Below, in pieces: positions 1 through 64,000 of a DNA stretch of 64,000 nt (position 1 is the first letter of the stretch; each line of letters begins with the position of its first letter). A program made the position numbers and the translations under genes. The stretch is from Methylobacterium sp. WL1 (GTDB lineage Bacteria > Pseudomonadota > Alphaproteobacteria > Rhizobiales > Beijerinckiaceae), in contig NZ_CP042823.1 in assembly GCF_008000895.1 (NCBI RefSeq), positions 620,001 through 684,000 of the forward strand, read 5' to 3'. The notes beneath the pieces were generated by a model. That model saw only the letters and a list, made by a program, of their open reading frames with translations. It ran no database searches and was not told the DNA's origin.

Positions 1-612
1 GGGGGCGACCACGATCAGGATGTGGACCGCCCGCGCCATGGCGATCAGGCTGTCGTGATAGGTGTAGGCGATGCCCGCCTTCCGGCTGCGGCCGTGATAG
101 TCGATCGTGACGCCGAAGCTCTCCAGGCGATGGGCGATCGCCTGCCCGATCCGGCCGAGCCCCAGGATGCCGACCCGCCTCCCGCGCAGGGACGCGGTGA
201 GCGGGAACGGCGCCTTCGGCCAGTGGCCCGCCCGCAGGTAGCGGTCCGCCTGCGGGAGCCGCCGGACGGTCGCCAGCACCAGGCCGACGGCGAGATCGGC
301 GACCTCGTCGGTGAGCACGTCGGGCGTGTTGGTGACGACGATGCCGCGCCGATGCGCCTCGACCGCGTCGACGCCGTCGTAGCCGACGCCGAAATTGGCG
401 ATCAGTTCGAGCTTCGGCAGCCGCTCCATCAGGGCGGCATCGACTTGGCCGCCGACGCAGAGCCCCCGGATCCGCGGCCCGATCTCGGCCAGCTTGGCGT
501 TCGGATCCGCGACGCCCGCGAGCCGGTGCACGGTGAAGCGCTCCTCGAAGGCGGCCTCGACCAGCGGATGCATCGTCTTGAGCAGCAGGATCTCGGGCGG
601 CGCTTCGGACAT
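1..612 (-). CDS. 2-hydroxyacid dehydrogenase (C-terminus beyond window)
   Basis: The 204 visible codons start at ATG 612 and run off the left edge. The product resembles glyoxylate/hydroxypyruvate reductases of the D-isomer 2-hydroxyacid dehydrogenase family, which reduce 2-keto acids with NAD(P)H in the cytoplasm. The N-terminal substrate-domain motif NFGVGYDGVD is present, and the Rossmann nucleotide-binding loop GLGRIGQA lies near residue 150. The catalytic Arg, Glu and His of this family lie in the part outside the window, so activity cannot be judged. The gene is divergent from leuC. Family assignment is firm, exact substrate is not. Confidence 0.9.
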   Translation of the reverse strand, partial: MSEAPPEILLLKTMHPLVEAAFEERFTVHRLAGVADPNAKLAEIGPRIRGLCVGGQVDAALMERLPKLELIANFGVGYDGVDAVEAHRRGIVVTNTPDVLTDEVADLAVGLVLATVRRLPQADRYLRAGHWPKAPFPLTASLRGRRVGILGLGRIGQAIAHRLESFGVTIDYHGRSRKAGIAYTYHDSLIAMARAVHILIVVAP

Positions 613-875
613 CTCACACTCCCTGTTTGGCCGCTCGCTGCTGCGACCGGCGGTTTGGATTCGGCATAGGGCCTGCCGCCGGTCCGGCGCCAGCCATGCC
701 CGGCCCCGGGCGGTGACATCCGGCGGCCGGCGCCGTGCGGCAGGGCGAAGACACGACGGGACCAGGACACGACGAGACGAGGACTCGCCCCTTTCGAAAT
801 TCGCCCGCGATGCCTACTAAGGAAGACGCATTATCGCGAGAGCTCTGCACCGATCCCATTCGAAGACGAAAACCG

Positions 876-2288
<1,413 letters not shown>

Positions 2289-2342
2289 GGCGCAAAAGGC
2301 ACAAATCGCGATTGACGGACCCCACGCGTCCGCATAAACGAA

Positions 2343-2368
2343 GCCGTCGCCGGCCAGTGGCCGACGGC
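2343..2368 (+). terminator. Inverted repeat after leuC, possible terminator
   Basis: GCCGTC pairs with GACGGC and GGCC with GGCC, with a three-base bulge and an AGT loop. It lies 54 bases after the leuC stop and directly before the tRNA. There is no T-run, so it is only a candidate terminator. Confidence 0.35.
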
Positions 2369-2370
2369 GA

Positions 2371-2455
2371 GCCCAGGTGGCGGAATTGGTAGACGCGCTG
2401 GTTTCAGGTACCAGTCTTGCAAGAGGTGAAGGTTCGAGTCCTTTCCTGGGCACCA
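2371..2455 (+). tRNA. tRNA-Leu (anticodon CAG)
   Basis: The acceptor stem GCCCAGG pairs with CCTGGGC, followed by discriminator A and an encoded CCA. The anticodon stem CTGGT/ACCAG encloses a seven-base loop with CAG at 2405-2407, which reads CUG leucine codons, the preferred one in this GC-rich genome. The long variable arm typical of leucine tRNAs accounts for the 85-base length. The T-loop GGTTCGAGTCC is canonical. Confidence 0.97.
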
Positions 2456-2726
2456 TCAGCCGCCTAAAGCGCTGATCCGCACAACTCTCCCTCCCGACTA
2501 TGATACGCGACCGGCCATCGCTGCCGGTCGGTGCCGCTTCGGATCCCTGTCGATCGAAGCCGTGCGCCATCATCCGAACCCAGCCCCGCGCGACCGAGAC
2601 CTGTCACGACAGGGCCGCACGCCGTATCCCGGTGTCGCCCGATTCGCGCGGACTGCATGGCCACCCGTCGGAACGGCTCCGGTTCCCGGGGCTGCAGGCG
2701 AAGCGGGCCGGAAGGAGAATCACCGG

Positions 2727-3248
2727 ATGACGAAGTTCTCCGCGACGCTCGCGGCCGCGTTGCTCATGGCCGCGTCGCCAGGCCAGGCCGCCGACGCCCA
2801 GCCGCAGATCCAGGCGGACGAGGGCGATCTCGCCGAGAAGATCGTCGGAACCTGGGAACTCGTCTCCTACCAGGTCGAGGACAAGGCGACCGGGTCGCTC
2901 ATCGACGCGATGGGCAGCGCGCCGCGGGGCCGGGTGATCTTTACCCCGGATGGCTGGGTCGCGTTCAACCTCGAGGGCACCGACCGCAAGCCGGCCGAGA
3001 CCGATGCCGATCGCGCGGCGCTGATGAAGACGCTGGTCGCCTATATCGGCCGCTACCGGATCGAGGGCGACCAATGGATCACGACGGTCCAGACCGCCTG
3101 GGCGCCGGAATGGGTCAACACCGAGCAGCGGCGGACGATCAAGATCCATGGCGACGAGGCCGACGTGACGACGCCCTGGCGGATCATGCCCAACTGGGAT
3201 GCCGGCCGACTCTCGCGCAGCATCATCCGATTCCGGCGCAGCCGATAA
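2727..3248 (+). CDS. Secreted lipocalin-like domain protein
   Basis: This 173-residue protein has an N-terminal signal peptide (roughly residues 1-22, cut after SPGQAAD or nearby) and then one lipocalin-like beta-barrel domain, recognised by the opening IVGTWELVSYQVEDK and the YIGRYRIEGD strand. Proteins of this group are exported and their ligand is unknown. ATG 2727 is chosen because GGAAGGAG stands just upstream and the signal peptide begins there; the open frame further upstream is not protein-like. It stands alone between the tRNA and mqo. Confidence 0.8.
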   Translation: MTKFSATLAAALLMAASPGQAADAQPQIQADEGDLAEKIVGTWELVSYQVEDKATGSLIDAMGSAPRGRVIFTPDGWVAFNLEGTDRKPAETDADRAALMKTLVAYIGRYRIEGDQWITTVQTAWAPEWVNTEQRRTIKIHGDEADVTTPWRIMPNWDAGRLSRSIIRFRRSR

Positions 3249-3723
3249 GGGCGGCTCCCGCCATGCCGCCCGCGCGCACCCCGCATGTTCCGCACAGGAC
3301 AGGCGGCGGCGTTTGTCCTACACCACAGATTGTCCTTTCAGACCTCATCCTCTAAGACGCGGTGAACACGCCGCCGCGCCAGATCGGCCGGCGTCTTTTC
3401 ACCGTCGAGACTCGCCGATCACCGCACGACCTCCGGATCGGGTCTTGGCTCTATTCGGCGCTGCCACGTCGAACCCGGCCATCGACTGGGAAAAGACGCT
3501 TCTATCCGGCCCTGCACTTCCGGAAGCTGTCTTCGGAAGCATCGACGGCGCACAAGACAAGAAACGATCGCACACGATCGATCACGCGCTGCGTGCCGCA
3601 TCATCCGCGGGGGAACGTTCCGGAAGGCTGGATGCGCGGGGCTCCCGTCGCATCGATCCGACGCCTTCTGTGCCGGGACGTGCCAGCCGTGCATGCCCGG
3701 CCCTCAACCGATGAGATGTGGCG
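3249..3723. other. Intergenic region before mqo
   Basis: About 475 bases without a convincing gene. Short open frames here have no ribosome binding site or family resemblance. A small palindrome GGAACGTTCC occurs near 3612-3621, possibly part of the mqo promoter region, but I cannot assign a factor. Confidence 0.4.
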
Positions 3724-5445
3724 ATGCGTGCCGACGACACCAACAAGCCCCGATCCCCGCGCGACACGCTCGCCGTCAGCCGGCGGCAGCTCCTCGGGAC
3801 GGCGGCCACCGGGCTCGCCGCGGCCTCGCTGCCGAGCGCCCTCGCGTTCGCCGACAGCGCCGACACCAAGGTCGACGTGCTGCTGATCGGCGGCGGCATC
3901 ATGAGCGCGACGCTCGGCGTGTGGCTGAACCAGCTCGAGCCCACGTGGTCGATCCAGATGGTCGAGCGCCTGGATCAGGTCGCCCTCGAGAGCTCGAACG
4001 GCTGGAACAACGCCGGCACCGGGCACTCGGCGCTGGCGGAGCTGAACTACACCCCGGAGAAGAAGAACGGCCAGGTCGAGATCGCCAAAGCGGTAGAGAT
4101 CAACGAGGCGTTCCAGGTCACGCGCCAGTTCATGGCCTCGCTGGTCAAGGCCGGGGTGCTGAAGAACCCCCACGCCTTCATCAACTACACCCCGCACATG
4201 AGCTTCGTCTGGGGCGACGACAACATCGCCTACCTGCGGAAGCGCTGGGAGGCCCTGAAGGCCAGCCCGCTGTTTGCCGGCATGGAATTCTCGACCGATC
4301 CGGAGCAGCTCAAGACATGGGTGCCCCTGATGATGGAGGGGCGCGACCCGGCCCAGAAGGTGGCCGCCACCTGGTCGCCGCTCGGCACCGATGTCGAGTG
4401 GGGCGAGGTCACCCGCCAGTACGTCGCCCACCTGCAGGGCCAGCCGACTTTCAAGCTGAGCCTCTCCACCGAGGTCGAGGGCATCGCCAAGAACGCCGAC
4501 GGCTCCTGGCGGGTGACGTCGCGCAGCGTGAAGGATGGGTCGCGGCGCAGCGTCGACGCCAAGTTCGTGTTCATCGGCGCCGGCGGCGGCGCCCTGCACC
4601 TGCTGCAGAAATCGGGCATCCCGGAGGGCGAGGATTACGCCGGCTTCCCGGTCGGCGGCTCGTTCCTGATCAACGAGAACCCGGACGTCGCGACGCTGCA
4701 CCTCGCCAAGGCCTACGGCAAGGCGTCGGTCGGCTCGCCCCCGATGTCGGTGCCGCACCTGGACACGCGGGTGCTCGGCGGCAAGCGCGTGATCCTGTTC
4801 GGACCGTTCGCGACCTTCTCGACCAAGTTCCTGAAGGAGGGCTCGTATCTCGACCTCCTCAGCTCGACCACGACCAGCAACATCTGGCCGATGGTCCGGG
4901 TCGGCCTGGACGAGTATCCGCTGGTCGAGTACCTGGCCGGCCAGCTCATGCTGTCGGACGACGACCGGATCGCGGCCCTGCGCGAATACTTCCCGAAGGC
5001 CAAGAAGGGGGAGTGGCGCCTGTGGCAGGCGGGTCAGCGCGTGCAGATCATCAAGCGCGACCCGAACAAGGGCGGCGTGCTGAAGCTCGGCACCGAAATC
5101 GTCAACGCCAAGGACGGCAGCATCGCCGCCCTGCTGGGTGCCTCGCCGGGTGCTTCGACGGCGGCGCCGATCATGCTGCAGGTGCTGGAGAAGGTGTTCG
5201 CCAAGAACGTCGCCACGCCCGAGTGGCAGGCGAAGATCCGGCAGATCGTCCCGAGCTACGGCACGACGCTCAACGATGACCCCGCCCGGGTCGCCGAGGA
5301 ATGGGCCTACACCAGCGAGCAGCTGCAGCTGCCGGCGCCGCCCCGGATCGACACGGCAGCGCTCAAGCCCGTGCCGGCGAGCAGCACCGTGCTGAACAGC
5401 AGCGACACGCCGGTCCCGGCGCCGGTCCACGACCTCGCGCCCTGA
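3724..5445 (+). CDS. mqo: Malate:quinone oxidoreductase
   Basis: This 573-residue FAD enzyme oxidises malate to oxaloacetate and passes electrons to quinone, as an alternative to NAD-malate dehydrogenase in the TCA cycle. The dinucleotide-binding loop [13 protein letters not shown], the [20 protein letters not shown] segment and the late [10 protein letters not shown] segment are family hallmarks. Unusually for Mqo, the N-terminus ([16 protein letters not shown]) looks like a twin-arginine signal or anchor, so the enzyme may be exported or membrane-attached; this is inference. ATG 3724 is preferred over an in-frame GTG two codons earlier. A strong hairpin follows the stop. Confidence 0.95.
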
Positions 5446-5456
5446 GCGCGGTCTCT

Positions 5457-5488
5457 CCCGGGCCTCGTGCGGACGCACGGGGCCCGGG
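5457..5488 (+). terminator. Hairpin terminator after mqo
   Basis: Arms 5457-5470 and 5475-5488 form a 14-bp GC-rich stem (one G-T pair) with loop GGAC, 12 bases after the mqo stop. There is no T-tract, as is common in high-GC genomes. Confidence 0.6.
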
Positions 5489-5537
5489 GCCGGCGGCGTT
5501 TCGCAGTCCCTCCGGGATCGGTTTCGGACAGGGAGCT

Positions 5538-5795
5538 CTACCGGGTGGCGCCGTGCGCGATGTGCAGCCAGCCGAAATCCACCGGATAACCGAGGCCGTG
5601 CAGCATCTTGACCCGCTTCCACGAGGCCGAGCGGGCCGAGCCGGCGTCCTGTCCGGCCTCGATCTCCGCGGATTCCATCTCCTGAAGCTCCCGGGTCAAC
5701 GCCTCGCGCAGCCCCGTCGCCTTCATGGCCCCGAGGGCCGCGGTGAAGGCCTGCTCGGTCACCCGCACCTGATCGCAGATTTGACGCACGCTCAT
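5538..5795 (-). CDS. Hypothetical protein, 85 residues
   Basis: A short charged protein, probably cytoplasmic, with no signal peptide and no family I recognise. Residues 1-50 are predicted helical (RQICDQVRV then ALTRELQEMESAEIEAG), and the C-terminus has aromatic and His residues (FGWLHIAHGATR). It begins at ATG 5795 with a modest AAAGGGCTC upstream. It is convergent with mqo. The coding character is fair but it could be a chance frame. Confidence 0.5.
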   Translation of the reverse strand: MSVRQICDQVRVTEQAFTAALGAMKATGLREALTRELQEMESAEIEAGQDAGSARSASWKRVKMLHGLGYPVDFGWLHIAHGATR

Positions 5796-6049
5796 CAGTC
5801 TTGAGCCCTTTGCACTGCTGTGGGAACGCTATTGCGCAGTCATCGGATCTTAGCATCCGCGGCAGCAACGTCAGATGTACGTCTTTGGTGCAGACAGGTT
5901 TAGTATCCAGCTTGGTAAAGCCGGCCTTCTGGGGCGCTCGCGGCCGGGATCGATACCGGTTCGGGGAAAGCAAGCGCGTCGGATCGAGGACCGAGGGCGG
6001 TTCCGGACGGGGCCGAGGCGTTCGGGAAAAGGCGATGCGGCCCAGGCGT

Positions 6050-6262
6050 CTAGCGCAGCGGCAGCCAGCCGAGGCGGCGCGTCACCCGGGACGGACGGCG
6101 CCAGCGCCGCTTGCGTCCGAACGTCCTGCGCGAGTCGAGGATGCCGGATCCGACCTCATCCTTCTGGATGATCCGGGGCTGCACCGCCGCACCGATGGCC
6201 ACCAGAGCGGCCGATCCGACCAGCGCCATGATCGCGGCACCCCAGAAAAGACTCTCGAACAT
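6050..6262 (-). CDS. Small membrane protein, 70 residues
   Basis: One transmembrane helix near residues 5-28 (FWGAAIMALVGSAALVAIGA) is followed by a basic tail rich in Arg, which suggests an inner-membrane protein with a cytoplasmic C-terminus. GGGAAGGA stands five bases before ATG 6262, a good ribosome binding site and the main argument that the gene is real. No family is recognised. Confidence 0.5.
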   Translation of the reverse strand: MFESLFWGAAIMALVGSAALVAIGAAVQPRIIQKDEVGSGILDSRRTFGRKRRWRRPSRVTRRLGWLPLR

Positions 6263-6657
6263 CTGGTCCTTCCCGCCGGTATTTCCTTTTATAGGCCTGA
6301 AGTCTGATCGAAATTGCGGCAGAAGCTAGACTGCGCAGATTATTTTGCACACTTATCAGTATCGCCGCGGGTGGCTTTGCGGTGTGCAACCCTTGCGGCG
6401 GGCCATTTCCGCTGCGGCGATCCCCGCGAGCCTGGCCAAGGCCGGAGCGCGCGGCAGCGCCCGATACCCCCGATCCCCACCCCAACGCCGCGCTCCACCC
6501 GCTTCGGCGACCGTGGTTGCAAATTTTACGAAGCGTTCATCCTGCGGGTGTCCACTTTACGCCACCAAGGCCAGGCAAGCCTTCGGTGGACCACGCCACC
6601 CGCGACGGGCCAGGGACCGGCCCACAGGACAGATCACACAACAGGGATCCGAGACCG
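6263..6657. other. Intergenic region, no gene seen
   Basis: Roughly 395 bases between two small putative membrane-protein genes. It probably holds their divergent promoters. I see no conserved RNA, repeat or convincing coding frame. Confidence 0.4.
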
Positions 6658-6822
6658 ATGCCGCGCAAGACCGACACGACACCGCAAGAGCCGATCATGG
6701 AGCTGTGGCGGATCCTGGCGCTGGCGCTGATCGTCGCCGCCGGGATGCTCTTCGTCCATCTGGTCGTCCCCGCCGAGGCCGAAGCCCTCGACAGACCCGC
6801 AAGCACCGCAGCGCTGCGCTGA
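6658..6822 (+). CDS. Possible small membrane protein, 54 residues
   Basis: The frame from ATG 6658 encodes a hydrophilic start, one hydrophobic helix (LWRILALALIVAAGMLFVHL) and a short acidic tail. A shorter start at the Met of MELWRILAL is equally possible. There is no clear ribosome binding site and no recognised family, so this is a tentative call. Confidence 0.35.
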   Translation: MPRKTDTTPQEPIMELWRILALALIVAAGMLFVHLVVPAEAEALDRPASTAALR

Positions 6823-7054
6823 CGCACCCGTCCCAGTCGCCGTCTCTCTCGTTCGGCACGGCTGGACGGCGGACCGGCGGCCTCGTCGGCGGGGCGAAGG
6901 CCGTGGGCTCCGTCCGAGGCGGATCCGCGGCAGGCCCGGACGCGGCGGCCCAGGGCCGGACCTGGAGTATCATTTCGCAGGATGGCCGCCGGCTTCCGGA
7001 TGGAGCCGGCGGGAGAAGCCGCGGCCCGTCGGGGCCCGGCTGGGTCGGCGCCGC

Positions 7055-7930
7055 CTACTGCATCGCCAGCGGCATCGCCTCGACGGCGACCTCGCCGATC
7101 CCGCGGGCGGCGAGGGAGGCGCGCAATGGGCCGGTCAGGCAGGTGCCGGCCGTAAAGGCGCCATGCACGGCCCCGTCATGGTCGGCATCCCGCCGGGCCG
7201 GGCCGATCAGCTGGATCACGCGCCGGGCGATGGCGGGCGCCGGATCGATCCAGGTCACCGGCCAGGGCGCCAGCGCTTCGAGGCGCGGCAGCAGCAGCGG
7301 GTAGTGGGTGCAGGCGAGGCAGACCACGTCGGTGCGCCGTCCGTCAGCCTCGGCGACGAAGCAGGGCGCGATCTCGGCCGCCAGGGCGGCATCGTCGATC
7401 GGTGCGCCGGCCAGTTCGGCCTCGGCGAAGCCCGCGAGGTTCGGCGAGCCGACCAGCGTCACCGCGCAGGATCCGGCATAGGTCGCGATCAGGTCGTGCG
7501 TGTAGGAGCGTGCCACCGTGCCGGGCGTGGCCAGCAGCGTGATGAGGCCCGAGCGGGTCGCCGCAGCGGCGGGCTTGATCGGCGGCACCACGCCGACGAA
7601 CGGCGTCGCGAAGCGCTGGCGCAGGGCCGGCAGGACCAGGGTCGAGGCGGTGTTGCAGGCGATGACCACCAGGTCCGGCCGGTGCGTCGCGACGAGCTGC
7701 TCCATCACCGCGAGCACCCGGGCCACGAGCGTCGCCTCGCCGAGCCGCCCGTACGGGAAGGCGGCATCGTCGCCGGCATAGACGTAGCGACCGTCCGGCC
7801 GCGCGCGGCGCACCGCATCGAGGACCGTCAGGCCGCCCAGGCCGGAATCGAACACCAGGATGGTCGGCTCCGGTGACGGGCGGAACGCCGCGGGGGACAA
7901 GCTCGCCCCGGCCATCAGATCGATCCGCAT
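7055..7930 (-). CDS. murI: Glutamate racemase
   Basis: The 291-residue protein interconverts L- and D-glutamate, supplying D-glutamate for peptidoglycan. The two catalytic cysteines are visible: C92 in VIACNTAST and C207 in CLACTHYPLLL. The N-terminal FDSGLGGLTVLDAV and YAGDDAAFPYG motifs are diagnostic. ATG 7930 is used with GGAG about 12 bases upstream; an internal Met (MAGASLS) five codons later is possible. It is divergent from egtB. Identification is firm. Confidence 0.95.
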   Translation of the reverse strand: MRIDLMAGASLSPAAFRPSPEPTILVFDSGLGGLTVLDAVRRARPDGRYVYAGDDAAFPYGRLGEATLVARVLAVMEQLVATHRPDLVVIACNTASTLVLPALRQRFATPFVGVVPPIKPAAAATRSGLITLLATPGTVARSYTHDLIATYAGSCAVTLVGSPNLAGFAEAELAGAPIDDAALAAEIAPCFVAEADGRRTDVVCLACTHYPLLLPRLEALAPWPVTWIDPAPAIARRVIQLIGPARRDADHDGAVHGAFTAGTCLTGPLRASLAARGIGEVAVEAMPLAMQ

Positions 7931-8191
7931 GGAAATTCTGGACTCCGCACTCAGCGCCTCGAATCTCGGTGTCGAGGGTTAAAACCTCCTCACTGCGGCG
8001 CAAGAAAGACCCGCGATTTCAAGTTCTCCCCGTTAACCCCCGCGTCCCCGGCGGCGAATGAGGCGAACGACCCGGGCGCAGGCGGAATCACGAGCGGAGG
8101 TTGTCTGACCACCGCGGGGACATATCTTCTGCGACCAAGCTGAGCGTCGATGAGACGATCCCAGCAGAGACGCGAATAAGGGAAGATCCGC

Positions 8192-9460
8192 ATGGCAGCC
8201 ACGGCGGCACTCCGCTCCGGCGACACGCGCGCGCAACCGGCTGCGGCTTTCCCGCCCCCGGCCGTGACCGCCCGGCCGATCGACCGCGCCGCCTGGATCG
8301 CCGCATTCCGTTTCGTGCGCAGCGAGACCGAGCGCCGCGCCGCGCCGCTCTCGGCGGAGGACCAGCAGGTCCAGTCGATGGCCGATGCCAGCCCGACCAA
8401 GTGGCACCGGGCGCACGTGTCGTGGTTCTTCGAGCAGTTCCTGCTGCGGGAGCACCTGCCGGGCTACGCCATCTTCGACGAGCGCCTGCACTACCTGTTC
8501 AACTCGTACTACGTGGCGGCCGGCCCGCGACAGCCGCGCATCCAGCGGGGCATGATCACCCGGCCGACCATGGACGAGGTCACGGCCTATCGGGCGCATA
8601 TCGACCGCGCGGTGGAGTCGCTGCTCGGCCAGGCCTCGGAAAGCGCCCTGGAGGCCGTGCTGCCGATCCTCGAGATCGGGCTGTACCACGAGCAGCAGCA
8701 TCAGGAGCTTCTGCTCACCGACATTCTGCACGCCTTCGCGCAGAACCCCCTCGGGCCGGTCTACGATGCCGGCTGGCGCTTCCCGGCCGCCTCCGGGCAG
8801 ACGGGTCAGGCCCCGCTCGCCCGCGGCATCGCCTGGATCGGGCATACCGGAGACGGGTTTTCGTTCGACAACGAATCGCCCCGCCACGAGGCGCTGATCC
8901 TGCCCGGCCGGATCGACAGGGCGCTGGTCACCAACCGCGAATGGCTCGCCTTCATGGCGGCGGGGGGCTACGCCAAGCCGGAATTATGGCTCTCCGACGG
9001 CTGGTACGCCGGCCAGGCCGAGGGCTGGGAGGCGCCGGGCTACTGGCGCCGGGACGGCGACGGCTGGGCGACCATGACGCTCGGCGGCGTGCGGCCGGTG
9101 GATCTCGACGCGCCGGTCACCCATCTCAGCTACTACGAAGCCGACGCCTATGCCCGGTGGGCCGGTCGCAGCCTGCCGACCGAGTTCGAGTGGGAGGTGG
9201 CGGCGCGGGACGGCGCCCTGCCGGACGCGTTCGGCCTCGTCTGGCAATGGACCCGCAGCGCCTACACCGCCTATCCGGGCTACCGGCCGTTGCCGGGGGC
9301 CCTGGGCGAATACAACGGCAAGTTCATGGTCAGCCAGTTCGTGCTGCGCGGCTCGTCGGTGGCGACGCCGGAGGGCCACGCCCGGCTGCCGTACCGCAAC
9401 TTCTTCTATCCGCATCAGCGTTGGCAGTTCACCGGCCTGCGCCTCACCGACGCCGCCTAG
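8192..9460 (+). CDS. egtB: Ergothioneine biosynthesis protein EgtB (sulfoxide synthase)
   Basis: EgtB is a non-haem iron enzyme that joins a thiol donor to hercynine with oxygen, forming the C-S bond of ergothioneine. The N-terminal DinB-like four-helix domain (about residues 30-195) carries WHRAH (H72, H75) and YHEQQH (H166, H170), which supply the iron-binding histidines. The C-terminal formylglycine-generating-enzyme-like domain follows (GFSFDNESPRHEALI, RSLPTEFEWEVAA, YNGKFMVSQFVLRGSS, RNFFYPHQRWQFTGLR). ATG 8192 has AAGGGAAG upstream. egtD follows after 107 bases, so the two form a compact EgtBD unit. Confidence 0.95.
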   Translation: MAATAALRSGDTRAQPAAAFPPPAVTARPIDRAAWIAAFRFVRSETERRAAPLSAEDQQVQSMADASPTKWHRAHVSWFFEQFLLREHLPGYAIFDERLHYLFNSYYVAAGPRQPRIQRGMITRPTMDEVTAYRAHIDRAVESLLGQASESALEAVLPILEIGLYHEQQHQELLLTDILHAFAQNPLGPVYDAGWRFPAASGQTGQAPLARGIAWIGHTGDGFSFDNESPRHEALILPGRIDRALVTNREWLAFMAAGGYAKPELWLSDGWYAGQAEGWEAPGYWRRDGDGWATMTLGGVRPVDLDAPVTHLSYYEADAYARWAGRSLPTEFEWEVAARDGALPDAFGLVWQWTRSAYTAYPGYRPLPGALGEYNGKFMVSQFVLRGSSVATPEGHARLPYRNFFYPHQRWQFTGLRLTDAA

Positions 9461-9567
9461 GGCCGTTCCCGATCGCGAACGGCCTCAATCCTCGATTCGA
9501 AACGCTCGCCGACGCCGAACCGGTATCCCCGTCGGCCGCGAGCGCTCCAAGCGCCCCGGAGTCGCCC

Positions 9568-10542
9568 TTGACCGTCAAGCCCAGCTTCCCCGACGCGGCC
9601 CCGGTCGCCCTGGACACGCCCGAACTGGCCTTCCTGGCCGATGTGCGGGACGGCCTGTCCCGCCCGCAGAAGGCACTCGCGCCGAAGTACTTCTACGACA
9701 CCGCCGGCTCGGACCTGTTCGAGGCGATCACGCGGTTGCCGGAATACTACCCGACCCGCACGGAGGTCGGGATCCTCGACCGCAGCGGCCCCGAGATGGC
9801 CGCGCTGCTGCCGGCCAAGGCCGCGCTCGTCGAGTTCGGCAGCGGCTCGACCATCAAGCTGCGCCGTCTGCTGCGCCACCTCGACAAGCTCGCGGCCTAC
9901 GTGCCGGTGGACGTCTCGGCCGAGTTCCTGCGGGCGCAGGCGGACGTGCTGAGCAGCGACTTCCCGCATCTGCGGGTCGAGCCGGTGGCGGCCGACTTCA
10001 CCCGCGACTTCGACCTGCCCGCGAGCCTCGCGGGCATGCCCCGGGCCGGCTTCTTCCCGGGCTCGACCATCGGCAACTTCGAGCCCGCCGAGGCCGAGGA
10101 CCTGCTGCGGCGGTTCGGGCGCATCCTGGGGAAGGGCGCCCACATGATCGTGGGCGTCGACCTCGTGAAGGATACCGCGATCCTGGAGAACGCCTACGCG
10201 GATGCAGCAGGCGTAACGGCTGCGTTCAACCTCAACCTCCTGACCCGGATCAACCGGGAGCTCGCCGGCCGCTTCGATCTCGGCGCCTTCGCGCACCGGG
10301 CGGTGTTCAACCCGGGGCCCTCACGGATCGAGATGCATCTGGTCTCGCAGCGCGCGCAGGATGTCGGAATCGGCTCCGAGACCTTCGCGTTCGCGGCCGG
10401 CGAGACGATCCACACCGAGAGCAGCTACAAGTACACGGTCGAGACCTTCCGAGCCCTGGTGGAGCGGGCCGGCTGGACCTGGATCCAGGTCTGGACCGAT
10501 CCGGAGGGGCTGTTCTCGGTCCACGCCCTCCGGCAGGATTGA
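9568..10542 (+). CDS. egtD: L-histidine N-alpha-methyltransferase EgtD
   Basis: EgtD trimethylates histidine with SAM to give hercynine, the substrate of EgtB. The 324-residue product has the SAM-binding motif ALVEFGSGSTIKLRRLL, the N-terminal PKYFYDTAGSDLFEAITRLPEYYPTRTE signature in part, and PGSTIGNFEP. The start is a TTG at 9568: GGAG at 9558-9561 stands six bases upstream, it gives the usual family length, and no ATG is suitably placed. The frame is open far upstream through egtB, but that part is antisense-type noise. It is followed after 43 bases by a nucleotidyl cyclase gene. Confidence 0.95.
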   Translation: MTVKPSFPDAAPVALDTPELAFLADVRDGLSRPQKALAPKYFYDTAGSDLFEAITRLPEYYPTRTEVGILDRSGPEMAALLPAKAALVEFGSGSTIKLRRLLRHLDKLAAYVPVDVSAEFLRAQADVLSSDFPHLRVEPVAADFTRDFDLPASLAGMPRAGFFPGSTIGNFEPAEAEDLLRRFGRILGKGAHMIVGVDLVKDTAILENAYADAAGVTAAFNLNLLTRINRELAGRFDLGAFAHRAVFNPGPSRIEMHLVSQRAQDVGIGSETFAFAAGETIHTESSYKYTVETFRALVERAGWTWIQVWTDPEGLFSVHALRQD

Positions 10543-10585
10543 ACCCCGGCGCGTCAAGCCGGCACGTGGGGTGAAGGACGGCCGG

Positions 10586-11602
10586 ATGCGTTTCAGCCCG
10601 CGCTGGTTCTACCTCGTGGCGCCGGGGCTCGGCGCCCTGGCCGGCCTGCTCTACGGATCGCTGTTCGCGGTCGGCCCGCTGCTGGGCTCGGCGATCCGGG
10701 GCGCGATCATCGGGGCGCCGATCCTGCTCTACGAGCGCGGGCTGCTGTGGCGGCAGATGCGGGAGCGCTTGCGCCAGCTGGCGACGCCGCTGTTCCTGCT
10801 TTCCACCGTGGCGCTCTACATCGCCCTGATCGTGGCCGGCAACGCGGTCGCCAGCACGGTGCTGAACCGCCTGTTCCGCTTCATGTACAGCGAGCGGAAC
10901 GCGATGCTGATGACCGAATCCGGCCTGCTCTACGGGCTCGCGATCTCGGTCCTCGTGGTGTTCGTGTTCCGGGTGCGCGACCTGATCGGTCCCGGCGTCT
11001 TCGCCAACCTGCTGATCGGCCGCTACCACCGGCCGATCAGCGAGGAGCGCATCTTCCTGTTCCTCGATGTCACCGGCTCGACCCGCTTCGCCGACCGCCA
11101 CGGCGACCGCGCGGCGCAGGCCTATCTGGGGCAGGTGTTCAACGCCCTGGCGCCGCCGGTCTCGCGCTTCCGGGGCTCGATCGACGATTACATCGGCGAC
11201 ATGGCCCTAATCACCTGGACGATCGAGCGGGGCACGCGCGACGCGGCCTGCCTGCGCTGCGTCTTCGCCTTCGCCGAGCAGCTCGCCGCCGAGGCCGACG
11301 CCTGGACGAAGCGGTTCGGGCAGGTCCCGGAATTCCGCGCCGCCCTGCATTGCGGCTCGGTGGTCACCGCAGAGATCGGGCTGGAGCGCCACAAGATCGC
11401 GTATTTCGGCGACGTCGTGAACACCACAGCCCGGCTGGAGAGCCTGTCCAAGAGCCTCGGCGTGCACGTGCTGGTCTCGGCCGACCTGCTCGACCGGATC
11501 GGCCCGCTGCCGCCCGACCTCGTGGCGGAGGATCTCGGCACGCACGCCCTGCGCGGCCGAGAACAGCCGCTGGCCGTGGCGGCGATCCGGAAGCCGGCTT
11601 AA
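10586..11602 (+). CDS. Membrane-bound class III adenylate/guanylate cyclase
   Basis: This 338-residue protein has several N-terminal transmembrane helices (about residues 6-125) and a class III cyclase catalytic domain from about 150. The metal-binding aspartates are visible as D161 in FLFLDVTGSTRF and D205 in YIGDMALI, and the transition-state Asn and Arg in VVNTTARLE, so it is probably active in making cAMP or cGMP. ATG 10586 has AAGGA seven bases upstream. It may be cotranscribed with egtB-egtD, 43 bases behind egtD. Substrate (ATP or GTP) is not settled by sequence. Confidence 0.88.
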   Translation: MRFSPRWFYLVAPGLGALAGLLYGSLFAVGPLLGSAIRGAIIGAPILLYERGLLWRQMRERLRQLATPLFLLSTVALYIALIVAGNAVASTVLNRLFRFMYSERNAMLMTESGLLYGLAISVLVVFVFRVRDLIGPGVFANLLIGRYHRPISEERIFLFLDVTGSTRFADRHGDRAAQAYLGQVFNALAPPVSRFRGSIDDYIGDMALITWTIERGTRDAACLRCVFAFAEQLAAEADAWTKRFGQVPEFRAALHCGSVVTAEIGLERHKIAYFGDVVNTTARLESLSKSLGVHVLVSADLLDRIGPLPPDLVAEDLGTHALRGREQPLAVAAIRKPA

Positions 11603-11656
11603 GGCATCGTCAGGACCGTCGGCTGCCGGCTCAGATACTCTGCGCGCCGCGCTCGC

Positions 11657-11704
11657 GCATCGTCGACTTCCGAAAGCCGGCAGCCACCTCTCGGGGCGAT
11701 GCTC
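11657..11704. repeat. Rhizobiales-type palindromic repeat, copy 1
   Basis: An imperfect palindrome of about 48 bases opens with GCATCGTC, has CCGAAAGCCGG in the centre and ends in GATGCTC. It matches, in reverse orientation, the element at 18667-18714. It abuts the stop codon of the amine oxidase gene and may act as a bidirectional terminator or REP-like element. Confidence 0.65.
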
Positions 11705-13002
11705 TAGGCGCCCAGGACCTTCAGCACTTCCTGGGCCGCGCGCTCACCGTCGAGGGTGGCGCCGCCGACCGTCATGGCGCCGCCGCCGGCGAGCGCTTCG
11801 CCGGCGAAGAACACCCGCCCGCCGACCGGATCGCGCAAGCGCTCGCGAGCCTCCGCGTGTCCGGGCTCGACGATGGAATACGAGCCGCGGGCGTGCGGGT
11901 CGGTCCACCACCCGGCGAGGCGGCCGGCCAGGACGGCGCCCTGCGCCTTCGCGCCCAGGATCGCGCCGAGGCGCTCGGTGGCCAGGGCGATCGCGGCCGG
12001 TTCGCCCGCGCGGCACAGGTCCCGGGCGAGGTCGCCGCCGAGATTGGCCACCGCGATGGCGCGGCCGAACGGGCCCATCTCGAAATACACCGTTGGGCCG
12101 CCGGTGATCACCGACACCGCGTCGCCCAGAGCCGCCGGATCGACCTTCGCAGGGTCGAGCCGCAGGCCGATCTTGGTGTAGGCGCCCATGTGCAGACCAT
12201 CCAGGGCCGCCGCAGTGCCATCGGGCAGGCCCGGGGTGAACCGGATCGCCCCTTCTTTCAGCACGCCGACCGGCACCGTCACGATTGCCGCCGCCACCGC
12301 GAGCGTGCCGCAGGCCGTGTCGATCCGGACGGTCTTGCCGGACCAGTCGATCGCCCGCACCGGACAGCTCAGCCGGACCGGGAGGTCGGCGAAGCGCCGC
12401 GCCACGAGGTCGCCGTAGCCATCGACCCAGAGGTCGGTCCCGGACCACAAGCGATCGTAATCCACCGCCGAGACCCGCTCGGGATCCTCGCCGAGCGAGA
12501 GCCGGCTCAGGCCGGCCGCCGCACCCTCGGCGTTCGGGCCCCCAGCGTGGGCGGCCTCGGCCAGCGAGGTGTCACCCCCCTTGGGGGCCAGCAGCGCGTC
12601 GAGCCCGGAGAAGCCCGCACGGCGGCTCGCATTCTCCGCGTCGGTCGCCGGCCGGCCGTCGATCATGAGCGTCCGGGCCCAGCCGCTCTCCTGCGCGAAA
12701 CGCACGCCCGATGCCCGGGCCACGGGGGCCCAGGGGTTGCGCTCGGCCCAGTGGATGTACTCGGCGCCGGCATCGAAGCGGCAATCGGGTCCGAGCGACC
12801 GATCGGTGAAAGCCCGGCCGCCGATCCGGTCCCGGGCCTCGACCAGCACCACGTCCTGCCCGGCCGCGCGCAGTGCCGACGCCGCCGCCAGGCCGGCCGC
12901 CCCGGCGCCGACGACCGCCACGGAGCCGCCCCGCGTCGCGGCGCGCACGGACGGGGCCGCCAGCACGGCAGCCGCCAAAATCGTTCGTCGGGTCGGACTC
13001 AT
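11704..13002 (-). CDS. Flavin monoamine oxidase family protein
   Basis: This 432-residue FAD oxidoreductase has a signal-like N-terminus (TRRTILAAAVLAAPSVRA), the FAD-binding loop VAVVGAGAAGLAAASALRAA, the VLVEARDRIGGRAFT segment, and the C-terminal FAD contact RVFFAGEALAGGGAMTVGGA. The family oxidises primary amines or polyamines to aldehyde, ammonia and hydrogen peroxide; the substrate is unknown. The leading arginines hint at Tat export, plausible because FAD proteins fold before export. It is convergent with the cyclase gene, separated by a palindromic repeat. Confidence 0.85.
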   Translation of the reverse strand: MSPTRRTILAAAVLAAPSVRAATRGGSVAVVGAGAAGLAAASALRAAGQDVVLVEARDRIGGRAFTDRSLGPDCRFDAGAEYIHWAERNPWAPVARASGVRFAQESGWARTLMIDGRPATDAENASRRAGFSGLDALLAPKGGDTSLAEAAHAGGPNAEGAAAGLSRLSLGEDPERVSAVDYDRLWSGTDLWVDGYGDLVARRFADLPVRLSCPVRAIDWSGKTVRIDTACGTLAVAAAIVTVPVGVLKEGAIRFTPGLPDGTAAALDGLHMGAYTKIGLRLDPAKVDPAALGDAVSVITGGPTVYFEMGPFGRAIAVANLGGDLARDLCRAGEPAAIALATERLGAILGAKAQGAVLAGRLAGWWTDPHARGSYSIVEPGHAEARERLRDPVGGRVFFAGEALAGGGAMTVGGATLDGERAAQEVLKVLGA

Positions 13003-13261
13003 GGCGTCACCGCTGGGGGGCCATTCTGAACCGGATCAGTCCGGCTTCATCCCGGATACCTGTACCGAGATCGCGGACCGGCAAGCGCGGCAGGGCCGCG
13101 GCATCTTCCCGAAGGAGGCGAGCCTGCGGCCGGCAAAGGGTGATGCCGTCTGGACGTCCCCGAGCATCATCGCGGAAACGGAGATGCCGCCTTAAATGCC
13201 ACCGACGCCGCGAGGCCAGGACCGCACGCAGGGCGTCGATCCTGTTGCCCGATCCGAGGCT

Positions 13262-13543
13262 CTAATGCGCGGCCGGGTTGGCGGACCGCTTCTCCATCAT
13301 GGTCTTGACCTGCATCAGCTGGTCCCAGACCTGACCGGGCGAGGTGCCGAAGAAGTCGAAGCCGGCATTCACGCCGAGAAAGATCCCGACGCAGATCAGT
13401 GGCACCAACACCCAGGCCAGCACCTCCTCGCCGCGGCGACGCCGCTGGCGGCGCCGGCGCCGCTCCTCGCGCCGGGTCAGCTTCGGGGCAGGCGCAGGAT
13501 GCGTGACGGGGGATAGAGGCCCCTCGTGCAGATCTTCGGTCAT
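13262..13543 (-). CDS. Small single-pass membrane protein, 93 residues
   Basis: The product has a proline-rich start, a very basic stretch around residues 22-39 (RREERRRRRQRRRRGEE), one transmembrane helix (VLAWVLVPLICVGIFLGVNA) and a periplasmic tail. This arrangement suggests an inner-membrane anchor with the basic end in the cytoplasm. ATG 13543 is preferred over an adjacent upstream TTG because GAGGAGG lies six bases before it. It lies downstream of clpA on the same strand. No family is recognised. Confidence 0.65.
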   Translation of the reverse strand: MTEDLHEGPLSPVTHPAPAPKLTRREERRRRRQRRRRGEEVLAWVLVPLICVGIFLGVNAGFDFFGTSPGQVWDQLMQVKTMMEKRSANPAAH

Positions 13544-13634
13544 CAAGCGCCTCCTCGCCGCGGCGCGTTCGCGTCGCGGCGGTCATAGACCGGCAGGCCG
13601 TGGTCCGGAAGCCTGCCGGCCGGCGTGAGGGCTC

Positions 13635-16133
<2,499 letters not shown>

Positions 16134-16170
16134 AGCTGGCCTCTGTGTGGGTGCCTACCGCGAACGGCGC

Positions 16171-16572
16171 CTATTTCTTTTCCATAACGCACTGGAGAGG
16201 ATGTTGGTGTTTGCGCGCGAAGTCCATGACCTGCGTCACCTTGGTCTCCGCCACCTCGTAGGTGAAGACCCCACACTCGCCGACCCCGTTCTGATGCACG
16301 TGCATCATGATGTGGTAGGCGTCCTCGTGACTCTTGTTGAAGAAGCGTTCGACGACCAGCACGACGAATTCCATCGGCGTATAATCGTCGTTCAGAAGGA
16401 GTACCCGGTACAGGCTTGGCTTCTTAGTCTTCGGCTTGGTGCGGGTGATGATCGCGGTGTTGGACCGGTCGTCGCCGCCCGGGGCGCGCGAACCGGAGGC
16501 CGTGATCGCCAAACGCGCCGGCCCGTGAAGCGTCGTCGATATCGCGGTGCCCTGAAGGGGGACCTGTGTCAT
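16171..16572 (-). CDS. clpS: ATP-dependent Clp protease adaptor ClpS
   Basis: ClpS delivers N-degron substrates to ClpA. The core from [20 protein letters not shown] through [20 protein letters not shown] is canonical and includes the binding-pocket residues. The start is uncertain: ATG 16572 gives 133 residues with a roughly 35-residue disordered leader, and upstream in-frame starts would only lengthen the disordered part. It is directly upstream of clpA and probably cotranscribed with it. Confidence 0.95.
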
Positions 16573-17173
16573 GTGCGTCGAACCGATCCCTCGATTGGAG
16601 CGGGCGTCGCCGGCCCCCAATACCGATCCCGTCATGACCCTGCCGGGAGCGGCGTCCGGGTCGGCGGACATTAATCTACAGACCGTGAAGCGACTTCGCC
16701 AGACGCCTGCGCGCACTTGTCCGCCCCGCAAAGCTTGCGCCCGGCGCGACGCCTGCGACCCGCTCATGCCGACCTGTCGAGGTCGGCACGCGGAACGCGC
16801 CCGGCAGGCGGGGCCAGGGTCGGCGCGCAGCGCCCGGATCGAACCGCGCGAAACCCGATTCCCGACCGGGGAATGTCGTGAGACGCGGGGAGGGCGGGGG
16901 ATCGTTGCATGGCCGGCCTCCTCGGCGCCGCCGGGCCGGCTCGCCGCGCGCCGACACCGATGACGAAACCGGATCTCACCCAAGAGTGTGGGTCGCATAC
17001 GCCATCGTCAAGACATGGCCGGACCGGCGCGATTCGGAACGCGAGTGGTTCGCATTAACGGGCCTGTAACTGCACCCGCCTAATTCTCAACCGATGCAGC
17101 GGGGCCACGCGATCAACGCAGGCCAGCACCAGAGATACGACCGGCGCATGCCGGTCTCGCGAGGCAATCAGGC
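16573..17173. other. Intergenic region between clpS and carboxypeptidase genes
   Basis: About 600 bases between divergent genes. It should contain promoters in both directions. Open frames here lack ribosome binding sites and family resemblance. I see no RNA gene or repeat. Confidence 0.4.
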
Positions 17174-18658
17174 GTGATGCGTAGCGTTGTAGGCCGCCCC
17201 CGGACGATCCCCGCGCTGCCGGCCGCCTTGGCCGCCGCCGCGGTCCTGACCGCCCTGGCCGCCCCGGCCGAAGCCCGCCGCGGGCGGCACCATCACCATG
17301 CGTCAGGGGGCGGCTACAACCCGCCCTACGCCGCCATGGTGGTGGACGTGAAGAGCGGGAAGACTCTGCACGCGGTCAACGAGGACGCGCTGCGCCATCC
17401 GGCCTCGATCACCAAGGTCATGACGCTCTACATGCTGTTCGAGCAGATGGAGCGCGGCAAGTTCGCCCTCGATTCCGAGCTGACCATGTCGGCCCACGCT
17501 GCCGCCCAGGCGCCCTCGAAGCTCGGCCTGCGCCCGGGCCAGACCATCACGGTCGAGGACGCGATCAAGGCGATCGTCACCAAGTCGGCCAACGACGTGG
17601 CCTGCGCGATCGGCGAGAACATCGCCGGCTCCGAGGAGCGCTTCGCCCAGATGATGACCGCCAAGGCGCACGCGCTCGGCATGAGCCGGACCCGCTACGC
17701 CAACGCCTCCGGCCTGCCGGACCCCGACCAGCTCACCACCGCCCGGGACCTCACCGTCCTGGCCCGCGCCATCCAGGATCGGTTCCCGCACTATTACCGC
17801 TACTTCCAGACCCGCGCCTTCGCGTTCCGCGGCCGGGTGATCGGCAACCACAACCACCTGCTCGGCAACGTCCAGGGCGTGGACGGCATCAAGACCGGCT
17901 ACACCCGCGACTCCGGCTTCAACCTGATGACCGCGGCCAAGTCCGAGGGCCGCCAGATCGTGGCGATCGTGCTCGGCGGCAAGTCGGGCGGCAGCCGCGA
18001 CCGGATCATGGCCGACCTCGTCCGCGCCAACCTGCCCCGGGCCTATGCCGGCGTCCGCCAGTCGGCGCCGGTCACCGAGATGGCCGAGCGGGCCCGCCCG
18101 GCCGTGGTGGCGGACGCCGTCTCGCGCACCCGCACCCAGGTCGCCTCGGCCGACGACGAGGATGTCGAGACCACCGGCACCACCGGCGAGCCCCTGGACA
18201 TCATGCCCTCGCGCTCGACCACGACGCCGGGCGGCACCTGGAAGCCCGGTCCGCAGGGCGTGTCGCAGGCCCTCCCGAAAGCCGCGCAGGCCTATGCCGG
18301 CGCGAGCGGCGCCCAGGCACCGTTCCCGGGCGCGTCCAAGACCGCGGCCCGGATGGCCTCCGCGGAACGCGACGAGCCGCCCAAGGCCGTCGCCGGGACC
18401 CGCGTCGTCCCCACCGCCTGGGTGATCCAGCTCGGCGCCATGGACGACGAGTCCAAGGCCCGCACGATGCTCTCCGAGGCCCGCGCCAAGGCCGGCGGCA
18501 GCCTGTCCAAGGCGGCGCCCTACACGGTCAAGGTCGAGCATGGCGGGACCACGCTGTACCGCGCCCGCTTCTCCGGCTTCGCCGAGCAGGATTCCGCGCA
18601 GGATGCGTGCTCGGCCCTGAAGCGCAGCGGCTTCAGCTGCTTCGCGACCCGCAGCTGA
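17174..18658 (+). CDS. D-alanyl-D-alanine carboxypeptidase with SPOR domain
   Basis: This penicillin-binding protein 5-type enzyme trims the terminal D-Ala of peptidoglycan stem peptides in the periplasm. A signal peptide ending near APAEARR is followed by the transpeptidase-like domain with all three motifs: SITK (78-81), SAN (138-140) and KTG (240-242). A long Pro/Ala-rich linker leads to a C-terminal SPOR domain (about 415-494) that binds denuded glycan at division sites. A GTG at 17174 with GAGG nine bases upstream precedes an ATG by one codon; either could start it. An odd HHHH cluster follows the signal peptide. Confidence 0.93.
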   Translation: MMRSVVGRPRTIPALPAALAAAAVLTALAAPAEARRGRHHHHASGGGYNPPYAAMVVDVKSGKTLHAVNEDALRHPASITKVMTLYMLFEQMERGKFALDSELTMSAHAAAQAPSKLGLRPGQTITVEDAIKAIVTKSANDVACAIGENIAGSEERFAQMMTAKAHALGMSRTRYANASGLPDPDQLTTARDLTVLARAIQDRFPHYYRYFQTRAFAFRGRVIGNHNHLLGNVQGVDGIKTGYTRDSGFNLMTAAKSEGRQIVAIVLGGKSGGSRDRIMADLVRANLPRAYAGVRQSAPVTEMAERARPAVVADAVSRTRTQVASADDEDVETTGTTGEPLDIMPSRSTTTPGGTWKPGPQGVSQALPKAAQAYAGASGAQAPFPGASKTAARMASAERDEPPKAVAGTRVVPTAWVIQLGAMDDESKARTMLSEARAKAGGSLSKAAPYTVKVEHGGTTLYRARFSGFAEQDSAQDACSALKRSGFSCFATRS

Positions 18659-18666
18659 ACGACCCT

Positions 18667-18714
18667 GAGCATCATCCCGAAAGGTGGATTCCGGCTTTCG
18701 GACCAAGATGATGC
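18667..18714. repeat. Rhizobiales-type palindromic repeat, copy 2
   Basis: The element opens GAGCATCATCCCGAAAG and closes CTTTCGG..GATGATGC, forming an imperfect stem-loop. It lies nine bases after the carboxypeptidase stop and matches 11657-11704 in inverse orientation. I recognise it as similar to palindromic repeats scattered in Rhizobiales genomes. Confidence 0.7.
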
Positions 18715-18729
18715 GGAGACAGAGGCCTC

Positions 18730-18766
18730 GAGCGTCGTCCCGGCCCTGATTTCCGGGACGACGCTC
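18730..18766 (+). terminator. Perfect 14-bp hairpin after carboxypeptidase gene
   Basis: GAGCGTCGTCCCGG (18730-18743) and CCGGGACGACGCTC (18753-18766) are exact complements around a nine-base loop. It is a probable rho-independent-like stop or another small palindromic repeat. Confidence 0.55.
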
Positions 18767-18870
18767 TAGACGATCGACGGCGCGCCCCTCCGGCGCGCCG
18801 GCACGGCGGAGCCGCGGCTGTGTTTGCCCGCGGCTGCGAACCAGTCAGCATCTGACAACGCGCGTGGAGT

Positions 18871-19617
18871 TCAGCGATGTCGGTTCAAAAGCCTGTCCCG
18901 GGCCGCGTTGACCCGCGCCGCCCTGTCGGCACTTCCGCCCTGGTCGGGGTGGGTGAGCTTCATCAGAGACCTGTGGGCCGTCCGGACCTGCTCAGCGGTC
19001 GCCCCGCGCTGAAGCCCCAGGATCTGGTGCGCCTCCTCCTGCGTCATCGACCCTGGATACGCCGGGCGTCCCGGCCGCGGGTCTCGATCGCGCTCAGCGT
19101 CTACACGCCAGCCGGGCGCCCGGCGGTCGAGATACGGCTCTAGCAGCGCCGCGCCCTCGGGATCGCGTGCGCGGCAGACCTGCAGCAGCGCGATCAGGAT
19201 TTCGGCCGGCAGGGCGTCGAGCCGGGCCCCGGCACCGGGCCCGGCGATCACCCGGCCGTCGCGGATGGAGCCGTCCGGACGCAGGCGGACATCGAGCAGG
19301 GACGTGCGGTGCCGGAGCCCGGGGCCGAACCGGGACGTGACGAGGCGGGCGAGGCGCTCGGTCATGGCGGCCTGCCCCTCGATCATCCAGATGCCGCTGA
19401 GGCCGAGCAGGGCCGCCAGGATGAGGTTCCCGTGCAGGAGCAGGAACCCGGCCGCCGCGAGCGCGAAGGCGCCGCCGAGCTTCTGCGGCTGGACCGCGCC
19501 GGTCACCGCGCCGACGCCCTTGCCGAAGGCACGCCCGAGCCGGCGGCCGAGGCCGTCCCCGTTCTTCGAGAGCCACCAGAGCGTGGCGCAGGCCAGTAGG
19601 ACCGCAAACAGCACCAT
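18871..19617 (-). CDS. Membrane-anchored J-domain protein
   Basis: The 248-residue protein begins with a transmembrane helix (VLFAVLLACATLWWLS) and has a second hydrophobic hairpin at about residues 48-80, then a soluble region and a C-terminal J domain. The DnaK-stimulating HPD motif is intact at 223-225 (LTHPDQGG). The C-terminal position of the J domain and the short membrane N-terminus resemble DjlA/TerB-like or Pam18-like co-chaperones. It follows the small secreted protein and protease genes on the same strand, suggesting an envelope quality-control cluster. Confidence 0.82.
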   Translation of the reverse strand: MVLFAVLLACATLWWLSKNGDGLGRRLGRAFGKGVGAVTGAVQPQKLGGAFALAAAGFLLLHGNLILAALLGLSGIWMIEGQAAMTERLARLVTSRFGPGLRHRTSLLDVRLRPDGSIRDGRVIAGPGAGARLDALPAEILIALLQVCRARDPEGAALLEPYLDRRAPGWRVDAERDRDPRPGRPAYPGSMTQEEAHQILGLQRGATAEQVRTAHRSLMKLTHPDQGGSADRAARVNAARDRLLNRHR

Positions 19618-19632
19618 CGCGAACCGCCGCCG

Positions 19633-19884
19633 TTATCGCCGCGCGCCGAATTCGGCGCCGACGCGGCCACCGATCCGCACCGTGGTGCCGTCACCCAGAT
19701 CGTAGAACCCGCGCGGGGCCGTCGTCGGGGCGTGGGCCGGAACGTCGCAGCCGGGCGGCGGCGGCAGGCGGACACCCTCCGGCAGGTCCTCCGGACAGAG
19801 GCGGGACCGCACCCGCGTCTCGGCAGCCTGCGCGATGCCGGCGGAGACCAGGACGAGCAGCACGAGGCCGGGCAGCCGCCTCAC
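19633..19884 (-). CDS. Small secreted protein, 83 residues
   Basis: A signal peptide (LVLLVLVSAGIAQA) precedes a short mature domain with two Cys (RSRLCPED and PPGCDVPAH) and a Gly-rich end (YDLGDGTTVRIGGRVG). Its GTG start overlaps the stop of the upstream protease gene as GTGA, implying translational coupling. Function is unknown; the context suggests the periplasm. Confidence 0.7.
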   Translation of the reverse strand: MRRLPGLVLLVLVSAGIAQAAETRVRSRLCPEDLPEGVRLPPPPGCDVPAHAPTTAPRGFYDLGDGTTVRIGGRVGAEFGARR

Positions 19885-21011
19885 CGGCGGTTCTCCGCGA
19901 CATCCGCGGTGGTGATGCGGACCTCCCGGATCCGGCCGCCGCGCACGACCTTCAGGTTGATGGCCGCGCCGAGGCCGGCCTCCTCGATCGCCGCGGTGAG
20001 GTCGGCCAGCCGGCGGATCGGCCGGTCCTCGGCCGCCACGATCACGTCGCCGAGATCGCCGGATTGCGGGTCGACGCCGCGCAGGCCGGCCTGGGACGCG
20101 GGCGACCCGGGCAGGACCCGCAGCACCACCACGCCGTCGATCCCCAGCCGGGCGGCGGCGGCCTCCTGGGCGGCGATGATGCCGATGCCGGGGTTGCGCA
20201 CCCGCCCCACCCGGATCAGCTCAGGGACCACGCGGTTGACCACGTCCACCGGGATCGCGAAGCCGATGCCGGCGCTGGCCCCGGAGGGCGAGACGATGGC
20301 GGTGTTGACCCCGATCAGCCGGCCGGCGGAATCGAGCAGGGGGCCGCCGGAATTGCCGGGGTTGATCGCCGCGTCGGTCTGGATGACGCCGGATAGCTCA
20401 CGCCCGGCGCTGGTCGGCATCCGCCGGCGCACGGCGCTGATCACGCCGGTGGTCAGGGTGTGGTCGAGGCCGAACGGGTTGCCGATCGCGAAGGTCGACT
20501 GGCCGACCTTCAGGTCCGCCGAGGTCCCGATCGCCAGGGGCGGCGGCATCTTGGCCACCCGCCCGAGCCGCAGGACCGCGAGGTCGTAGGACGGCGCCAG
20601 CCCCACCAGGGTCGCGGAGACCACCTCTCCGTCGCTCATCCGCACCGAAACCGAGCCGCCGGATTGCGCCGCGTTCTGCACGACATGCGTGTTGGTGACG
20701 ACGTGGCCGGCCCCGTCCCAGACGAAGCCGGTGCCGGTCTGCGTGCCGCCCTGCTCGCCACCCTCGTCGTCCGCGTCGAGCAGGTCGCGCCCGGTCGCGG
20801 CGCTCCGCGCGAAGACGTGAACGACCGAGGGGCTCGCCCGCTCGAACAGCGCGATCGTGGCGGATTCGGACTGGGCCAGATCGCCGCGTGCGGTCACCGC
20901 CCGCGGCGTCTCGGCCGCGTAGAGCAGCGCCTGCACGTAGGGTTGGGCGACGTAGAGCGCCAGCAGGATTAGGACCGCGGCGAGCACGATGCGCACGGTA
21001 CGATCCGGCAC
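19881..21011 (-). CDS. Trypsin-like serine protease with PDZ domain (DegP/HtrA-like)
   Basis: This 376-residue protein has an N-terminal membrane anchor (VRIVLAAVLILLALYVAQ), a trypsin-like domain with catalytic H109 (NTHVV), D143 (SYDLAVL) and S221 (GNSGGPLL), and one C-terminal PDZ domain (about 285-370). It resembles DegS-type periplasmic proteases that sense or degrade misfolded proteins. GTG 21011 is chosen because GGAG lies nine bases upstream and the anchor starts there; the frame extends further upstream without coding character. It heads a three-gene cluster with a secreted peptide and a J-domain protein. Confidence 0.9.
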   Translation of the reverse strand: MPDRTVRIVLAAVLILLALYVAQPYVQALLYAAETPRAVTARGDLAQSESATIALFERASPSVVHVFARSAATGRDLLDADDEGGEQGGTQTGTGFVWDGAGHVVTNTHVVQNAAQSGGSVSVRMSDGEVVSATLVGLAPSYDLAVLRLGRVAKMPPPLAIGTSADLKVGQSTFAIGNPFGLDHTLTTGVISAVRRRMPTSAGRELSGVIQTDAAINPGNSGGPLLDSAGRLIGVNTAIVSPSGASAGIGFAIPVDVVNRVVPELIRVGRVRNPGIGIIAAQEAAAARLGIDGVVVLRVLPGSPASQAGLRGVDPQSGDLGDVIVAAEDRPIRRLADLTAAIEEAGLGAAINLKVVRGGRIREVRITTADVAENRR

Positions 21012-21454
21012 GGGGGCGGTCTCCAGGTCAGGACGAGGCAGCGAAGGGGCGGCGGCGGGGCAGCGGCGCAGCACGCGCGGGGAAAGCCTTAAGTGCGCGT
21101 TCAGGATCGGGGCGTCAACACAGGGGAAGCACGGTCTCCGCTGGGGCCCTGACGTGTTCTGGCGCACCTCGGAGACTGGCGCGCATTGGCTAACGGAATG
21201 GTCATCAATCGGTGGCCACAATTCTCGCAAGTTCACGGCGGATCAGGCATGGCCGGTTTGGGCATGGAACAAGGCACCGCACCTTATCCTACGTAGTAGG
21301 ACTAGATACTGGTGCCTGAAATGCCCAAATTGATCGCAAAGCTGCCGCAGAGATGCTTGCATTGACGCTCAGCCTCTCGGATCCCGCGGCACACCGGTTC
21401 GACCGGGCGGCGGGGATCTGAACGGTCCAAAACGGTTCGGAAGGACAAGTCATC
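21012..21454. other. Intergenic region with small palindrome
   Basis: About 440 bases between divergent genes. The perfect inverted repeat TCCTAC-GTA-GTAGGA at 21287-21301 could be an operator. A GGAAC at 21266 resembles the -35 of the alphaproteobacterial general stress sigma factor but lacks a matching -10. No gene is seen. Confidence 0.4.
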
Positions 21455-21670
21455 ATGGAAACCGAAGCTCTCGAACGCCCGGCCGATCTCACGATCTGGC
21501 GCACGGCCCCGGCGAGCGCCCCGCTGGCCCAGCCCGAGCGGTACGGCACCCTGCGCGAGGCGATCGCCGCCGCCGCGGGCGCCCTGACCGATCCGGCCAA
21601 GCAGCCCTGGATCATCACCGAGGAGGGCGAGATCCTCTCCCCGAACTGGATCCGCACCTATCTGAACTGA
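21455..21670 (+). CDS. Conserved-looking hypothetical protein, 71 residues
   Basis: GGAAGGA lies upstream of ATG 21455, a good ribosome binding site. The protein is small, cytoplasmic and without Cys; the C-terminal part (KQPWIITEEGEILSPNWIRT) looks like a small beta-rich domain. No function is known to me. A perfect palindrome follows about 70 bases downstream as its terminator. Confidence 0.65.
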   Translation: METEALERPADLTIWRTAPASAPLAQPERYGTLREAIAAAAGALTDPAKQPWIITEEGEILSPNWIRTYLN

Positions 21671-21739
21671 CCGGTTCCAGCGGATCCAAAGTGGCTTTGC
21701 GCGAAGAGGATCGACCTGCTGGGGTCCTCGCAGCGCAGA

Positions 21740-21763
21740 GCCCCGCCGATCGATCGGCGGGGC
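21740..21763 (+). terminator. Perfect palindrome, probable terminator
   Basis: GCCCCGCCGATC (21740-21751) is followed directly by its exact complement GATCGGCGGGGC (21752-21763). In RNA this would fold to a strong hairpin after the 71-residue gene. Confidence 0.55.
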
Positions 21764-21801
21764 CGTGACGAATTGCCGACCGGTCGTGCCGTGCCCGCCG
21801 G

Positions 21802-22266
21802 ATGACGGCGAGGCGGTCGATCGATCCTGCCAAGGTCACGTCGCCCGTGCGCCAGCTCCGTTCGTATGCTGGACGAACGGAGCCTGAAGCTGCACTTCAG
21901 GCCAGCCTCTTCTCAAGAGTGCGAGCCGCGTCCGCGACCGCCGTTGCTTTCGACACCCTGCGGTTCGTCCGCACGCTCCGCGGCAAGGCCAAAATGTCCT
22001 CGGAGCAGGCCGAAGGTCTGGCCGACGCCATCGCCGAGGCGATCCAGAACGATCTGGCGACCAAGACCGACATCGCCGCGGTCCGGACGGATATCGAGGC
22101 GCTGCGGCTCTCGACCAAGTCCGAGATCGAGGCGCTGCAGCTCGCCAACAAGGCCGACCTCGCCGAGACGAAGGCCGAGATCGTCACATGGATGCTCGGC
22201 GCGATCGGGTTCCGGGCGCTCGTGATCGTCGGCGGCAGCGTGGCCCTGGCACGGGGCCTGCACTGA
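21802..22266 (+). CDS. DUF1640-like coiled-coil membrane protein
   Basis: The 154-residue frame has the arrangement of DUF1640/CCDC90-like proteins: AFDTLRFVRTLRGK, a region where EQAEGLADAIAEAI is followed by heptad-type coiled coil (TKTDIAAVRTDIEALRLSTK), and a C-terminal transmembrane helix (LGAIGFRALVIVGGSVALA). The first 39 codons look non-coding, so a GTG at 21919 is a plausible true start; neither start has a good ribosome binding site. Function is unknown. It ends 65 bases from the jetC remnant, where jetD would be expected in a complete Wadjet locus. Confidence 0.65.
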   Translation: MTARRSIDPAKVTSPVRQLRSYAGRTEPEAALQASLFSRVRAASATAVAFDTLRFVRTLRGKAKMSSEQAEGLADAIAEAIQNDLATKTDIAAVRTDIEALRLSTKSEIEALQLANKADLAETKAEIVTWMLGAIGFRALVIVGGSVALARGLH

Positions 22267-22330
22267 GCGAACCTGGGCGCGGCTCAGGAACAGCGGGGAT
22301 ATCGGGGATCGCAATCGGTACCCCGCCGGC

Positions 22331-25300
22331 TCACTCCGCGGCGTCCGAGTGGCGGAAGCCCTCGACCCCGACCTGCTCCGGGTTGATCGCGTGCAGCGCC
22401 CGGCGCGCCGCCTCCAACGGGTGCTCGGCCTCGATCCGCACCGACGTCAGATCCGGGCTCTTGTAGACGGTGACGATGGTGTCCATCACCTCGGTCAGCG
22501 TTGTGCGCTTGTCCTCGGGGGCGGCGATCAGCAGTTGCAATCCCCAGGCGCGGTAGAGATCGACCAGCGCCTGGCTGTTGCGCACGTCGAGCTTGGAGAA
22601 CGCCTCGTCGAGGAGACAGAGGCCCAGGCCCGGATTCTCGTCGCCGGGCCGGTCGCCCGGATAGTAGGCGCTCGCCAGCGAAGCCGCGATCGCCACGTAG
22701 AACGGCGCCTGCGCCTCGCCGCCGGACCCGCGCAGCGCCCGCGCCGACATCGTCGTGCGGTTGCCGGCCGCGTCCTTCATGCCGATCTCGTACACGAAGT
22801 AGTTGCGGTAATCGGCGAGCCGGGCCGCATCCTCCTGGCCGGCGATCAGCGCGGTGATCTCTTCCAGCGCCGCCGCCATCGGCCCCTCGGTTTCGCCGGC
22901 CAGCAGCGCCTGCGCGGCCTCGGGGGAGCGGGCGGTCTCGGTGGCCAGGGCGTGGACGGCGGCGTAGCGCCGGTCCACCGCCGCCTCGAACGCGTAGGTC
23001 TGGCCGGTGAAGCTGCGCGCCGAGAGCCGCTCGTTCAGGGCGGCGAGCCGGGCATGGACCCGCTCGAACCGGTCGGCCAGGCGGGTGAGAAGATCCTCGG
23101 TCATGAGCCGGCGCATCTCGACCTCGGCCCGCTCGGCCTGGGCGCGGTAGCGGCGCAGCTCGTGGCCCTCGACGGCCTCGTATTCCTTGGAGACCCAGGC
23201 GTAGCCGTCGATCGCCGGGGCGTCGCCGGCGTTCAGCGGATTCTCGACCCGCCAGGCCGAGCAGGCCTCGGTCAGCTCGCGCTCGGCGACGCGCCCGTGC
23301 GAGCGGGCCGCCTCGGCGGCCTCCGGGCGAGCCCGCGCTCTGTGGCGGCCCGTGTGCCCGCGGCCTTGGCGTCGAGGCCCGCGAGCGCACCCGCGCCTGC
23401 GCGATCACGCCGATGCCGAACGTCTCGGGGCGGGCGAGGCGCACCCGCGCCGCGTCGCCGCCCATCGCCTGCCGCAGGGCTGAGCGCCGGGCCGCCAGCG
23501 CCGCGCGGGCGGCCTCGCGCACGGTCCCGAGGCGCCCCGCAGCGCCGCCTCGTCGGCGAGCAGGCGGTCGAGCTTCGGTTCCAGATCGTCGGACAATTCC
23601 CGCAGGTAGCCGATCCGCTCGGTGGTCAGCGCGGCGATCTCGGCGGTGAGGCCGGCATTGTCGCGCTTCTCGATGCCCTCGCGCTCGGTCTGGAGCGTGC
23701 GCCGCCGCCCCTCCAGCCCGTCCAGCTCGCTCCGCAGGGTATCGACGTCGTCGAGGCCGCGCGCGATGCGGGCCCGGACCGCCGCGGCGGTGCGGGCGGC
23801 CTCGCGCAGGACAGCCGCCTCGCCGCGCAGCCGCCGGGCCTCCGCAACCGCGGCCTCGTGCGCCCTGCGGCTGTCCACCGTGGGCCCGCGATGGCCGCGG
23901 GTCATCAGCAGATCGACGCTGCGGGTCACCGAATAGGCCATGCCGGCCGTGGTCCGGCCGCTCGGCGCAACGGCGCGGGACAGGCGGGCGAGCTCGGCAT
24001 CGTCCTTTGCCAGGTCGTAGCCCCCGAGCCGCACCCCCAAAAACGCCTCCGCGTGCGGGTCGCTGGTCTCGATCACGGTGAGCGGGCCGTCATCGTAGCG
24101 GCGCGCCCGCTGCTTCGCGGTGTCGGTGGTCTTGACCAGGATGCAGCGGTGGAACCGGTCGCGGCCCGATTGCAGGACGCCCAGCGCCTCGCTCAGCCGG
24201 TCGGGCGCCACCACCAGGGCCTCGCGGGCGCGCCCGAGCAGGCCCTCCAGCGCGGGCCCCCAGGTCGGGTCGACGATCTCGGCCAGCTCGCAGATCGGCA
24301 GCGCGTCGATGTCGCGCCGGGCCAACTCCCCGGAACGCGACCGTATCGGAGGACAGGCGCGCCGCCGGGCCGGCGCCGGTGCGCGGCGCGGTGCGCTCGG
24401 CCCGCGCTCTCCTGCGCGCGGGCCTTCAGGGCGGCATCCTCGGCCGCCCGCTCCAGGGGCCTCGTCGAATTCCGGCAGGCGCCGCAGCCCGTCGATCAGG
24501 TCCGCCAGGGGCCCGTCCGGGCGCAGGATCTCGTCGGGCGAGGATTCCCGGCGCAGGCCGGCCCGGGCGCAGGATTCCGCGAGGCGGGCCGCCGGCGGGC
24601 AGGCCTGTCGCAGGATCGGGGCGACCGGCTGAAGCTTGCCCATCTGGCCGACCAGGCCGACGAGGTCGGCGATCCGGGCGGAGAGGTCCTTCCGGTCCCG
24701 CTCCAGCATCGACAGGCCCAGCGTCGAGGCGGCGAGCCGGCCCTCCGCGGCGCTGCCGGCGAGCAGGGCCTTCTTCTCGGCGATCTCGCCGTCGATCTCC
24801 CGGACGTGGCCGCGGCTCGCCGCGACCCGCTCCCGGGCGATCCGCAACGTGTCGGCACCCTCGCGCAGGCGCAGGCGGACCGCGACGAGGTCGAGGCTGC
24901 GGCGGCGCAGCTCGGCGCAGGCCGCCGCGAACTCGTGGGTGGCAGCGGCCAGCACCGCCTCGCCCCAGGCCTCGTAGCGGTCGCGCAGGCGCCGCAGCCG
25001 GGCGAGACGGCTCTCCAGTTCGCCGATCGTCTCGAGCAGGCGGCGCCAGTTGGCGATGGAGAGCCGCACCCGCTCGACGTCCAGGGGCTCCGGGTCGAGC
25101 ACGAAGGCGCGCACGAAGGCGCTGGTGTCGAAGATCGGCTTGAACGCCACGGCGTTGGAGAAGCTGCGCAGGAAGTGCCGCGGCTCGGGGGAGGGCGCGC
25201 CCTCGCGCAGGGTCGCCAGGATGTCGGCGGTGAAGCGCTCGCCGGAGGTCCGGTACTCGGTGAAGCTCGCCGCCCGGGCGCGCAGATCCGCGGCGATCTC

Positions 25301-25765
25301 GCTCCACGGCGCCGTGAAGCTGCCGCCCGGTGCGGTGCGGGTATAGTCGGCGACCTCGAACCGGTGCCCGACCGCGATGAAGCGGGACAGCACGGTCTCA
25401 CGCGGCTCCACCGCCCGGGCCGCCAGCGCCAGCCCGACCGTGACGGTGCGGCCCGAGGCGGGGTTCTCGAACACCAGGGCCAGCACGGTCTCGCAGGATT
25501 CCCGCGTCGGCCGTCCGCCCTCCGCCGGATCGCTGATCCAGCCCAGGCAATAGTCGCGCACCGTGCGGGCGCTGCGTCCGGAGGCCGAGGCGTTCAGCGC
25601 AAGCCGGCTGGCGTTGTTGCCGGCGAGCACCGTGCCGACCGCGTCGAAGATCGTGGACTTGCCGGCCCCCGTCGGCCCGACCAGGGCGGCGGCGCCCCGG
25701 AGGCGGATCTGCTCGCGCCGGATCAGGTACCAGTTCGAGATGGCGATGTCGGTGAGGACGTACAC
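22331..25765 (-). pseudogene. jetC: jetC/mksB-like SMC ATPase, multiply frameshifted
   Basis: The gene encodes a MukB/JetC-type SMC ATPase of about 1,140 residues, the motor of Wadjet/Mks complexes. Walker A is GPTGAGKST near the N-terminus; the ABC signature SGGEAQAPFYVAIAASL and Walker B LCLLDEAFSKLD lie near the C-terminus, with coiled coil between. A likely start is GTG 25765 ([15 protein letters not shown]); an ATG at 25831 is possible. Two clusters of single-base indels occur. Around 24340-24465 three apparent insertions leave the frame open but scramble about 43 residues. Around 23340-23535 three apparent deletions lead to a stop at 23405; the original frame resumes beyond. Walker A and Walker B thus lie on separate reading frames, so full-length product is unlikely. 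Confidence 0.75.
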
Positions 25766-25928
25766 GATGTCGGGAGGCCGGGCCGCTGTCGGAAGGATGT
25801 GCGGACCAGTTGGCCGGGTTCGGCCGCGCATGCAAGCTTCGGCGTTCCCGGCGCCGAGCTGTCACCTCAACCGGGATTCGCAACTTGTCAGACAATTTTG
25901 CGCCTGTATCGTCCCGCCGGAGGGATCC

Positions 25929-27614
25929 ATGAAAACCATGCGCACCAGTCTAAAGTTTACCTTGAGCGGCCTCTTCGCCCTGCTCCTCCTGGCCGCCACG
26001 CTTCAGGGCGGGTTCGCGATCCATCGGATGATCGCACTCGACCGCCAGCTCGCGACGCTGCTCGATCACGCGGTCCTGTCGATGAACGAGGCGCAGGCCA
26101 TCGAGGCGCTGGTGATCCGGTCGCGGCTCACGCAGGTCCGCTTCGTCACCGCGATGGCCGAGACCGAGCGGCAGCTCACCGTCAAGGAGGTCGAGGGGCT
26201 GACCCGGGAGCGGAACGCCAAGGTCGAGGCCTATCGGACGCTGATCGCCTCGCCCGACGAGAAGGCCCGGTTCGACGACCTGCTCGCCAAGCTCAAGGTG
26301 CAGCACTACGACTGGGAGCGCCTGCGCGGCTTCACGCTCGAGCAGCGCGACCCGGCGATGTCGTATTTCCGCGGAGCGATGAACGGCCATTACGTCGCCG
26401 CCGCCGGAGCCGCGCACGCGCTGGCCGAGATGAACATCCAGGCCGGCGACGCGGCCGGGCGCAGCGCCCGCGGGAGCCAGGCCGAGGCGGTCCGCTCGAC
26501 CGTGATCATGCTGGGCGTCACGCTGCTGATCGCCCTGGGGGCGACGCTCTACAGCTTCGTCGGCGTCTCGCGCCCGATCACCGTCATGACCCAGGCCATG
26601 CGCCGGCTGGCGGACGGCGACGTGCAGGCGGAGATCCCCTACGCGGCCCGCCGGGACGAGATCGGCGCCATGTCGGCCACCGTGGCGGTGTTCCGGCGGA
26701 ACCTGCTGCATACCCGCACCCTCGAGGGCGAGGCGGCACGAGCCCGCGCCGAGTCCGAGACCCAGCGCCGGGAGGCGACGCGGACGCTGGCCGACCGGTT
26801 CGAGGGCGCCGTCGGCGGCATCCTCGGCTCGGTGACCGCGGCGGCGACTCGGTTGCAGGCCACCGCCCAGGGCCTGAACGCGACCGCGTCGCAGACCGCC
26901 GGCCGGTCGACCGGCGCGGCGGCGGCGGCCGAGCAGGCCTCCACCAACGTGACCACGGTGGCGGTGGCGGCCGAGCAACTGGGCTCGACGGTGGACGAGA
27001 TCGGGCGCCAGGTCGGCGCCTCGGCCGATCTGGCCCAGGCCGCCGTCCACGAGGCGGCCGCGACCGCGCAGCTGGTCCAGGCCCTGAGCACGGGGGCGCA
27101 GCGGGTCGGGGAAGTCGTGACGCTGATCTCCTCGATCGCCGACCAGACCAACCTGCTGGCCCTGAACGCCACCATCGAGGCCGCGCGGGCCGGGGAGGCG
27201 GGGCGCGGCTTCGCGGTCGTCGCCACCGAGGTGAAGGCGCTCGCGGCCCAGACCGCCCGGGCCACCGCCGAGATCGCGGCGCAGATCGGCCGGATCCAGG
27301 GCTCGACCGGCGAGGCGGTGCGGGCGATCGACGGCATCGCGGCCCGCATCCGCGACATCAGCGGGATGGCAACCGCGATCGCCGCCGCCGTGGAGGAGCA
27401 GGGCGCCGCGACCCAGGAGATCGTCCGCAACGTCACCCAGGCCGCCACCGGAACCGAGGCGGTGACCGCCAACGTCACCGGCGTGGCCGGCGCCGCAGCG
27501 GCGACCGGGCAAGCGGCCGGGCAGGTGCTCGATTCGGCCTCCGAGATGGCCCGGCAGGCGGCGCAGCTCGGCGAGGAGGTCGAGCATTTTCTGGCGACGG
27601 TGCGCGCGGCTTGA
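25929..27614 (+). CDS. Methyl-accepting chemotaxis protein
   Basis: This 561-residue chemoreceptor has a transmembrane helix at about 10-30, a periplasmic helical sensor domain (about 31-188), a second helix near 190-212, a HAMP domain and a cytoplasmic signalling domain with the hairpin tip [20 protein letters not shown]. It should control the CheA kinase in response to an unknown ligand. GGAGGG four bases before ATG 25929 is a strong ribosome binding site. It lies between jetB and jetC and points the opposite way, which splits that locus; codon use resembles its neighbours. Confidence 0.93.
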
Positions 27615-27785
27615 GACGCCGGGTTACCGTTTGCGCCGAGCTCCTTTCCCGGGCGCAGGCAGCGTGAGCGGCCGGCGATCCAGCGGAACGCGACGCGTCC
27701 GCGCGCAGCGACATGGCACCCCCTGACGGTCCAGGCGTCCGGGAACCGGGCGCGGTTCATCCGCCAGCGGTGCCGAGGGCCGCCC

Positions 27786-28418
27786 TCAGAGCTCCCCGGC
27801 TTCCGACCACGCCCGCAGGCGCTCCAGCCAGGCGTCGGAGGCCAGCACCGCGAGGCCCGGCAGCAGCGACAGCGGCGTGACCCGCTCGACCCGGTCGCGC
27901 TCGCCCATCCGCAGGCCCCCGCGCCGGGCGTAGAGGCGCAGAATGTCGGCGAGCCGGCCCTCTTCCGGGGGCTCGTTGCGGGCGACGGCCCGGATCTTCT
28001 CCACGATCTCGTCGGTGGTGCACGCGACGATCCCGTCCGTGCCGGCGCGGTTGTCGCGCAGGCCCTCCTCGTAGAGCAGCCGCAGCGCCAGCAGCACCAG
28101 GGTCTCGTCCTTGCGCAGGCGCTCGGAGGCGATGTCGTGCCGGGGCGCGTCGGCGGCGGGGCTCAGCGACACCATCTGGTCGCGGTGCGAGACCGTGAGC
28201 GCGTAGCCCAGGCAGGCGAAGTAATCTGTGAAGAACGGCGCGTAGTGCCGGGCCAGCTCGTAGGAGCGGCCGATGCCGGGCGTGTCGGCGTAGATCACCT
28301 GACCCTTGAGCATCACCTGGAGGGCGCGGCACAGCTCCTCGGCGTCCGGAGCGCGGGCACCCGGCGGCGGCGGCTCGTCGCCGTCGATGATCGCGCGAAA
28401 TCCCTCAAGCACCGGCAC
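27786..28418 (-). CDS. jetB: JetB/MksE-like subunit (DUF4194 type)
   Basis: The 210-residue protein resembles the JetB/MukE/MksE winged-helix subunit that bridges the kleisin JetA and regulates the SMC motor. Typical features are the N-terminal ALQVMLKGQVIYADTPGIGR, FFTDYFACLGYAL, and the ETLVLLALRLLYEEG segment. The GTG start at 28418 overlaps the end of jetA by 14 bases, showing an operon. In a full Wadjet operon jetC would follow directly; here an opposite chemoreceptor gene intervenes. The frame itself looks intact. Confidence 0.8.
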   Translation of the reverse strand: MPVLEGFRAIIDGDEPPPPGARAPDAEELCRALQVMLKGQVIYADTPGIGRSYELARHYAPFFTDYFACLGYALTVSHRDQMVSLSPAADAPRHDIASERLRKDETLVLLALRLLYEEGLRDNRAGTDGIVACTTDEIVEKIRAVARNEPPEEGRLADILRLYARRGGLRMGERDRVERVTPLSLLPGLAVLASDAWLERLRAWSEAGEL

Positions 28419-29775
28419 GCCGCTCCAGCAGGAAATCGGGACAGTCCAGCCAGCCGTTGGCCAGCCGCTCGGGCAGCCGGACCACCGCGTAGCGGTCGCG
28501 CAGCCGCGCGTCGAACAGCACCTCGATCTCGCGCAGGCGCTGGAACACCACGAAGTCGTCGACCCCCTCGATCGCGATCTGCGAGCCGCGCAGCGATACG
28601 GCCTTGCCGAGCCGCGCCTCGACGAAGGCCGTCATGGTCTCCGGCGTGACGGTGGTGCGGCGGCGGAACTCGGCCTTGGCGGCCGCGAAGGCATCCACCG
28701 CGGGGTCGTAGTCGATATCCGGCAGCGGCTCGACGTCGATGGCGCTGCGGCGGGCGCGCGGCGTCTGCAGGTGACCCTGGCCGATCGGCGGCCGGAGCAG
28801 CGACACCACCGGCGGCACCTCCGGCGCGACCTCGGCGGCGCCGACGGCGCGCAGCATCCCGGCGACCCGCTCGATCCCCGAAGGGTCCGGCCGGTCCATG
28901 GCATGGAGCGCGGCGCCGATCCGCCGTTCCAGGCGCGCCACCACGGCATCGACCGCGTCGAGATGGTTGTCGAGCCCCTCGAACACCGAGAGGATCTGGG
29001 CGAGATCGGCCCGGACCGCGCGCTGCGCGGTGTCGAGGTCGGGGCTGCGGCCCTCGCGGATCTGCCCCTCGGCCAGCGCCCGCACCGTGAGGGCGTCGCG
29101 CAGCGCCCGCCCGGCCTCGCGGACCACGCTGGCGCGGAACCGGAACGGATTGAACCGGGTGTGCAGCGTCCGGTAGTCGCTGATCAGGTGGCGTTCGACG
29201 AAATCCTCGAAGAACAGCCGGAAGGTCTTGGCCCGGTCGGGCTCGCGCAGGATCCGCTCCTCGACCTTGCGCATGCCGGCGGCGAGTCCGCGGACATGGG
29301 CCAGGAACGCGGCGGACGCCCGGGCGGCGTTGGACAGGGCCTCGGAGCGGTTGGCCGGATCGGAGACGGCGCTCTCCAGGCCGCCCAGCACCTCCAGCAC
29401 CGCGCCGCCATACGAGCGGGTCTCGCCCCGCTCCAGGCGCGACAGCTCCTCGAGCAGGAGGCGTGCCTCCGGGTCGAACTCGGCCACCGGGACGTAGCGC
29501 TCGCGGCGCTCGAGCAGCCAGCCGGTCTCCAGGAGGCGCCGGTAGAGGGCGTTGCGGCGTTCGGCCGGATCCGCGGAGATCGGCTCGTCGCCCAGGATCT
29601 CGGGGTCGCTCCAGCCGGCGGCGAAATCGCCGATCTCGGCGAGCAGCTCGGCCTTGCGCACCGGCTCCGCCCCGAGGACGCGCCGGTGCAGGTGCAGCAG
29701 CAGGGCCGCGTTGAAGCCCCGGCTCGGCGAGGCCAGCGGCTTGAACAGCTCGTCGGGCAGCTGCGCGAACAGCAT
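28405..29775 (-). CDS. jetA: Wadjet JetA family protein (MukF/MksF-like kleisin)
   Basis: The 456-residue protein resembles JetA/MksF, the kleisin that closes the SMC ring in Wadjet anti-plasmid complexes and Mks condensins. The N-terminus (MLFAQLPDELFKPLASPSR, then NAALLLHLHRRVL) and the helical middle with FFEDFVERHLISDYRTLHTR are characteristic of this family as I recall it. The frame is intact. It overlaps jetB, so the two are cotranscribed. Without an intact JetC and with no JetD, anti-plasmid activity is unlikely from this locus alone. The assignment is to family; which Wadjet type is not certain. Confidence 0.8.
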   Translation of the reverse strand: MLFAQLPDELFKPLASPSRGFNAALLLHLHRRVLGAEPVRKAELLAEIGDFAAGWSDPEILGDEPISADPAERRNALYRRLLETGWLLERRERYVPVAEFDPEARLLLEELSRLERGETRSYGGAVLEVLGGLESAVSDPANRSEALSNAARASAAFLAHVRGLAAGMRKVEERILREPDRAKTFRLFFEDFVERHLISDYRTLHTRFNPFRFRASVVREAGRALRDALTVRALAEGQIREGRSPDLDTAQRAVRADLAQILSVFEGLDNHLDAVDAVVARLERRIGAALHAMDRPDPSGIERVAGMLRAVGAAEVAPEVPPVVSLLRPPIGQGHLQTPRARRSAIDVEPLPDIDYDPAVDAFAAAKAEFRRRTTVTPETMTAFVEARLGKAVSLRGSQIAIEGVDDFVVFQRLREIEVLFDARLRDRYAVVRLPERLANGWLDCPDFLLERRAGA

Positions 29776-29809
29776 TGTCTCGGAGTCTCGCGCTCGCGCA
29801 GCGGTCAGA

Positions 29810-30226
29810 CTACTTCGCGCCGAGGAGTTCGACGTCGAAGATCAGCGTGGCGTTCGGCGGGATCACGCCGCCGGCGCCCCGGGCGCCGTAGCCCAGCTCC
29901 GGCGGGATGATCAGGGTGCGCTTGCCCCCGGTCTTCATGGTGGCGACGCCGAGATCCCAGCCCTTGATCACCTGGCCGGCGCCCAGCGGGAAGCTGAAGG
30001 GCTGGTTGCGGTCGCGGGAGGAATCGAACTTCTTGCCCTTCTTGCCACCCTCGTCGAGCCAGCCCGTGTACTGCACGGTGACCTGCTGGCCGGCCTTCGG
30101 CTCGGGCCCGGTGCCCACCACTTCATCCTGGTACTTCAGGCCCGAGGGCAGGGTGACGATCTCGGCATTCGCGGCTGCTGTCATGGCGATGAACGCGGCT
30201 CCGGCAATGAGGGACAGGCGAGGCAT
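29810..30226 (-). CDS. Secreted FKBP-type peptidyl-prolyl isomerase
   Basis: This 138-residue protein has a signal peptide ending near AANAE and one complete FKBP domain ([67 protein letters not shown]). It speeds proline isomerisation during folding of periplasmic proteins. It lies just upstream of jetA on the same strand with a gap of 34 bases. The link is probably positional only. Confidence 0.93.
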
Positions 30227-30409
30227 GGTATCTCCCTGGAGCCGGCGCCGTCCGCGCCGGCCGTCGGGGGGCCTTCTATCGACTCGAGCCGGTCCAGGCC
30301 AGGGAGGCGCGCGATCCGACGGATCGGGGTTCGGACGTGCGACGGGCGCGCCGTCCTGCGGCGGGTCGTCGGAGCGAAACCCGACAGCTTGGCTCCGCCC
30401 GGTGTCGGG

Positions 30410-32929
30410 TCAGGCGGCGATGTCGGCGGACGCGGTTTTCATGAGGTCCACGATGAGGTTGTAGGTTTCGGTCCAAGCGTCCCGAACCTCCGGCGTGAAG
30501 GCCGGGCCGAGCCCCTGCTCCAAGGTCCAGAGCAGGGCGGCGCCGACCGGCGCGAAATGGTCGTTCCTCGTGCCGTAGCCCACGTGACGCTGGCCGAGTT
30601 CCTGGACCCTGGCCGTCAGAGTCGCCGGCTGATCCAGATTGGCGACCGCGAGCCCGAGCATCGTCATCAGCTTCTTCTTCTGCGGGGCCATGTCGTCCGG
30701 AAACATGGAGCGGACCTGCGGGGCGATCTCGAACAGGCGTCCGTAGAACAGGTCGGCCGCCGTACCGGCGATCGGCCGGACCTTCTCGAAGCTGTCCCGC
30801 ACGAGCTGGATCTGACGCGGCGCCATCGCGTAGACCGTACGCACGTTCATCAGGAAGCGGGTCACTTCCGCGGTGAGCTGCTCGGACTGGCGCGACAGGA
30901 CCGAGGCCGACCCCAGGACCTGGTTCGCCGCCCGCCCGGCCTGCTCCACCGCCCCCGCCACGCCAACGATGTTGCTGGTCACCGCACCGGTGCCGGTCGC
31001 CGCCTGCCCGACATTGCGGACGATCTCCTGGGTGGCGGCGCCCTGCTCCTCAACCGCGGCGGCGATACTGGTCGACACGGCGCTGATTTCCTGGATCCGT
31101 CCGGTGATCGCGCCGATCGCCGAGACCGCCTGGCCCGTCGAGGTCTGGACGCGTGTGATCTGCCCGGAGATCTCCTCGGTGGCCTTGGCGGTCTGCTCGG
31201 CCAGCGCCTTCACTTCGGCGGCGACGACCGCGAAGCCGCGCCCGGCCTCACCCGCGCGCGCCGCCTCGATCGTCGCATTGAGCGCCAGCAGGTTCGTCTG
31301 GGCGGCGATGGACGAGATCAGCCCGACCACGTCGCCGATCCGCGCCACGGCGCTGCTCAACTCTTGTACCAGCGCCCCGGTCCGATCGGTCTCGCCCACC
31401 GCGCCCTGCGCGAGCTTGGCCGATCCATCGACCTGCCGGCCGATCTCCTCGACCGAGGTTCCCAGTTCCTCGGCGGCGGCCGCCACCGTGTTGACGTTGC
31501 TGGCGGCCTCCTCGGCTGCGGAGGCGACTGTGACGGCCTGGCCAGCCGTCCGATCGACCGTTGCGGTCAGGGTTTGTGCGGTGGCTTGCAGGTCCGTGGC
31601 GGAGACCGACACCTGTTTGATGATGCCGCCGACCGCGGTCTCGAACGACTCGGCCAAAGCCCGCATGCCGTCACGACGCTGCACCTCGGCGGACAACCGT
31701 TCCCGCACGGTCTCGGCCTCAAGCGCGCGGGTGCGGATCAGGTTGTCCTTGAACACCTGCACCGTCCGCGCCATCGCGCCCACCTCGGTGTTGCGGTCGC
31801 GCAGCGGCACCTCGACCGACGCGTCGCCGTCGGCCAGGGCCTGCATGGTCCCGGTCATCGTCCGGATCGGACGCAGCACCAAGCGGAACAGGGCGACCAG
31901 GCCGAGGGCGACGAGCAGCCCGGAGACCAGCAGCGCCGCCACGTTGCGCACCAGGACGCTGCGTGCATCCTGGGCCAGGGTCTCGGCGCGCGCGATCATC
32001 TCGTCGAGGGCGGCGTAGGCGAGGTCCACGAGGGTGGCCTGTTCCGGGGTGTCGAGCTTGCGCGCCTGCTGGAGCGTGATCCCCGGCGGCTGAGCTTGCG
32101 CCAAAGCTGTCGAGACCGCCATGCGCCGGTCGAGGGGCGCGCCCTCGAAATTGTTGGTGCGGGCCTTGTCGAAGGCCGCCCAGACGGTGCCCGAGAGGGT
32201 CGCCGACGTCTCCGCGGCGAGCTTCCACGTGGCGTCGAGCCGCCCCCGCTCCTCGGCGGCGGCGACAGTCTCGGCGGGCGACCAGGGCGTCCCGGCCGAC
32301 AGGGATGTCTGGATCCGCAGCGCGATGGCGCCGAGCGCCATACGGGTCGCCCAGGCCGAGCGCTTGAGGGCGAGATCGCGCTCCAGGACGGTATCGGAGC
32401 GCGGGATCGCGGCATCGACCGCATCCGTCGTCGCCGTCAGGGTGTCGAGCATGGCGAGGAAGGCCGTCTGCGCCTCCGCGGTGATGGAGGCGTCACGCTG
32501 GGCCTTCGACACCTTCAGGGCGTCATCCACCCGGGGGCGGAGGCGCTCGACACGCTCGCGGGACGCCTGAAGCTGACCGAGCGTCGCCCGGACGGAGGGC
32601 AGATCCAGGTCGCCCACCAGTGTCGTCGCGGCGGCGATGCCGGCGACCGCCCGCTGCCGCTCCGTGTAGAGCCCGGACAGGGTCTCGGCATCCATCGGCT
32701 GGCCGGCGGCCAGGAACTGCAGGGTGGCGCCCCGCTCCAGCCGCGTCGCGTACAGGGTCTGGAGCAGCGCGCGGCTCGCCCGCACGAGCGAGATACCCGC
32801 CTCGGCCTGGACAGCAGAAGCACGGGCTCCGATCAGCGCGGACGTTGCATAGGTGAAGATAATCAGACCCAAGACGAAGAGCACCACGCTCATCGTCATT
32901 CGGATCGAAATATTTTGCAGGCGGATCAT
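30410..32929 (-). CDS. Chemoreceptor with C-terminal globin domain
   Basis: The 839-residue protein combines, in order: a transmembrane helix (about 8-30), a helical periplasmic sensor whose start ([14 protein letters not shown]) recalls NIT-type nitrate/nitrite sensors, a second helix near 312-335, HAMP, a chemotaxis signalling domain (tip [20 protein letters not shown]), and a flavohaemoglobin-like globin from about 700 to the end. The globin has a candidate proximal His782 (GQRHVGYG) and Gln750 at the distal region (MAPQKKKL), so haem binding is expected. Known globin receptors such as HemAT carry the globin at the N-terminus; here it follows the signalling domain. ATG 32929 has GGGAG seven bases upstream. 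Confidence 0.88.
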
Positions 32930-33392
32930 CGCACAACTCCCGAAGCCCGGCGGTTGCGAGGTCATGTCTTACACCGCATCATTTGTCGAATGTTATGACA
33001 ACGAGCCTGTTTGACCTCTCTCCAACCGACGTCGCGGGCTGACAATCGATACTCGAACTCATTCGTATCGGAACTGCATCCGTCGGAAAATTTTGGCGCC
33101 TTCGTTTCAATTGAAAGCTGTTTAACGGTGTATTTACGCTCGCAATCGCGCGGGTCACTGGTCATCGCGCCGGGGTGGGGCGTTTCGACCACGGCTCCGG
33201 GCCGGGCGCGATGACGGCGCGCGGCACGCCCCCCCAGAGCCGCGCGGGCGACGAAGTCCGCGCAGGGCGTGCCGAGGGCTCACTCCCTCGTGTGGGGAGG
33301 TGGGGTGGGGGCGGTTCTGAAGGCGCGGCTCCGCGCGATCCGACGCATCCCCCATCCCCGGGCCCCTCCTCACGGGGGGGCGTTCAAAGCAC
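32930..33392. other. Intergenic region between chemoreceptor and porin genes
   Basis: About 460 bases. The right part (33180-33390) is extremely GC-rich with a G-rich tract near 33291-33312 and a small hairpin CGAGGG/CCCTCG at 33273-33290. The left part (32990-33130) is AT-richer and should hold the chemoreceptor promoter. No gene is seen. Confidence 0.4.
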
Positions 33393-34826
33393 TCAGAAGG
33401 TGATCAACGAGGTCAGGCCGAACACCACGACGTCGGGCTTCTGCTCCGGCGTGGCCCGCCGGGTGATGTACTGGATGTTGGGTCGGACGACGATGTTGTC
33501 GGTCACCGCGATGCTGTAGAACGCCTCGACGAAGCGCTCCTGCCACGGCAGCCGCCGGTTGGTCCGGGTGACCAGGTTGCTCAGCTCGATGGCCTCGACC
33601 GCCCGGGGATTCGGGGTCGTCTGGCCGGCGCCGAAGCCGATCCAGTCGTTCGGACGCTCCGCGCACCAGCCCTTGTAGATGAACCCGCCCGTCACCTGGG
33701 CCGAGTAGATTGAGGTCTCCCGGTCACTGGCCACGGCCCGGACGAAGGCCGAGACGTTGCGGACGGTGTTGGCGGGATCCGGGCGGTAGACCTCCTGGAC
33801 ACCGACGAAATACAGGCCGTTCCGGCCGTCGTCATGCAGCGGCTGTCCCCGGTACATGGGAAACGGCAGGCGCCGGTCGTTCAGGTAGACGTCGTTGCCG
33901 CCACTGGTCTCGTGCCAGCCGCCGACCTTGTAGCTGCCGGCATAGCCCGCGCCGCCGACCTTCGGGAACCAGCCCGCCTCGGACAGGATCAGGGCGCCGG
34001 TGCCCTTGCTGAAGTTGAAGCTGAAGCCGTCGACGAGGTTGTCCGGATTGACCTGGTAGGCGCCGACCTGGACGTAGGCCGTATCCGCCGTGCCGACGCG
34101 CAGGCGGGTCGCCCATTGCCCGACCGGGTAGTTGTAGATGTAGTTGCCGGCGATCTTGCCGGTCGGGGCGCCGCACAGGGCGTTGAGCTGGAACTCGCAG
34201 GCGAAGCCGGCGAAGTCGTCGCTCGACGGCATCCGGCCGATCTTCAGGTCCACCCAGGGGCCGAACTTCTGATCGTACCAGAACTGGCTCAACCGCCAGA
34301 TGCGGCTGCGGCCGTAGATCTCCTCGACGCTGGTCTGCGTGCCGAGATGCGCGTCGAGGGTCAGGTCGCGGCCGTGGCGGTGGGTGAGCGTGACCGCGCC
34401 GGACCCGCCCTCCAGGCCGAACATCTTCTCGAAATCGAACAGGCCCTTGGCGGTGAACTGGGCCGCTCCGCGCGCCAGCGTGCGATCCCCACCGGCCGCG
34501 TTCGTGGCGCCCTCGTAGACGTAGCCGAGGTTGAGCAGGATGCCGTGCTCCCAGAGCCGATCGCGGATACCGCCGAGATTGCCGAGCAGGCCGAATTTCG
34601 GGCCGATATTGCGCGGATCCACCGAGCCCACGGCGGGGCGGGTGTCCGGCGCGGGCGTCGAGGGCCGATCCAGCGGCAGGCGCTGCGGCGCATTCGGATC
34701 CGGCAGGATCGTCGATTCTTCCGTGTTTCGGGGCGCCGAAGGCTGTGCCTGCGCCAGTCCAACACAAGGACAGGCTCCGATGACCAGCAGAGCAGCCGCC
34801 CATCCCGATAGAAGTCTACGTTCCAT
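33393..34826 (-). CDS. Carbohydrate-selective porin, OprB family
   Basis: The 477-residue outer-membrane protein has a signal peptide (ALLVIGACPCVGLAQA), a proline-rich linker and an OprB beta-barrel. Family features are GPKFGLLGNLGGIRDRLWEHGI, the KIGRMPSSDDFA segment, ANYSV-type later strands ending in a terminal Phe (LTSLITF), as needed for outer-membrane insertion. OprB porins let sugars diffuse in. Two Cys (CEFQLNALC) may form a loop disulphide. It is monocistronic between long intergenic regions. Confidence 0.9.
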   Translation of the reverse strand: MERRLLSGWAAALLVIGACPCVGLAQAQPSAPRNTEESTILPDPNAPQRLPLDRPSTPAPDTRPAVGSVDPRNIGPKFGLLGNLGGIRDRLWEHGILLNLGYVYEGATNAAGGDRTLARGAAQFTAKGLFDFEKMFGLEGGSGAVTLTHRHGRDLTLDAHLGTQTSVEEIYGRSRIWRLSQFWYDQKFGPWVDLKIGRMPSSDDFAGFACEFQLNALCGAPTGKIAGNYIYNYPVGQWATRLRVGTADTAYVQVGAYQVNPDNLVDGFSFNFSKGTGALILSEAGWFPKVGGAGYAGSYKVGGWHETSGGNDVYLNDRRLPFPMYRGQPLHDDGRNGLYFVGVQEVYRPDPANTVRNVSAFVRAVASDRETSIYSAQVTGGFIYKGWCAERPNDWIGFGAGQTTPNPRAVEAIELSNLVTRTNRRLPWQERFVEAFYSIAVTDNIVVRPNIQYITRRATPEQKPDVVVFGLTSLITF

Positions 34827-35239
34827 GATCCATAACGCCCCCGAGCCGACAGTCTTCTGTTCGGCGCCGTGGACTTACACCATCGTAAAACCGCGAATTG
34901 CAAGTTTACAGAGACAATTTGTATTTGTTTGATCGAGGTCTATAATTCAATCTCAAGAACAGACTTATAAAACCCGCCGTATTTTGAGGACAGAAAATCG
35001 ACTTCAAATACCGACTGTTTTTTAAATCGGGAGATCGATCCGGTTAATACGTTGGCAACCACATGATCGATCGCCCGATGTGAACGCCGTGTCCACATTC
35101 GCAACGCTCTTTGCTGGCTTCATCTTGGCCGGAAGCCAGCTTTGCGAAGCGCGAAGATCCACGAAACGGCCGAGGCTTCGCCGCCACACCCGCGGCGAAA
35201 TCAGCTTCGCGCGGTCGATTCTGCGGGTCCGATGCCGCC
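34827..35239. other. Intergenic region upstream of porin
   Basis: About 410 bases, AT-rich from 34880 to 35060 and so distinct from its surroundings. It probably carries the porin promoter and regulatory sites and the 3' region of coaBC. I see no clear promoter hexamers or gene. Confidence 0.4.
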
Positions 35240-36505
35240 TCAGCGCACCAGCAGGCCGGCCAGATGCGCGACCAGGCGGCGGGCGACCTCGTCCTTTCCG
35301 AGGCGCGGCCAGGTCTCCAACGCGCCGTCGCGGTGGATCAGGTGGACGGTGTTGTCGGTCCCGCCCATGACGCCGCCCGCGGCGGAGACGTCGTTGGCCA
35401 CGATCAGGTCGCACCCCTTCCGAGCGATCTTGGCCCGGGCGTGGTCGAGCACCGTGTCGGTCTCGGCGGCGAAGCCGACCACCAGGGGGGGCCGCCCGGC
35501 ATCGAGATGCGCGACGGTGGCGAGGATGTCGGGGTTCTCGACCAGCGGCAGCGGCACCGGGCCGGCGCCGTCCTTCTTGATCTTCTTCGCGCCGGCCTCG
35601 GTCTCGGGGCGCCAGTCGGCCACCGCGGCCGCGAAGATCGCGATGTCGGCGGGCAGGGCCGCCTCGACCGCCGCCAGCATCTCCCGGGCGGTCTCGACCC
35701 GCACCACGCCGACGCCGGCGGGATCCGAGATCGAGACCGGCCCGGAGACCAGGGTCACGGTGGCGCCGGCCTCGGCGGCGGCAGCCGCGATCGCGTGGCC
35801 CTGGCGCCCGGAGGAGCGGTTGGCGAGGTAGCGCACCGGGTCGATCGGCTCGTGGGTCGGCCCGGAGGTCACGAGCACCCGACGGCCGGCGAGGGGCGGG
35901 CGGGCGCGCTCCGGCGGCCCGAGGAAGCCGAGGCCCGGGGCCCCGTCGCCCGCCGCGGCCAGCATCCGCTCGAGGGCGTCGGCGATCTCGTTGGGCTCGG
36001 CCATGCGGCCGGGGCCGGTCTCCGCCTCGGCCATCTTGCCGGCATTCGGCCCGACGAGGCGGATTCCGTCGCCCTCCAGGGTCGCGCGGTTGCGGCTCGT
36101 CGCGGGATGCGCCCACATCTGCACGTTCATGGCCGGGGCGATCAGGATCGGCAGGGTTGTGGCCAGCAGGATCGTGGTCGCGAGGTCGGCAGCGTGGCCC
36201 CCGGCCATCCGGGCCATCAGGTTGGCGGTCGCCGGCGCCACCACGACGGCGTCCGCCTGGCGGGCCAGCTTGATGTGGCCGATATCCGCCTCCTCGGCCC
36301 GGTCGAACAGGTCGGTATGGGCCCGCTCGCCCGCGAGCGCCGCGGCAGCGAGCGGCGTCACGAATTCCTGCGCCCCCGCGGTCAGCACCGGGCAGACGCT
36401 GGCGCCCCGCTCGCGCAGGCGCCGGATCAGGTCGAGGGCCTTGTAGGCTGCGATGCCGCCGCCGATGACGAGGAGGACGCGGCGGTTGGCGAGCGTTTCA
36501 GTCAT
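35240..36505 (-). CDS. coaBC: Phosphopantothenoylcysteine synthetase/decarboxylase
   Basis: CoaBC is the bifunctional enzyme that adds cysteine to 4'-phosphopantothenate and decarboxylates the product, two steps of coenzyme A synthesis. The N-terminal FMN-dependent CoaC half shows VIGGGIAAYKALDLIRRL and the PAMNVQMW motif; the CoaB half shows VTSGPTHEPIDPVRYLANRSSGRQG in part, AAVADWRP, and the KIKK lysines for CTP-dependent activation. Length 421 is normal. It follows uppS on the same strand after 49 bases. Confidence 0.96.
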   Translation of the reverse strand: MTETLANRRVLLVIGGGIAAYKALDLIRRLRERGASVCPVLTAGAQEFVTPLAAAALAGERAHTDLFDRAEEADIGHIKLARQADAVVVAPATANLMARMAGGHAADLATTILLATTLPILIAPAMNVQMWAHPATSRNRATLEGDGIRLVGPNAGKMAEAETGPGRMAEPNEIADALERMLAAAGDGAPGLGFLGPPERARPPLAGRRVLVTSGPTHEPIDPVRYLANRSSGRQGHAIAAAAAEAGATVTLVSGPVSISDPAGVGVVRVETAREMLAAVEAALPADIAIFAAAVADWRPETEAGAKKIKKDGAGPVPLPLVENPDILATVAHLDAGRPPLVVGFAAETDTVLDHARAKIARKGCDLIVANDVSAAGGVMGGTDNTVHLIHRDGALETWPRLGKDEVARRLVAHLAGLLVR

Positions 36506-36554
36506 GACGGAAAGCCTCTGCCTGAGCCGGCGCGCCCGTCAAGCGGGCCGGGGG

Positions 36555-37277
36555 TCAGGCCGCCGCCGGGACCGCCGGCGCCTTCAGGCCGCCGAAGCGG
36601 CGGTCCCGGCGGGCGAAGTCGGCCGTCGCCGCGGCGAGGTCGTCGGGGCCGAAATCGGGCCACATCCGATCGGTGAAGTGGAGTTCGGCATAGGCCGCCT
36701 CCCACAGCAGGAAATCCGACAGGCGCTGCTCGCCGCCGGTGCGGATCACGAGGTCCACGTCCACCGGCGAGCCGTGCATCTGCCCGGCCACCAGCGCGCC
36801 GAAACTCTCGCGGGAGGCGTCGCCGCCCTGGAGCGCCTGCGCCGCCGCGATGATGGCGTCCCGCGCGGAATAGTCGACGCAGATCCGCAGGTGCAGGCGG
36901 GTGCCGGCCGCCGTGGCCGCCTCGGCGGCCGCGATCGCCTCCGGGATGCCCAGGGCAGGGCGGTCGCGCCGGCCCACGACGCTGAGCCGGGTGCCGGTGC
37001 GGGCGAGCCGCTGGGTCTCGTTGCGCAGGTAGGAGCGCAGCAGCCGCATCAGGCCGCCGACCTCGTCGTCGGGGCGCTGCCAGTTGTCGGCCGAGAAGGC
37101 GTAGAGCGTGAGCGTGCCGATGCCGAGATCCGGGCAGGCCTCGGCGGTGCGCCGGATCGCCTCGACGCCGCGATGGTGGCCGGCCAGACGCGGCAGGCCG
37201 CGCTGCGTCGCCCAGCGCCCGTTGCCGTCCATGATGATCGCGGCGTGCAGCCCCCCCGGCCCCGCTTCGCTTTGCAT
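36555..37277 (-). CDS. uppS: Isoprenyl transferase (undecaprenyl diphosphate synthase)
   Basis: The cis-prenyltransferase extends farnesyl diphosphate with isopentenyl units to make the C55 lipid carrier for peptidoglycan. The catalytic start IIMDGNGRWATQRGL, the SADNWQRP segment, and the C-terminal DLVIRTGGEQRLSDFLLW substrate-binding motif are all present. ATG 37277 (240 residues) is chosen because GGGAG lies eight bases upstream; the Met six codons earlier has none. The upstream regulator gene ends 77 bases away. Confidence 0.95.
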   Translation of the reverse strand: MQSEAGPGGLHAAIIMDGNGRWATQRGLPRLAGHHRGVEAIRRTAEACPDLGIGTLTLYAFSADNWQRPDDEVGGLMRLLRSYLRNETQRLARTGTRLSVVGRRDRPALGIPEAIAAAEAATAAGTRLHLRICVDYSARDAIIAAAQALQGGDASRESFGALVAGQMHGSPVDVDLVIRTGGEQRLSDFLLWEAAYAELHFTDRMWPDFGPDDLAAATADFARRDRRFGGLKAPAVPAAA

Positions 37278-37354
37278 CGTAAAGTCTCCCGGCATGGGCG
37301 TATCGCTGAGGTTTATTCGGTTTGCGTTGACAGTCTCTGCGCGATCCGGCGTTC

Positions 37355-37744
37355 TCAGGCCGGTTTCGTGGCCGGATCGAGGCCGCGCACCCCGCCATCC
37401 GGACTTCGCTCGGCCGCCGCCGCCGCGTCGCGCACCACCTGCTCGAGCACGCCGAGATAGAAGATGAAGCGCCGGCGCCCGGTCGGCGTCATCCGGCACA
37501 CCGTCTGCGTCCGGTTGAGCGAAAACCCCTTTTCGAGGCTCACCAGGTCGGCCTCGCTGAGCACGGCCAGGTGGCGGCTCAGGTTGCCGTCGGTCAGCCC
37601 GCATAGGCGCTTGAGGTCGGGGAACGGCAAGCCCTTGGGATGGGCCACCAGGGAGGTGAGCACGCTGAGCCGCGCCCGCTCGTGGATGATCCGGTCCAGC
37701 CCCTCGTAGGAGAACCGTCCGTCGTCGCGGTCAGAGGTCATCAT
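37355..37744 (-). CDS. Winged-helix transcriptional regulator
   Basis: The 129-residue protein has a MarR/ArsR-like winged helix (HERARLSVLTSLVAHPKGLP, LKRLCGLTDGNLSRHLAVL) of the small HTH family often paired with membrane proteins, then the wing and a C-terminal dimer helix. It starts with two ATGs (37744, 37741) inside the 3' end of the membrane-protein gene, so the pair is translationally coupled. It probably controls its own operon in response to a signal passed by the partner; that is inference. Confidence 0.85.
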   Translation of the reverse strand: MMTSDRDDGRFSYEGLDRIIHERARLSVLTSLVAHPKGLPFPDLKRLCGLTDGNLSRHLAVLSEADLVSLEKGFSLNRTQTVCRMTPTGRRRFIFYLGVLEQVVRDAAAAAERSPDGGVRGLDPATKPA

Positions 37745-38348
37745 CGAAGGCCCGGGCGCCGCGATGGATGAGGCCGGCCAGCCAGATCTGGCCGACCACG
37801 AAGGGGAGCCCCATGGTCCAGGGCGACAGGGTGCGGGTCTCGGCCGCGAACGCCAGCGCGGCGAGGCCGGTGAGCAGGTACCAGGCGCCGACCCCCTGGA
37901 CCGCCCGGGGCAGGATCCGCGCCGAGGCGAACAGGCCGAGCCCGACCAACACCTGCCACAGGCCGGGCAGCATCCAGACCTCTTCCGGAGCGAAGCGGGC
38001 GATCACCAGGGCGAGGCACGCCCCGGTGCCGGCGGCCGGCATGAACACCTCGATGGCGTTCCACACCATCGCGTCGGCCAAGCCGGAATGGAGCCGGCGG
38101 CTGCGCCGGACCGCCTCGACCCCGATCAGCGCGAACGCCACCAGGGCGGCGCCGATCCACAGGCCGAAGAACAGGGCCGGCCGGGCCGACGGATCGCCGA
38201 GCCACAGGGCCTGGCCCACCGCGCAGGCGAGCGACAGGCCGCCGGTGCCTGCCACGGTGGCGGCGCCCAGGCCGCGGAAGGCCGTATCGCGGGCGATCTG
38301 CGACCGGATCGCCACGATGTCGGCCAGCGCCTTGTCCAGGTCCTGCAT
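37731..38348 (-). CDS. Multi-pass membrane protein paired with regulator
   Basis: The 205-residue product from ATG 38348 begins with a cytoplasmic helix (MQDLDKALADIVAIRSQIAR) and then about five to six transmembrane helices. The open frame reaches further upstream but is not protein-like. It overlaps the regulator gene by about 11-14 bases. This membrane-protein/HTH pairing recurs in proteobacteria; its signal is unknown. No enzyme motifs are seen. Confidence 0.8.
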   Translation of the reverse strand: MQDLDKALADIVAIRSQIARDTAFRGLGAATVAGTGGLSLACAVGQALWLGDPSARPALFFGLWIGAALVAFALIGVEAVRRSRRLHSGLADAMVWNAIEVFMPAAGTGACLALVIARFAPEEVWMLPGLWQVLVGLGLFASARILPRAVQGVGAWYLLTGLAALAFAAETRTLSPWTMGLPFVVGQIWLAGLIHRGARAFDDDL

Positions 38349-38506
38349 GAGCTTCAGCCCCCGCCCTGCATCATGCTTTGCGCCGCAAAGTACCGACGGG
38401 CTCCGGTCGCCGCAAGCCAATTCACCGGGTGATGGGACCGAATTTTCTCAGCATCGACCGGTCCGGTCCAGGCCAAAGCACGGTGAATTCTACCTAAGAG
38501 TTGTAA

Positions 38507-38992
38507 TTATCCATCTTCGCGGCGAAGTGCGTCGAGATCGAGCGGGGCCGTGACCATCCGCAGGGCGCCGTCCGGAGCGCGGGGCCACTCCGCCTCCGGC
38601 CGGTCCCGGTAGAGCTCGACGCCGTTCCCGTCCGGGTCGCGCAGGTACAGGGCCTCGCTGACGCCGTGGTCGCTGGCGCCGTCCAGGGGGATGCCGGCCG
38701 CCTCGACCCGGCGCAGGGCATCCGCCAGGGCGGCCCGGCTCGGGTAGAGCAGGGCGAGATGGTACAGGCCGGTGGTCCCCGGCGCGGGCGGCAGCCCGCC
38801 GAGGCTCTCCCAGGTGTTGAGCCCGATATGGTGGTGGTAGCCCCCGGCCGCGACGAAGGCGGCACGCGTGCCGAAGCGCTGGGTCAAACCCAGGCCGAGG
38901 ATCCCGCAATAGAACCCGAGCGCCCGGTCCAGGTCGGCCACCTTGAGGTGGACGTGCCCGATGCGGGTCTCGGGATGGATCGGTGCGGTCAT
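38507..38992 (-). CDS. VOC family protein (glyoxalase/extradiol dioxygenase fold)
   Basis: The 161-residue protein has the vicinal-oxygen-chelate fold seen in glyoxalase I and extradiol dioxygenases. The first module starts [20 protein letters not shown]; metal ligands are probably the His of HVHLKV, the His of LYHLALLYP and the Glu of [19 protein letters not shown] resembles catechol 2,3-dioxygenase-like members. Substrate is unknown. It is divergent from uvrB. Confidence 0.88.
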
Positions 38993-39074
38993 CGGCGAGC
39001 CTCATCCGGGAAAGCGTGAAAACTCCGCAGCCCCGAGGGTTTCTCGCGGCGCGTGCGGGGCCCATATTGGTGCC

Positions 39075-41834
<2,760 letters not shown>

Positions 41835-41845
41835 CCGCGCCGGTT

Positions 41846-42064
41846 TCAGGCGGCCCGGTCGTCCCGGCCGGCATAGCGGCTCGCCACCGCCTCGCCCTCG
41901 TCGACCAGCGCCTCGGCGATCCGGAGCGCGAGGGCGTCGCAGGCCTCGTCGTAGGCGTGGGGATCCGCCTGCACGGCCGCCCGCGTCACCGCGCCGACCC
42001 GGTCGCGGACGATGTCGCGGGCGATGCGCAACGCATCGGCGAAGGGCTCATAGGGGCGCGGCAT
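41846..42064 (-). CDS. Hypothetical protein, 72 residues
   Basis: A small soluble, helical, acidic protein (PYEPFADALRIARDIVRDRV, then ALALRIAEALVDEGEAVA). GGAG five bases before ATG 42064 supports the start. It is convergent with uvrB at a distance of 11 bases. No recognised family. Confidence 0.65.
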   Translation of the reverse strand: MPRPYEPFADALRIARDIVRDRVGAVTRAAVQADPHAYDEACDALALRIAEALVDEGEAVASRYAGRDDRAA

Positions 42065-42207
42065 GCTCGCTCCGGCGACGGATCGGGCCGTCACGGCCCG
42101 GGTGGCGGCTGCAACGAGCATCCGGGGGAAAACGTTCCCGCCTGGTGCTGGGCGTCTTCGCATGCCGGGCCAGACCAGGGCTTCACGCCCCTTGCAGCGC
42201 GGTCCAC

Positions 42208-43089
42208 TCACGCGTCCCGGGAAACCCGCAGGGTCTTGTCCGGATTCCGCACCACGTAGATGGCGGCGACGAGGCCCTGGCGGACCTGCAGGGCCGTCGT
42301 CTGAATGAGGCCGGGCGTCTCGACGGTCACGAAACCCGGCAGCCCGTCGATGACGGCATAGCGCACGAGCCGGGATGGATTCCGGCCGAAGTCGCGGGCC
42401 ATGGCCTCGTGACGGACGAGCACGGCGTCCCGCCCGATCAGCGGTTCCGGCGACGCGGGGACCTTGCCGCCGCCATCGGCTGTGGCGACCACGTCGTCGG
42501 CCAGGAGGGTGCGCAGCGCACCCATATCGCCGCTGCGCGAAGCGGCGAAGAACGCGGCGGCGATCTTGAGGCCCTCCTCCCGGTCGACAGTGAAGCGTGG
42601 CCGCGCTTCCCGGAGATGCGTCCGGGCGCGGCTGGTGAGCTTGCGGCACGCCGCCTCTTCCCGTCCGATCGCCCGGGCCACCTCCGGGAACGCCATCCCG
42701 AACACGTCGTGCAGCAGGAACGCCGCCCGCTCCAGCGGCGACAGGCGCTCCAGCGCCATCATCAGCGGCAGGGTGATGTCGTCGAGATCGTCGCCCGCAT
42801 CGGGATCGAAGATCGGCTCCGGCAGCCAGGGTCCGATATAGGGCTCCCGCCGGCGGCGGGCCGATTTCAAGTGATTGAGGCAGAGCCGCGTGACCACGAT
42901 CCGCAAAAACGCAGCCGGCTCCCGTACCGTGTCCCGATCGGCGGCCAGCCAGCGTGCATAGGCATCCTGAACCACGTCCTCCGCGTCGGCCATCGAACCC
43001 AGCATGCGGTAAGCAAGCCGGACCAGGCCCGGGCGGGATTCCTGGAAGCTCGGTTCGGGGGCGGCGGCCCCGTTGCACGGCGCGATCAC
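42208..43089 (-). CDS. ECF41-type RNA polymerase sigma factor (SigJ-like)
   Basis: The 293-residue protein has sigma-70 regions 2 and 4 (RLAYRMLGSMADAEDVVQDA; LSPLERAAFLLHDVFGM) plus a C-terminal SnoaL-like domain that regulates activity in place of an anti-sigma factor. All three ECF41 signature motifs are present: WLPEP, DGGGK and NPDK. ECF41 factors usually sit beside and control an oxidoreductase-type gene; here the upstream flavodoxin gene fits. GTG 43089 with GGAGG upstream overlaps the expected flavodoxin stop as GTGA. A frameshift upstream makes the two genes one continuous frame. Confidence 0.88.
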   Translation of the reverse strand: MIAPCNGAAAPEPSFQESRPGLVRLAYRMLGSMADAEDVVQDAYARWLAADRDTVREPAAFLRIVVTRLCLNHLKSARRRREPYIGPWLPEPIFDPDAGDDLDDITLPLMMALERLSPLERAAFLLHDVFGMAFPEVARAIGREEAACRKLTSRARTHLREARPRFTVDREEGLKIAAAFFAASRSGDMGALRTLLADDVVATADGGGKVPASPEPLIGRDAVLVRHEAMARDFGRNPSRLVRYAVIDGLPGFVTVETPGLIQTTALQVRQGLVAAIYVVRNPDKTLRVSRDA

Positions 43090-43731
43090 AGACCCGGCGC
43101 CTCCAGGCCGCGCACGAACTGGCGCGTGACCTGCGCGACGCGTCGGCCGAGATGGCGCGCGGTCGCCAGATCGGCCTCCGGAGGCGCGGTCGGGACCCGC
43201 GTCCGTGTTCGACTGCGCCGCCGCGCCGAGCCAGTAGCCGAGCCGATTCAGATCCTGCTCCGAGCCCGTGGTCGAACAGTTCGCGGGCGGGAGGTCCAGG
43301 CTGACCCAGTGCATGCCGTGCTGCGCCGCGAACAGGGCCAGCTGGATCAGCGTGGCGAGCTTATCGCCGGCCATCGCACCGGAATTTGTGAACCCGGCGG
43401 CGATCTTGCCCTTCCACGGATAACCCTTGGCCATCACCCGGTTCGAGGTCGATTCCTGGAACGTTTTGAACGCCGCGGACGGCCCGGCCACATACGTCGG
43501 GGTGCCGAAGATGATGGCTGGGGCGGCCTCCAGCACGGCCCAGGACCGCTCCACGTCTGCGACGGGCAAAATCAGGGCGTCGGCACCTTCGACGAGCCTC
43601 ACCCCCTGTGCCACAGCCTCGGCCTGGCGGGCCGTGTGGCCGTAGCCCGAGTGGAATACGATGGCGATCCGCATGGATCCGGCGGCCGCCGCCGGATCCT
43701 CACGACGCTCCGTCACGCGAATGTCGACCAT
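43086..43731 (-). pseudogene. Flavodoxin/NAD(P)H:quinone oxidoreductase-like gene, frameshifted near its end
   Basis: The gene encodes a WrbA-like FMN flavodoxin: MRIAIVFHSGYGHTARQAEA binds the FMN phosphate, TPTYVAGPSAAFKTF and TTGSEQDLNRLGYWLG are further flavin contacts. Near 43185 the frame slips; the natural tail APPEADLATARHLGRRVAQV followed by VTRQFVRGLEAPGL and a TGA at 43086-43088 lies in another frame. A two-base loss in a CGCGCG run (or one extra base) explains it. The core is complete and could still fold. ATG 43731 has a G-rich ribosome binding site; ATG 43674 is the alternative. Confidence 0.7.
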
Positions 43732-43898
43732 GATCCCCCCTGTCAGTCCCGTCCCGGATGACATGACAAGGAAGCCCCGCCCGGTGTGACATGCGCGAGA
43801 GTCCGGCAACGACCCTTTCATGAAGCGCGTTTCGGCCGGCGCTGGACAGGGGCACGGTCCCGTCCCAGATCGACCCTCGTTGAAGCAGGCGAACGACG

Positions 43899-44432
43899 AT
43901 GACCTCCGAGACGAACACGCCCCCGCCCCTCGACGACGCGACCCTGGCTTTCGCGGGCCGGGTCTTCCAGTTCGCCCGGATGGGCCACGCCGACGAGCTG
44001 GCGGAGCTGTTCGGGCAGGGGCTCCCGGCGAACCTGCGCAACGACAAGGGCGACAGCCTGCTGATGCTCGCGGCCTATAACGGCCAGGCGGACGCCACCC
44101 GGGTGATCCTGGAGGCCGGCGGCGACCCGGAACTCGCCAACGATCGCGGCCAGACGCCTCTGGCCGGCGCCGCGTTCAAGAACGACCTCGCCGTCACCCG
44201 ACTGCTGCTCCAGCACGGCGCCGCGGTGAACGGCACCGGCACCGGCAGCCGCACCGCCCTGATGACCGCGGCGATGTTCGACCGCACCGAGATGGTGGCG
44301 CTGCTGCTGGAGCACGGCGCCGACCCGGACTTTCGCGATGCCGCCGGCCAGAGCGCCGCCGACATGGCCCGGGCCATGGGCGCCCAGGCGACCCCGGGCC
44401 AGCTCGACGCGGCGGCACGGAAGACGGGGTGA
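43899..44432 (+). CDS. Ankyrin repeat protein
   Basis: The 177-residue protein consists of about four ankyrin repeats, for example GDSLLMLAAYNGQADATRVI, GQTPLAGAAFKNDLAVTRLL and ALMTAAMFDRTEMVALLLEH. There is no signal peptide, so it should be a cytoplasmic protein-protein interaction module. It is similar to small ankyrin proteins that accompany catalases in some bacteria, but no such gene is near. Divergent from the flavodoxin gene. Confidence 0.9.
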   Translation: MTSETNTPPPLDDATLAFAGRVFQFARMGHADELAELFGQGLPANLRNDKGDSLLMLAAYNGQADATRVILEAGGDPELANDRGQTPLAGAAFKNDLAVTRLLLQHGAAVNGTGTGSRTALMTAAMFDRTEMVALLLEHGADPDFRDAAGQSAADMARAMGAQATPGQLDAAARKTG

Positions 44433-44436
44433 GGGA

Positions 44437-44748
44437 TCAGGGATCGTCGGCGGGAGCCGCCGGGACGACGGCAAGCGTCAGACCCAGGGCCGAGACGACG
44501 CGCTCAACCGTATCGAGGCTTGGATTTCCGGTTTGCGACAGCGCCTTCTACTGGCTCTCGCGGCCGAGCCCGCTCGGTTCTGGGACGGCCGCCATGCCCC
44601 GTGCACGCACCACGTCATCCAGGGGCCGCCGGAAAGCCCCGGAATCGTTCTCCGCGCGGGCAGCGGACAGGTAGGCGGCGGCGTCAGCGGGCGCGCTCAG
44701 GGACGTCGCCACGTCGAAGGACCGGGTGGCGGTCTCGGAACCAGCCAT
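44437..44748 (-). pseudogene. Addiction module antidote (HigA-like) with premature stop
   Basis: From ATG 44748 the frame encodes an antidote-type protein: RSFDVATSLSAPADAAAYL, then LDDVVRARGMAAV and an HTH-like part. An in-frame TAG at codon 67 interrupts it, where related proteins have Tyr (SLYKALS-type; here SQ-stop-KALS). The frame then continues cleanly (TGNPSLDTVERVVSALGLTL) to TGA 44437. So it looks like a full-length gene broken by one nonsense change. It partners with the toxin remnant upstream. Confidence 0.65.
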
Positions 44749-44920
44749 ACGGGGCGTTCTCAAGCCGTGAGGGCGAGACCCCACCCCCAACCCGTGCAAC
44801 GTGGCCCGGGGTGCCGTCCTCAAGGCGGACGATCCGGCGCAGGATTTGGGCGCGGCCCGCATCGTCGCGCAGGATATCGATCCAGCGGTCGAATATTCCC
44901 GCGGTGGAGACCTCGGCGAT
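44746..44920 (-). pseudogene. RelE/ParE-like toxin remnant
   Basis: The fragment reads IAEVSTAGIFDRWIDILRDD and GGGVSPSRLENAPYG, matching the N-terminal half of addiction-module killer proteins (FxxWLxxLRDxxARxxIxxRI, GGGVSELR). It has no proper start codon and stops resembling the family where the antidote ATG begins, so the C-terminal half seems deleted and the junction falls at the antidote start. It cannot be an active toxin. Confidence 0.55.
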
Positions 44921-45029
44921 AGGGTTCGTATCCCATAAGATACAGCAACAGCCGGCAGGCTCGATCCCTTGCCAAATCGCGCCTGCCGTCGGAACGGGTG
45001 AGCACACGACGTTCGGGAGCCGAAACGCC

Positions 45030-46796
45030 ATGCCGCGCACCATCCGGATCGACAGGGGATTCCGTCTTGCTTGCGCGGCGCTGATCGTGGCGCCCGCCGC
45101 CGCCCGCGCCGCCGAGACCCCCTGGCCGGCCTTCGGGCACGACCACAGCAACCGCAACTTCTCCGACCTCACCCAGATCGACCGTGCCAGCGTCGCGCGG
45201 CTGCGGCCGGCCTGGATCTTCCAGACCGGGGTGACGGGCTATTTCCAGGCGCAGCCGGTGATGGTCGACGGCGCGCTCTACACGTCCACGACCCAGAACA
45301 ACGTCGCGGCGCTCGATGCCCGCACCGGCCGGCCGCTCTGGACCTACACGCACAAGCCGCGCACGGAAAAGATCTTCGGGCCCCCCTCCAACCGCGGGGT
45401 CGCGGTCTCGGACGGCCTCGTGTTCGAGGCGACCATGGACGGGCGGCTGATCGCGCTCGACGCCAAGACCGGCCGGGCGGTGTGGGACACGGAGGCGGTG
45501 CGCCCGGAGGAGGGCGAGAGCGAGACCGCCTCGGATCTCGCGGGCAAGCTCGGCGGCAAGCCGGTGCAGGGTTCGAGCCGGCTCGGGTTCAAGATGCCGC
45601 CGCTGGTGGTCGAAGGGCTGGTGATCGTCGGGGTCACGGGGGCGGGCTACGGCCTGCATATCGCGGACGAGGCCGGCGGGCTCGACGGCGGCGCCGTGGT
45701 CGGGATCGAGGGCGGCTACGGACGGCGCGGCTGGCTCGCGGCCTACGATGCCAAGACCGGCGCGGAGCGCTGGCGCTGGTACGTCACCCCGCCCGAGGGC
45801 TGGGAGGGCGGCTTCGTCGCCCAGACGGTGGACGGCGTGCCGCTCCAGCGCGACATCGCCGCCGAGAAGGAAGCGGCGCCGGCCAACCGCGACGCCTGGC
45901 GGGTCGGCGGCGGCTCGCTCTGGATGACCCCGGCCTACGACCCGGATCTCGGCCTGATCTTCCTCGGCACCGGCAACCCGGCGCCGCAGAATTTCGGCCT
46001 GTCGCGCCCGGGGGACAACCTCTACACGATGTGCCTCGTGGCGCTCGACGTCCGCACCGGACAGCTGCGCTGGTATTCGCAGCAGGTGCCGCACGACGAA
46101 TGGGGCTACGACGTCGCCGCGCCACCGTTCCTGCTCGACGGGCCGAACGGCACCAAGGCCGTAGCCTCGGCCAGCAAGACCGGGTGGATCTACGTCCACG
46201 ACCGCGCGACGGGGACGCTGCTCGAACGCTCGGCCCCGCTGATCGAGCAGAAGAACCTGTTCGCGCCGCCGACCCCGCAGGGCACCGTGGTGGCGCCGGG
46301 GCCGCTCGGCGCCGTGTCGTGGCCGCCCACTGCCTATGACGGCCGCCGCGCCTACGTGCAGGTCCGCCATGGGGCCACGACCTACACGATCAAGACCGTG
46401 CCGGCCTCCGGCGACCGGGCGGAGATCCGCTACACCGAGACCAGCGAGGCGAAGGGCGAGCCGTCCTTCAGCACGCTGACCGCCGTGGACCTCGCCGACG
46501 GCGGCAAGATCGCCTGGACCCTGCGGTCCGACAGCCGGCTCTCCGGGGGGACGCTCGCCACCGCGGGCGGCCTCGTCTTCTCCGGCGCCGAGGATGGCCA
46601 CTTCGAAGCCCACGATGCGCGCGACGGCACGCTGCTCTGGCGGTTCCAGTGCGGGGCGGGCATCAGCGGCCCGGCCATGACCTACGCGCTCGACGGCAAG
46701 CAGTACCTCGCGGTGGCGGCCGGCGGCGCGTCCTTCACCAAGGCGGCCGGGTTCGGCACCGGCGACGCACTGCTGGTCTTCGCGCTGCCCGATTGA
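45030..46796 (+). CDS. PQQ-dependent quinoprotein dehydrogenase
   Basis: The 588-residue periplasmic enzyme has a signal peptide (ALIVAPAAARAAE) and an eight-bladed propeller with repeated docking motifs (GRPLWTYTHK, GRAVWDTEA, GAERWRWYV, GQLRWYSQQ, DGTLLWRFQC). It resembles membrane- or periplasm-linked alcohol dehydrogenases that use PQQ. The vicinal Cys-Cys pair of methanol and ethanol dehydrogenases is absent and there is no CxxCH haem site, so it is not MxaF, and substrate and electron acceptor are unknown. GGGAG lies ten bases before ATG 45030. The frame is open upstream but not coding-like. Confidence 0.9.
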   Translation: MPRTIRIDRGFRLACAALIVAPAAARAAETPWPAFGHDHSNRNFSDLTQIDRASVARLRPAWIFQTGVTGYFQAQPVMVDGALYTSTTQNNVAALDARTGRPLWTYTHKPRTEKIFGPPSNRGVAVSDGLVFEATMDGRLIALDAKTGRAVWDTEAVRPEEGESETASDLAGKLGGKPVQGSSRLGFKMPPLVVEGLVIVGVTGAGYGLHIADEAGGLDGGAVVGIEGGYGRRGWLAAYDAKTGAERWRWYVTPPEGWEGGFVAQTVDGVPLQRDIAAEKEAAPANRDAWRVGGGSLWMTPAYDPDLGLIFLGTGNPAPQNFGLSRPGDNLYTMCLVALDVRTGQLRWYSQQVPHDEWGYDVAAPPFLLDGPNGTKAVASASKTGWIYVHDRATGTLLERSAPLIEQKNLFAPPTPQGTVVAPGPLGAVSWPPTAYDGRRAYVQVRHGATTYTIKTVPASGDRAEIRYTETSEAKGEPSFSTLTAVDLADGGKIAWTLRSDSRLSGGTLATAGGLVFSGAEDGHFEAHDARDGTLLWRFQCGAGISGPAMTYALDGKQYLAVAAGGASFTKAAGFGTGDALLVFALPD

Positions 46797-46852
46797 CGCC
46801 GGCCGAGCTTGACTGGAAGGCTTCCGGTCAAGCTCGGCGACTCGGCGGGACG

Positions 46853-47278
46853 ATGGCGGACGGAAGCAGCCAGGACGGTGCGCAGGCGGGCGCGGCTTCG
46901 CAGCCGAGCCAGCGCGGCGCGCCGGTGATCCGCACCATCGCGATGCCGGCCGACACCAACCCGGCGGGCGACATCTTCGGCGGCTGGCTGATGGCCCAGA
47001 TGGATCTGGCGGCCGGCAACGTGGCGGCCCGGCGCTCGCGCGGGCGGTGCGCCACCATCGCGGTCGACGCGATCACCTTCCACCATCCGGTCTTCGTCGG
47101 CGACGAGGTCAGCCTCTACGCGTGGCTGATCACGGTCGGGCGCTCGTCCCTGCGCATCCAGGTCGAGGTCTGGCGCCGGGAGCGGGCGAGCGAGACCACC
47201 ATGAAGGTCACGGAGGCGACCTTCACCTTCGTGGCGATCGGCGACGACCGCCGCCCGCGCCCGGTGCCGGCGGAGTAA
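46853..47278 (+). CDS. Acyl-CoA thioesterase (YciA-like hotdog fold)
   Basis: The 141-residue protein has the hotdog-fold acyl-CoA hydrolase pattern: RTIAMPADTNPAGDIFGGWL with the catalytic Asp/Asn region, CATIAVDAITFHHPVFVGDE, and SETTMKVTEATFTFVAIG. It cleaves acyl-CoA to free acid and CoA; chain preference unknown. It follows the quinoprotein gene after about 55 bases. The mobile element begins 39 bases after its stop. Confidence 0.9.
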   Translation: MADGSSQDGAQAGAASQPSQRGAPVIRTIAMPADTNPAGDIFGGWLMAQMDLAAGNVAARRSRGRCATIAVDAITFHHPVFVGDEVSLYAWLITVGRSSLRIQVEVWRRERASETTMKVTEATFTFVAIGDDRRPRPVPAE

Positions 47279-47319
47279 GCCCGTGCCGGCAACCCCGCCA
47301 CCGGAGCCGGCGGGCGGGC

Positions 47320-47335
47320 AGTGGGTCAGTTTGAA
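47320..47335 (+). repeat. Left terminal inverted repeat of the element
   Basis: AGTGGGTCAGTTTGAA, exact reverse complement of the sequence at 51295-51310. Confidence 0.75.
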
Positions 47336-47392
47336 ATATCGCCTGCTTGACCCAGCCTTGGTCACAGCGGGTGCGCATGGCATGATGGGCGG

Positions 47393-47608
47393 ATGAAAGA
47401 GTCCGATCTTGCATCCGTGACGGTAGAGGCGAAGCGCATTGATGGTGCCGCCCGCCCATGGGCCTTCGTTCTTAAGCGGAATGGCGTGTTGCAGATGACG
47501 TCAGGACCAGCGTTCGCTACCAGCTTCGAAGCCGTTCAAGCAGGCAACCGTGCCTTGGCCAACATGAAGCCTCACCGCGACGAAGCCAAGTCGAAGGGTT
47601 GGACTTAA
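47393..47608 (+). CDS. Hypothetical protein, 71 residues (passenger)
   Basis: A small soluble protein with no recognised domain; it has a beta-type middle (RPWAFVLKRNGVLQM) and a basic end. Its stop overlaps the start of the next gene as TAATG, so the two are probably translated together. The ribosome binding site is weak. It is the first passenger gene inside the mobile element. Confidence 0.55.
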   Translation: MKESDLASVTVEAKRIDGAARPWAFVLKRNGVLQMTSGPAFATSFEAVQAGNRALANMKPHRDEAKSKGWT

Positions 47609-47805
47609 TGACCACCACCAAGCGCCCCCGCGATCCCAACCAGCTCGCCAAGTTCATCGTGGACATGGCCACGGGGGAGACTGAGAGCAAGCAACCTTTG
47701 GAAAGCGCGGTTAAGGGTGGCAACGCTCGTGCTAGTGCGCTTACGCCTAAGCAACGCGCGGAGATTGCGCGCGTTGCAGCCGATGCACGGTGGAAGAAGT
47801 CATAG
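47608..47805 (+). CDS. Small conserved-type protein, 65 residues (passenger)
   Basis: The sequence KRPRDPNQLAKFIVDMATGE and a C-terminus of the form ALTPKQRAEIARVAADARW resemble a widespread small protein of unknown function whose C-terminus is rich in Ala/Lys/Arg (histone-tail-like). ATG 47608 overlaps the previous stop, with AAGGG upstream. Function unknown; nucleic-acid binding is only a guess from charge. Confidence 0.65.
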   Translation: MTTTKRPRDPNQLAKFIVDMATGETESKQPLESAVKGGNARASALTPKQRAEIARVAADARWKKS

Positions 47806-48285
47806 TCAAGCAGCTTCCTCGTCGTCAGCTCCGTCAGTAGCCTTTCGAATAGCGATATCTAGTGTTAAATCCATCGGCAAGCTGATAGGCTCCGCGTCTG
47901 GGTTGATATTATTCCAATGATCAAGATCAAGCTCGACATTATAGCCATCGCTAATCATTTGCTCGCGGCGAATAACTGAAGCCTTTAGCATTTGATTGCG
48001 GGTGGCCTCATCAATGTCAACATATACAAAGAGGTTAAGCTGACCGCTGGCTGGGATTGCGTGATAAACCCGATACGGCCTGTCAGTCGCTTTGTCTTGT
48101 TTGCGCTCCGCTTGAGCATCATCCGCAAATTGTTTCGCAAGCAAATCTAGTGCGGACGGCGGCGTCGGCATATTCCAGCCTAGCTCTTTTGCAAAAAGAG
48201 CCACCCTCTTCATGTCGACTTCGGTTTATCCAGTCGTCTCTTTATAGTGACGGATTAGGCGCTGACGTTCTTGTCTTTTGCTCAT
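47806..48285 (-). pseudogene. Partner protein gene of the ImmA/IrrE gene, nonsense at codon 20
   Basis: From ATG 48285, with AAAAGG eight bases upstream, the frame reads MSKRQERQRLIRHYKETTG, then a TAA at 48226-48228, then TEVDMKRVALFAKELGWNMP and onward without shift to 47806. A Lys codon AAA changed to TAA explains it. A restart at ATG 48213 would give 135 residues (with a typical ISDGYNVELDLDHWNNINPD segment). The gene follows the HTH-ImmA/IrrE gene by 16 bases, so it is the second gene of that operon. Function unknown. Confidence 0.6.
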
Positions 48286-48301
48286 TTCAAAAACCTTTTC
48301 T

Positions 48302-49426
48302 TTAGATAGGGGCAACATCACCCCAGCCATCTTTCATTGCATTGGGAGATATTAGCTCACGAACCGCAGTAAGATGATTGCGGAAGCGGTCATAACGACC
48401 AGTTTTACGTTGGAGTTGGCCTGCAACAAGCCCAGGATGGACTTTGAGTACTTTGGCAAATCCAATCAAATCTCTTTCCGTGAAGAACGGAGCTTTGCGC
48501 GCTATGAATGCGTCCATCATTGCAGAGGGAACGCAAAATTCCTGAGCCGCAGTATTTGCGACCCGCTCTTCATCAGTTAAATCTTCACCTGTTCCAGCTT
48601 TATCTTTTTCTAGCTCAGAGTCTATAATAGCAGAAACCATTCCGTGGCCCTGAAGAACGTGCTCAATCTCGTGGCGAAGAACGAACCAGAAGTTATCGAT
48701 CCTATCGAAGCGCAACGACATGCCTATTACTGGAGTTTTTCCACCTAACCAGAAACAGACTCCGTCTATTTTTGCGCTCGGCAGAGACTCAACCAGCACG
48801 AAACGCACGCCACTTTGTGCTAATATGCGCGGTACATCTGCCACGCCTTCGGCAGAGCGAACCAGAGCTTGGAGTTTGCTGACCGAAGTTTTGAGCGACT
48901 GCTGGGAATATGGGGCTACAAGCATGTCGGCCGCTATCTGTCTGACGCGGTATAGCCAAGCCAACTGCGCAGGGGTGGCGGTGGAACTAACCGCTGTCTT
49001 TTTAGCTGCGTGAGGGAGTATTTCGATATCCTCTAACCGATTAGCCCCAAAGAAGCGCATCAACTCCGACTCTACCTGCTGAATATCACGCACGCTCTCA
49101 GCAGCAATCCATCCCCGCTTTATCATTTCAGCAATAGGTAGGTCTCCATAAAGCAATGCACGCGTTGCACGTCCGGGATCAGGTCGATAAGTTATTCGTG
49201 CCTTAGCAAGATCGAAGCTGCGTTGAAGGTCTAAGAAATCCTCTGCTGGGACCTCAAATACCTCTTCTAAAGCCAAAGCTAGAACGGCATCGACTGATCT
49301 TTTGTCTCCGACAAGTTTGTTTACGCCCGTTTCGTCCATGTTGAGGACGATTGCGAGCACGCGTTGGGTCCAGCCTCTTTTCGTGAGAAGGGCAGCAATA
49401 AGCTGCCCCGGCGTCTTGTGGTTCAT
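48302..49426 (-). CDS. HTH-ImmA/IrrE metallopeptidase family protein
   Basis: The protein joins an N-terminal lambda-type HTH (GQLIAALLTKRGWTQRVLAI, then DETGVNKLVGDKRSVDAVLA) to a C-terminal ImmA/IrrE zinc peptidase domain with HEIEH as the HExxH motif. Such proteins are HigA-like antitoxins or phage/ICE repressor-cleaving proteases. ATG 49426 (374 residues, MNHKTPGQLI) is chosen as the domain starts there; ATG 49492 would add 22 unlikely residues. It is AT-richer than the chromosome and lies inside the mobile element, with its partner gene directly downstream. Confidence 0.82.
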   Translation of the reverse strand: MNHKTPGQLIAALLTKRGWTQRVLAIVLNMDETGVNKLVGDKRSVDAVLALALEEVFEVPAEDFLDLQRSFDLAKARITYRPDPGRATRALLYGDLPIAEMIKRGWIAAESVRDIQQVESELMRFFGANRLEDIEILPHAAKKTAVSSTATPAQLAWLYRVRQIAADMLVAPYSQQSLKTSVSKLQALVRSAEGVADVPRILAQSGVRFVLVESLPSAKIDGVCFWLGGKTPVIGMSLRFDRIDNFWFVLRHEIEHVLQGHGMVSAIIDSELEKDKAGTGEDLTDEERVANTAAQEFCVPSAMMDAFIARKAPFFTERDLIGFAKVLKVHPGLVAGQLQRKTGRYDRFRNHLTAVRELISPNAMKDGWGDVAPI

Positions 49427-49531
49427 TCCTGCGTCCGCTCCTTGCCTTCGCGCACGATATGCCAACATGCGCATAATCGCAAACTGACTCATAATGCTTG
49501 CTGTCTAGGGACGACCGCGATAAGAAGGTAT

Positions 49532-50419
49532 ATGAACAAGCTCTCCGCTTCGGACCGCGCGCGCATCTTGCACCTCCTCTGCGAAGGCACGTCGATCCGC
49601 GCTGTGACCCGGCTGACGGGAGCGAGCAAGAATACGGTCGCGAAGCTGCTGGTGGATGCCGGTAAGGCGTGCGCCGCCTACCATGACGAGCACGTCCGCA
49701 ACGTCGCCGCCAAGCGCGTGCAGGTGGACGAGATTTGGGCCTTCACGCACTGCAAGCAGAAGAATGTGGCAACGGCCAAGGCCGCGCCGGATGATGCTGG
49801 CGATGTGTGGACGTGGACGGCGATCGACGCCGAAAGCAAGCTCGTGCTGTCCTATCTCGTCGGCGGTCGCGATGCTGAGTACGCCAACGGCTTTATGCTC
49901 GACGTGGCGAACCGCCTGAAGGGCCGCGTGCAGCTGACGTCAGACGGCCTGCGCACCTACCTTGAGGCCGTCGAGGGGGCTTTCGGTGCCGATGTGGACT
50001 ACGCCCAGCTGGTGAAGTCCTACGGCGCCGTCCCGGATGGCACCAAAGGCCGCTACAGCCCGGCCGAATGCACCGGGATCAAGAAGACCTCCATTGAGGG
50101 CAAGCCCGACGAGGCGCACGTCTCGACGTCTTTCGTCGAGCGTCAGAACCTCACGATGCGGATGCACATGCGCCGGTTCACGCGGCTTACCAATGCGTTC
50201 TCAAAAAAGGTGGAGAACCACGCTTACGCCGTGGCGTTGCACTTCATGTACTACAACTTCGTGCGGCTGCACGGGAAGCTGCGGGTAAGCCCAGCGATGG
50301 CTGCGGGCGTCACTGATCGACTGTGGGAAATCAGCGATATCGTCGAATTAGTCGAAGCATCCGATGAAAAACCCAGAAAGCGGGGCGTCTATAAAAAGCG
50401 AATTAAGCCCGAAGGTTAG
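49532..50419 (+). CDS. IS1-family-like DDE transposase
   Basis: The 295-residue protein has an N-terminal HTH (ARILHLLCEGTSIRAVTRLT, then SKNTVAKLLVDAG) and a DDE nuclease core: VQVDEIWAF, LTSDGLRTYLEAVEGAFGAD and STSFVERQNLTMRMHMRRFT, followed by NAFSKKVENHAYAVALHF. These match the alphaproteobacterial IS1-like transposases. The acidic triad is intact, so it may be active. AGAAGG lies upstream of ATG 49532. No repeats flank it closely; the nearest matching terminal repeats are at the ends of the 4-kb element. Confidence 0.88.
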   Translation: MNKLSASDRARILHLLCEGTSIRAVTRLTGASKNTVAKLLVDAGKACAAYHDEHVRNVAAKRVQVDEIWAFTHCKQKNVATAKAAPDDAGDVWTWTAIDAESKLVLSYLVGGRDAEYANGFMLDVANRLKGRVQLTSDGLRTYLEAVEGAFGADVDYAQLVKSYGAVPDGTKGRYSPAECTGIKKTSIEGKPDEAHVSTSFVERQNLTMRMHMRRFTRLTNAFSKKVENHAYAVALHFMYYNFVRLHGKLRVSPAMAAGVTDRLWEISDIVELVEASDEKPRKRGVYKKRIKPEG

Positions 50420-50804
50420 CGCTTAAACCAGCCCGCACCTCTTCCACGCCTTCTGTCAGAACAACTAGAAGAGCCATTTCCAGTTTTTCGACATTCAGCT
50501 GAACTTGCTTTTTATGTGCTGCTGTAGAAGACGCCGAATTGTTAGCGTCGTCGCGAAGCCTTCTAGCTTCCGCCAAAGATTTATTTATCTCAGATTTCAA
50601 AATTCTTCTTTTTACGGCAGAAATAACTATTACGCTAATGACGCTGACCACAACCGCTGCGGCGGGTGACGTGAAAGTCAGCAAGTTCTTTAAAAAATGA
50701 TAATCGTCAGGCATCAGAGACGCCAAGCTCAATATAAGCGTCCCAACGCCTGCGCCAGTTACGCTCGAAGTGGTATCTGGTCTTCTACCGTTTGAGGCTG
50801 ACAA
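50403..50804 (-). CDS. Small membrane/coiled-coil protein (passenger)
   Basis: The 133-residue product has two hydrophobic segments (VGTLILSLASLM; AAAVVVSVISVIVISAV) and a C-terminal coiled-coil region (LAEARRLRDDANN, QVQLNVEKLEMALLV). The start is a TTG at 50804 with only a weak ribosome binding site. It is 15 bases after the 91-residue gene and overlaps the transposase 3' end by 17 bases on the opposite strand. No family recognised. Confidence 0.5.
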   Translation of the reverse strand: MSASNGRRPDTTSSVTGAGVGTLILSLASLMPDDYHFLKNLLTFTSPAAAVVVSVISVIVISAVKRRILKSEINKSLAEARRLRDDANNSASSTAAHKKQVQLNVEKLEMALLVVLTEGVEEVRAGLSANLRA

Positions 50805-50819
50805 GATAAATCCGTCGCC

Positions 50820-51095
50820 TCACGCAGCGTTAGGAATATGACGAGCAGCATTAATTTCTTTGATAGCCCTGTCAATCTTCTCGGGGGTTTCCTTATTAAT
50901 ATCCTTTATATCAATTGTAACTGTCGTTCCATTTATTACAAGCTCAATAAGATCTTTGTCCTCCCGAATGACTTTCGAGTGAACAAATTGAGCATCGCGT
51001 TTTAAACGTAAAAACTCAAAGATCGAGCGGCTGACAGCGACGATAGAGGCCGCGCCCCCCACGACGGCAGCTAAGGTAGCGAAGTCAAAACTCAT
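50820..51095 (-). CDS. Small membrane-anchored protein, 91 residues (passenger)
   Basis: ATG 51095 is preceded by GGAGGAAGG, an excellent ribosome binding site. One N-terminal transmembrane helix (FATLAAVVGGAASIVAV) precedes a soluble part (REDKDLIELVINGTTVTIDI, then EKIDRAIKEI). That layout resembles the short effector-associated adaptor proteins found in conflict systems, but resemblance is loose. It forms an operon with the 133-residue membrane protein. Confidence 0.6.
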   Translation of the reverse strand: MSFDFATLAAVVGGAASIVAVSRSIFEFLRLKRDAQFVHSKVIREDKDLIELVINGTTVTIDIKDINKETPEKIDRAIKEINAARHIPNAA

Positions 51096-51500
51096 GCCTT
51101 CCTCCCAAGCCACCAGCTATAAAAAGGTAGCCAACCTTAGCAACGCTTAGATAGGCCGTCCGGGCTGGATGGGCGGTATCACCCCGCACCATCTCCATGC
51201 AATGTGAATATGGCGTTCCAGAGCCGACGACAAGCGGCCACACGTCACATACGGTTGCATGACAGGCTCCTTGAGGGCTCTATCTGGAAAGAAATTCAAA
51301 CTGACCCACTACCGGCGGGCGCGCCGGATGGACAGCACTGTCGCACCGGACGCGTGACGCAACCCAGGTGATTTCAGCGACGGCGCTCCTGGGCCAGATC
51401 GGGCGCGCCGGATCCGCTCCGGTCGGCCCCGTCGATCATGGGTTTTCGCCCCCTCGGTCCATGGTCAACGGGGCCGCTCTTTCGGTACGGAGCACGCTGG
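51096..51500. other. Right end of the mobile element and flank
   Basis: About 405 bases with no gene. It holds the promoter side of the passenger membrane-protein operon, the right terminal repeat (51295-51310) and the right 10-bp direct repeat (51312-51321). Confidence 0.5.
51295..51310 (-). repeat. Right terminal inverted repeat of the element
   Basis: TTCAAACTGACCCACT, exact reverse complement of 47320-47335. Confidence 0.75.
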
Positions 51501-51755
51501 ATGACGGAAGGGTCTTCGAAGGATCCGGACTTCTGGGACGGCCTGGCCGTGCATGTGACCACGAAGGTCGAACCCGTCCTGCGGCAGGGGCCGCGCGCGC
51601 GGAAGCCGGTGATCGCCTACCTGCGGGACCTGGAGGCGGTGGCCCGGCAGGAATGCGACAGCCGGAGCGTGATCCAGATCCTCGCCTCCGCGCGGCGCGT
51701 CCTCGGGGATCGGGAACAGGTCGAACCGTCGAACGGCCCCTTCTCGCGGACCTGA
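51501..51755 (+). CDS. Hypothetical protein, 84 residues
   Basis: ATG 51501 has GGAG nine bases upstream. The product is soluble and helical (FWDGLAVHVTTKVEPVLRQG; KPVIAYLRDLEAVARQE). No recognised family. It is convergent with the 81-residue gene that follows the regulator. Confidence 0.55.
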   Translation: MTEGSSKDPDFWDGLAVHVTTKVEPVLRQGPRARKPVIAYLRDLEAVARQECDSRSVIQILASARRVLGDREQVEPSNGPFSRT

Positions 51756-51777
51756 TCCTGCGTCGCGGCGGGCGGGG

Positions 51778-52023
51778 TCAGCGCACCCGTTCCAGCTGCC
51801 GCTCGATCCAGTCCTGCGCTTCGTCGAGATCGGAGAACGTCGGCCGGTTCGGGGTGTCGACCCGGCCGAAGCCGGCCTCCAGGAACCACATCCCGGCCAT
51901 GTCCTGGTGAAAGCCCGAGAGCTTCACCAGCACCGCCGCGAGGAACCCATCAGCGAAGACCAGCTGACCCTCAGTGTCGTAGCTGCCCGTCGCGACTTGG
52001 ATGGGTTGCAGGCGTAGGTTCAT
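51778..52023 (-). CDS. Hypothetical protein, 81 residues
   Basis: The small protein has a beta-rich middle (GSYDTEGQLVFADGFLAAVL) and an Asp/Glu/Trp-containing C-terminal helix (SDLDEAQDWIERQLE). Its ATG overlaps the stop of the receiver-Crp regulator gene by four bases, so it is coupled to it and may serve the same regulatory circuit. No family recognised. Confidence 0.68.
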   Translation of the reverse strand: MNLRLQPIQVATGSYDTEGQLVFADGFLAAVLVKLSGFHQDMAGMWFLEAGFGRVDTPNRPTFSDLDEAQDWIERQLERVR

Positions 52024-53159
52024 GCCGCAGCTTGGTCTCCAAGATGCAGGTAATTGGGCCGGAACTCCGCCAGCGCCCGCAGGCGGGGCAGGTCGAGGAT
52101 CTTGAGCCGTCTCGTCCTCAGTTCAATCAGCCCCTGTCGCCGGAGTTCCCCGAGGGTGCGGTTCACGTGCACGGGCGTGAGCCCGGCGGTGTCGGCGAGG
52201 TCCATCTGGGTGACCGGAAGTTCGTAGCTGTCGCCCGGCGCCAGACCCACCGCGCGCAGGCGCAGCAGCAGCTCGCAGAGCAGGTGCGCCAGCCGCTCCA
52301 GGGCCGAACGGCGGCCGACGTTGACCAGCCACTCGCGCAGGGTGGCCTCGTCCACGAGCTGGGCCTTGCGCAGCCCCCGGGCGATCTGCGGATGGTTCGC
52401 CAGGAGGTCGGCCACCGTCTCGGGCGCCAGGCGCACGACCTCGCAGGCCGACAGGGCCGTGATGGTATGGTCCATCGCGCTCAGAAGGGCGACGTCGAGG
52501 TCGCACAGGTCGCCCGGCACCAGGTACGCCATGATCTGCCGGGCGCCGCTCACCCGCAGCTTGTGCCGGACCGCCACGCCGTTCATCACCAGGAACACGC
52601 CGTCCGGGCGGTCGCCCTCGCGCACCAGGTCGGTGCCGGGGGTGACCCGGCGCGGCTCGGCGCTGATCCGCGCCAGCGTGACCCGGTCCGCGTCCGACAG
52701 GGTGGTGAGGCCGCTCAGCTTGCGGATCAGCGGATTGCCCGCGGTGCCGGCGGGCCGGAGGCGCGGCACCGGGGCGGCTCTTGCACGCACCGACGCCGCC
52801 ATCAACTCACGGAGCGCGGCCACGACGTCGAAGGACAAGGCCGGCTTGAGGAGCCAGGGCACGCCCGCGAGGTCGGGCGTCAGATGCTGGTCCTGACCCG
52901 CCTCCAGCTGGACGAGGATCGGCACGTCGAGCCGGCGCAGGGTGTGCGCGAGCTCGATGAAGCTGCCGTCCTTCAGCGCGCCGTCGACGAACGCCAGGTC
53001 GGGCTTCCGCTGCACCAGCAGGCTCAGCGCCTCGGCCGTGGTCCTGGCCGGCCCGAGCACGCGGTAGCCGGACCTCTCGAGGGCGTCGCTCAGGTCCATG
53101 CCGATCACGGCGTCGCTCTCGGCGAGCAGGATGGCACGCTGTTGGCCCATCTGTGTCAT
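52020..53159 (-). CDS. Receiver domain fused to Crp/Fnr transcription factor
   Basis: The 379-residue regulator starts with a CheY-like receiver domain (ILLAESDAVIGMDLSDALER; phospho-acceptor D59 in FVDG; K105 in WLLKP), followed by a cyclic-nucleotide-binding-like domain (about 160-270, EGDRPDGVFLVMNG) and a Crp-type HTH (MDLADTAGLTPVHVNRTLGE). It should respond to a histidine kinase and perhaps an effector. No Fnr-type iron-sulfur cysteines are evident. ATG 53159 has GGGAG six bases upstream. It is divergent from another Crp/Fnr gene with a palindrome between them. Confidence 0.87.
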   Translation of the reverse strand: MTQMGQQRAILLAESDAVIGMDLSDALERSGYRVLGPARTTAEALSLLVQRKPDLAFVDGALKDGSFIELAHTLRRLDVPILVQLEAGQDQHLTPDLAGVPWLLKPALSFDVVAALRELMAASVRARAAPVPRLRPAGTAGNPLIRKLSGLTTLSDADRVTLARISAEPRRVTPGTDLVREGDRPDGVFLVMNGVAVRHKLRVSGARQIMAYLVPGDLCDLDVALLSAMDHTITALSACEVVRLAPETVADLLANHPQIARGLRKAQLVDEATLREWLVNVGRRSALERLAHLLCELLLRLRAVGLAPGDSYELPVTQMDLADTAGLTPVHVNRTLGELRRQGLIELRTRRLKILDLPRLRALAEFRPNYLHLGDQAAA

Positions 53160-53267
53160 GCAAAGCTCCCGCCGGTCGAGCCGTCCGATCATTCGGCTCA
53201 CGCATGAATGGATAACGCAAGCTGTAAACCTAGGCTCCCGTGTTATGGAAGGTGCATCCGTATATCG

Positions 53268-53286
53268 GTATGGTACCCCACCATAC
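53268..53286. promoter_or_regulatory. Perfect palindrome between divergent regulator genes
   Basis: GTATGGT (53268-53274) and ACCATAC (53280-53286) flank a five-base spacer in the intergenic region of the two Crp/Fnr-type genes. It could be an operator for one of them; it does not match the classic Fnr/Crp TTGAN6TCAA site. Confidence 0.4.
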
Positions 53287-53434
53287 GGAATACTGCGTTT
53301 TCCGCTAACATAGGTTTGAATTCGAGGCTTGAAACCGCCAATTCGACTGGATTATTAGAATGTCGCCTGCCGGCTGATCCGGGCGCAGGCGCTTGAGAGA
53401 CGGCGTGTGCTCTTGCCCCGACGGGAGCGAAAGC

Positions 53435-54148
53435 GTGCCCCAGCCTGAGCAATCCAGTATCCGCAATCATCTGCTGAAGGCGCTCGCGCCCGGCGACTTC
53501 GCTCTGCTGCAGCCGCACCTGCAGCCCGTGACGACGGTCCTGCACCAGCCGCTCATCGAGGCCGACGTACCGATCCGGCAGCTGTACTTTCCCGAGGTGG
53601 GCTTCGGCTCGATCGTCACCCACGGCGCGGACAGGAAGGTCGAGGTCGGCATCGTCGGACGCGAGGGTCTGGGCGGCGCCTCGCCCATCCTGCTGGGCAC
53701 CGATCGCACGCCCCACGAACACTTCGTCCAGAACGCCGGCATGATGCTGGTCATCGATACCGAGGCGCTGTACGCGGCCGTCGCGGAGAGCCCGCGGCTG
53801 CACACGCTGCTCCTGCGCTCGATCCAGGTTCAGATCCTCCAGACGGCGCAGACCGCCTTCGCCAACGCGAGCTACACGGTCGACATCCGCCTCGCCCGCT
53901 GGCTGCTGATGTGCCACGACCGGCTCGACGGCGACGAGCTCCTCCTCACGCACGAGTTCCTGTCGATGATGCTGGGCGTGCAGCGGTCCAGCACGACCCT
54001 GGCCATCCAGACGCTGGAGGGGCATCGCCTGATCCGGGCCCGGCGCGGCCGCATCACGATCCTAGACCGGGCGGCCCTGGTGGCGGTGGCCGACGACAGC
54101 TACGGCCTGCCCGAGCGAGAGTTCGCCCGGCTGATCAAGGGGGCGTGA
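53435..54148 (+). CDS. Crp/Fnr family transcriptional regulator
   Basis: The 237-residue protein has a cyclic-nucleotide-binding-like domain (about 15-140; PIRQLYFPEVGFGSIVTHG, EVGIVGREGLGGASPILLG) and a C-terminal winged HTH (LLTHEFLSMMLGVQRSSTTL). The cluster of Rhizobiales Crp-like proteins without Fe-S Cys is large and their signals are mostly unknown. GTG 53435 is chosen because GGGAG is seven bases upstream. The next gene starts in its stop codon (TGATG). Confidence 0.88.
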   Translation: MPQPEQSSIRNHLLKALAPGDFALLQPHLQPVTTVLHQPLIEADVPIRQLYFPEVGFGSIVTHGADRKVEVGIVGREGLGGASPILLGTDRTPHEHFVQNAGMMLVIDTEALYAAVAESPRLHTLLLRSIQVQILQTAQTAFANASYTVDIRLARWLLMCHDRLDGDELLLTHEFLSMMLGVQRSSTTLAIQTLEGHRLIRARRGRITILDRAALVAVADDSYGLPEREFARLIKGA

Positions 54149-54405
54149 TGCCGCGCTACTTCTTCAACGTCCGGCATCGTCCCGGCCCGGCGGGGCTGGC
54201 CGTGGATCCGGAAGGCGAGGACTACACGGACCTGGGTGCGGCGCGCGAGAACGCCCTGTCTCAGGCGCGCGGGATGATCGCGCGGGAGCGCCACACGTTC
54301 ATCCGCGACTGGATGGAATGCGCCTTCGAGATCGGGGACGAGGCGGGCGAATTGGTGCTCACGGTGCCGTTCCACGACACCGTCCCCGACGAGGACCCGG
54401 GCTGA
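54148..54405 (+). CDS. DUF6894-like small protein
   Basis: The 85-residue protein starts MPRYFFNVRH and has the acidic GEDYTDLGAARENALSQAR segment typical of a small domain family abundant in Methylobacterium and relatives, function unknown. It overlaps the Crp/Fnr stop by one base, so it is cotranscribed. It is likely cytoplasmic. Confidence 0.85.
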   Translation: MPRYFFNVRHRPGPAGLAVDPEGEDYTDLGAARENALSQARGMIARERHTFIRDWMECAFEIGDEAGELVLTVPFHDTVPDEDPG

Positions 54406-54548
54406 GGGCGCTTGTGTCGGACGCTCGCCTCGGGCTGGGACGTCGATGGTGCGGAAGCGGATCGCGCATCGCAGCTTCTTCCCGCCTGCCGTACGACCAC
54501 GGATGCGGCGGCGGCTTCGACTCGTCACCCTGATGCGAACGACCCTGT

Positions 54549-55874
54549 TCACCCCGCCGCCAAGGCGTAGCGCGTCCGCAGCCGCAGGCCGAACACCGCC
54601 ATCATGAACATGCAGCAGGTGGCGTTGTTGCCGTTGTACAGCACGGTCTCGAACGAGGCCGAGACGAGGCCCAGGAACCACAGGCGCAGGAACAGCAGCG
54701 TCTCGGCATCGAGGCCGCGCCCCCCGGCGACGCGCTGCAGGTCGCGGACCGGCGCCAGCACGAACGCCACCACGGTGAGCGCCAGGAATGGGAATCCGCC
54801 GATCAGCGCCGTGTCGAGGTAGGCGTTGTGCGAGTGGTTGGCGGTGTTGACCCAGGTGAGTTCCTCGGAGCCGCCATACATGGTCCGCTCGGTCATCCAG
54901 AATGCGCCGATGCCCCAGCCCCGCCAGGGGCGGACCATGATGTTGTCCAGGGCGAACTGCCAGATCTCGCTGCGCCCCGTGAAGGTCGCGTCGGTCAGGA
55001 GCGTGCCGACCGCATCCTGAACCGCCGGGATCAGGATGGAGCCGATCGAGACCAGCGAGAACCCGGCGATCGGCCCGAGCAGCAGCAGCGCCCGGAGGCC
55101 CCGCCCGGTCAGGATCCGGCACAGGCCGGTGACCGCCAGGATCACCGGCAGGAGCAGGATCGCGGTCTTGGAGCCGCTGGCCACCAGGAAGCCGAGGGCC
55201 AGGAGCACGATAATCCAGCCGAGCACGCGGCTCGCGGCGGCGGCGACGTAGAACCCCACGATCACCAGAATCACCATGGCGGCCCCGGCCTCGTTCTTCT
55301 GCGGGAAGATGCCCCGCCACAGGCCCGGATGACTCGGATCGGAATTCACGTCGAAGGCCGAGTGGATCGCCAGATCCGGCACCAGGGCCACCGCCAGGTA
55401 CGACGCGACCAGGATCACCAGGGCGGACCAGGCCATGGTCAGGGCCAGCTGCCGCGGCGAGCGCGCGACCAAGAGCACGCCCGCCGACAGCATCGTGGCG
55501 ATGCCGAGCAGGGCGAGCCGGCGCAGCGACAGGCTCGGCTCCACCGACAGGAGCGCGGTGAGCCCGAGCCAGGCGCCGCACAGCATCAGCGGCCAAGTCG
55601 CGAGCGGCCGCAGGTGGCGGAACCCGATCCGGTGGATCGCCGCCGCCATGCCGAGTCCCGCCGCCAGGAACAGCACCTGGGTCAGCAGGCTGCCATCCTC
55701 GGCGGCCGCCAGCGACGACCGGTCGGACAGGTCCTTGAGCCAGTCGTGGTTCCACAGCAGGACGAACACCGCCCCGTTCAGGAGCACGCGCACGACATCC
55801 GGCAGGTCGCGCCCGGCCACGCCGTTCTGAGCCGTCCCGGCCGGGATCCCGATCGCCGCGTCCGCCGTAGCCAT
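54549..55874 (-). CDS. O-antigen ligase family protein (Wzy_C type)
   Basis: The 441-residue inner-membrane protein has about 11-12 transmembrane helices and a long periplasmic loop with the signature TANHSHNAYLDTALIGG near residue 350, plus TGRSEIWQFALD, as in O-antigen ligases and polysaccharide polymerases. It transfers or polymerises glycans at the outer face of the inner membrane. No other polysaccharide genes flank it, so its substrate is open. GGTGGAAC precedes ATG 55874. Confidence 0.88.
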   Translation of the reverse strand: MATADAAIGIPAGTAQNGVAGRDLPDVVRVLLNGAVFVLLWNHDWLKDLSDRSSLAAAEDGSLLTQVLFLAAGLGMAAAIHRIGFRHLRPLATWPLMLCGAWLGLTALLSVEPSLSLRRLALLGIATMLSAGVLLVARSPRQLALTMAWSALVILVASYLAVALVPDLAIHSAFDVNSDPSHPGLWRGIFPQKNEAGAAMVILVIVGFYVAAAASRVLGWIIVLLALGFLVASGSKTAILLLPVILAVTGLCRILTGRGLRALLLLGPIAGFSLVSIGSILIPAVQDAVGTLLTDATFTGRSEIWQFALDNIMVRPWRGWGIGAFWMTERTMYGGSEELTWVNTANHSHNAYLDTALIGGFPFLALTVVAFVLAPVRDLQRVAGGRGLDAETLLFLRLWFLGLVSASFETVLYNGNNATCCMFMMAVFGLRLRTRYALAAG

Positions 55875-56052
55875 GCCGTTCCACCGCAGCAGCCGCGTGA
55901 TGCGGCGCTTGTCATTGTAGCGGGTGTGGACGCCGGGGCGATGGGGCGACCGACAGTTGCAGCGGAAGATCTGGCGATAACCTTAGCGGGGGCGATCGCA
56001 GGAGGGGGCCTGCGAAGGCGACGGCTTAAGATGACAGATCTGGAATCGGAGA

Positions 56053-56096
56053 TACCTCCTGGCGGATAGATCCACGTACGGCATAACGTGGAGGTA
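56053..56096 (+). promoter_or_regulatory. Nested inverted repeats upstream of vapB
   Basis: TACCTCC (56053-56059) pairs with GGAGGTA (56090-56096), which contains the Shine-Dalgarno sequence of vapB. Inside it, CCACGT (56072-56077) pairs with ACGTGG (56086-56091). One or both may be the operator for VapB autoregulation, and in RNA the outer pair could hide the ribosome binding site. Confidence 0.5.
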
Positions 56097-56100
56097 CCCC

Positions 56101-56343
56101 ATGAGGGCCAAGGTCATGCCTGATGGACGGATGAGCCTGCCCGCCGACCTCCGCAAGAGGCATGGGCTCGGCAATGGCGGCGAGGTCATCGTCGAAGATG
56201 TCGGGGACGCCATCGTGCTCCGGACGCTGGATCAGGTGGTGGCGCGCGCGCAGGATATGAGCCGCCGGTTGATCGGCGGCCACGTCGGCGCCTCGGTCGA
56301 GGATTTCCTGGCCGACCGCGCCCGCGAGGCCGAGCGCGAGTGA
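56101..56343 (+). CDS. vapB: AbrB/MazE-family antitoxin (VapB-like)
   Basis: The 80-residue protein has the swapped-hairpin AbrB DNA-binding fold (MRAKVMPDGRMSLPADLRKR, EVIVEDVGDAIVLRTL) and an acidic C-terminal tail that would wrap the toxin (SVEDFLADRAREAERE). GGAGG precedes ATG 56101. It overlaps the PIN-domain gene as GTGA, the usual vapBC arrangement. The antitoxin is intact; its toxin is not. Confidence 0.88.
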   Translation: MRAKVMPDGRMSLPADLRKRHGLGNGGEVIVEDVGDAIVLRTLDQVVARAQDMSRRLIGGHVGASVEDFLADRAREAERE

Positions 56344-56727
56344 CACGCTTCGTCCTCGATGCCTCGGCTCTCCTCGCGCTCCTGCTCGGACAGCGTGGGG
56401 CCGACACGGTCAAGGCCGGGCTCGACGGTTCTGTCATGACGACCGTCAACCTCGCCGAGGTTCAGCGACTACGCCAAGCTCGGTGCTGGACGCCACGACA
56501 TCGAGATGCTGCTGCGGCCCCTGCCGATCCGCCTGTTTCCCGTCGATGCGGCATTGTCCTACGACGCGGGCCTCTTACGTTCGATCACGCTCGAAGGCGG
56601 CCTGTCGCTCGGGGACCGCTATTGCTTGGCTCTGGCGAAGCGAGAAGGCGTACCCGCCCTCACGGCGGAGCGGCGCTGGCCGGACATCGCCGGGGCCGCC
56701 GGTGTCACGATCGAGCTGATCCGCTGA
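56340..56727 (+). pseudogene. vapC: PIN-domain VapC toxin, frameshifted
   Basis: From GTG 56340 the frame reads TRFVLDASALLALLLGQRG and VMTTVNLAEV, as in PIN-domain RNases, and then shifts near 56460. The rest (SDYAKLGAGRHDIEMLLRPL, GGLSLGDRYCLALAKREGVP, ending at 56727) is in another frame. The catalytic acids D (VLDAS), E (NLAE) and D (GDRYCL) are all still encoded but split by the shift. A two-base loss or one-base gain at GAGGTTCAGC explains it. No full toxin can be made. Confidence 0.75.
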
Positions 56728-56879
56728 GGCAGGGATTCTCTGAGACAGGATTGTCTGGATGTGACGCTTCATCGAGCAGAATGCTCTTGCCGCCGCCCCT
56801 GCATCGGGCGTGGCGGCCAGTTCGATCCGGCCCAGATCGTGGGAACACCCGCCGGCCCCGCGCAGACAACAGGTGCACC

Positions 56880-57899
56880 ATGACCCGATCGGCATCCCGG
56901 GCGGTCATCGTCCAGCCCGGCGGTGGCTTCGACGCGGTGGGGTTCGGCGAGCGCCCCGTGCCTGAGCCGGGACCCGGCGCGATCACCGTGCGGCTGCGGG
57001 CGAGCTCACTCAACTACCACGACTACGCCGTGGTCAGCGGCCTGTGGGGGCCGAGCGAGGCGCGGGTGCCGATGTCCGACGGCGCCGGGGAGATCGAGGC
57101 CGTGGGCCCGGGCGTGGACGGGTTCGCGGTGGGCGACCGGGTGGTCAGCACGTTCTTCCCGACCTGGCTCGACGGCACGCCGCTCGTCGAGGGCTTCGCG
57201 ACCGTGCCGGGCGACGGGGTCGACGGCTACGCCCGCGAGCGGGTGACGGCGCCCGCGACCGCCTTCACCCACGCCCCCCGGGGCTGGGACCATGCCGAGG
57301 CCGCGACCCTGACCACGGCCGCGCTCACCGCGTGGCGGGCGCTCCACGCCGATGCCGGGCTCAAGGGCGGCGACGTGGTGCTGGTGCAGGGCACCGGCGG
57401 CGTGTCGCTGTTCGCCCTGCAATTCGCCAAGGCGGCGGGCGCGACCGTGATCGCCACCTCGTCCAGCGACGCGAAGCTCGAGCGCCTGCGCGCCCTCGGC
57501 GCCGACCACCTGATCAACTACCGCGCCGATCCGGCCTGGGGCGAGACCGCAAGGCGCCTGACCGACGGGCGCGGCGTCGATCACGTGCTCGATGTCGGCG
57601 GCCCCGGGACGCTGGAGCAATCGATGGCGGCCGTCCGGGTGGCCGGCCACATCTCGGTGATCGGGATCCTGACGGGCGTGGCCGGGCCGCTGCCGCTGGT
57701 CCCGGCGCTGATCCGGCAGATCCGGCTCCAGGGCGTGCTGGTCGGCAGCCGCAGCCAGCAGATCGCGATGATCCGCGGCATCGAGGCGTGCGGCCTGCGG
57801 CCGGTCGTGGACAGCGTCTACCCGCTGGACGAGATCGTGGCGGCGTTCCGGCACCAGGAGAGCAACCGCCATTTCGGCAAGATCTGCATCCAGATCTGA
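56880..57899 (+). CDS. Zinc-type alcohol dehydrogenase/quinone oxidoreductase family protein
   Basis: The 339-residue MDR protein has the N-terminal GroES-like domain (VRLRASSLNYHDYAVVSG; VPMSDGAGEIEAVGPGVDGF) and a Rossmann domain with VLVQGTGGVSLFALQFAKAAGA. The catalytic zinc Cys/His residues of true alcohol dehydrogenases are not obvious (Asn-Tyr-His-Asp replaces Cys), so a zinc-free NADPH reductase is likely. Upstream open frame overlaps vapC and is ignored. Confidence 0.88.
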   Translation: MTRSASRAVIVQPGGGFDAVGFGERPVPEPGPGAITVRLRASSLNYHDYAVVSGLWGPSEARVPMSDGAGEIEAVGPGVDGFAVGDRVVSTFFPTWLDGTPLVEGFATVPGDGVDGYARERVTAPATAFTHAPRGWDHAEAATLTTAALTAWRALHADAGLKGGDVVLVQGTGGVSLFALQFAKAAGATVIATSSSDAKLERLRALGADHLINYRADPAWGETARRLTDGRGVDHVLDVGGPGTLEQSMAAVRVAGHISVIGILTGVAGPLPLVPALIRQIRLQGVLVGSRSQQIAMIRGIEACGLRPVVDSVYPLDEIVAAFRHQESNRHFGKICIQI

Positions 57900-57953
57900 G
57901 GGGCGGGAATCGGGTAGGGTGGCGGCCTTCGCGGTCGCCACAGCTCCGAGCCG

Positions 57954-58574
57954 ATGCCAACCAACCCTTCTTCGCCGGCGCTGCCGCCGGGCTTTTCCGC
58001 GGTCCCGCCGGGCCACATCGCGGCCATCGTCACCAGCCTGGAAATGTTCGAGCCGCCGGCCCCGCGGCCAGAGCGGCCTTTCCCGGCCGGGACGGCGCTC
58101 CACCGCCTCGTCCGGCCGGATTGCGAGACCTACCGCAGGCTGTATCGGGCCGTCGGGGCGGAGTGGCTGTGGTTCTCGCGCCTGACCCTGCCGGACGCGG
58201 CGCTGCAGGCGATCCTCGACGATCCACGCGTCGAGATCCAGGCGCTGCGCCGGGACGGCACGGATCTCGGCCTGCTGGAGCTCGACTTCCGCGAGCCGGA
58301 CACCTGCGAGCTCGCCTTCCTCGGCCTCATCCCGAGCGCGGTCGGGCAGGGGCTCGGCCGCACCCTGATCGACGCGGCGATCGAAAGCGCCTGGTCGCAC
58401 CCGATCCGGCGGTTCTGGGTCCATACCTGCACGTTCGACCATCCCGGGGCGCTCGGTCTCTACCGCCGCTCGGGCTTCACGCCCTGCGCCGTGACGGTCG
58501 AAGTCGCACCCGATCCGCGCCTCACCGGCGTCCTGCCCCGGACCTGCGCCCCGCACGTGCCGGTGCTGGCGTGA
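57954..58574 (+). CDS. GNAT family N-acetyltransferase
   Basis: The 206-residue protein has a GNAT domain with strand ELAFLGLIPSAVGQGLGRTL, where GQGLGR is the acetyl-CoA pyrophosphate loop (Q/RxxGxG/A), and the C-terminal ALGLYRRSGFTP motif. The acceptor substrate is unknown. It begins 54 bases after the MDR gene and may be cotranscribed. Confidence 0.9.
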   Translation: MPTNPSSPALPPGFSAVPPGHIAAIVTSLEMFEPPAPRPERPFPAGTALHRLVRPDCETYRRLYRAVGAEWLWFSRLTLPDAALQAILDDPRVEIQALRRDGTDLGLLELDFREPDTCELAFLGLIPSAVGQGLGRTLIDAAIESAWSHPIRRFWVHTCTFDHPGALGLYRRSGFTPCAVTVEVAPDPRLTGVLPRTCAPHVPVLA

Positions 58575-58742
58575 CCGCCGCGCCCCGTCGTACCCTTGCG
58601 CGCGCGGCGATCGTCGGCCCCGGGTTGCACCACGAGCCCCGGCAGCTCTAGCTTTCCACCGCAGCCCAGAAGGAGTGCGCCGCCGTGAACGACAGGATGA
58701 ACACCGCTCTTCGCCCCGTCTCGTTCACGCTCCCGGCTCGCC

Positions 58743-60326
58743 ATGTCCGCATTCCTCACCCTGGACGGTGTTTCCCTCCGCACACCTGAGGGGCAGACCC
58801 TCTTCGACGATCTGAGACTGTCGCTCGGGGCGGAGCGGGTCGGCCTTGTCGGCCGCAACGGCTCCGGCAAGTCATCGCTCCTGCGCGTCGTCGCGGGTGA
58901 GGCCGAGCCCGCCGCCGGTTGCCTGCAACGCTCGGGCACGGTCGGCCTGCTTCGGCAGGACTGGCCCGAAGAATGGACGCTGGCGGACGCGCTCGGGATG
59001 GCCGCCCAGTTGGCGACGCTGGAGCGGGTTCTGACCGGAACCGGCAGCCCCGACGACCTCGATACCGCAGACTGGACCCTGGAATCGCGCATCGCGGGAG
59101 CGCTCGCAGAGGCAGGCCTGCCCGGATGGCCGCTCGAGCGCCGCGTGGGCACGCTGTCGGGCCGCGAGCGCACGCGCGTCGGCATCGCGCGCCTTCTGGT
59201 CGAGACGCCCGATCTCATCCTGCTCGACGAGCCGACCAACAATCTCGACGGGTCCGGGCGGGACGCGATCCAGGCGCTGGTGCGCGGCTGGCGCGGCGGC
59301 GTGCTGGTGGCGAGCCACGACCGCGCTCTGCTGGAGCATGTCGACCGCATCGTCGAATTGACGCCCCTCGGTGTTCGGATCGTCGGTGGCGGCTGGTCCG
59401 CCTTCGCGGCCTGGCGGGAGACAGAGCGGGCCCGCGCCGCCGCTGAATTGGAGCGGGCCGACATCCAGTTGCGCGACGTGCGCGAGGCCGCACAGCAGGA
59501 ACGCGAAGCCAAGGCCCGGCGCGACAGGACCGGTCGCGCCGCGGCGGTCAAAGGCTCGGAGCCGAAGATCCTGCTCGGCGCCCGGGCAGAGCGCGCCGAA
59601 AAGACCGGCGCCCGCGTCCAGGCCGTCGGCGCGCGGCTGATCGGGGATGCCGCCGCCCGGGCCGGGGCGGCGCGGGCACGCGTCGAGGTGCTGGCGCCGC
59701 TGACCATCGCCTTGCCGCCGAGCGGGCTGCCCTCGGGGGCCGACCTACTCGCACTGGAGGATGTCGTCGCCGATCCCGGCGGCGGCCCGCTCGGTCCCTG
59801 GACGCTCGCGATCACCGGGCCGGAGCGGGTGGCGGTTGAGGGCCCGAACGGCGCGGGCAAGACGACCCTGCTGACGGTGGCGGCGGGTTCAACGAAGCCG
59901 GTCAAGGGCCGGGTGCGGCGGGCGGAGGGCCGGGTCGCCATGCTCGACCAGCATGTCGGGTTGCTCGACCCCGCCGCCAGCATCCTGGCCAATGTCCGCC
60001 GCCTGAACGAGGGTCTGAGCGAACGGGAGGCCTATGCGGTCTGCGCCCGCTTCGCCTTCCGCAACCGCGAGGCCGGGCGGCGGGTGGACACGCTCTCGGG
60101 CGGCGAGCGCCTGCGCGCCGGGCTCGCCGCCCTCCTCGGTCGGAAGGAGGCGCCCTGGCTGCTGATCCTCGACGAGCCGACCAACCACCTCGACATCGAG
60201 TCCGTCGCGCTGCTGGAGGGGGCGTTGCGGGGCTACGACGGCGCGCTGCTCGTGGTCAGCCACGATCCGGCGTTCCTGCACGCCATCGGGATCGCGCGGA
60301 CGGTCGAGATTCCGGGCCGGCGCTGA
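58743..60326 (+). CDS. ABC-F family ATPase
   Basis: The 527-residue soluble protein has two ABC cassettes: Walker A GRNGSGKSS (about 40) with signature LSGRERTRVGIARLL, and GPNGAGKTT (about 366) with LSGGERLRAGLAALL, both with LDEPTN Walker B motifs. There are no membrane segments. ABC-F proteins act on the ribosome in translation or antibiotic protection; which role here is not shown. The linker between cassettes is shorter than in classical EttA. ATG 58743 has a weak ribosome binding site. Confidence 0.9.
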   Translation: MSAFLTLDGVSLRTPEGQTLFDDLRLSLGAERVGLVGRNGSGKSSLLRVVAGEAEPAAGCLQRSGTVGLLRQDWPEEWTLADALGMAAQLATLERVLTGTGSPDDLDTADWTLESRIAGALAEAGLPGWPLERRVGTLSGRERTRVGIARLLVETPDLILLDEPTNNLDGSGRDAIQALVRGWRGGVLVASHDRALLEHVDRIVELTPLGVRIVGGGWSAFAAWRETERARAAAELERADIQLRDVREAAQQEREAKARRDRTGRAAAVKGSEPKILLGARAERAEKTGARVQAVGARLIGDAAARAGAARARVEVLAPLTIALPPSGLPSGADLLALEDVVADPGGGPLGPWTLAITGPERVAVEGPNGAGKTTLLTVAAGSTKPVKGRVRRAEGRVAMLDQHVGLLDPAASILANVRRLNEGLSEREAYAVCARFAFRNREAGRRVDTLSGGERLRAGLAALLGRKEAPWLLILDEPTNHLDIESVALLEGALRGYDGALLVVSHDPAFLHAIGIARTVEIPGRR

Positions 60327-60337
60327 GCGGTGCGGCC

Positions 60338-61240
60338 CTACCGCCGCATCGTGTACTGCGACCGCCCGGCGGCCTGGCGCATCAGGAACGAGGCCATCTC
60401 GGCGAGTTCCGGGGCCTTGGAGCGGAATGTCACCGACAGCGCCAGCAGCGTGTCCTTGTGGTCGAGCCCGGCATAGATGCGCTCCTGCACGGGTACGTGG
60501 GCGGCGCGCAGCTTGGCGGCGAGGCTCGCCGTATGCCGGGGCTTCACCACCGTGTCGGAATCGCCCGAGGCCAGGAAGGTCGGCGGCGAGAGCGGGCCCG
60601 CGAAGGTCATCGGCTGGGTCAGGGGCAGATCGGGCGCCTGACCGAAGACCTTGACGGTGGTGTCCTGGTCGAGCGGCAGGAAGTCGTAGGGGCCGGACAG
60701 GCCCGCCACCGCCTTGATCACCTTGGGATCGACCCCGGCGGCGGTGAGGTAGCGCGGATCGAGCCCGAGCATCACGGCGTTGTAGGCCCCGGCCGAGTGG
60801 CCGGCGAGCACGATGCGGCGGGGGTCGCCGCCATAGGCCGCGATGTTGTCGCGCACCCAGGCGATCGCCGCCGCGCCGTCTTGGAGGAAGCCGGGGAACG
60901 GCGCCTCCGGGTAGAGCCGGTAATCCGGCATCACCGTCACGAAGCCCTGGGCGGCCAGCGCGTGGCCCACGAAGGCGTAGTCGTCCTTGGAGCCGCTCTG
61001 CCAGGAGCCGCCGTAGAAGAACACCAGCACGGGCGCCCGCTCGGCCGCCACGGTGGGGACGTAGACGTCGAGCCGCCGCCGCGGCCCCGCACCGAAGGCC
61101 TGATCGCGCGCCGCGAGGCGGCCGCCGGCGTCGCGCGGGCCGATCGCGTCGAACAGGGTCAGCGGCGAGGCGGCGCTGAAGCCGTACGCCGCAAGACCGA
61201 GCCCGAGAAGGCTGGCAAACGCGATGAGGAGGCGTGTCAT
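60338..61240 (-). CDS. Secreted alpha/beta hydrolase (esterase-like)
   Basis: The 300-residue protein starts with a hydrophobic anchor or signal (LIAFASLLGLGLAAYGFSAA). It shows the alpha/beta-hydrolase fold with FFYGGSWQSGSKDDYAFVGH (HGG-like oxyanion loop), the nucleophile S149 in GHSAGAYN, and SGDSDTVV and LDHKD for the Asp and His. It resembles carboxylesterases of the BD-FAE/kynurenine formamidase-like group. It is convergent with the ABC-F gene. Confidence 0.87.
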   Translation of the reverse strand: MTRLLIAFASLLGLGLAAYGFSAASPLTLFDAIGPRDAGGRLAARDQAFGAGPRRRLDVYVPTVAAERAPVLVFFYGGSWQSGSKDDYAFVGHALAAQGFVTVMPDYRLYPEAPFPGFLQDGAAAIAWVRDNIAAYGGDPRRIVLAGHSAGAYNAVMLGLDPRYLTAAGVDPKVIKAVAGLSGPYDFLPLDQDTTVKVFGQAPDLPLTQPMTFAGPLSPPTFLASGDSDTVVKPRHTASLAAKLRAAHVPVQERIYAGLDHKDTLLALSVTFRSKAPELAEMASFLMRQAAGRSQYTMRR

Positions 61241-61326
61241 ATCCCGTCCGGTTGCCCTGATTGGCCCATTCAGGGCTCCGCTCGGGGCGGATTGATGACG
61301 CGGGCGGGGCAGCGGGCCATAAATCG

Positions 61327-62259
61327 TCAGGTCCGGAGCACGATGCAGGCGCCCCCGACCTTGCGGATGCGGCCGCACAGGTCGTCGGCGGCCTGCCGGC
61401 TCTGGGCGGGGAGGCGGATCCGGTAGAAGGCCCGGGTGCCGCGGTTGCGCAGGCGGGTGCCGATGATCATCGGCCGGGCCTCGCCGATCACGCCGGCATA
61501 GGCGCTGCGCGCACGGTTGAAGCTCTGCAGGGCCAGCGCCTTGGAGAAGTTGCCGGCGAGCTGGATGCCCCAGGGCGCCGCCGGACCTTCGTTCGGCCCC
61601 AGCGCGAAGCGGTCGCCGCGCGACGGGATGCGCAGGCTGGCCGTGACCTGCAGGCAGGTCACCGGCGTCTCCGGCTTGGTCTCGGCCCTGGCCTCAGGCT
61701 TGGTTTCTTTGGCCTCTCTGGCCTTCGCCTCCGGCGCGCCGCCCTCGGGATACGTGATCGTCCCAGCGGTGCCGCCGCGCCAATCCTCGGCGGGCGTCCC
61801 CGTGATGGCGGCGACGTAGGCCCGGGTCTCGGCGGGCAGGCCGCCCTCGCCGGACAGCCACTTGCTGACCCGGCCGGCACCGCCGTTATAGGCCGCCGCC
61901 GCGAGCCCGAGATTGCCGAACTGCGTCTTCAGGTCCGCGAGCAGGTGGGCGGCGTGCGGGATCGCCTGCTCGGGATCGAACGGGTCGAGCAGGCCGCGCT
62001 CCCGGGCCGTGCCGGGCATGAACTGCGCGACGCCCTGCGCGCCGGCCGAGCTCACCACGCCGACGCGAAAACTGCTCTCGCGCCAGATCAGCCGGGTCAG
62101 GAACGGCACCGGCAGCCCGCGCGCCTTCGCGGAATCGTCGATGAGGCGGCACAAAGCCTGCTCGACGGTCTCGGTCGCCCCCTCGGACGGGGCCGCCGCG
62201 GCCGGGCCGGCGCAGAGCAGCGGGAGGAGGGCGAGGAGGCGCAGGCGGGGGACGATCAC
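61327..62259 (-). CDS. Lytic transglycosylase with C-terminal SPOR-like domain
   Basis: The 310-residue protein has a signal peptide (LLALLPLLCAGPAAAAP), an SLT domain with catalytic E61 (IWRESSFRVGV) and AQFMPGTARERGL, NGGAGRVSKWL, then a charged linker (AKAREAKETKPEARAETK) and a C-terminal SPOR-like domain (PWGIQLAGNFSKALALQSF). It cleaves peptidoglycan glycan strands; SPOR would take it to division sites. GTG 62259 is chosen as the signal peptide starts there. Confidence 0.88.
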   Translation of the reverse strand: MIVPRLRLLALLPLLCAGPAAAAPSEGATETVEQALCRLIDDSAKARGLPVPFLTRLIWRESSFRVGVVSSAGAQGVAQFMPGTARERGLLDPFDPEQAIPHAAHLLADLKTQFGNLGLAAAAYNGGAGRVSKWLSGEGGLPAETRAYVAAITGTPAEDWRGGTAGTITYPEGGAPEAKAREAKETKPEARAETKPETPVTCLQVTASLRIPSRGDRFALGPNEGPAAPWGIQLAGNFSKALALQSFNRARSAYAGVIGEARPMIIGTRLRNRGTRAFYRIRLPAQSRQAADDLCGRIRKVGGACIVLRT

Positions 62260-62673
62260 GCAACCGCTTGTAGCGGGGCGCACGGGCGGATCAATCCGTA
62301 CGGTTGGGGAGCGATGACGCGCTGCGCATCGCCGGCCTGCGCCGCGAGCGCGGCGAACCGCGAGGGCGCCTTCCGGGGATCGCGCGGCCGGCCGGCGGGC
62401 TCCTTCGTGGCCGTGGCGACGCCGCCGCATCTCGGGATGAGGACCCGGACCGGAAAGACTATCTCAGGCGATCCCGGCGCGATCCGAAGCAAGACCACCG
62501 GGGACGATGATTTATCCGCGCCTCACATCCGCTTAAGTTGCAAGTCCGAGGACGCATTCCATCGGCTGGACGCTGCGTCCGGCGCGCTTCATTTGCATAG
62601 CTCCAAAATTGGCCTCCGGCTTGCTTAGACCGAATCGTCCTGGACGCATCCTTATGAGGAAACGGGAGGCGAG
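62260..62673. other. Intergenic region upstream of amine oxidase gene
   Basis: About 410 bases between divergent genes. It should carry both promoters. No gene, repeat or RNA is recognised. Confidence 0.4.
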
Positions 62674-64000
62674 ATGGCAGACACATCAGGCTTCAGTCGC
62701 CGCAAGCTCATCGCCATGGTCGGCGCCGCCGCCGGGAGCGCGGCGGCCTATCAGGTGATGACCAGCCTCGGGTTTGCCGGGGAATCGCCCTATCGCGGGC
62801 CGATCCAGCTCGACGGGGATCCCAAAGGCGCCTCGGTGCTGGTCCTCGGGGCCGGGCTCGCCGGCATGACGGCGGCGCTGGAGCTGCACCGGGCCGGGTA
62901 CCGGGTGCAGATCCTCGAATACAACACCCGCGCCGGCGGCCGGAACTGGTCGCTGCGCGGGGGCGACACCTACACGGAGTTGGGCGGCGAAACCCAGCGC
63001 TGCCAATTCGACGCCGGCCTCTACCTCAATCCCGGTCCCTGGCGGATTCCCTACCACCATCACGGCGTGCTCGATTATTGCCGCCGGCTCGGGGTGGCAC
63101 TGGAGCCGTTCATCCAGCTCAACCACAACGCGTTCGTGCACAGCGCGACCGGTTACGGCGGCAAGCCGCAGCGGATCCGCACGGTGAAGACCGATCTCGA
63201 CGGTGCCACCGCCGAACTCCTGGCAAAGGCCACCCGCAAGGGTGCGCTCGACGCACAGGTCTCCAAGGAGGACCAGGAGATCCTGATCGAGGCCCTGCGC
63301 TCCCTCGGCGGCCTCGACGAGAACCTCGCCTATCGCGCCGGATCCGAGTCCTCGGTATTCCGCGGCTACGCCCACGATCCCGGCGGCGGCCTCTCGGCGC
63401 GCCCGGTCGACGGCGAGCCGATGGCGCTGCACGACATCCTGACCTCGCGGCTGTGGCGCGGCCTGCAGAACTTCCTGCTCTACGAGTTCCAGACCACGAT
63501 GTTCCAGCCGGTCGGCGGCATGGGCCGGATCGGCGAGGCCTTCGCCCGCGCCCTGCCGCCGGACATGATCCGGTACGGCGCCAAGGTCACGCAGATTGCG
63601 CAGGATGCCCACGGCGTCACCGCCACCTACCGGGATCTCGGCCAGGGCGGCGCCATGCGGCAGGCTCAGGCGGATTGGTGCGTCTGCGCCCTGCCGCTGA
63701 CGGTGCTGAGCCAGATCCCGACCCAGGTCGGCCCGACCATGAAGGCGGCGATCGACGCCGTGCCCTACGCCTCATCCGTAAAGGTCGGTCTTCAGTTCAA
63801 GCGGCGGTTCTGGGAGGAGGACGAGCATATCTTCGGCGGCATCTCCTACACCGACCTGCCGATCCGCCAGATCGCCTATCCCGCGACCGGTTACAATGCC
63901 GGCGGCAAGGGCGTTCTACTTGGCGCCTATACCTGGAACGGGCCGAACTCCTATGAATTCACAGCCCAGAGCCCCGCCGAGCGGGTGCGCCGGGCGGTGG
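62674..64000 (+). CDS. Flavin amine oxidase family protein (C-terminus beyond window)
   Basis: The gene starts at ATG 62674 with GGGAGG four bases upstream and runs off the right edge after 442 codons. A twin-arginine signal (FSRRKLIAMVGAAAGSAAA) is followed by the FAD loop VLVLGAGLAGMTAALELHRAG, RAGGRNWSLRGGD, and a monoamine-oxidase-like core (FQPVGGMGRIGEAFARAL, VCALPLTVLSQIP). It should oxidise an amine or amino acid in the periplasm. It is a second, distant relative of the 11704-13002 product. Confidence 0.88.
   Translation, partial: MADTSGFSRRKLIAMVGAAAGSAAAYQVMTSLGFAGESPYRGPIQLDGDPKGASVLVLGAGLAGMTAALELHRAGYRVQILEYNTRAGGRNWSLRGGDTYTELGGETQRCQFDAGLYLNPGPWRIPYHHHGVLDYCRRLGVALEPFIQLNHNAFVHSATGYGGKPQRIRTVKTDLDGATAELLAKATRKGALDAQVSKEDQEILIEALRSLGGLDENLAYRAGSESSVFRGYAHDPGGGLSARPVDGEPMALHDILTSRLWRGLQNFLLYEFQTTMFQPVGGMGRIGEAFARALPPDMIRYGAKVTQIAQDAHGVTATYRDLGQGGAMRQAQADWCVCALPLTVLSQIPTQVGPTMKAAIDAVPYASSVKVGLQFKRRFWEEDEHIFGGISYTDLPIRQIAYPATGYNAGGKGVLLGAYTWNGPNSYEFTAQSPAERVRRAV

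What the first reader, a model, noticed from the sequence alone, without database searches (positions are those of the whole stretch)
22331..29775. Split, JetD-less Wadjet/Mks locus
The sequence shows an intact overlapping jetA-jetB pair, a broken jetC 2 kb away and no JetD-type gene (topoisomerase-VI-like nuclease subunit) on either side. Known Wadjet operons run jetA-jetB-jetC-jetD and need JetD to cut plasmids. Either this was a Wadjet system that decayed from its motor end, or it descends from a three-gene MksFEB-type condensin. Retained JetA-JetB without motor could mark a dominant-negative or repurposed pair.
Basis: partly seen in the sequence, partly recalled or inferred. Interest (0 to 1): 0.72.

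Follow-up and report, generated by a model that had tools for sequence, protein, structure and literature searches.

The report
Nuclease-less Wadjet replacing SMC condensin
Most Methylobacterium genomes examined carry three of the four parts of a plasmid-cutting defence machine, without the cutter, and appear to use it in place of the standard chromosome-organising SMC complex, which they lack.

Summary
In detail: jetA and jetB are intact and overlap, jetC lies 2 kb away in two pieces, and no jetD was found. Decay is the wrong story. The window is from a close relative of Methylobacterium mesophilicum. In 41 genomes of its genus, JetA and JetC occur in the same 35; JetD was found in 0 of 41. 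In relatives jetC is intact, with conserved ATPase motifs in 53 of 53 full copies, even where other genes or a move elsewhere separate it from jetAB. Canonical SMC and ScpA were found in none of the 35 JetABC genomes, but in 5 of the 6 without JetABC; ScpA also in 11 of 11 other genomes of the family and 7 of 7 JetA-bearing genomes elsewhere in the order. Unrooted trees place this JetABC among nuclease-bearing Wadjet systems. Best reading: a Wadjet complex without its nuclease became the condensin of most of the genus, as MukBEF did in enterobacteria. The window's own jetC lesion (six small indels in two clusters that each return to frame) is private and probably an assembly error or very recent. 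Replacement is inferred from genomes only; one genome (G251) showed neither complex.

The parts
28405..29775 (-). jetA (kleisin subunit, MukF/MksF-like), 456 aa, intact
   Evidence: PF18982 E 2.9e-62; PADLOC JetA1; the five PDB matches of its AlphaFold model with E <= 0.001 are chains of Wadjet JetABC and MukBEF structures (that these chains are the kleisins is inferred from their length)
27786..28418 (-). jetB (KITE subunit, MukE-like), 210 aa, intact; overlaps jetA by 14 bp
   Evidence: PF13835 E 1e-18; PADLOC JetB1; profile matches PDB JetB weakly, E 0.005; best fold match of its model is the JetB chain of 8as8
23405..25831 (-). jetC 5' part (SMC-type ATPase; Walker A head and coiled coil); the start that matches relatives is GTG at 25765
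   Evidence: PF13555 E 1.3e-12; PADLOC JetC1 positions 1-745; Walker A as in relatives
22331..23116 (-). jetC 3' part (signature motif and Walker B head)
   Evidence: PF13558 E 1.9e-20; PADLOC JetC1 positions 889-1149; motifs as in relatives
23117..23404 (-). part of jetC between the two ORFs; its high-coordinate end belongs to the second out-of-frame stretch. The first such stretch lies at about 24.3-24.5 kb. The frame is regained after each. Not seen in relatives
25929..27614 (+). methyl-accepting chemotaxis protein gene between jetB and jetC on the other strand; shared with M. mesophilicum, brachiatum, fujisawaense and others; not part of the complex
   Evidence: PF00015, PF00672, PF12729; same arrangement in 8 of 31 genome loci and 18 of 70 named loci, two sets that overlap

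Best explanation
This is a Wadjet complex (type I by PADLOC label) without its nuclease JetD that now serves as the chromosomal condensin of most of Methylobacterium/Methylorubrum in place of Smc-ScpAB. JetC dimers form the ATP-driven SMC ring, JetA is the kleisin that closes it, and JetB is the KITE subunit. By established knowledge of Wadjet and MukBEF, JetABC is a DNA loop-extruding motor; without JetD it could compact and segregate DNA but not cut it. Shown here: subunit identity, conserved ATPase motifs, no JetD in 41 genus genomes, co-retention of the subunits despite repeated separation of the genes, changes that are mostly synonymous, and a distribution complementary to SMC/ScpA. Supported by unrooted trees: placement among JetD-bearing systems, so loss of JetD rather than an original three-gene state. 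Inferred: that the complex extrudes loops, acts on the chromosome and functionally replaced Smc-ScpAB. The lesion in this genome's jetC is probably an assembly error or very recent.
For: JetA in 32 of 37 genus genomes plus 3 of 4 more; JetC in exactly the same 35 of 41. JetD_C in 0 of 41, but in 6 of 7 over-cut-off JetA-bearing genomes elsewhere in the order (the seventh, G206, has only a JetA fragment). SMC at full strength in 5 of 41, all JetABC-negative. ScpA in the same 5 of 41, in 11 of 11 other genomes of the family and in 7 of 7 JetA-bearing genomes elsewhere in the order. Names collected by hand from listings: 12 Methylobacterium with SMC, 74 with JetA, no overlap. Walker A and signature motifs the same in 53 of 53 full JetC proteins, Walker B the same but for one L/F change beside it. 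Pairwise distances of JetA, JetB and JetC correlate at r 0.96-0.97. jetC is intact on another contig than jetA in G024, G027, G032, G305 and G421; in G027 jetB went with jetC. JetC of M. mesophilicum matches the solved Wadjet JetC chains (E 1.7e-12). Trees: nearest JetC is that of R. leguminosarum pRlX5, next the JetD-bearing G396 (JetA tree agrees). Window-specific changes in jetC: 25 synonymous to 5 non-synonymous outside, 4 to 1 inside, the out-of-frame stretches.
Against: No experiment. G251 (same genus) gave no JetA, JetC, SMC, ScpA or PF13558 match, so either a condensin is dispensable there or something was missed. The SMC search scored only 12 of 53-119 first-look candidates per genome, and 41 of 41 genomes had some match at E <= 0.001, in the 35 JetABC genomes only short weak ones (best E 1.4e-13). 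The complementary pattern may rest on one evolutionary event, so the Fisher p of 8e-6 overstates it. R. leguminosarum pRlX5 and a Salipiger plasmid also carry JetABC without a detected JetD, so lacking JetD need not go with being the only condensin. The trees are unrooted and some branches are long. Taken at face value, the window's own jetC is broken.
Confidence: 0.73

Rival explanations
1. Decayed Wadjet: the defence locus lost jetD and is losing jetC, and jetAB is a relic or dominant-negative pair.
For: Here jetC is interrupted and split from jetAB, and jetD is absent.
Against: jetC is open and full length in 32 of the 35 genus genomes that have it; ATPase motifs conserved in 53 of 53; the split is old and shared; the subunits are kept through repeated rearrangement.
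Confidence: 0.06
2. Still a defence system: JetABC recognises circular DNA and an unrelated nuclease encoded elsewhere cuts it.
For: Public annotation calls many of these proteins 'Wadjet anti-phage system protein JetA family protein'. PF09983 would miss an unrelated nuclease.
Against: Subunit genes are often unlinked and, in the M. mesophilicum-like part of the genus, lie between the same chromosomal neighbours; the inserted genes that were tested are unrelated (chemotaxis receptor, LysR, glyoxalase, hydrolase, acetyltransferase); Smc-ScpAB was not found in the same genomes.
Confidence: 0.1
3. JetABC is an accessory SMC complex, and Smc-ScpAB was lost for unrelated reasons (condensin is dispensable in these bacteria).
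For: G251 seems to lack both. JetABC without a detected JetD also occurs on plasmids.
Against: Of 41 genus genomes only G251 shows neither complex; strong conservation and co-retention of the subunits.
Confidence: 0.11
4. On the local lesion only: jetC is truly broken in this strain, which then lacks a working condensin.
For: Six frame-changing indels and one in-frame TGA in a 2-contig assembly; the other genes compared had at most 3 such indels (52 genes called in the relative's stretch, not all of them covered by the alignment).
Against: Both clusters return to frame; the indels lie in GC-rich sequence (0.68-0.88 within 12 bases); changes specific to this genome are mostly synonymous inside and outside the stretches.
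Confidence: 0.25

Closest known systems
Wadjet type I (JetABCD; also called EptABCD or MksBEFG)
   Same: JetA, JetB and JetC families (PADLOC type I labels), gene order A-B-C in the simplest loci, ATPase motifs, fold matches to solved JetABC
   Different: JetD nuclease found in 0 of 41 genus genomes; jetC separated from jetAB in many; shared across the genus; Smc-ScpAB not found. C. glutamicum MksBEFG, called type I in print (PMC10123090 passage), has a JetA of another Pfam family: PF11855 rings there and PF18982 does not
MukBEF of enterobacteria
   Same: A Muk-type SMC complex that apparently replaced Smc-ScpAB (review PMC10586767, passages seen); no nuclease
   Different: Different, much diverged family; here the relatives are Wadjet systems and the host an alphaproteobacterium
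MksBEF of Pseudomonas aeruginosa
   Different: It works beside SMC (PMC7485682, abstract start and passages); here no SMC was found. The JetB here matches PF13835, and MksE PF21980 only below cut-off

Membership tests
Wadjet type I defence system | JetA, JetB and JetC of the type I families (as labelled by PADLOC) | tested here: met
   PADLOC JetA1, JetB1, JetC1; PF18982, PF13835, PF13555/PF13558
Wadjet type I defence system | JetD nuclease (Toprim, PF09983) | tested here: not met
   0 of 41 genus genomes; a 121-sequence JetD profile finds none in 8649 ORFs of the fetched genus loci and the window
Wadjet type I defence system | Cuts small circular plasmids | not testable with these tools
   needs a bench assay
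Wadjet type I defence system | JetB N-terminal IFDR motif that contacts JetD (PMC10586767 section 7) | tested here: inconclusive
   Not seen in the genus, but not recognisable by eye in the JetD-bearing JetBs compared either
MukBEF-like/MksBEF condensin | SMC-type ATPase with kleisin and KITE subunits, no nuclease | tested here: met
MukBEF-like/MksBEF condensin | MksE family KITE (PF21980) | tested here: not met
   17.9 bits against a cut-off of 27
MukBEF-like/MksBEF condensin | Replaces or supplements Smc-ScpAB in chromosome organisation | tested here: inconclusive
   Distribution fits replacement; the function itself was not tested

The most novel reading that the evidence does not exclude
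A nuclease-less type I Wadjet complex is the only and housekeeping condensin of most of the genus Methylobacterium (with Methylorubrum), having displaced Smc-ScpAB in their ancestor: a defence machine domesticated for chromosome maintenance, independently of MukBEF, with living species of the same genus that still use SMC.
Probability: 0.68. Interest if true: 0.87.

Novelty: new variant of a known kind. Interest (0 to 1): 0.78.

Why it matters
Whether MukBEF and MksBEF condensins descend from Wadjet defence systems is described as unresolved (PMC10586767, section 7 read). Here one genus holds both states, so the swap can be tested directly: SMC-bearing species such as M. nodulans against JetABC-bearing ones such as M. 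extorquens and M. mesophilicum. It would also mean that Wadjet annotations in Methylobacterium mark a condensin, not a defence system, and that the DNA motor of Wadjet is safe and sufficient on a chromosome once the nuclease is gone.

Tried and rejected
PF11855 (DUF3375) is not in the genome; the right JetA family is PF18982. A weak PF13558 hit at G000:C2:3130298 was checked as a possible hidden SMC: the long ORF there (1024 aa) is a branched-chain amino-acid ABC transporter fusion, and a profile built from SMC hits does not hit it. Phage origin: no JetA relative in 50,697 phage records, and none confirmed in viral contigs. PDB sequence searches with the JetA protein and profile gave only chance-like matches, so fold comparison was used. 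Both AlphaFold models are of moderate confidence. For G938, G952 and G957 no JetD was found either, but they are too distant for my profiles to mean much. Rows below the family cut-off (G212, G659, G673, G828, G845) were dropped from the counts. The places where smc and scpAB would have been lost could not be examined, for the same reason. Papers PMC3179180 (the original MksBEF paper) and PMC4119464 are not held, so I cannot exclude that Methylobacterium was noted there as lacking SMC.
Full report
What is there. The window lies in a 6.25-Mb, two-contig genome; its JetA is 99% identical to that of Methylobacterium mesophilicum NBRC 15688. On the minus strand, jetA (28405-29775) and jetB (27786-28418) overlap by 14 bp. 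After a chemotaxis-receptor gene on the plus strand (25929-27614) comes jetC in two pieces (23405-25831 and 22331-23116). All match Wadjet families, type I by PADLOC label. The intact JetC of M. mesophilicum matches the solved Wadjet JetC chains. The AlphaFold model of JetA has as its five PDB matches with E <= 0.001 chains of Wadjet JetABC and MukBEF structures; the model of JetB matches the JetB chain of 8as8 and further chains of JetABC and MukEF structures. The models are of moderate confidence (mean pLDDT 72 and 64) and the overall TM-scores are low (0.32 or less by query length), so they support family membership only.

JetD was not found anywhere in the genus sample. JetD_C (PF09983) was found in 0 of 37 same-genus genomes and 0 of 4 more. 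Outside the genus, 7 genomes of the order have a JetA over the cut-off in a sample of 397, and 6 of these have JetD, directly after jetC (in G281 on a second contig with the end of jetC). The seventh, G206, has only a JetA fragment. The three further class members over the cut-off (G479, G720, G662) also have a JetD hit. Of 7 further genomes over the cut-off in the phylum sample, JetD was hit in 1 (G900). G916, G929 and G1050 have JetABC without a JetD hit; G938, G952 and G957 are too distant to judge.

The complex is kept. JetA is in 32 of 37 genus genomes and 0 of 24 genomes of other genera of the order when sought with this protein, and in 3 of 4 further genus genomes. JetC is in exactly the same 35 of 41: 32 open and full length, 2 cut by contig ends (G010, G028), 1 interrupted (the window). 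Of 70 named loci, all labelled Methylobacterium or Methylorubrum or MAGs of Methylobacteriaceae/Beijerinckiaceae, 53 hold a full-length jetC and 3 one cut by the contig end; in the other 14 no jetC was called, 5 of them cut short by the contig end. Walker A and signature motifs are the same in 53 of 53, and Walker B too but for one L/F change beside it. Pairwise distances of JetA, JetB and JetC correlate at 0.96-0.97 and with two neighbouring genes at 0.88-0.93, against 0.77 between those two neighbours, as expected for vertical co-inheritance.

The operon has been broken in several ways. In 18 of 70 named loci and 8 of 31 genome loci (overlapping sets) the chemotaxis-receptor gene sits between jetB and jetC, as here. 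In Methylorubrum-type loci a block with LysR, glyoxalase, hydrolase and acetyltransferase genes sits there. In a third group a small gene lies between jetA and jetB. In G024, G027, G032, G305 and G421 jetC is intact on another contig than jetA; for G024, G027 and G032 at least 9 kb beside jetA hold none. In G027 (M. gregans) jetB sits with jetC, leaving jetA alone. jetB itself was not searched for genome-wide. This is how housekeeping genes behave, not how defence cassettes usually do (inference).

The canonical condensin was not found where JetABC is present. SMC (TIGR02168) is found at full strength in G011, G014, G019 and G035 and, split over two frames, in G023: five of the six JetABC-negative genomes. 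All 41 genomes have some match at E <= 0.001, but in the 35 JetABC-positive ones these are short and weak (best E 1.4e-13), none over the cut-off. That search scored 12 first-look candidates per genome, so it was checked with ScpA (PF02616): found in the same five, in 0 of 35 JetABC-positive genomes, in 11 of 11 genomes of other genera of the family and in 7 of 7 JetA-bearing genomes elsewhere in the order. In a search of 5.8 billion proteins with one Methylobacterium SMC, the best-scoring named hits are from M. nodulans, WSM2598, tarhaniae, nonmethylotrophicum, crusticola, currus, frigidaeris and similar, then Microvirga. None of the 12 Methylobacterium names collected is among the 74 collected with JetA (names are given for only part of the proteins and only the best 120 are listed). 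G251 gave no JetA, JetC, SMC, ScpA or PF13558 match: unexplained.

Descent. In the JetC tree the genus is sister to JetABC of R. leguminosarum plasmid pRlX5 (no JetD found), next to Afipia-like G396 (JetD present) with a Salipiger plasmid (no JetD found), among other JetD-bearing systems. Three state changes suffice. The JetA tree agrees and adds Aureimonas, Antarcticirhabdus and Roseibium to the sister group (JetD state untested there). The trees are unrooted, so they do not prove loss over gain; loss is the simpler reading because the JetD-bearing systems surround the genus. Whether JetD was lost before or after arrival in Methylobacterium is open. Long branches limit the deeper nodes.

The broken jetC. 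Against M. mesophilicum, jetC has six frame-changing indels in two clusters that each return to frame; the other genes compared have at most three. Out-of-frame stretches cover codons 436-479 and 744-815 of 1146. Changes specific to this genome are 25 synonymous and 5 non-synonymous outside and 4 and 1 inside those stretches. A gene long without function would not look so. I favour assembly error in GC-rich sequence, or a very recent lesion. Intact copies exist in relatives. A split mksB is also reported for P. putida KT2440 (PMC10123090, passage).

Known background. A review (PMC10586767; passages and section 7 read) says P. [quoted passage not shown] P. aeruginosa MksBEF works beside SMC (PMC7485682, abstract start and passages). 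Searches for Methylobacterium with Wadjet (3 papers), with Smc and condensin, with MksB (none), with at least three of Methylobacterium/ScpA/ScpB/MukB/chromosome segregation (12 of 90 listed) and for JetABC/Wadjet terms (15 of 18 listed) listed no paper that by title and start of abstract describes this; I did not open the hits for it, and subscription journals are mostly not held. The call is therefore 'new variant of a known kind': a Wadjet-related, nuclease-less condensin that seems to stand alone.

Noticed in passing
G251 (same genus as the window): No JetA, JetC, SMC, ScpA or PF13558 match in a genome listed as 100% complete: possibly a natural condensin-less Methylobacterium, or a miss.
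   Followed up: partly
L273 (R. leguminosarum plasmid pRlX5), L274 (Salipiger plasmid): JetABC without a detected JetD on large plasmids; the Rhizobium one is the nearest relative of the Methylobacterium complex in the JetC tree.
   Followed up: partly
L220, L221, L222 (G1050, G929, G916): Three other Pseudomonadota genomes have JetABC with no JetD hit in 13-kb loci: possibly a further nuclease loss.
   Followed up: partly
window 27786-28418 (JetB N-terminus): Methylobacterium JetB has a conserved acidic, proline-rich N-terminal insert (DGDEPPPPG-like) not seen in the JetD-bearing JetBs compared.
   Followed up: no
window 30410-32965 (-): Chemotaxis receptor with a globin domain at its C-terminal end (PF00042 at 740-840); by recall, globin-coupled sensors usually have it at the N-terminus.
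   Followed up: no
window 47316-51312: Low-GC stretch (0.53-0.57) without counterpart in the aligned M. mesophilicum stretch, with a transposase-like gene and an IrrE/ImmA-type gene.
   Followed up: partly
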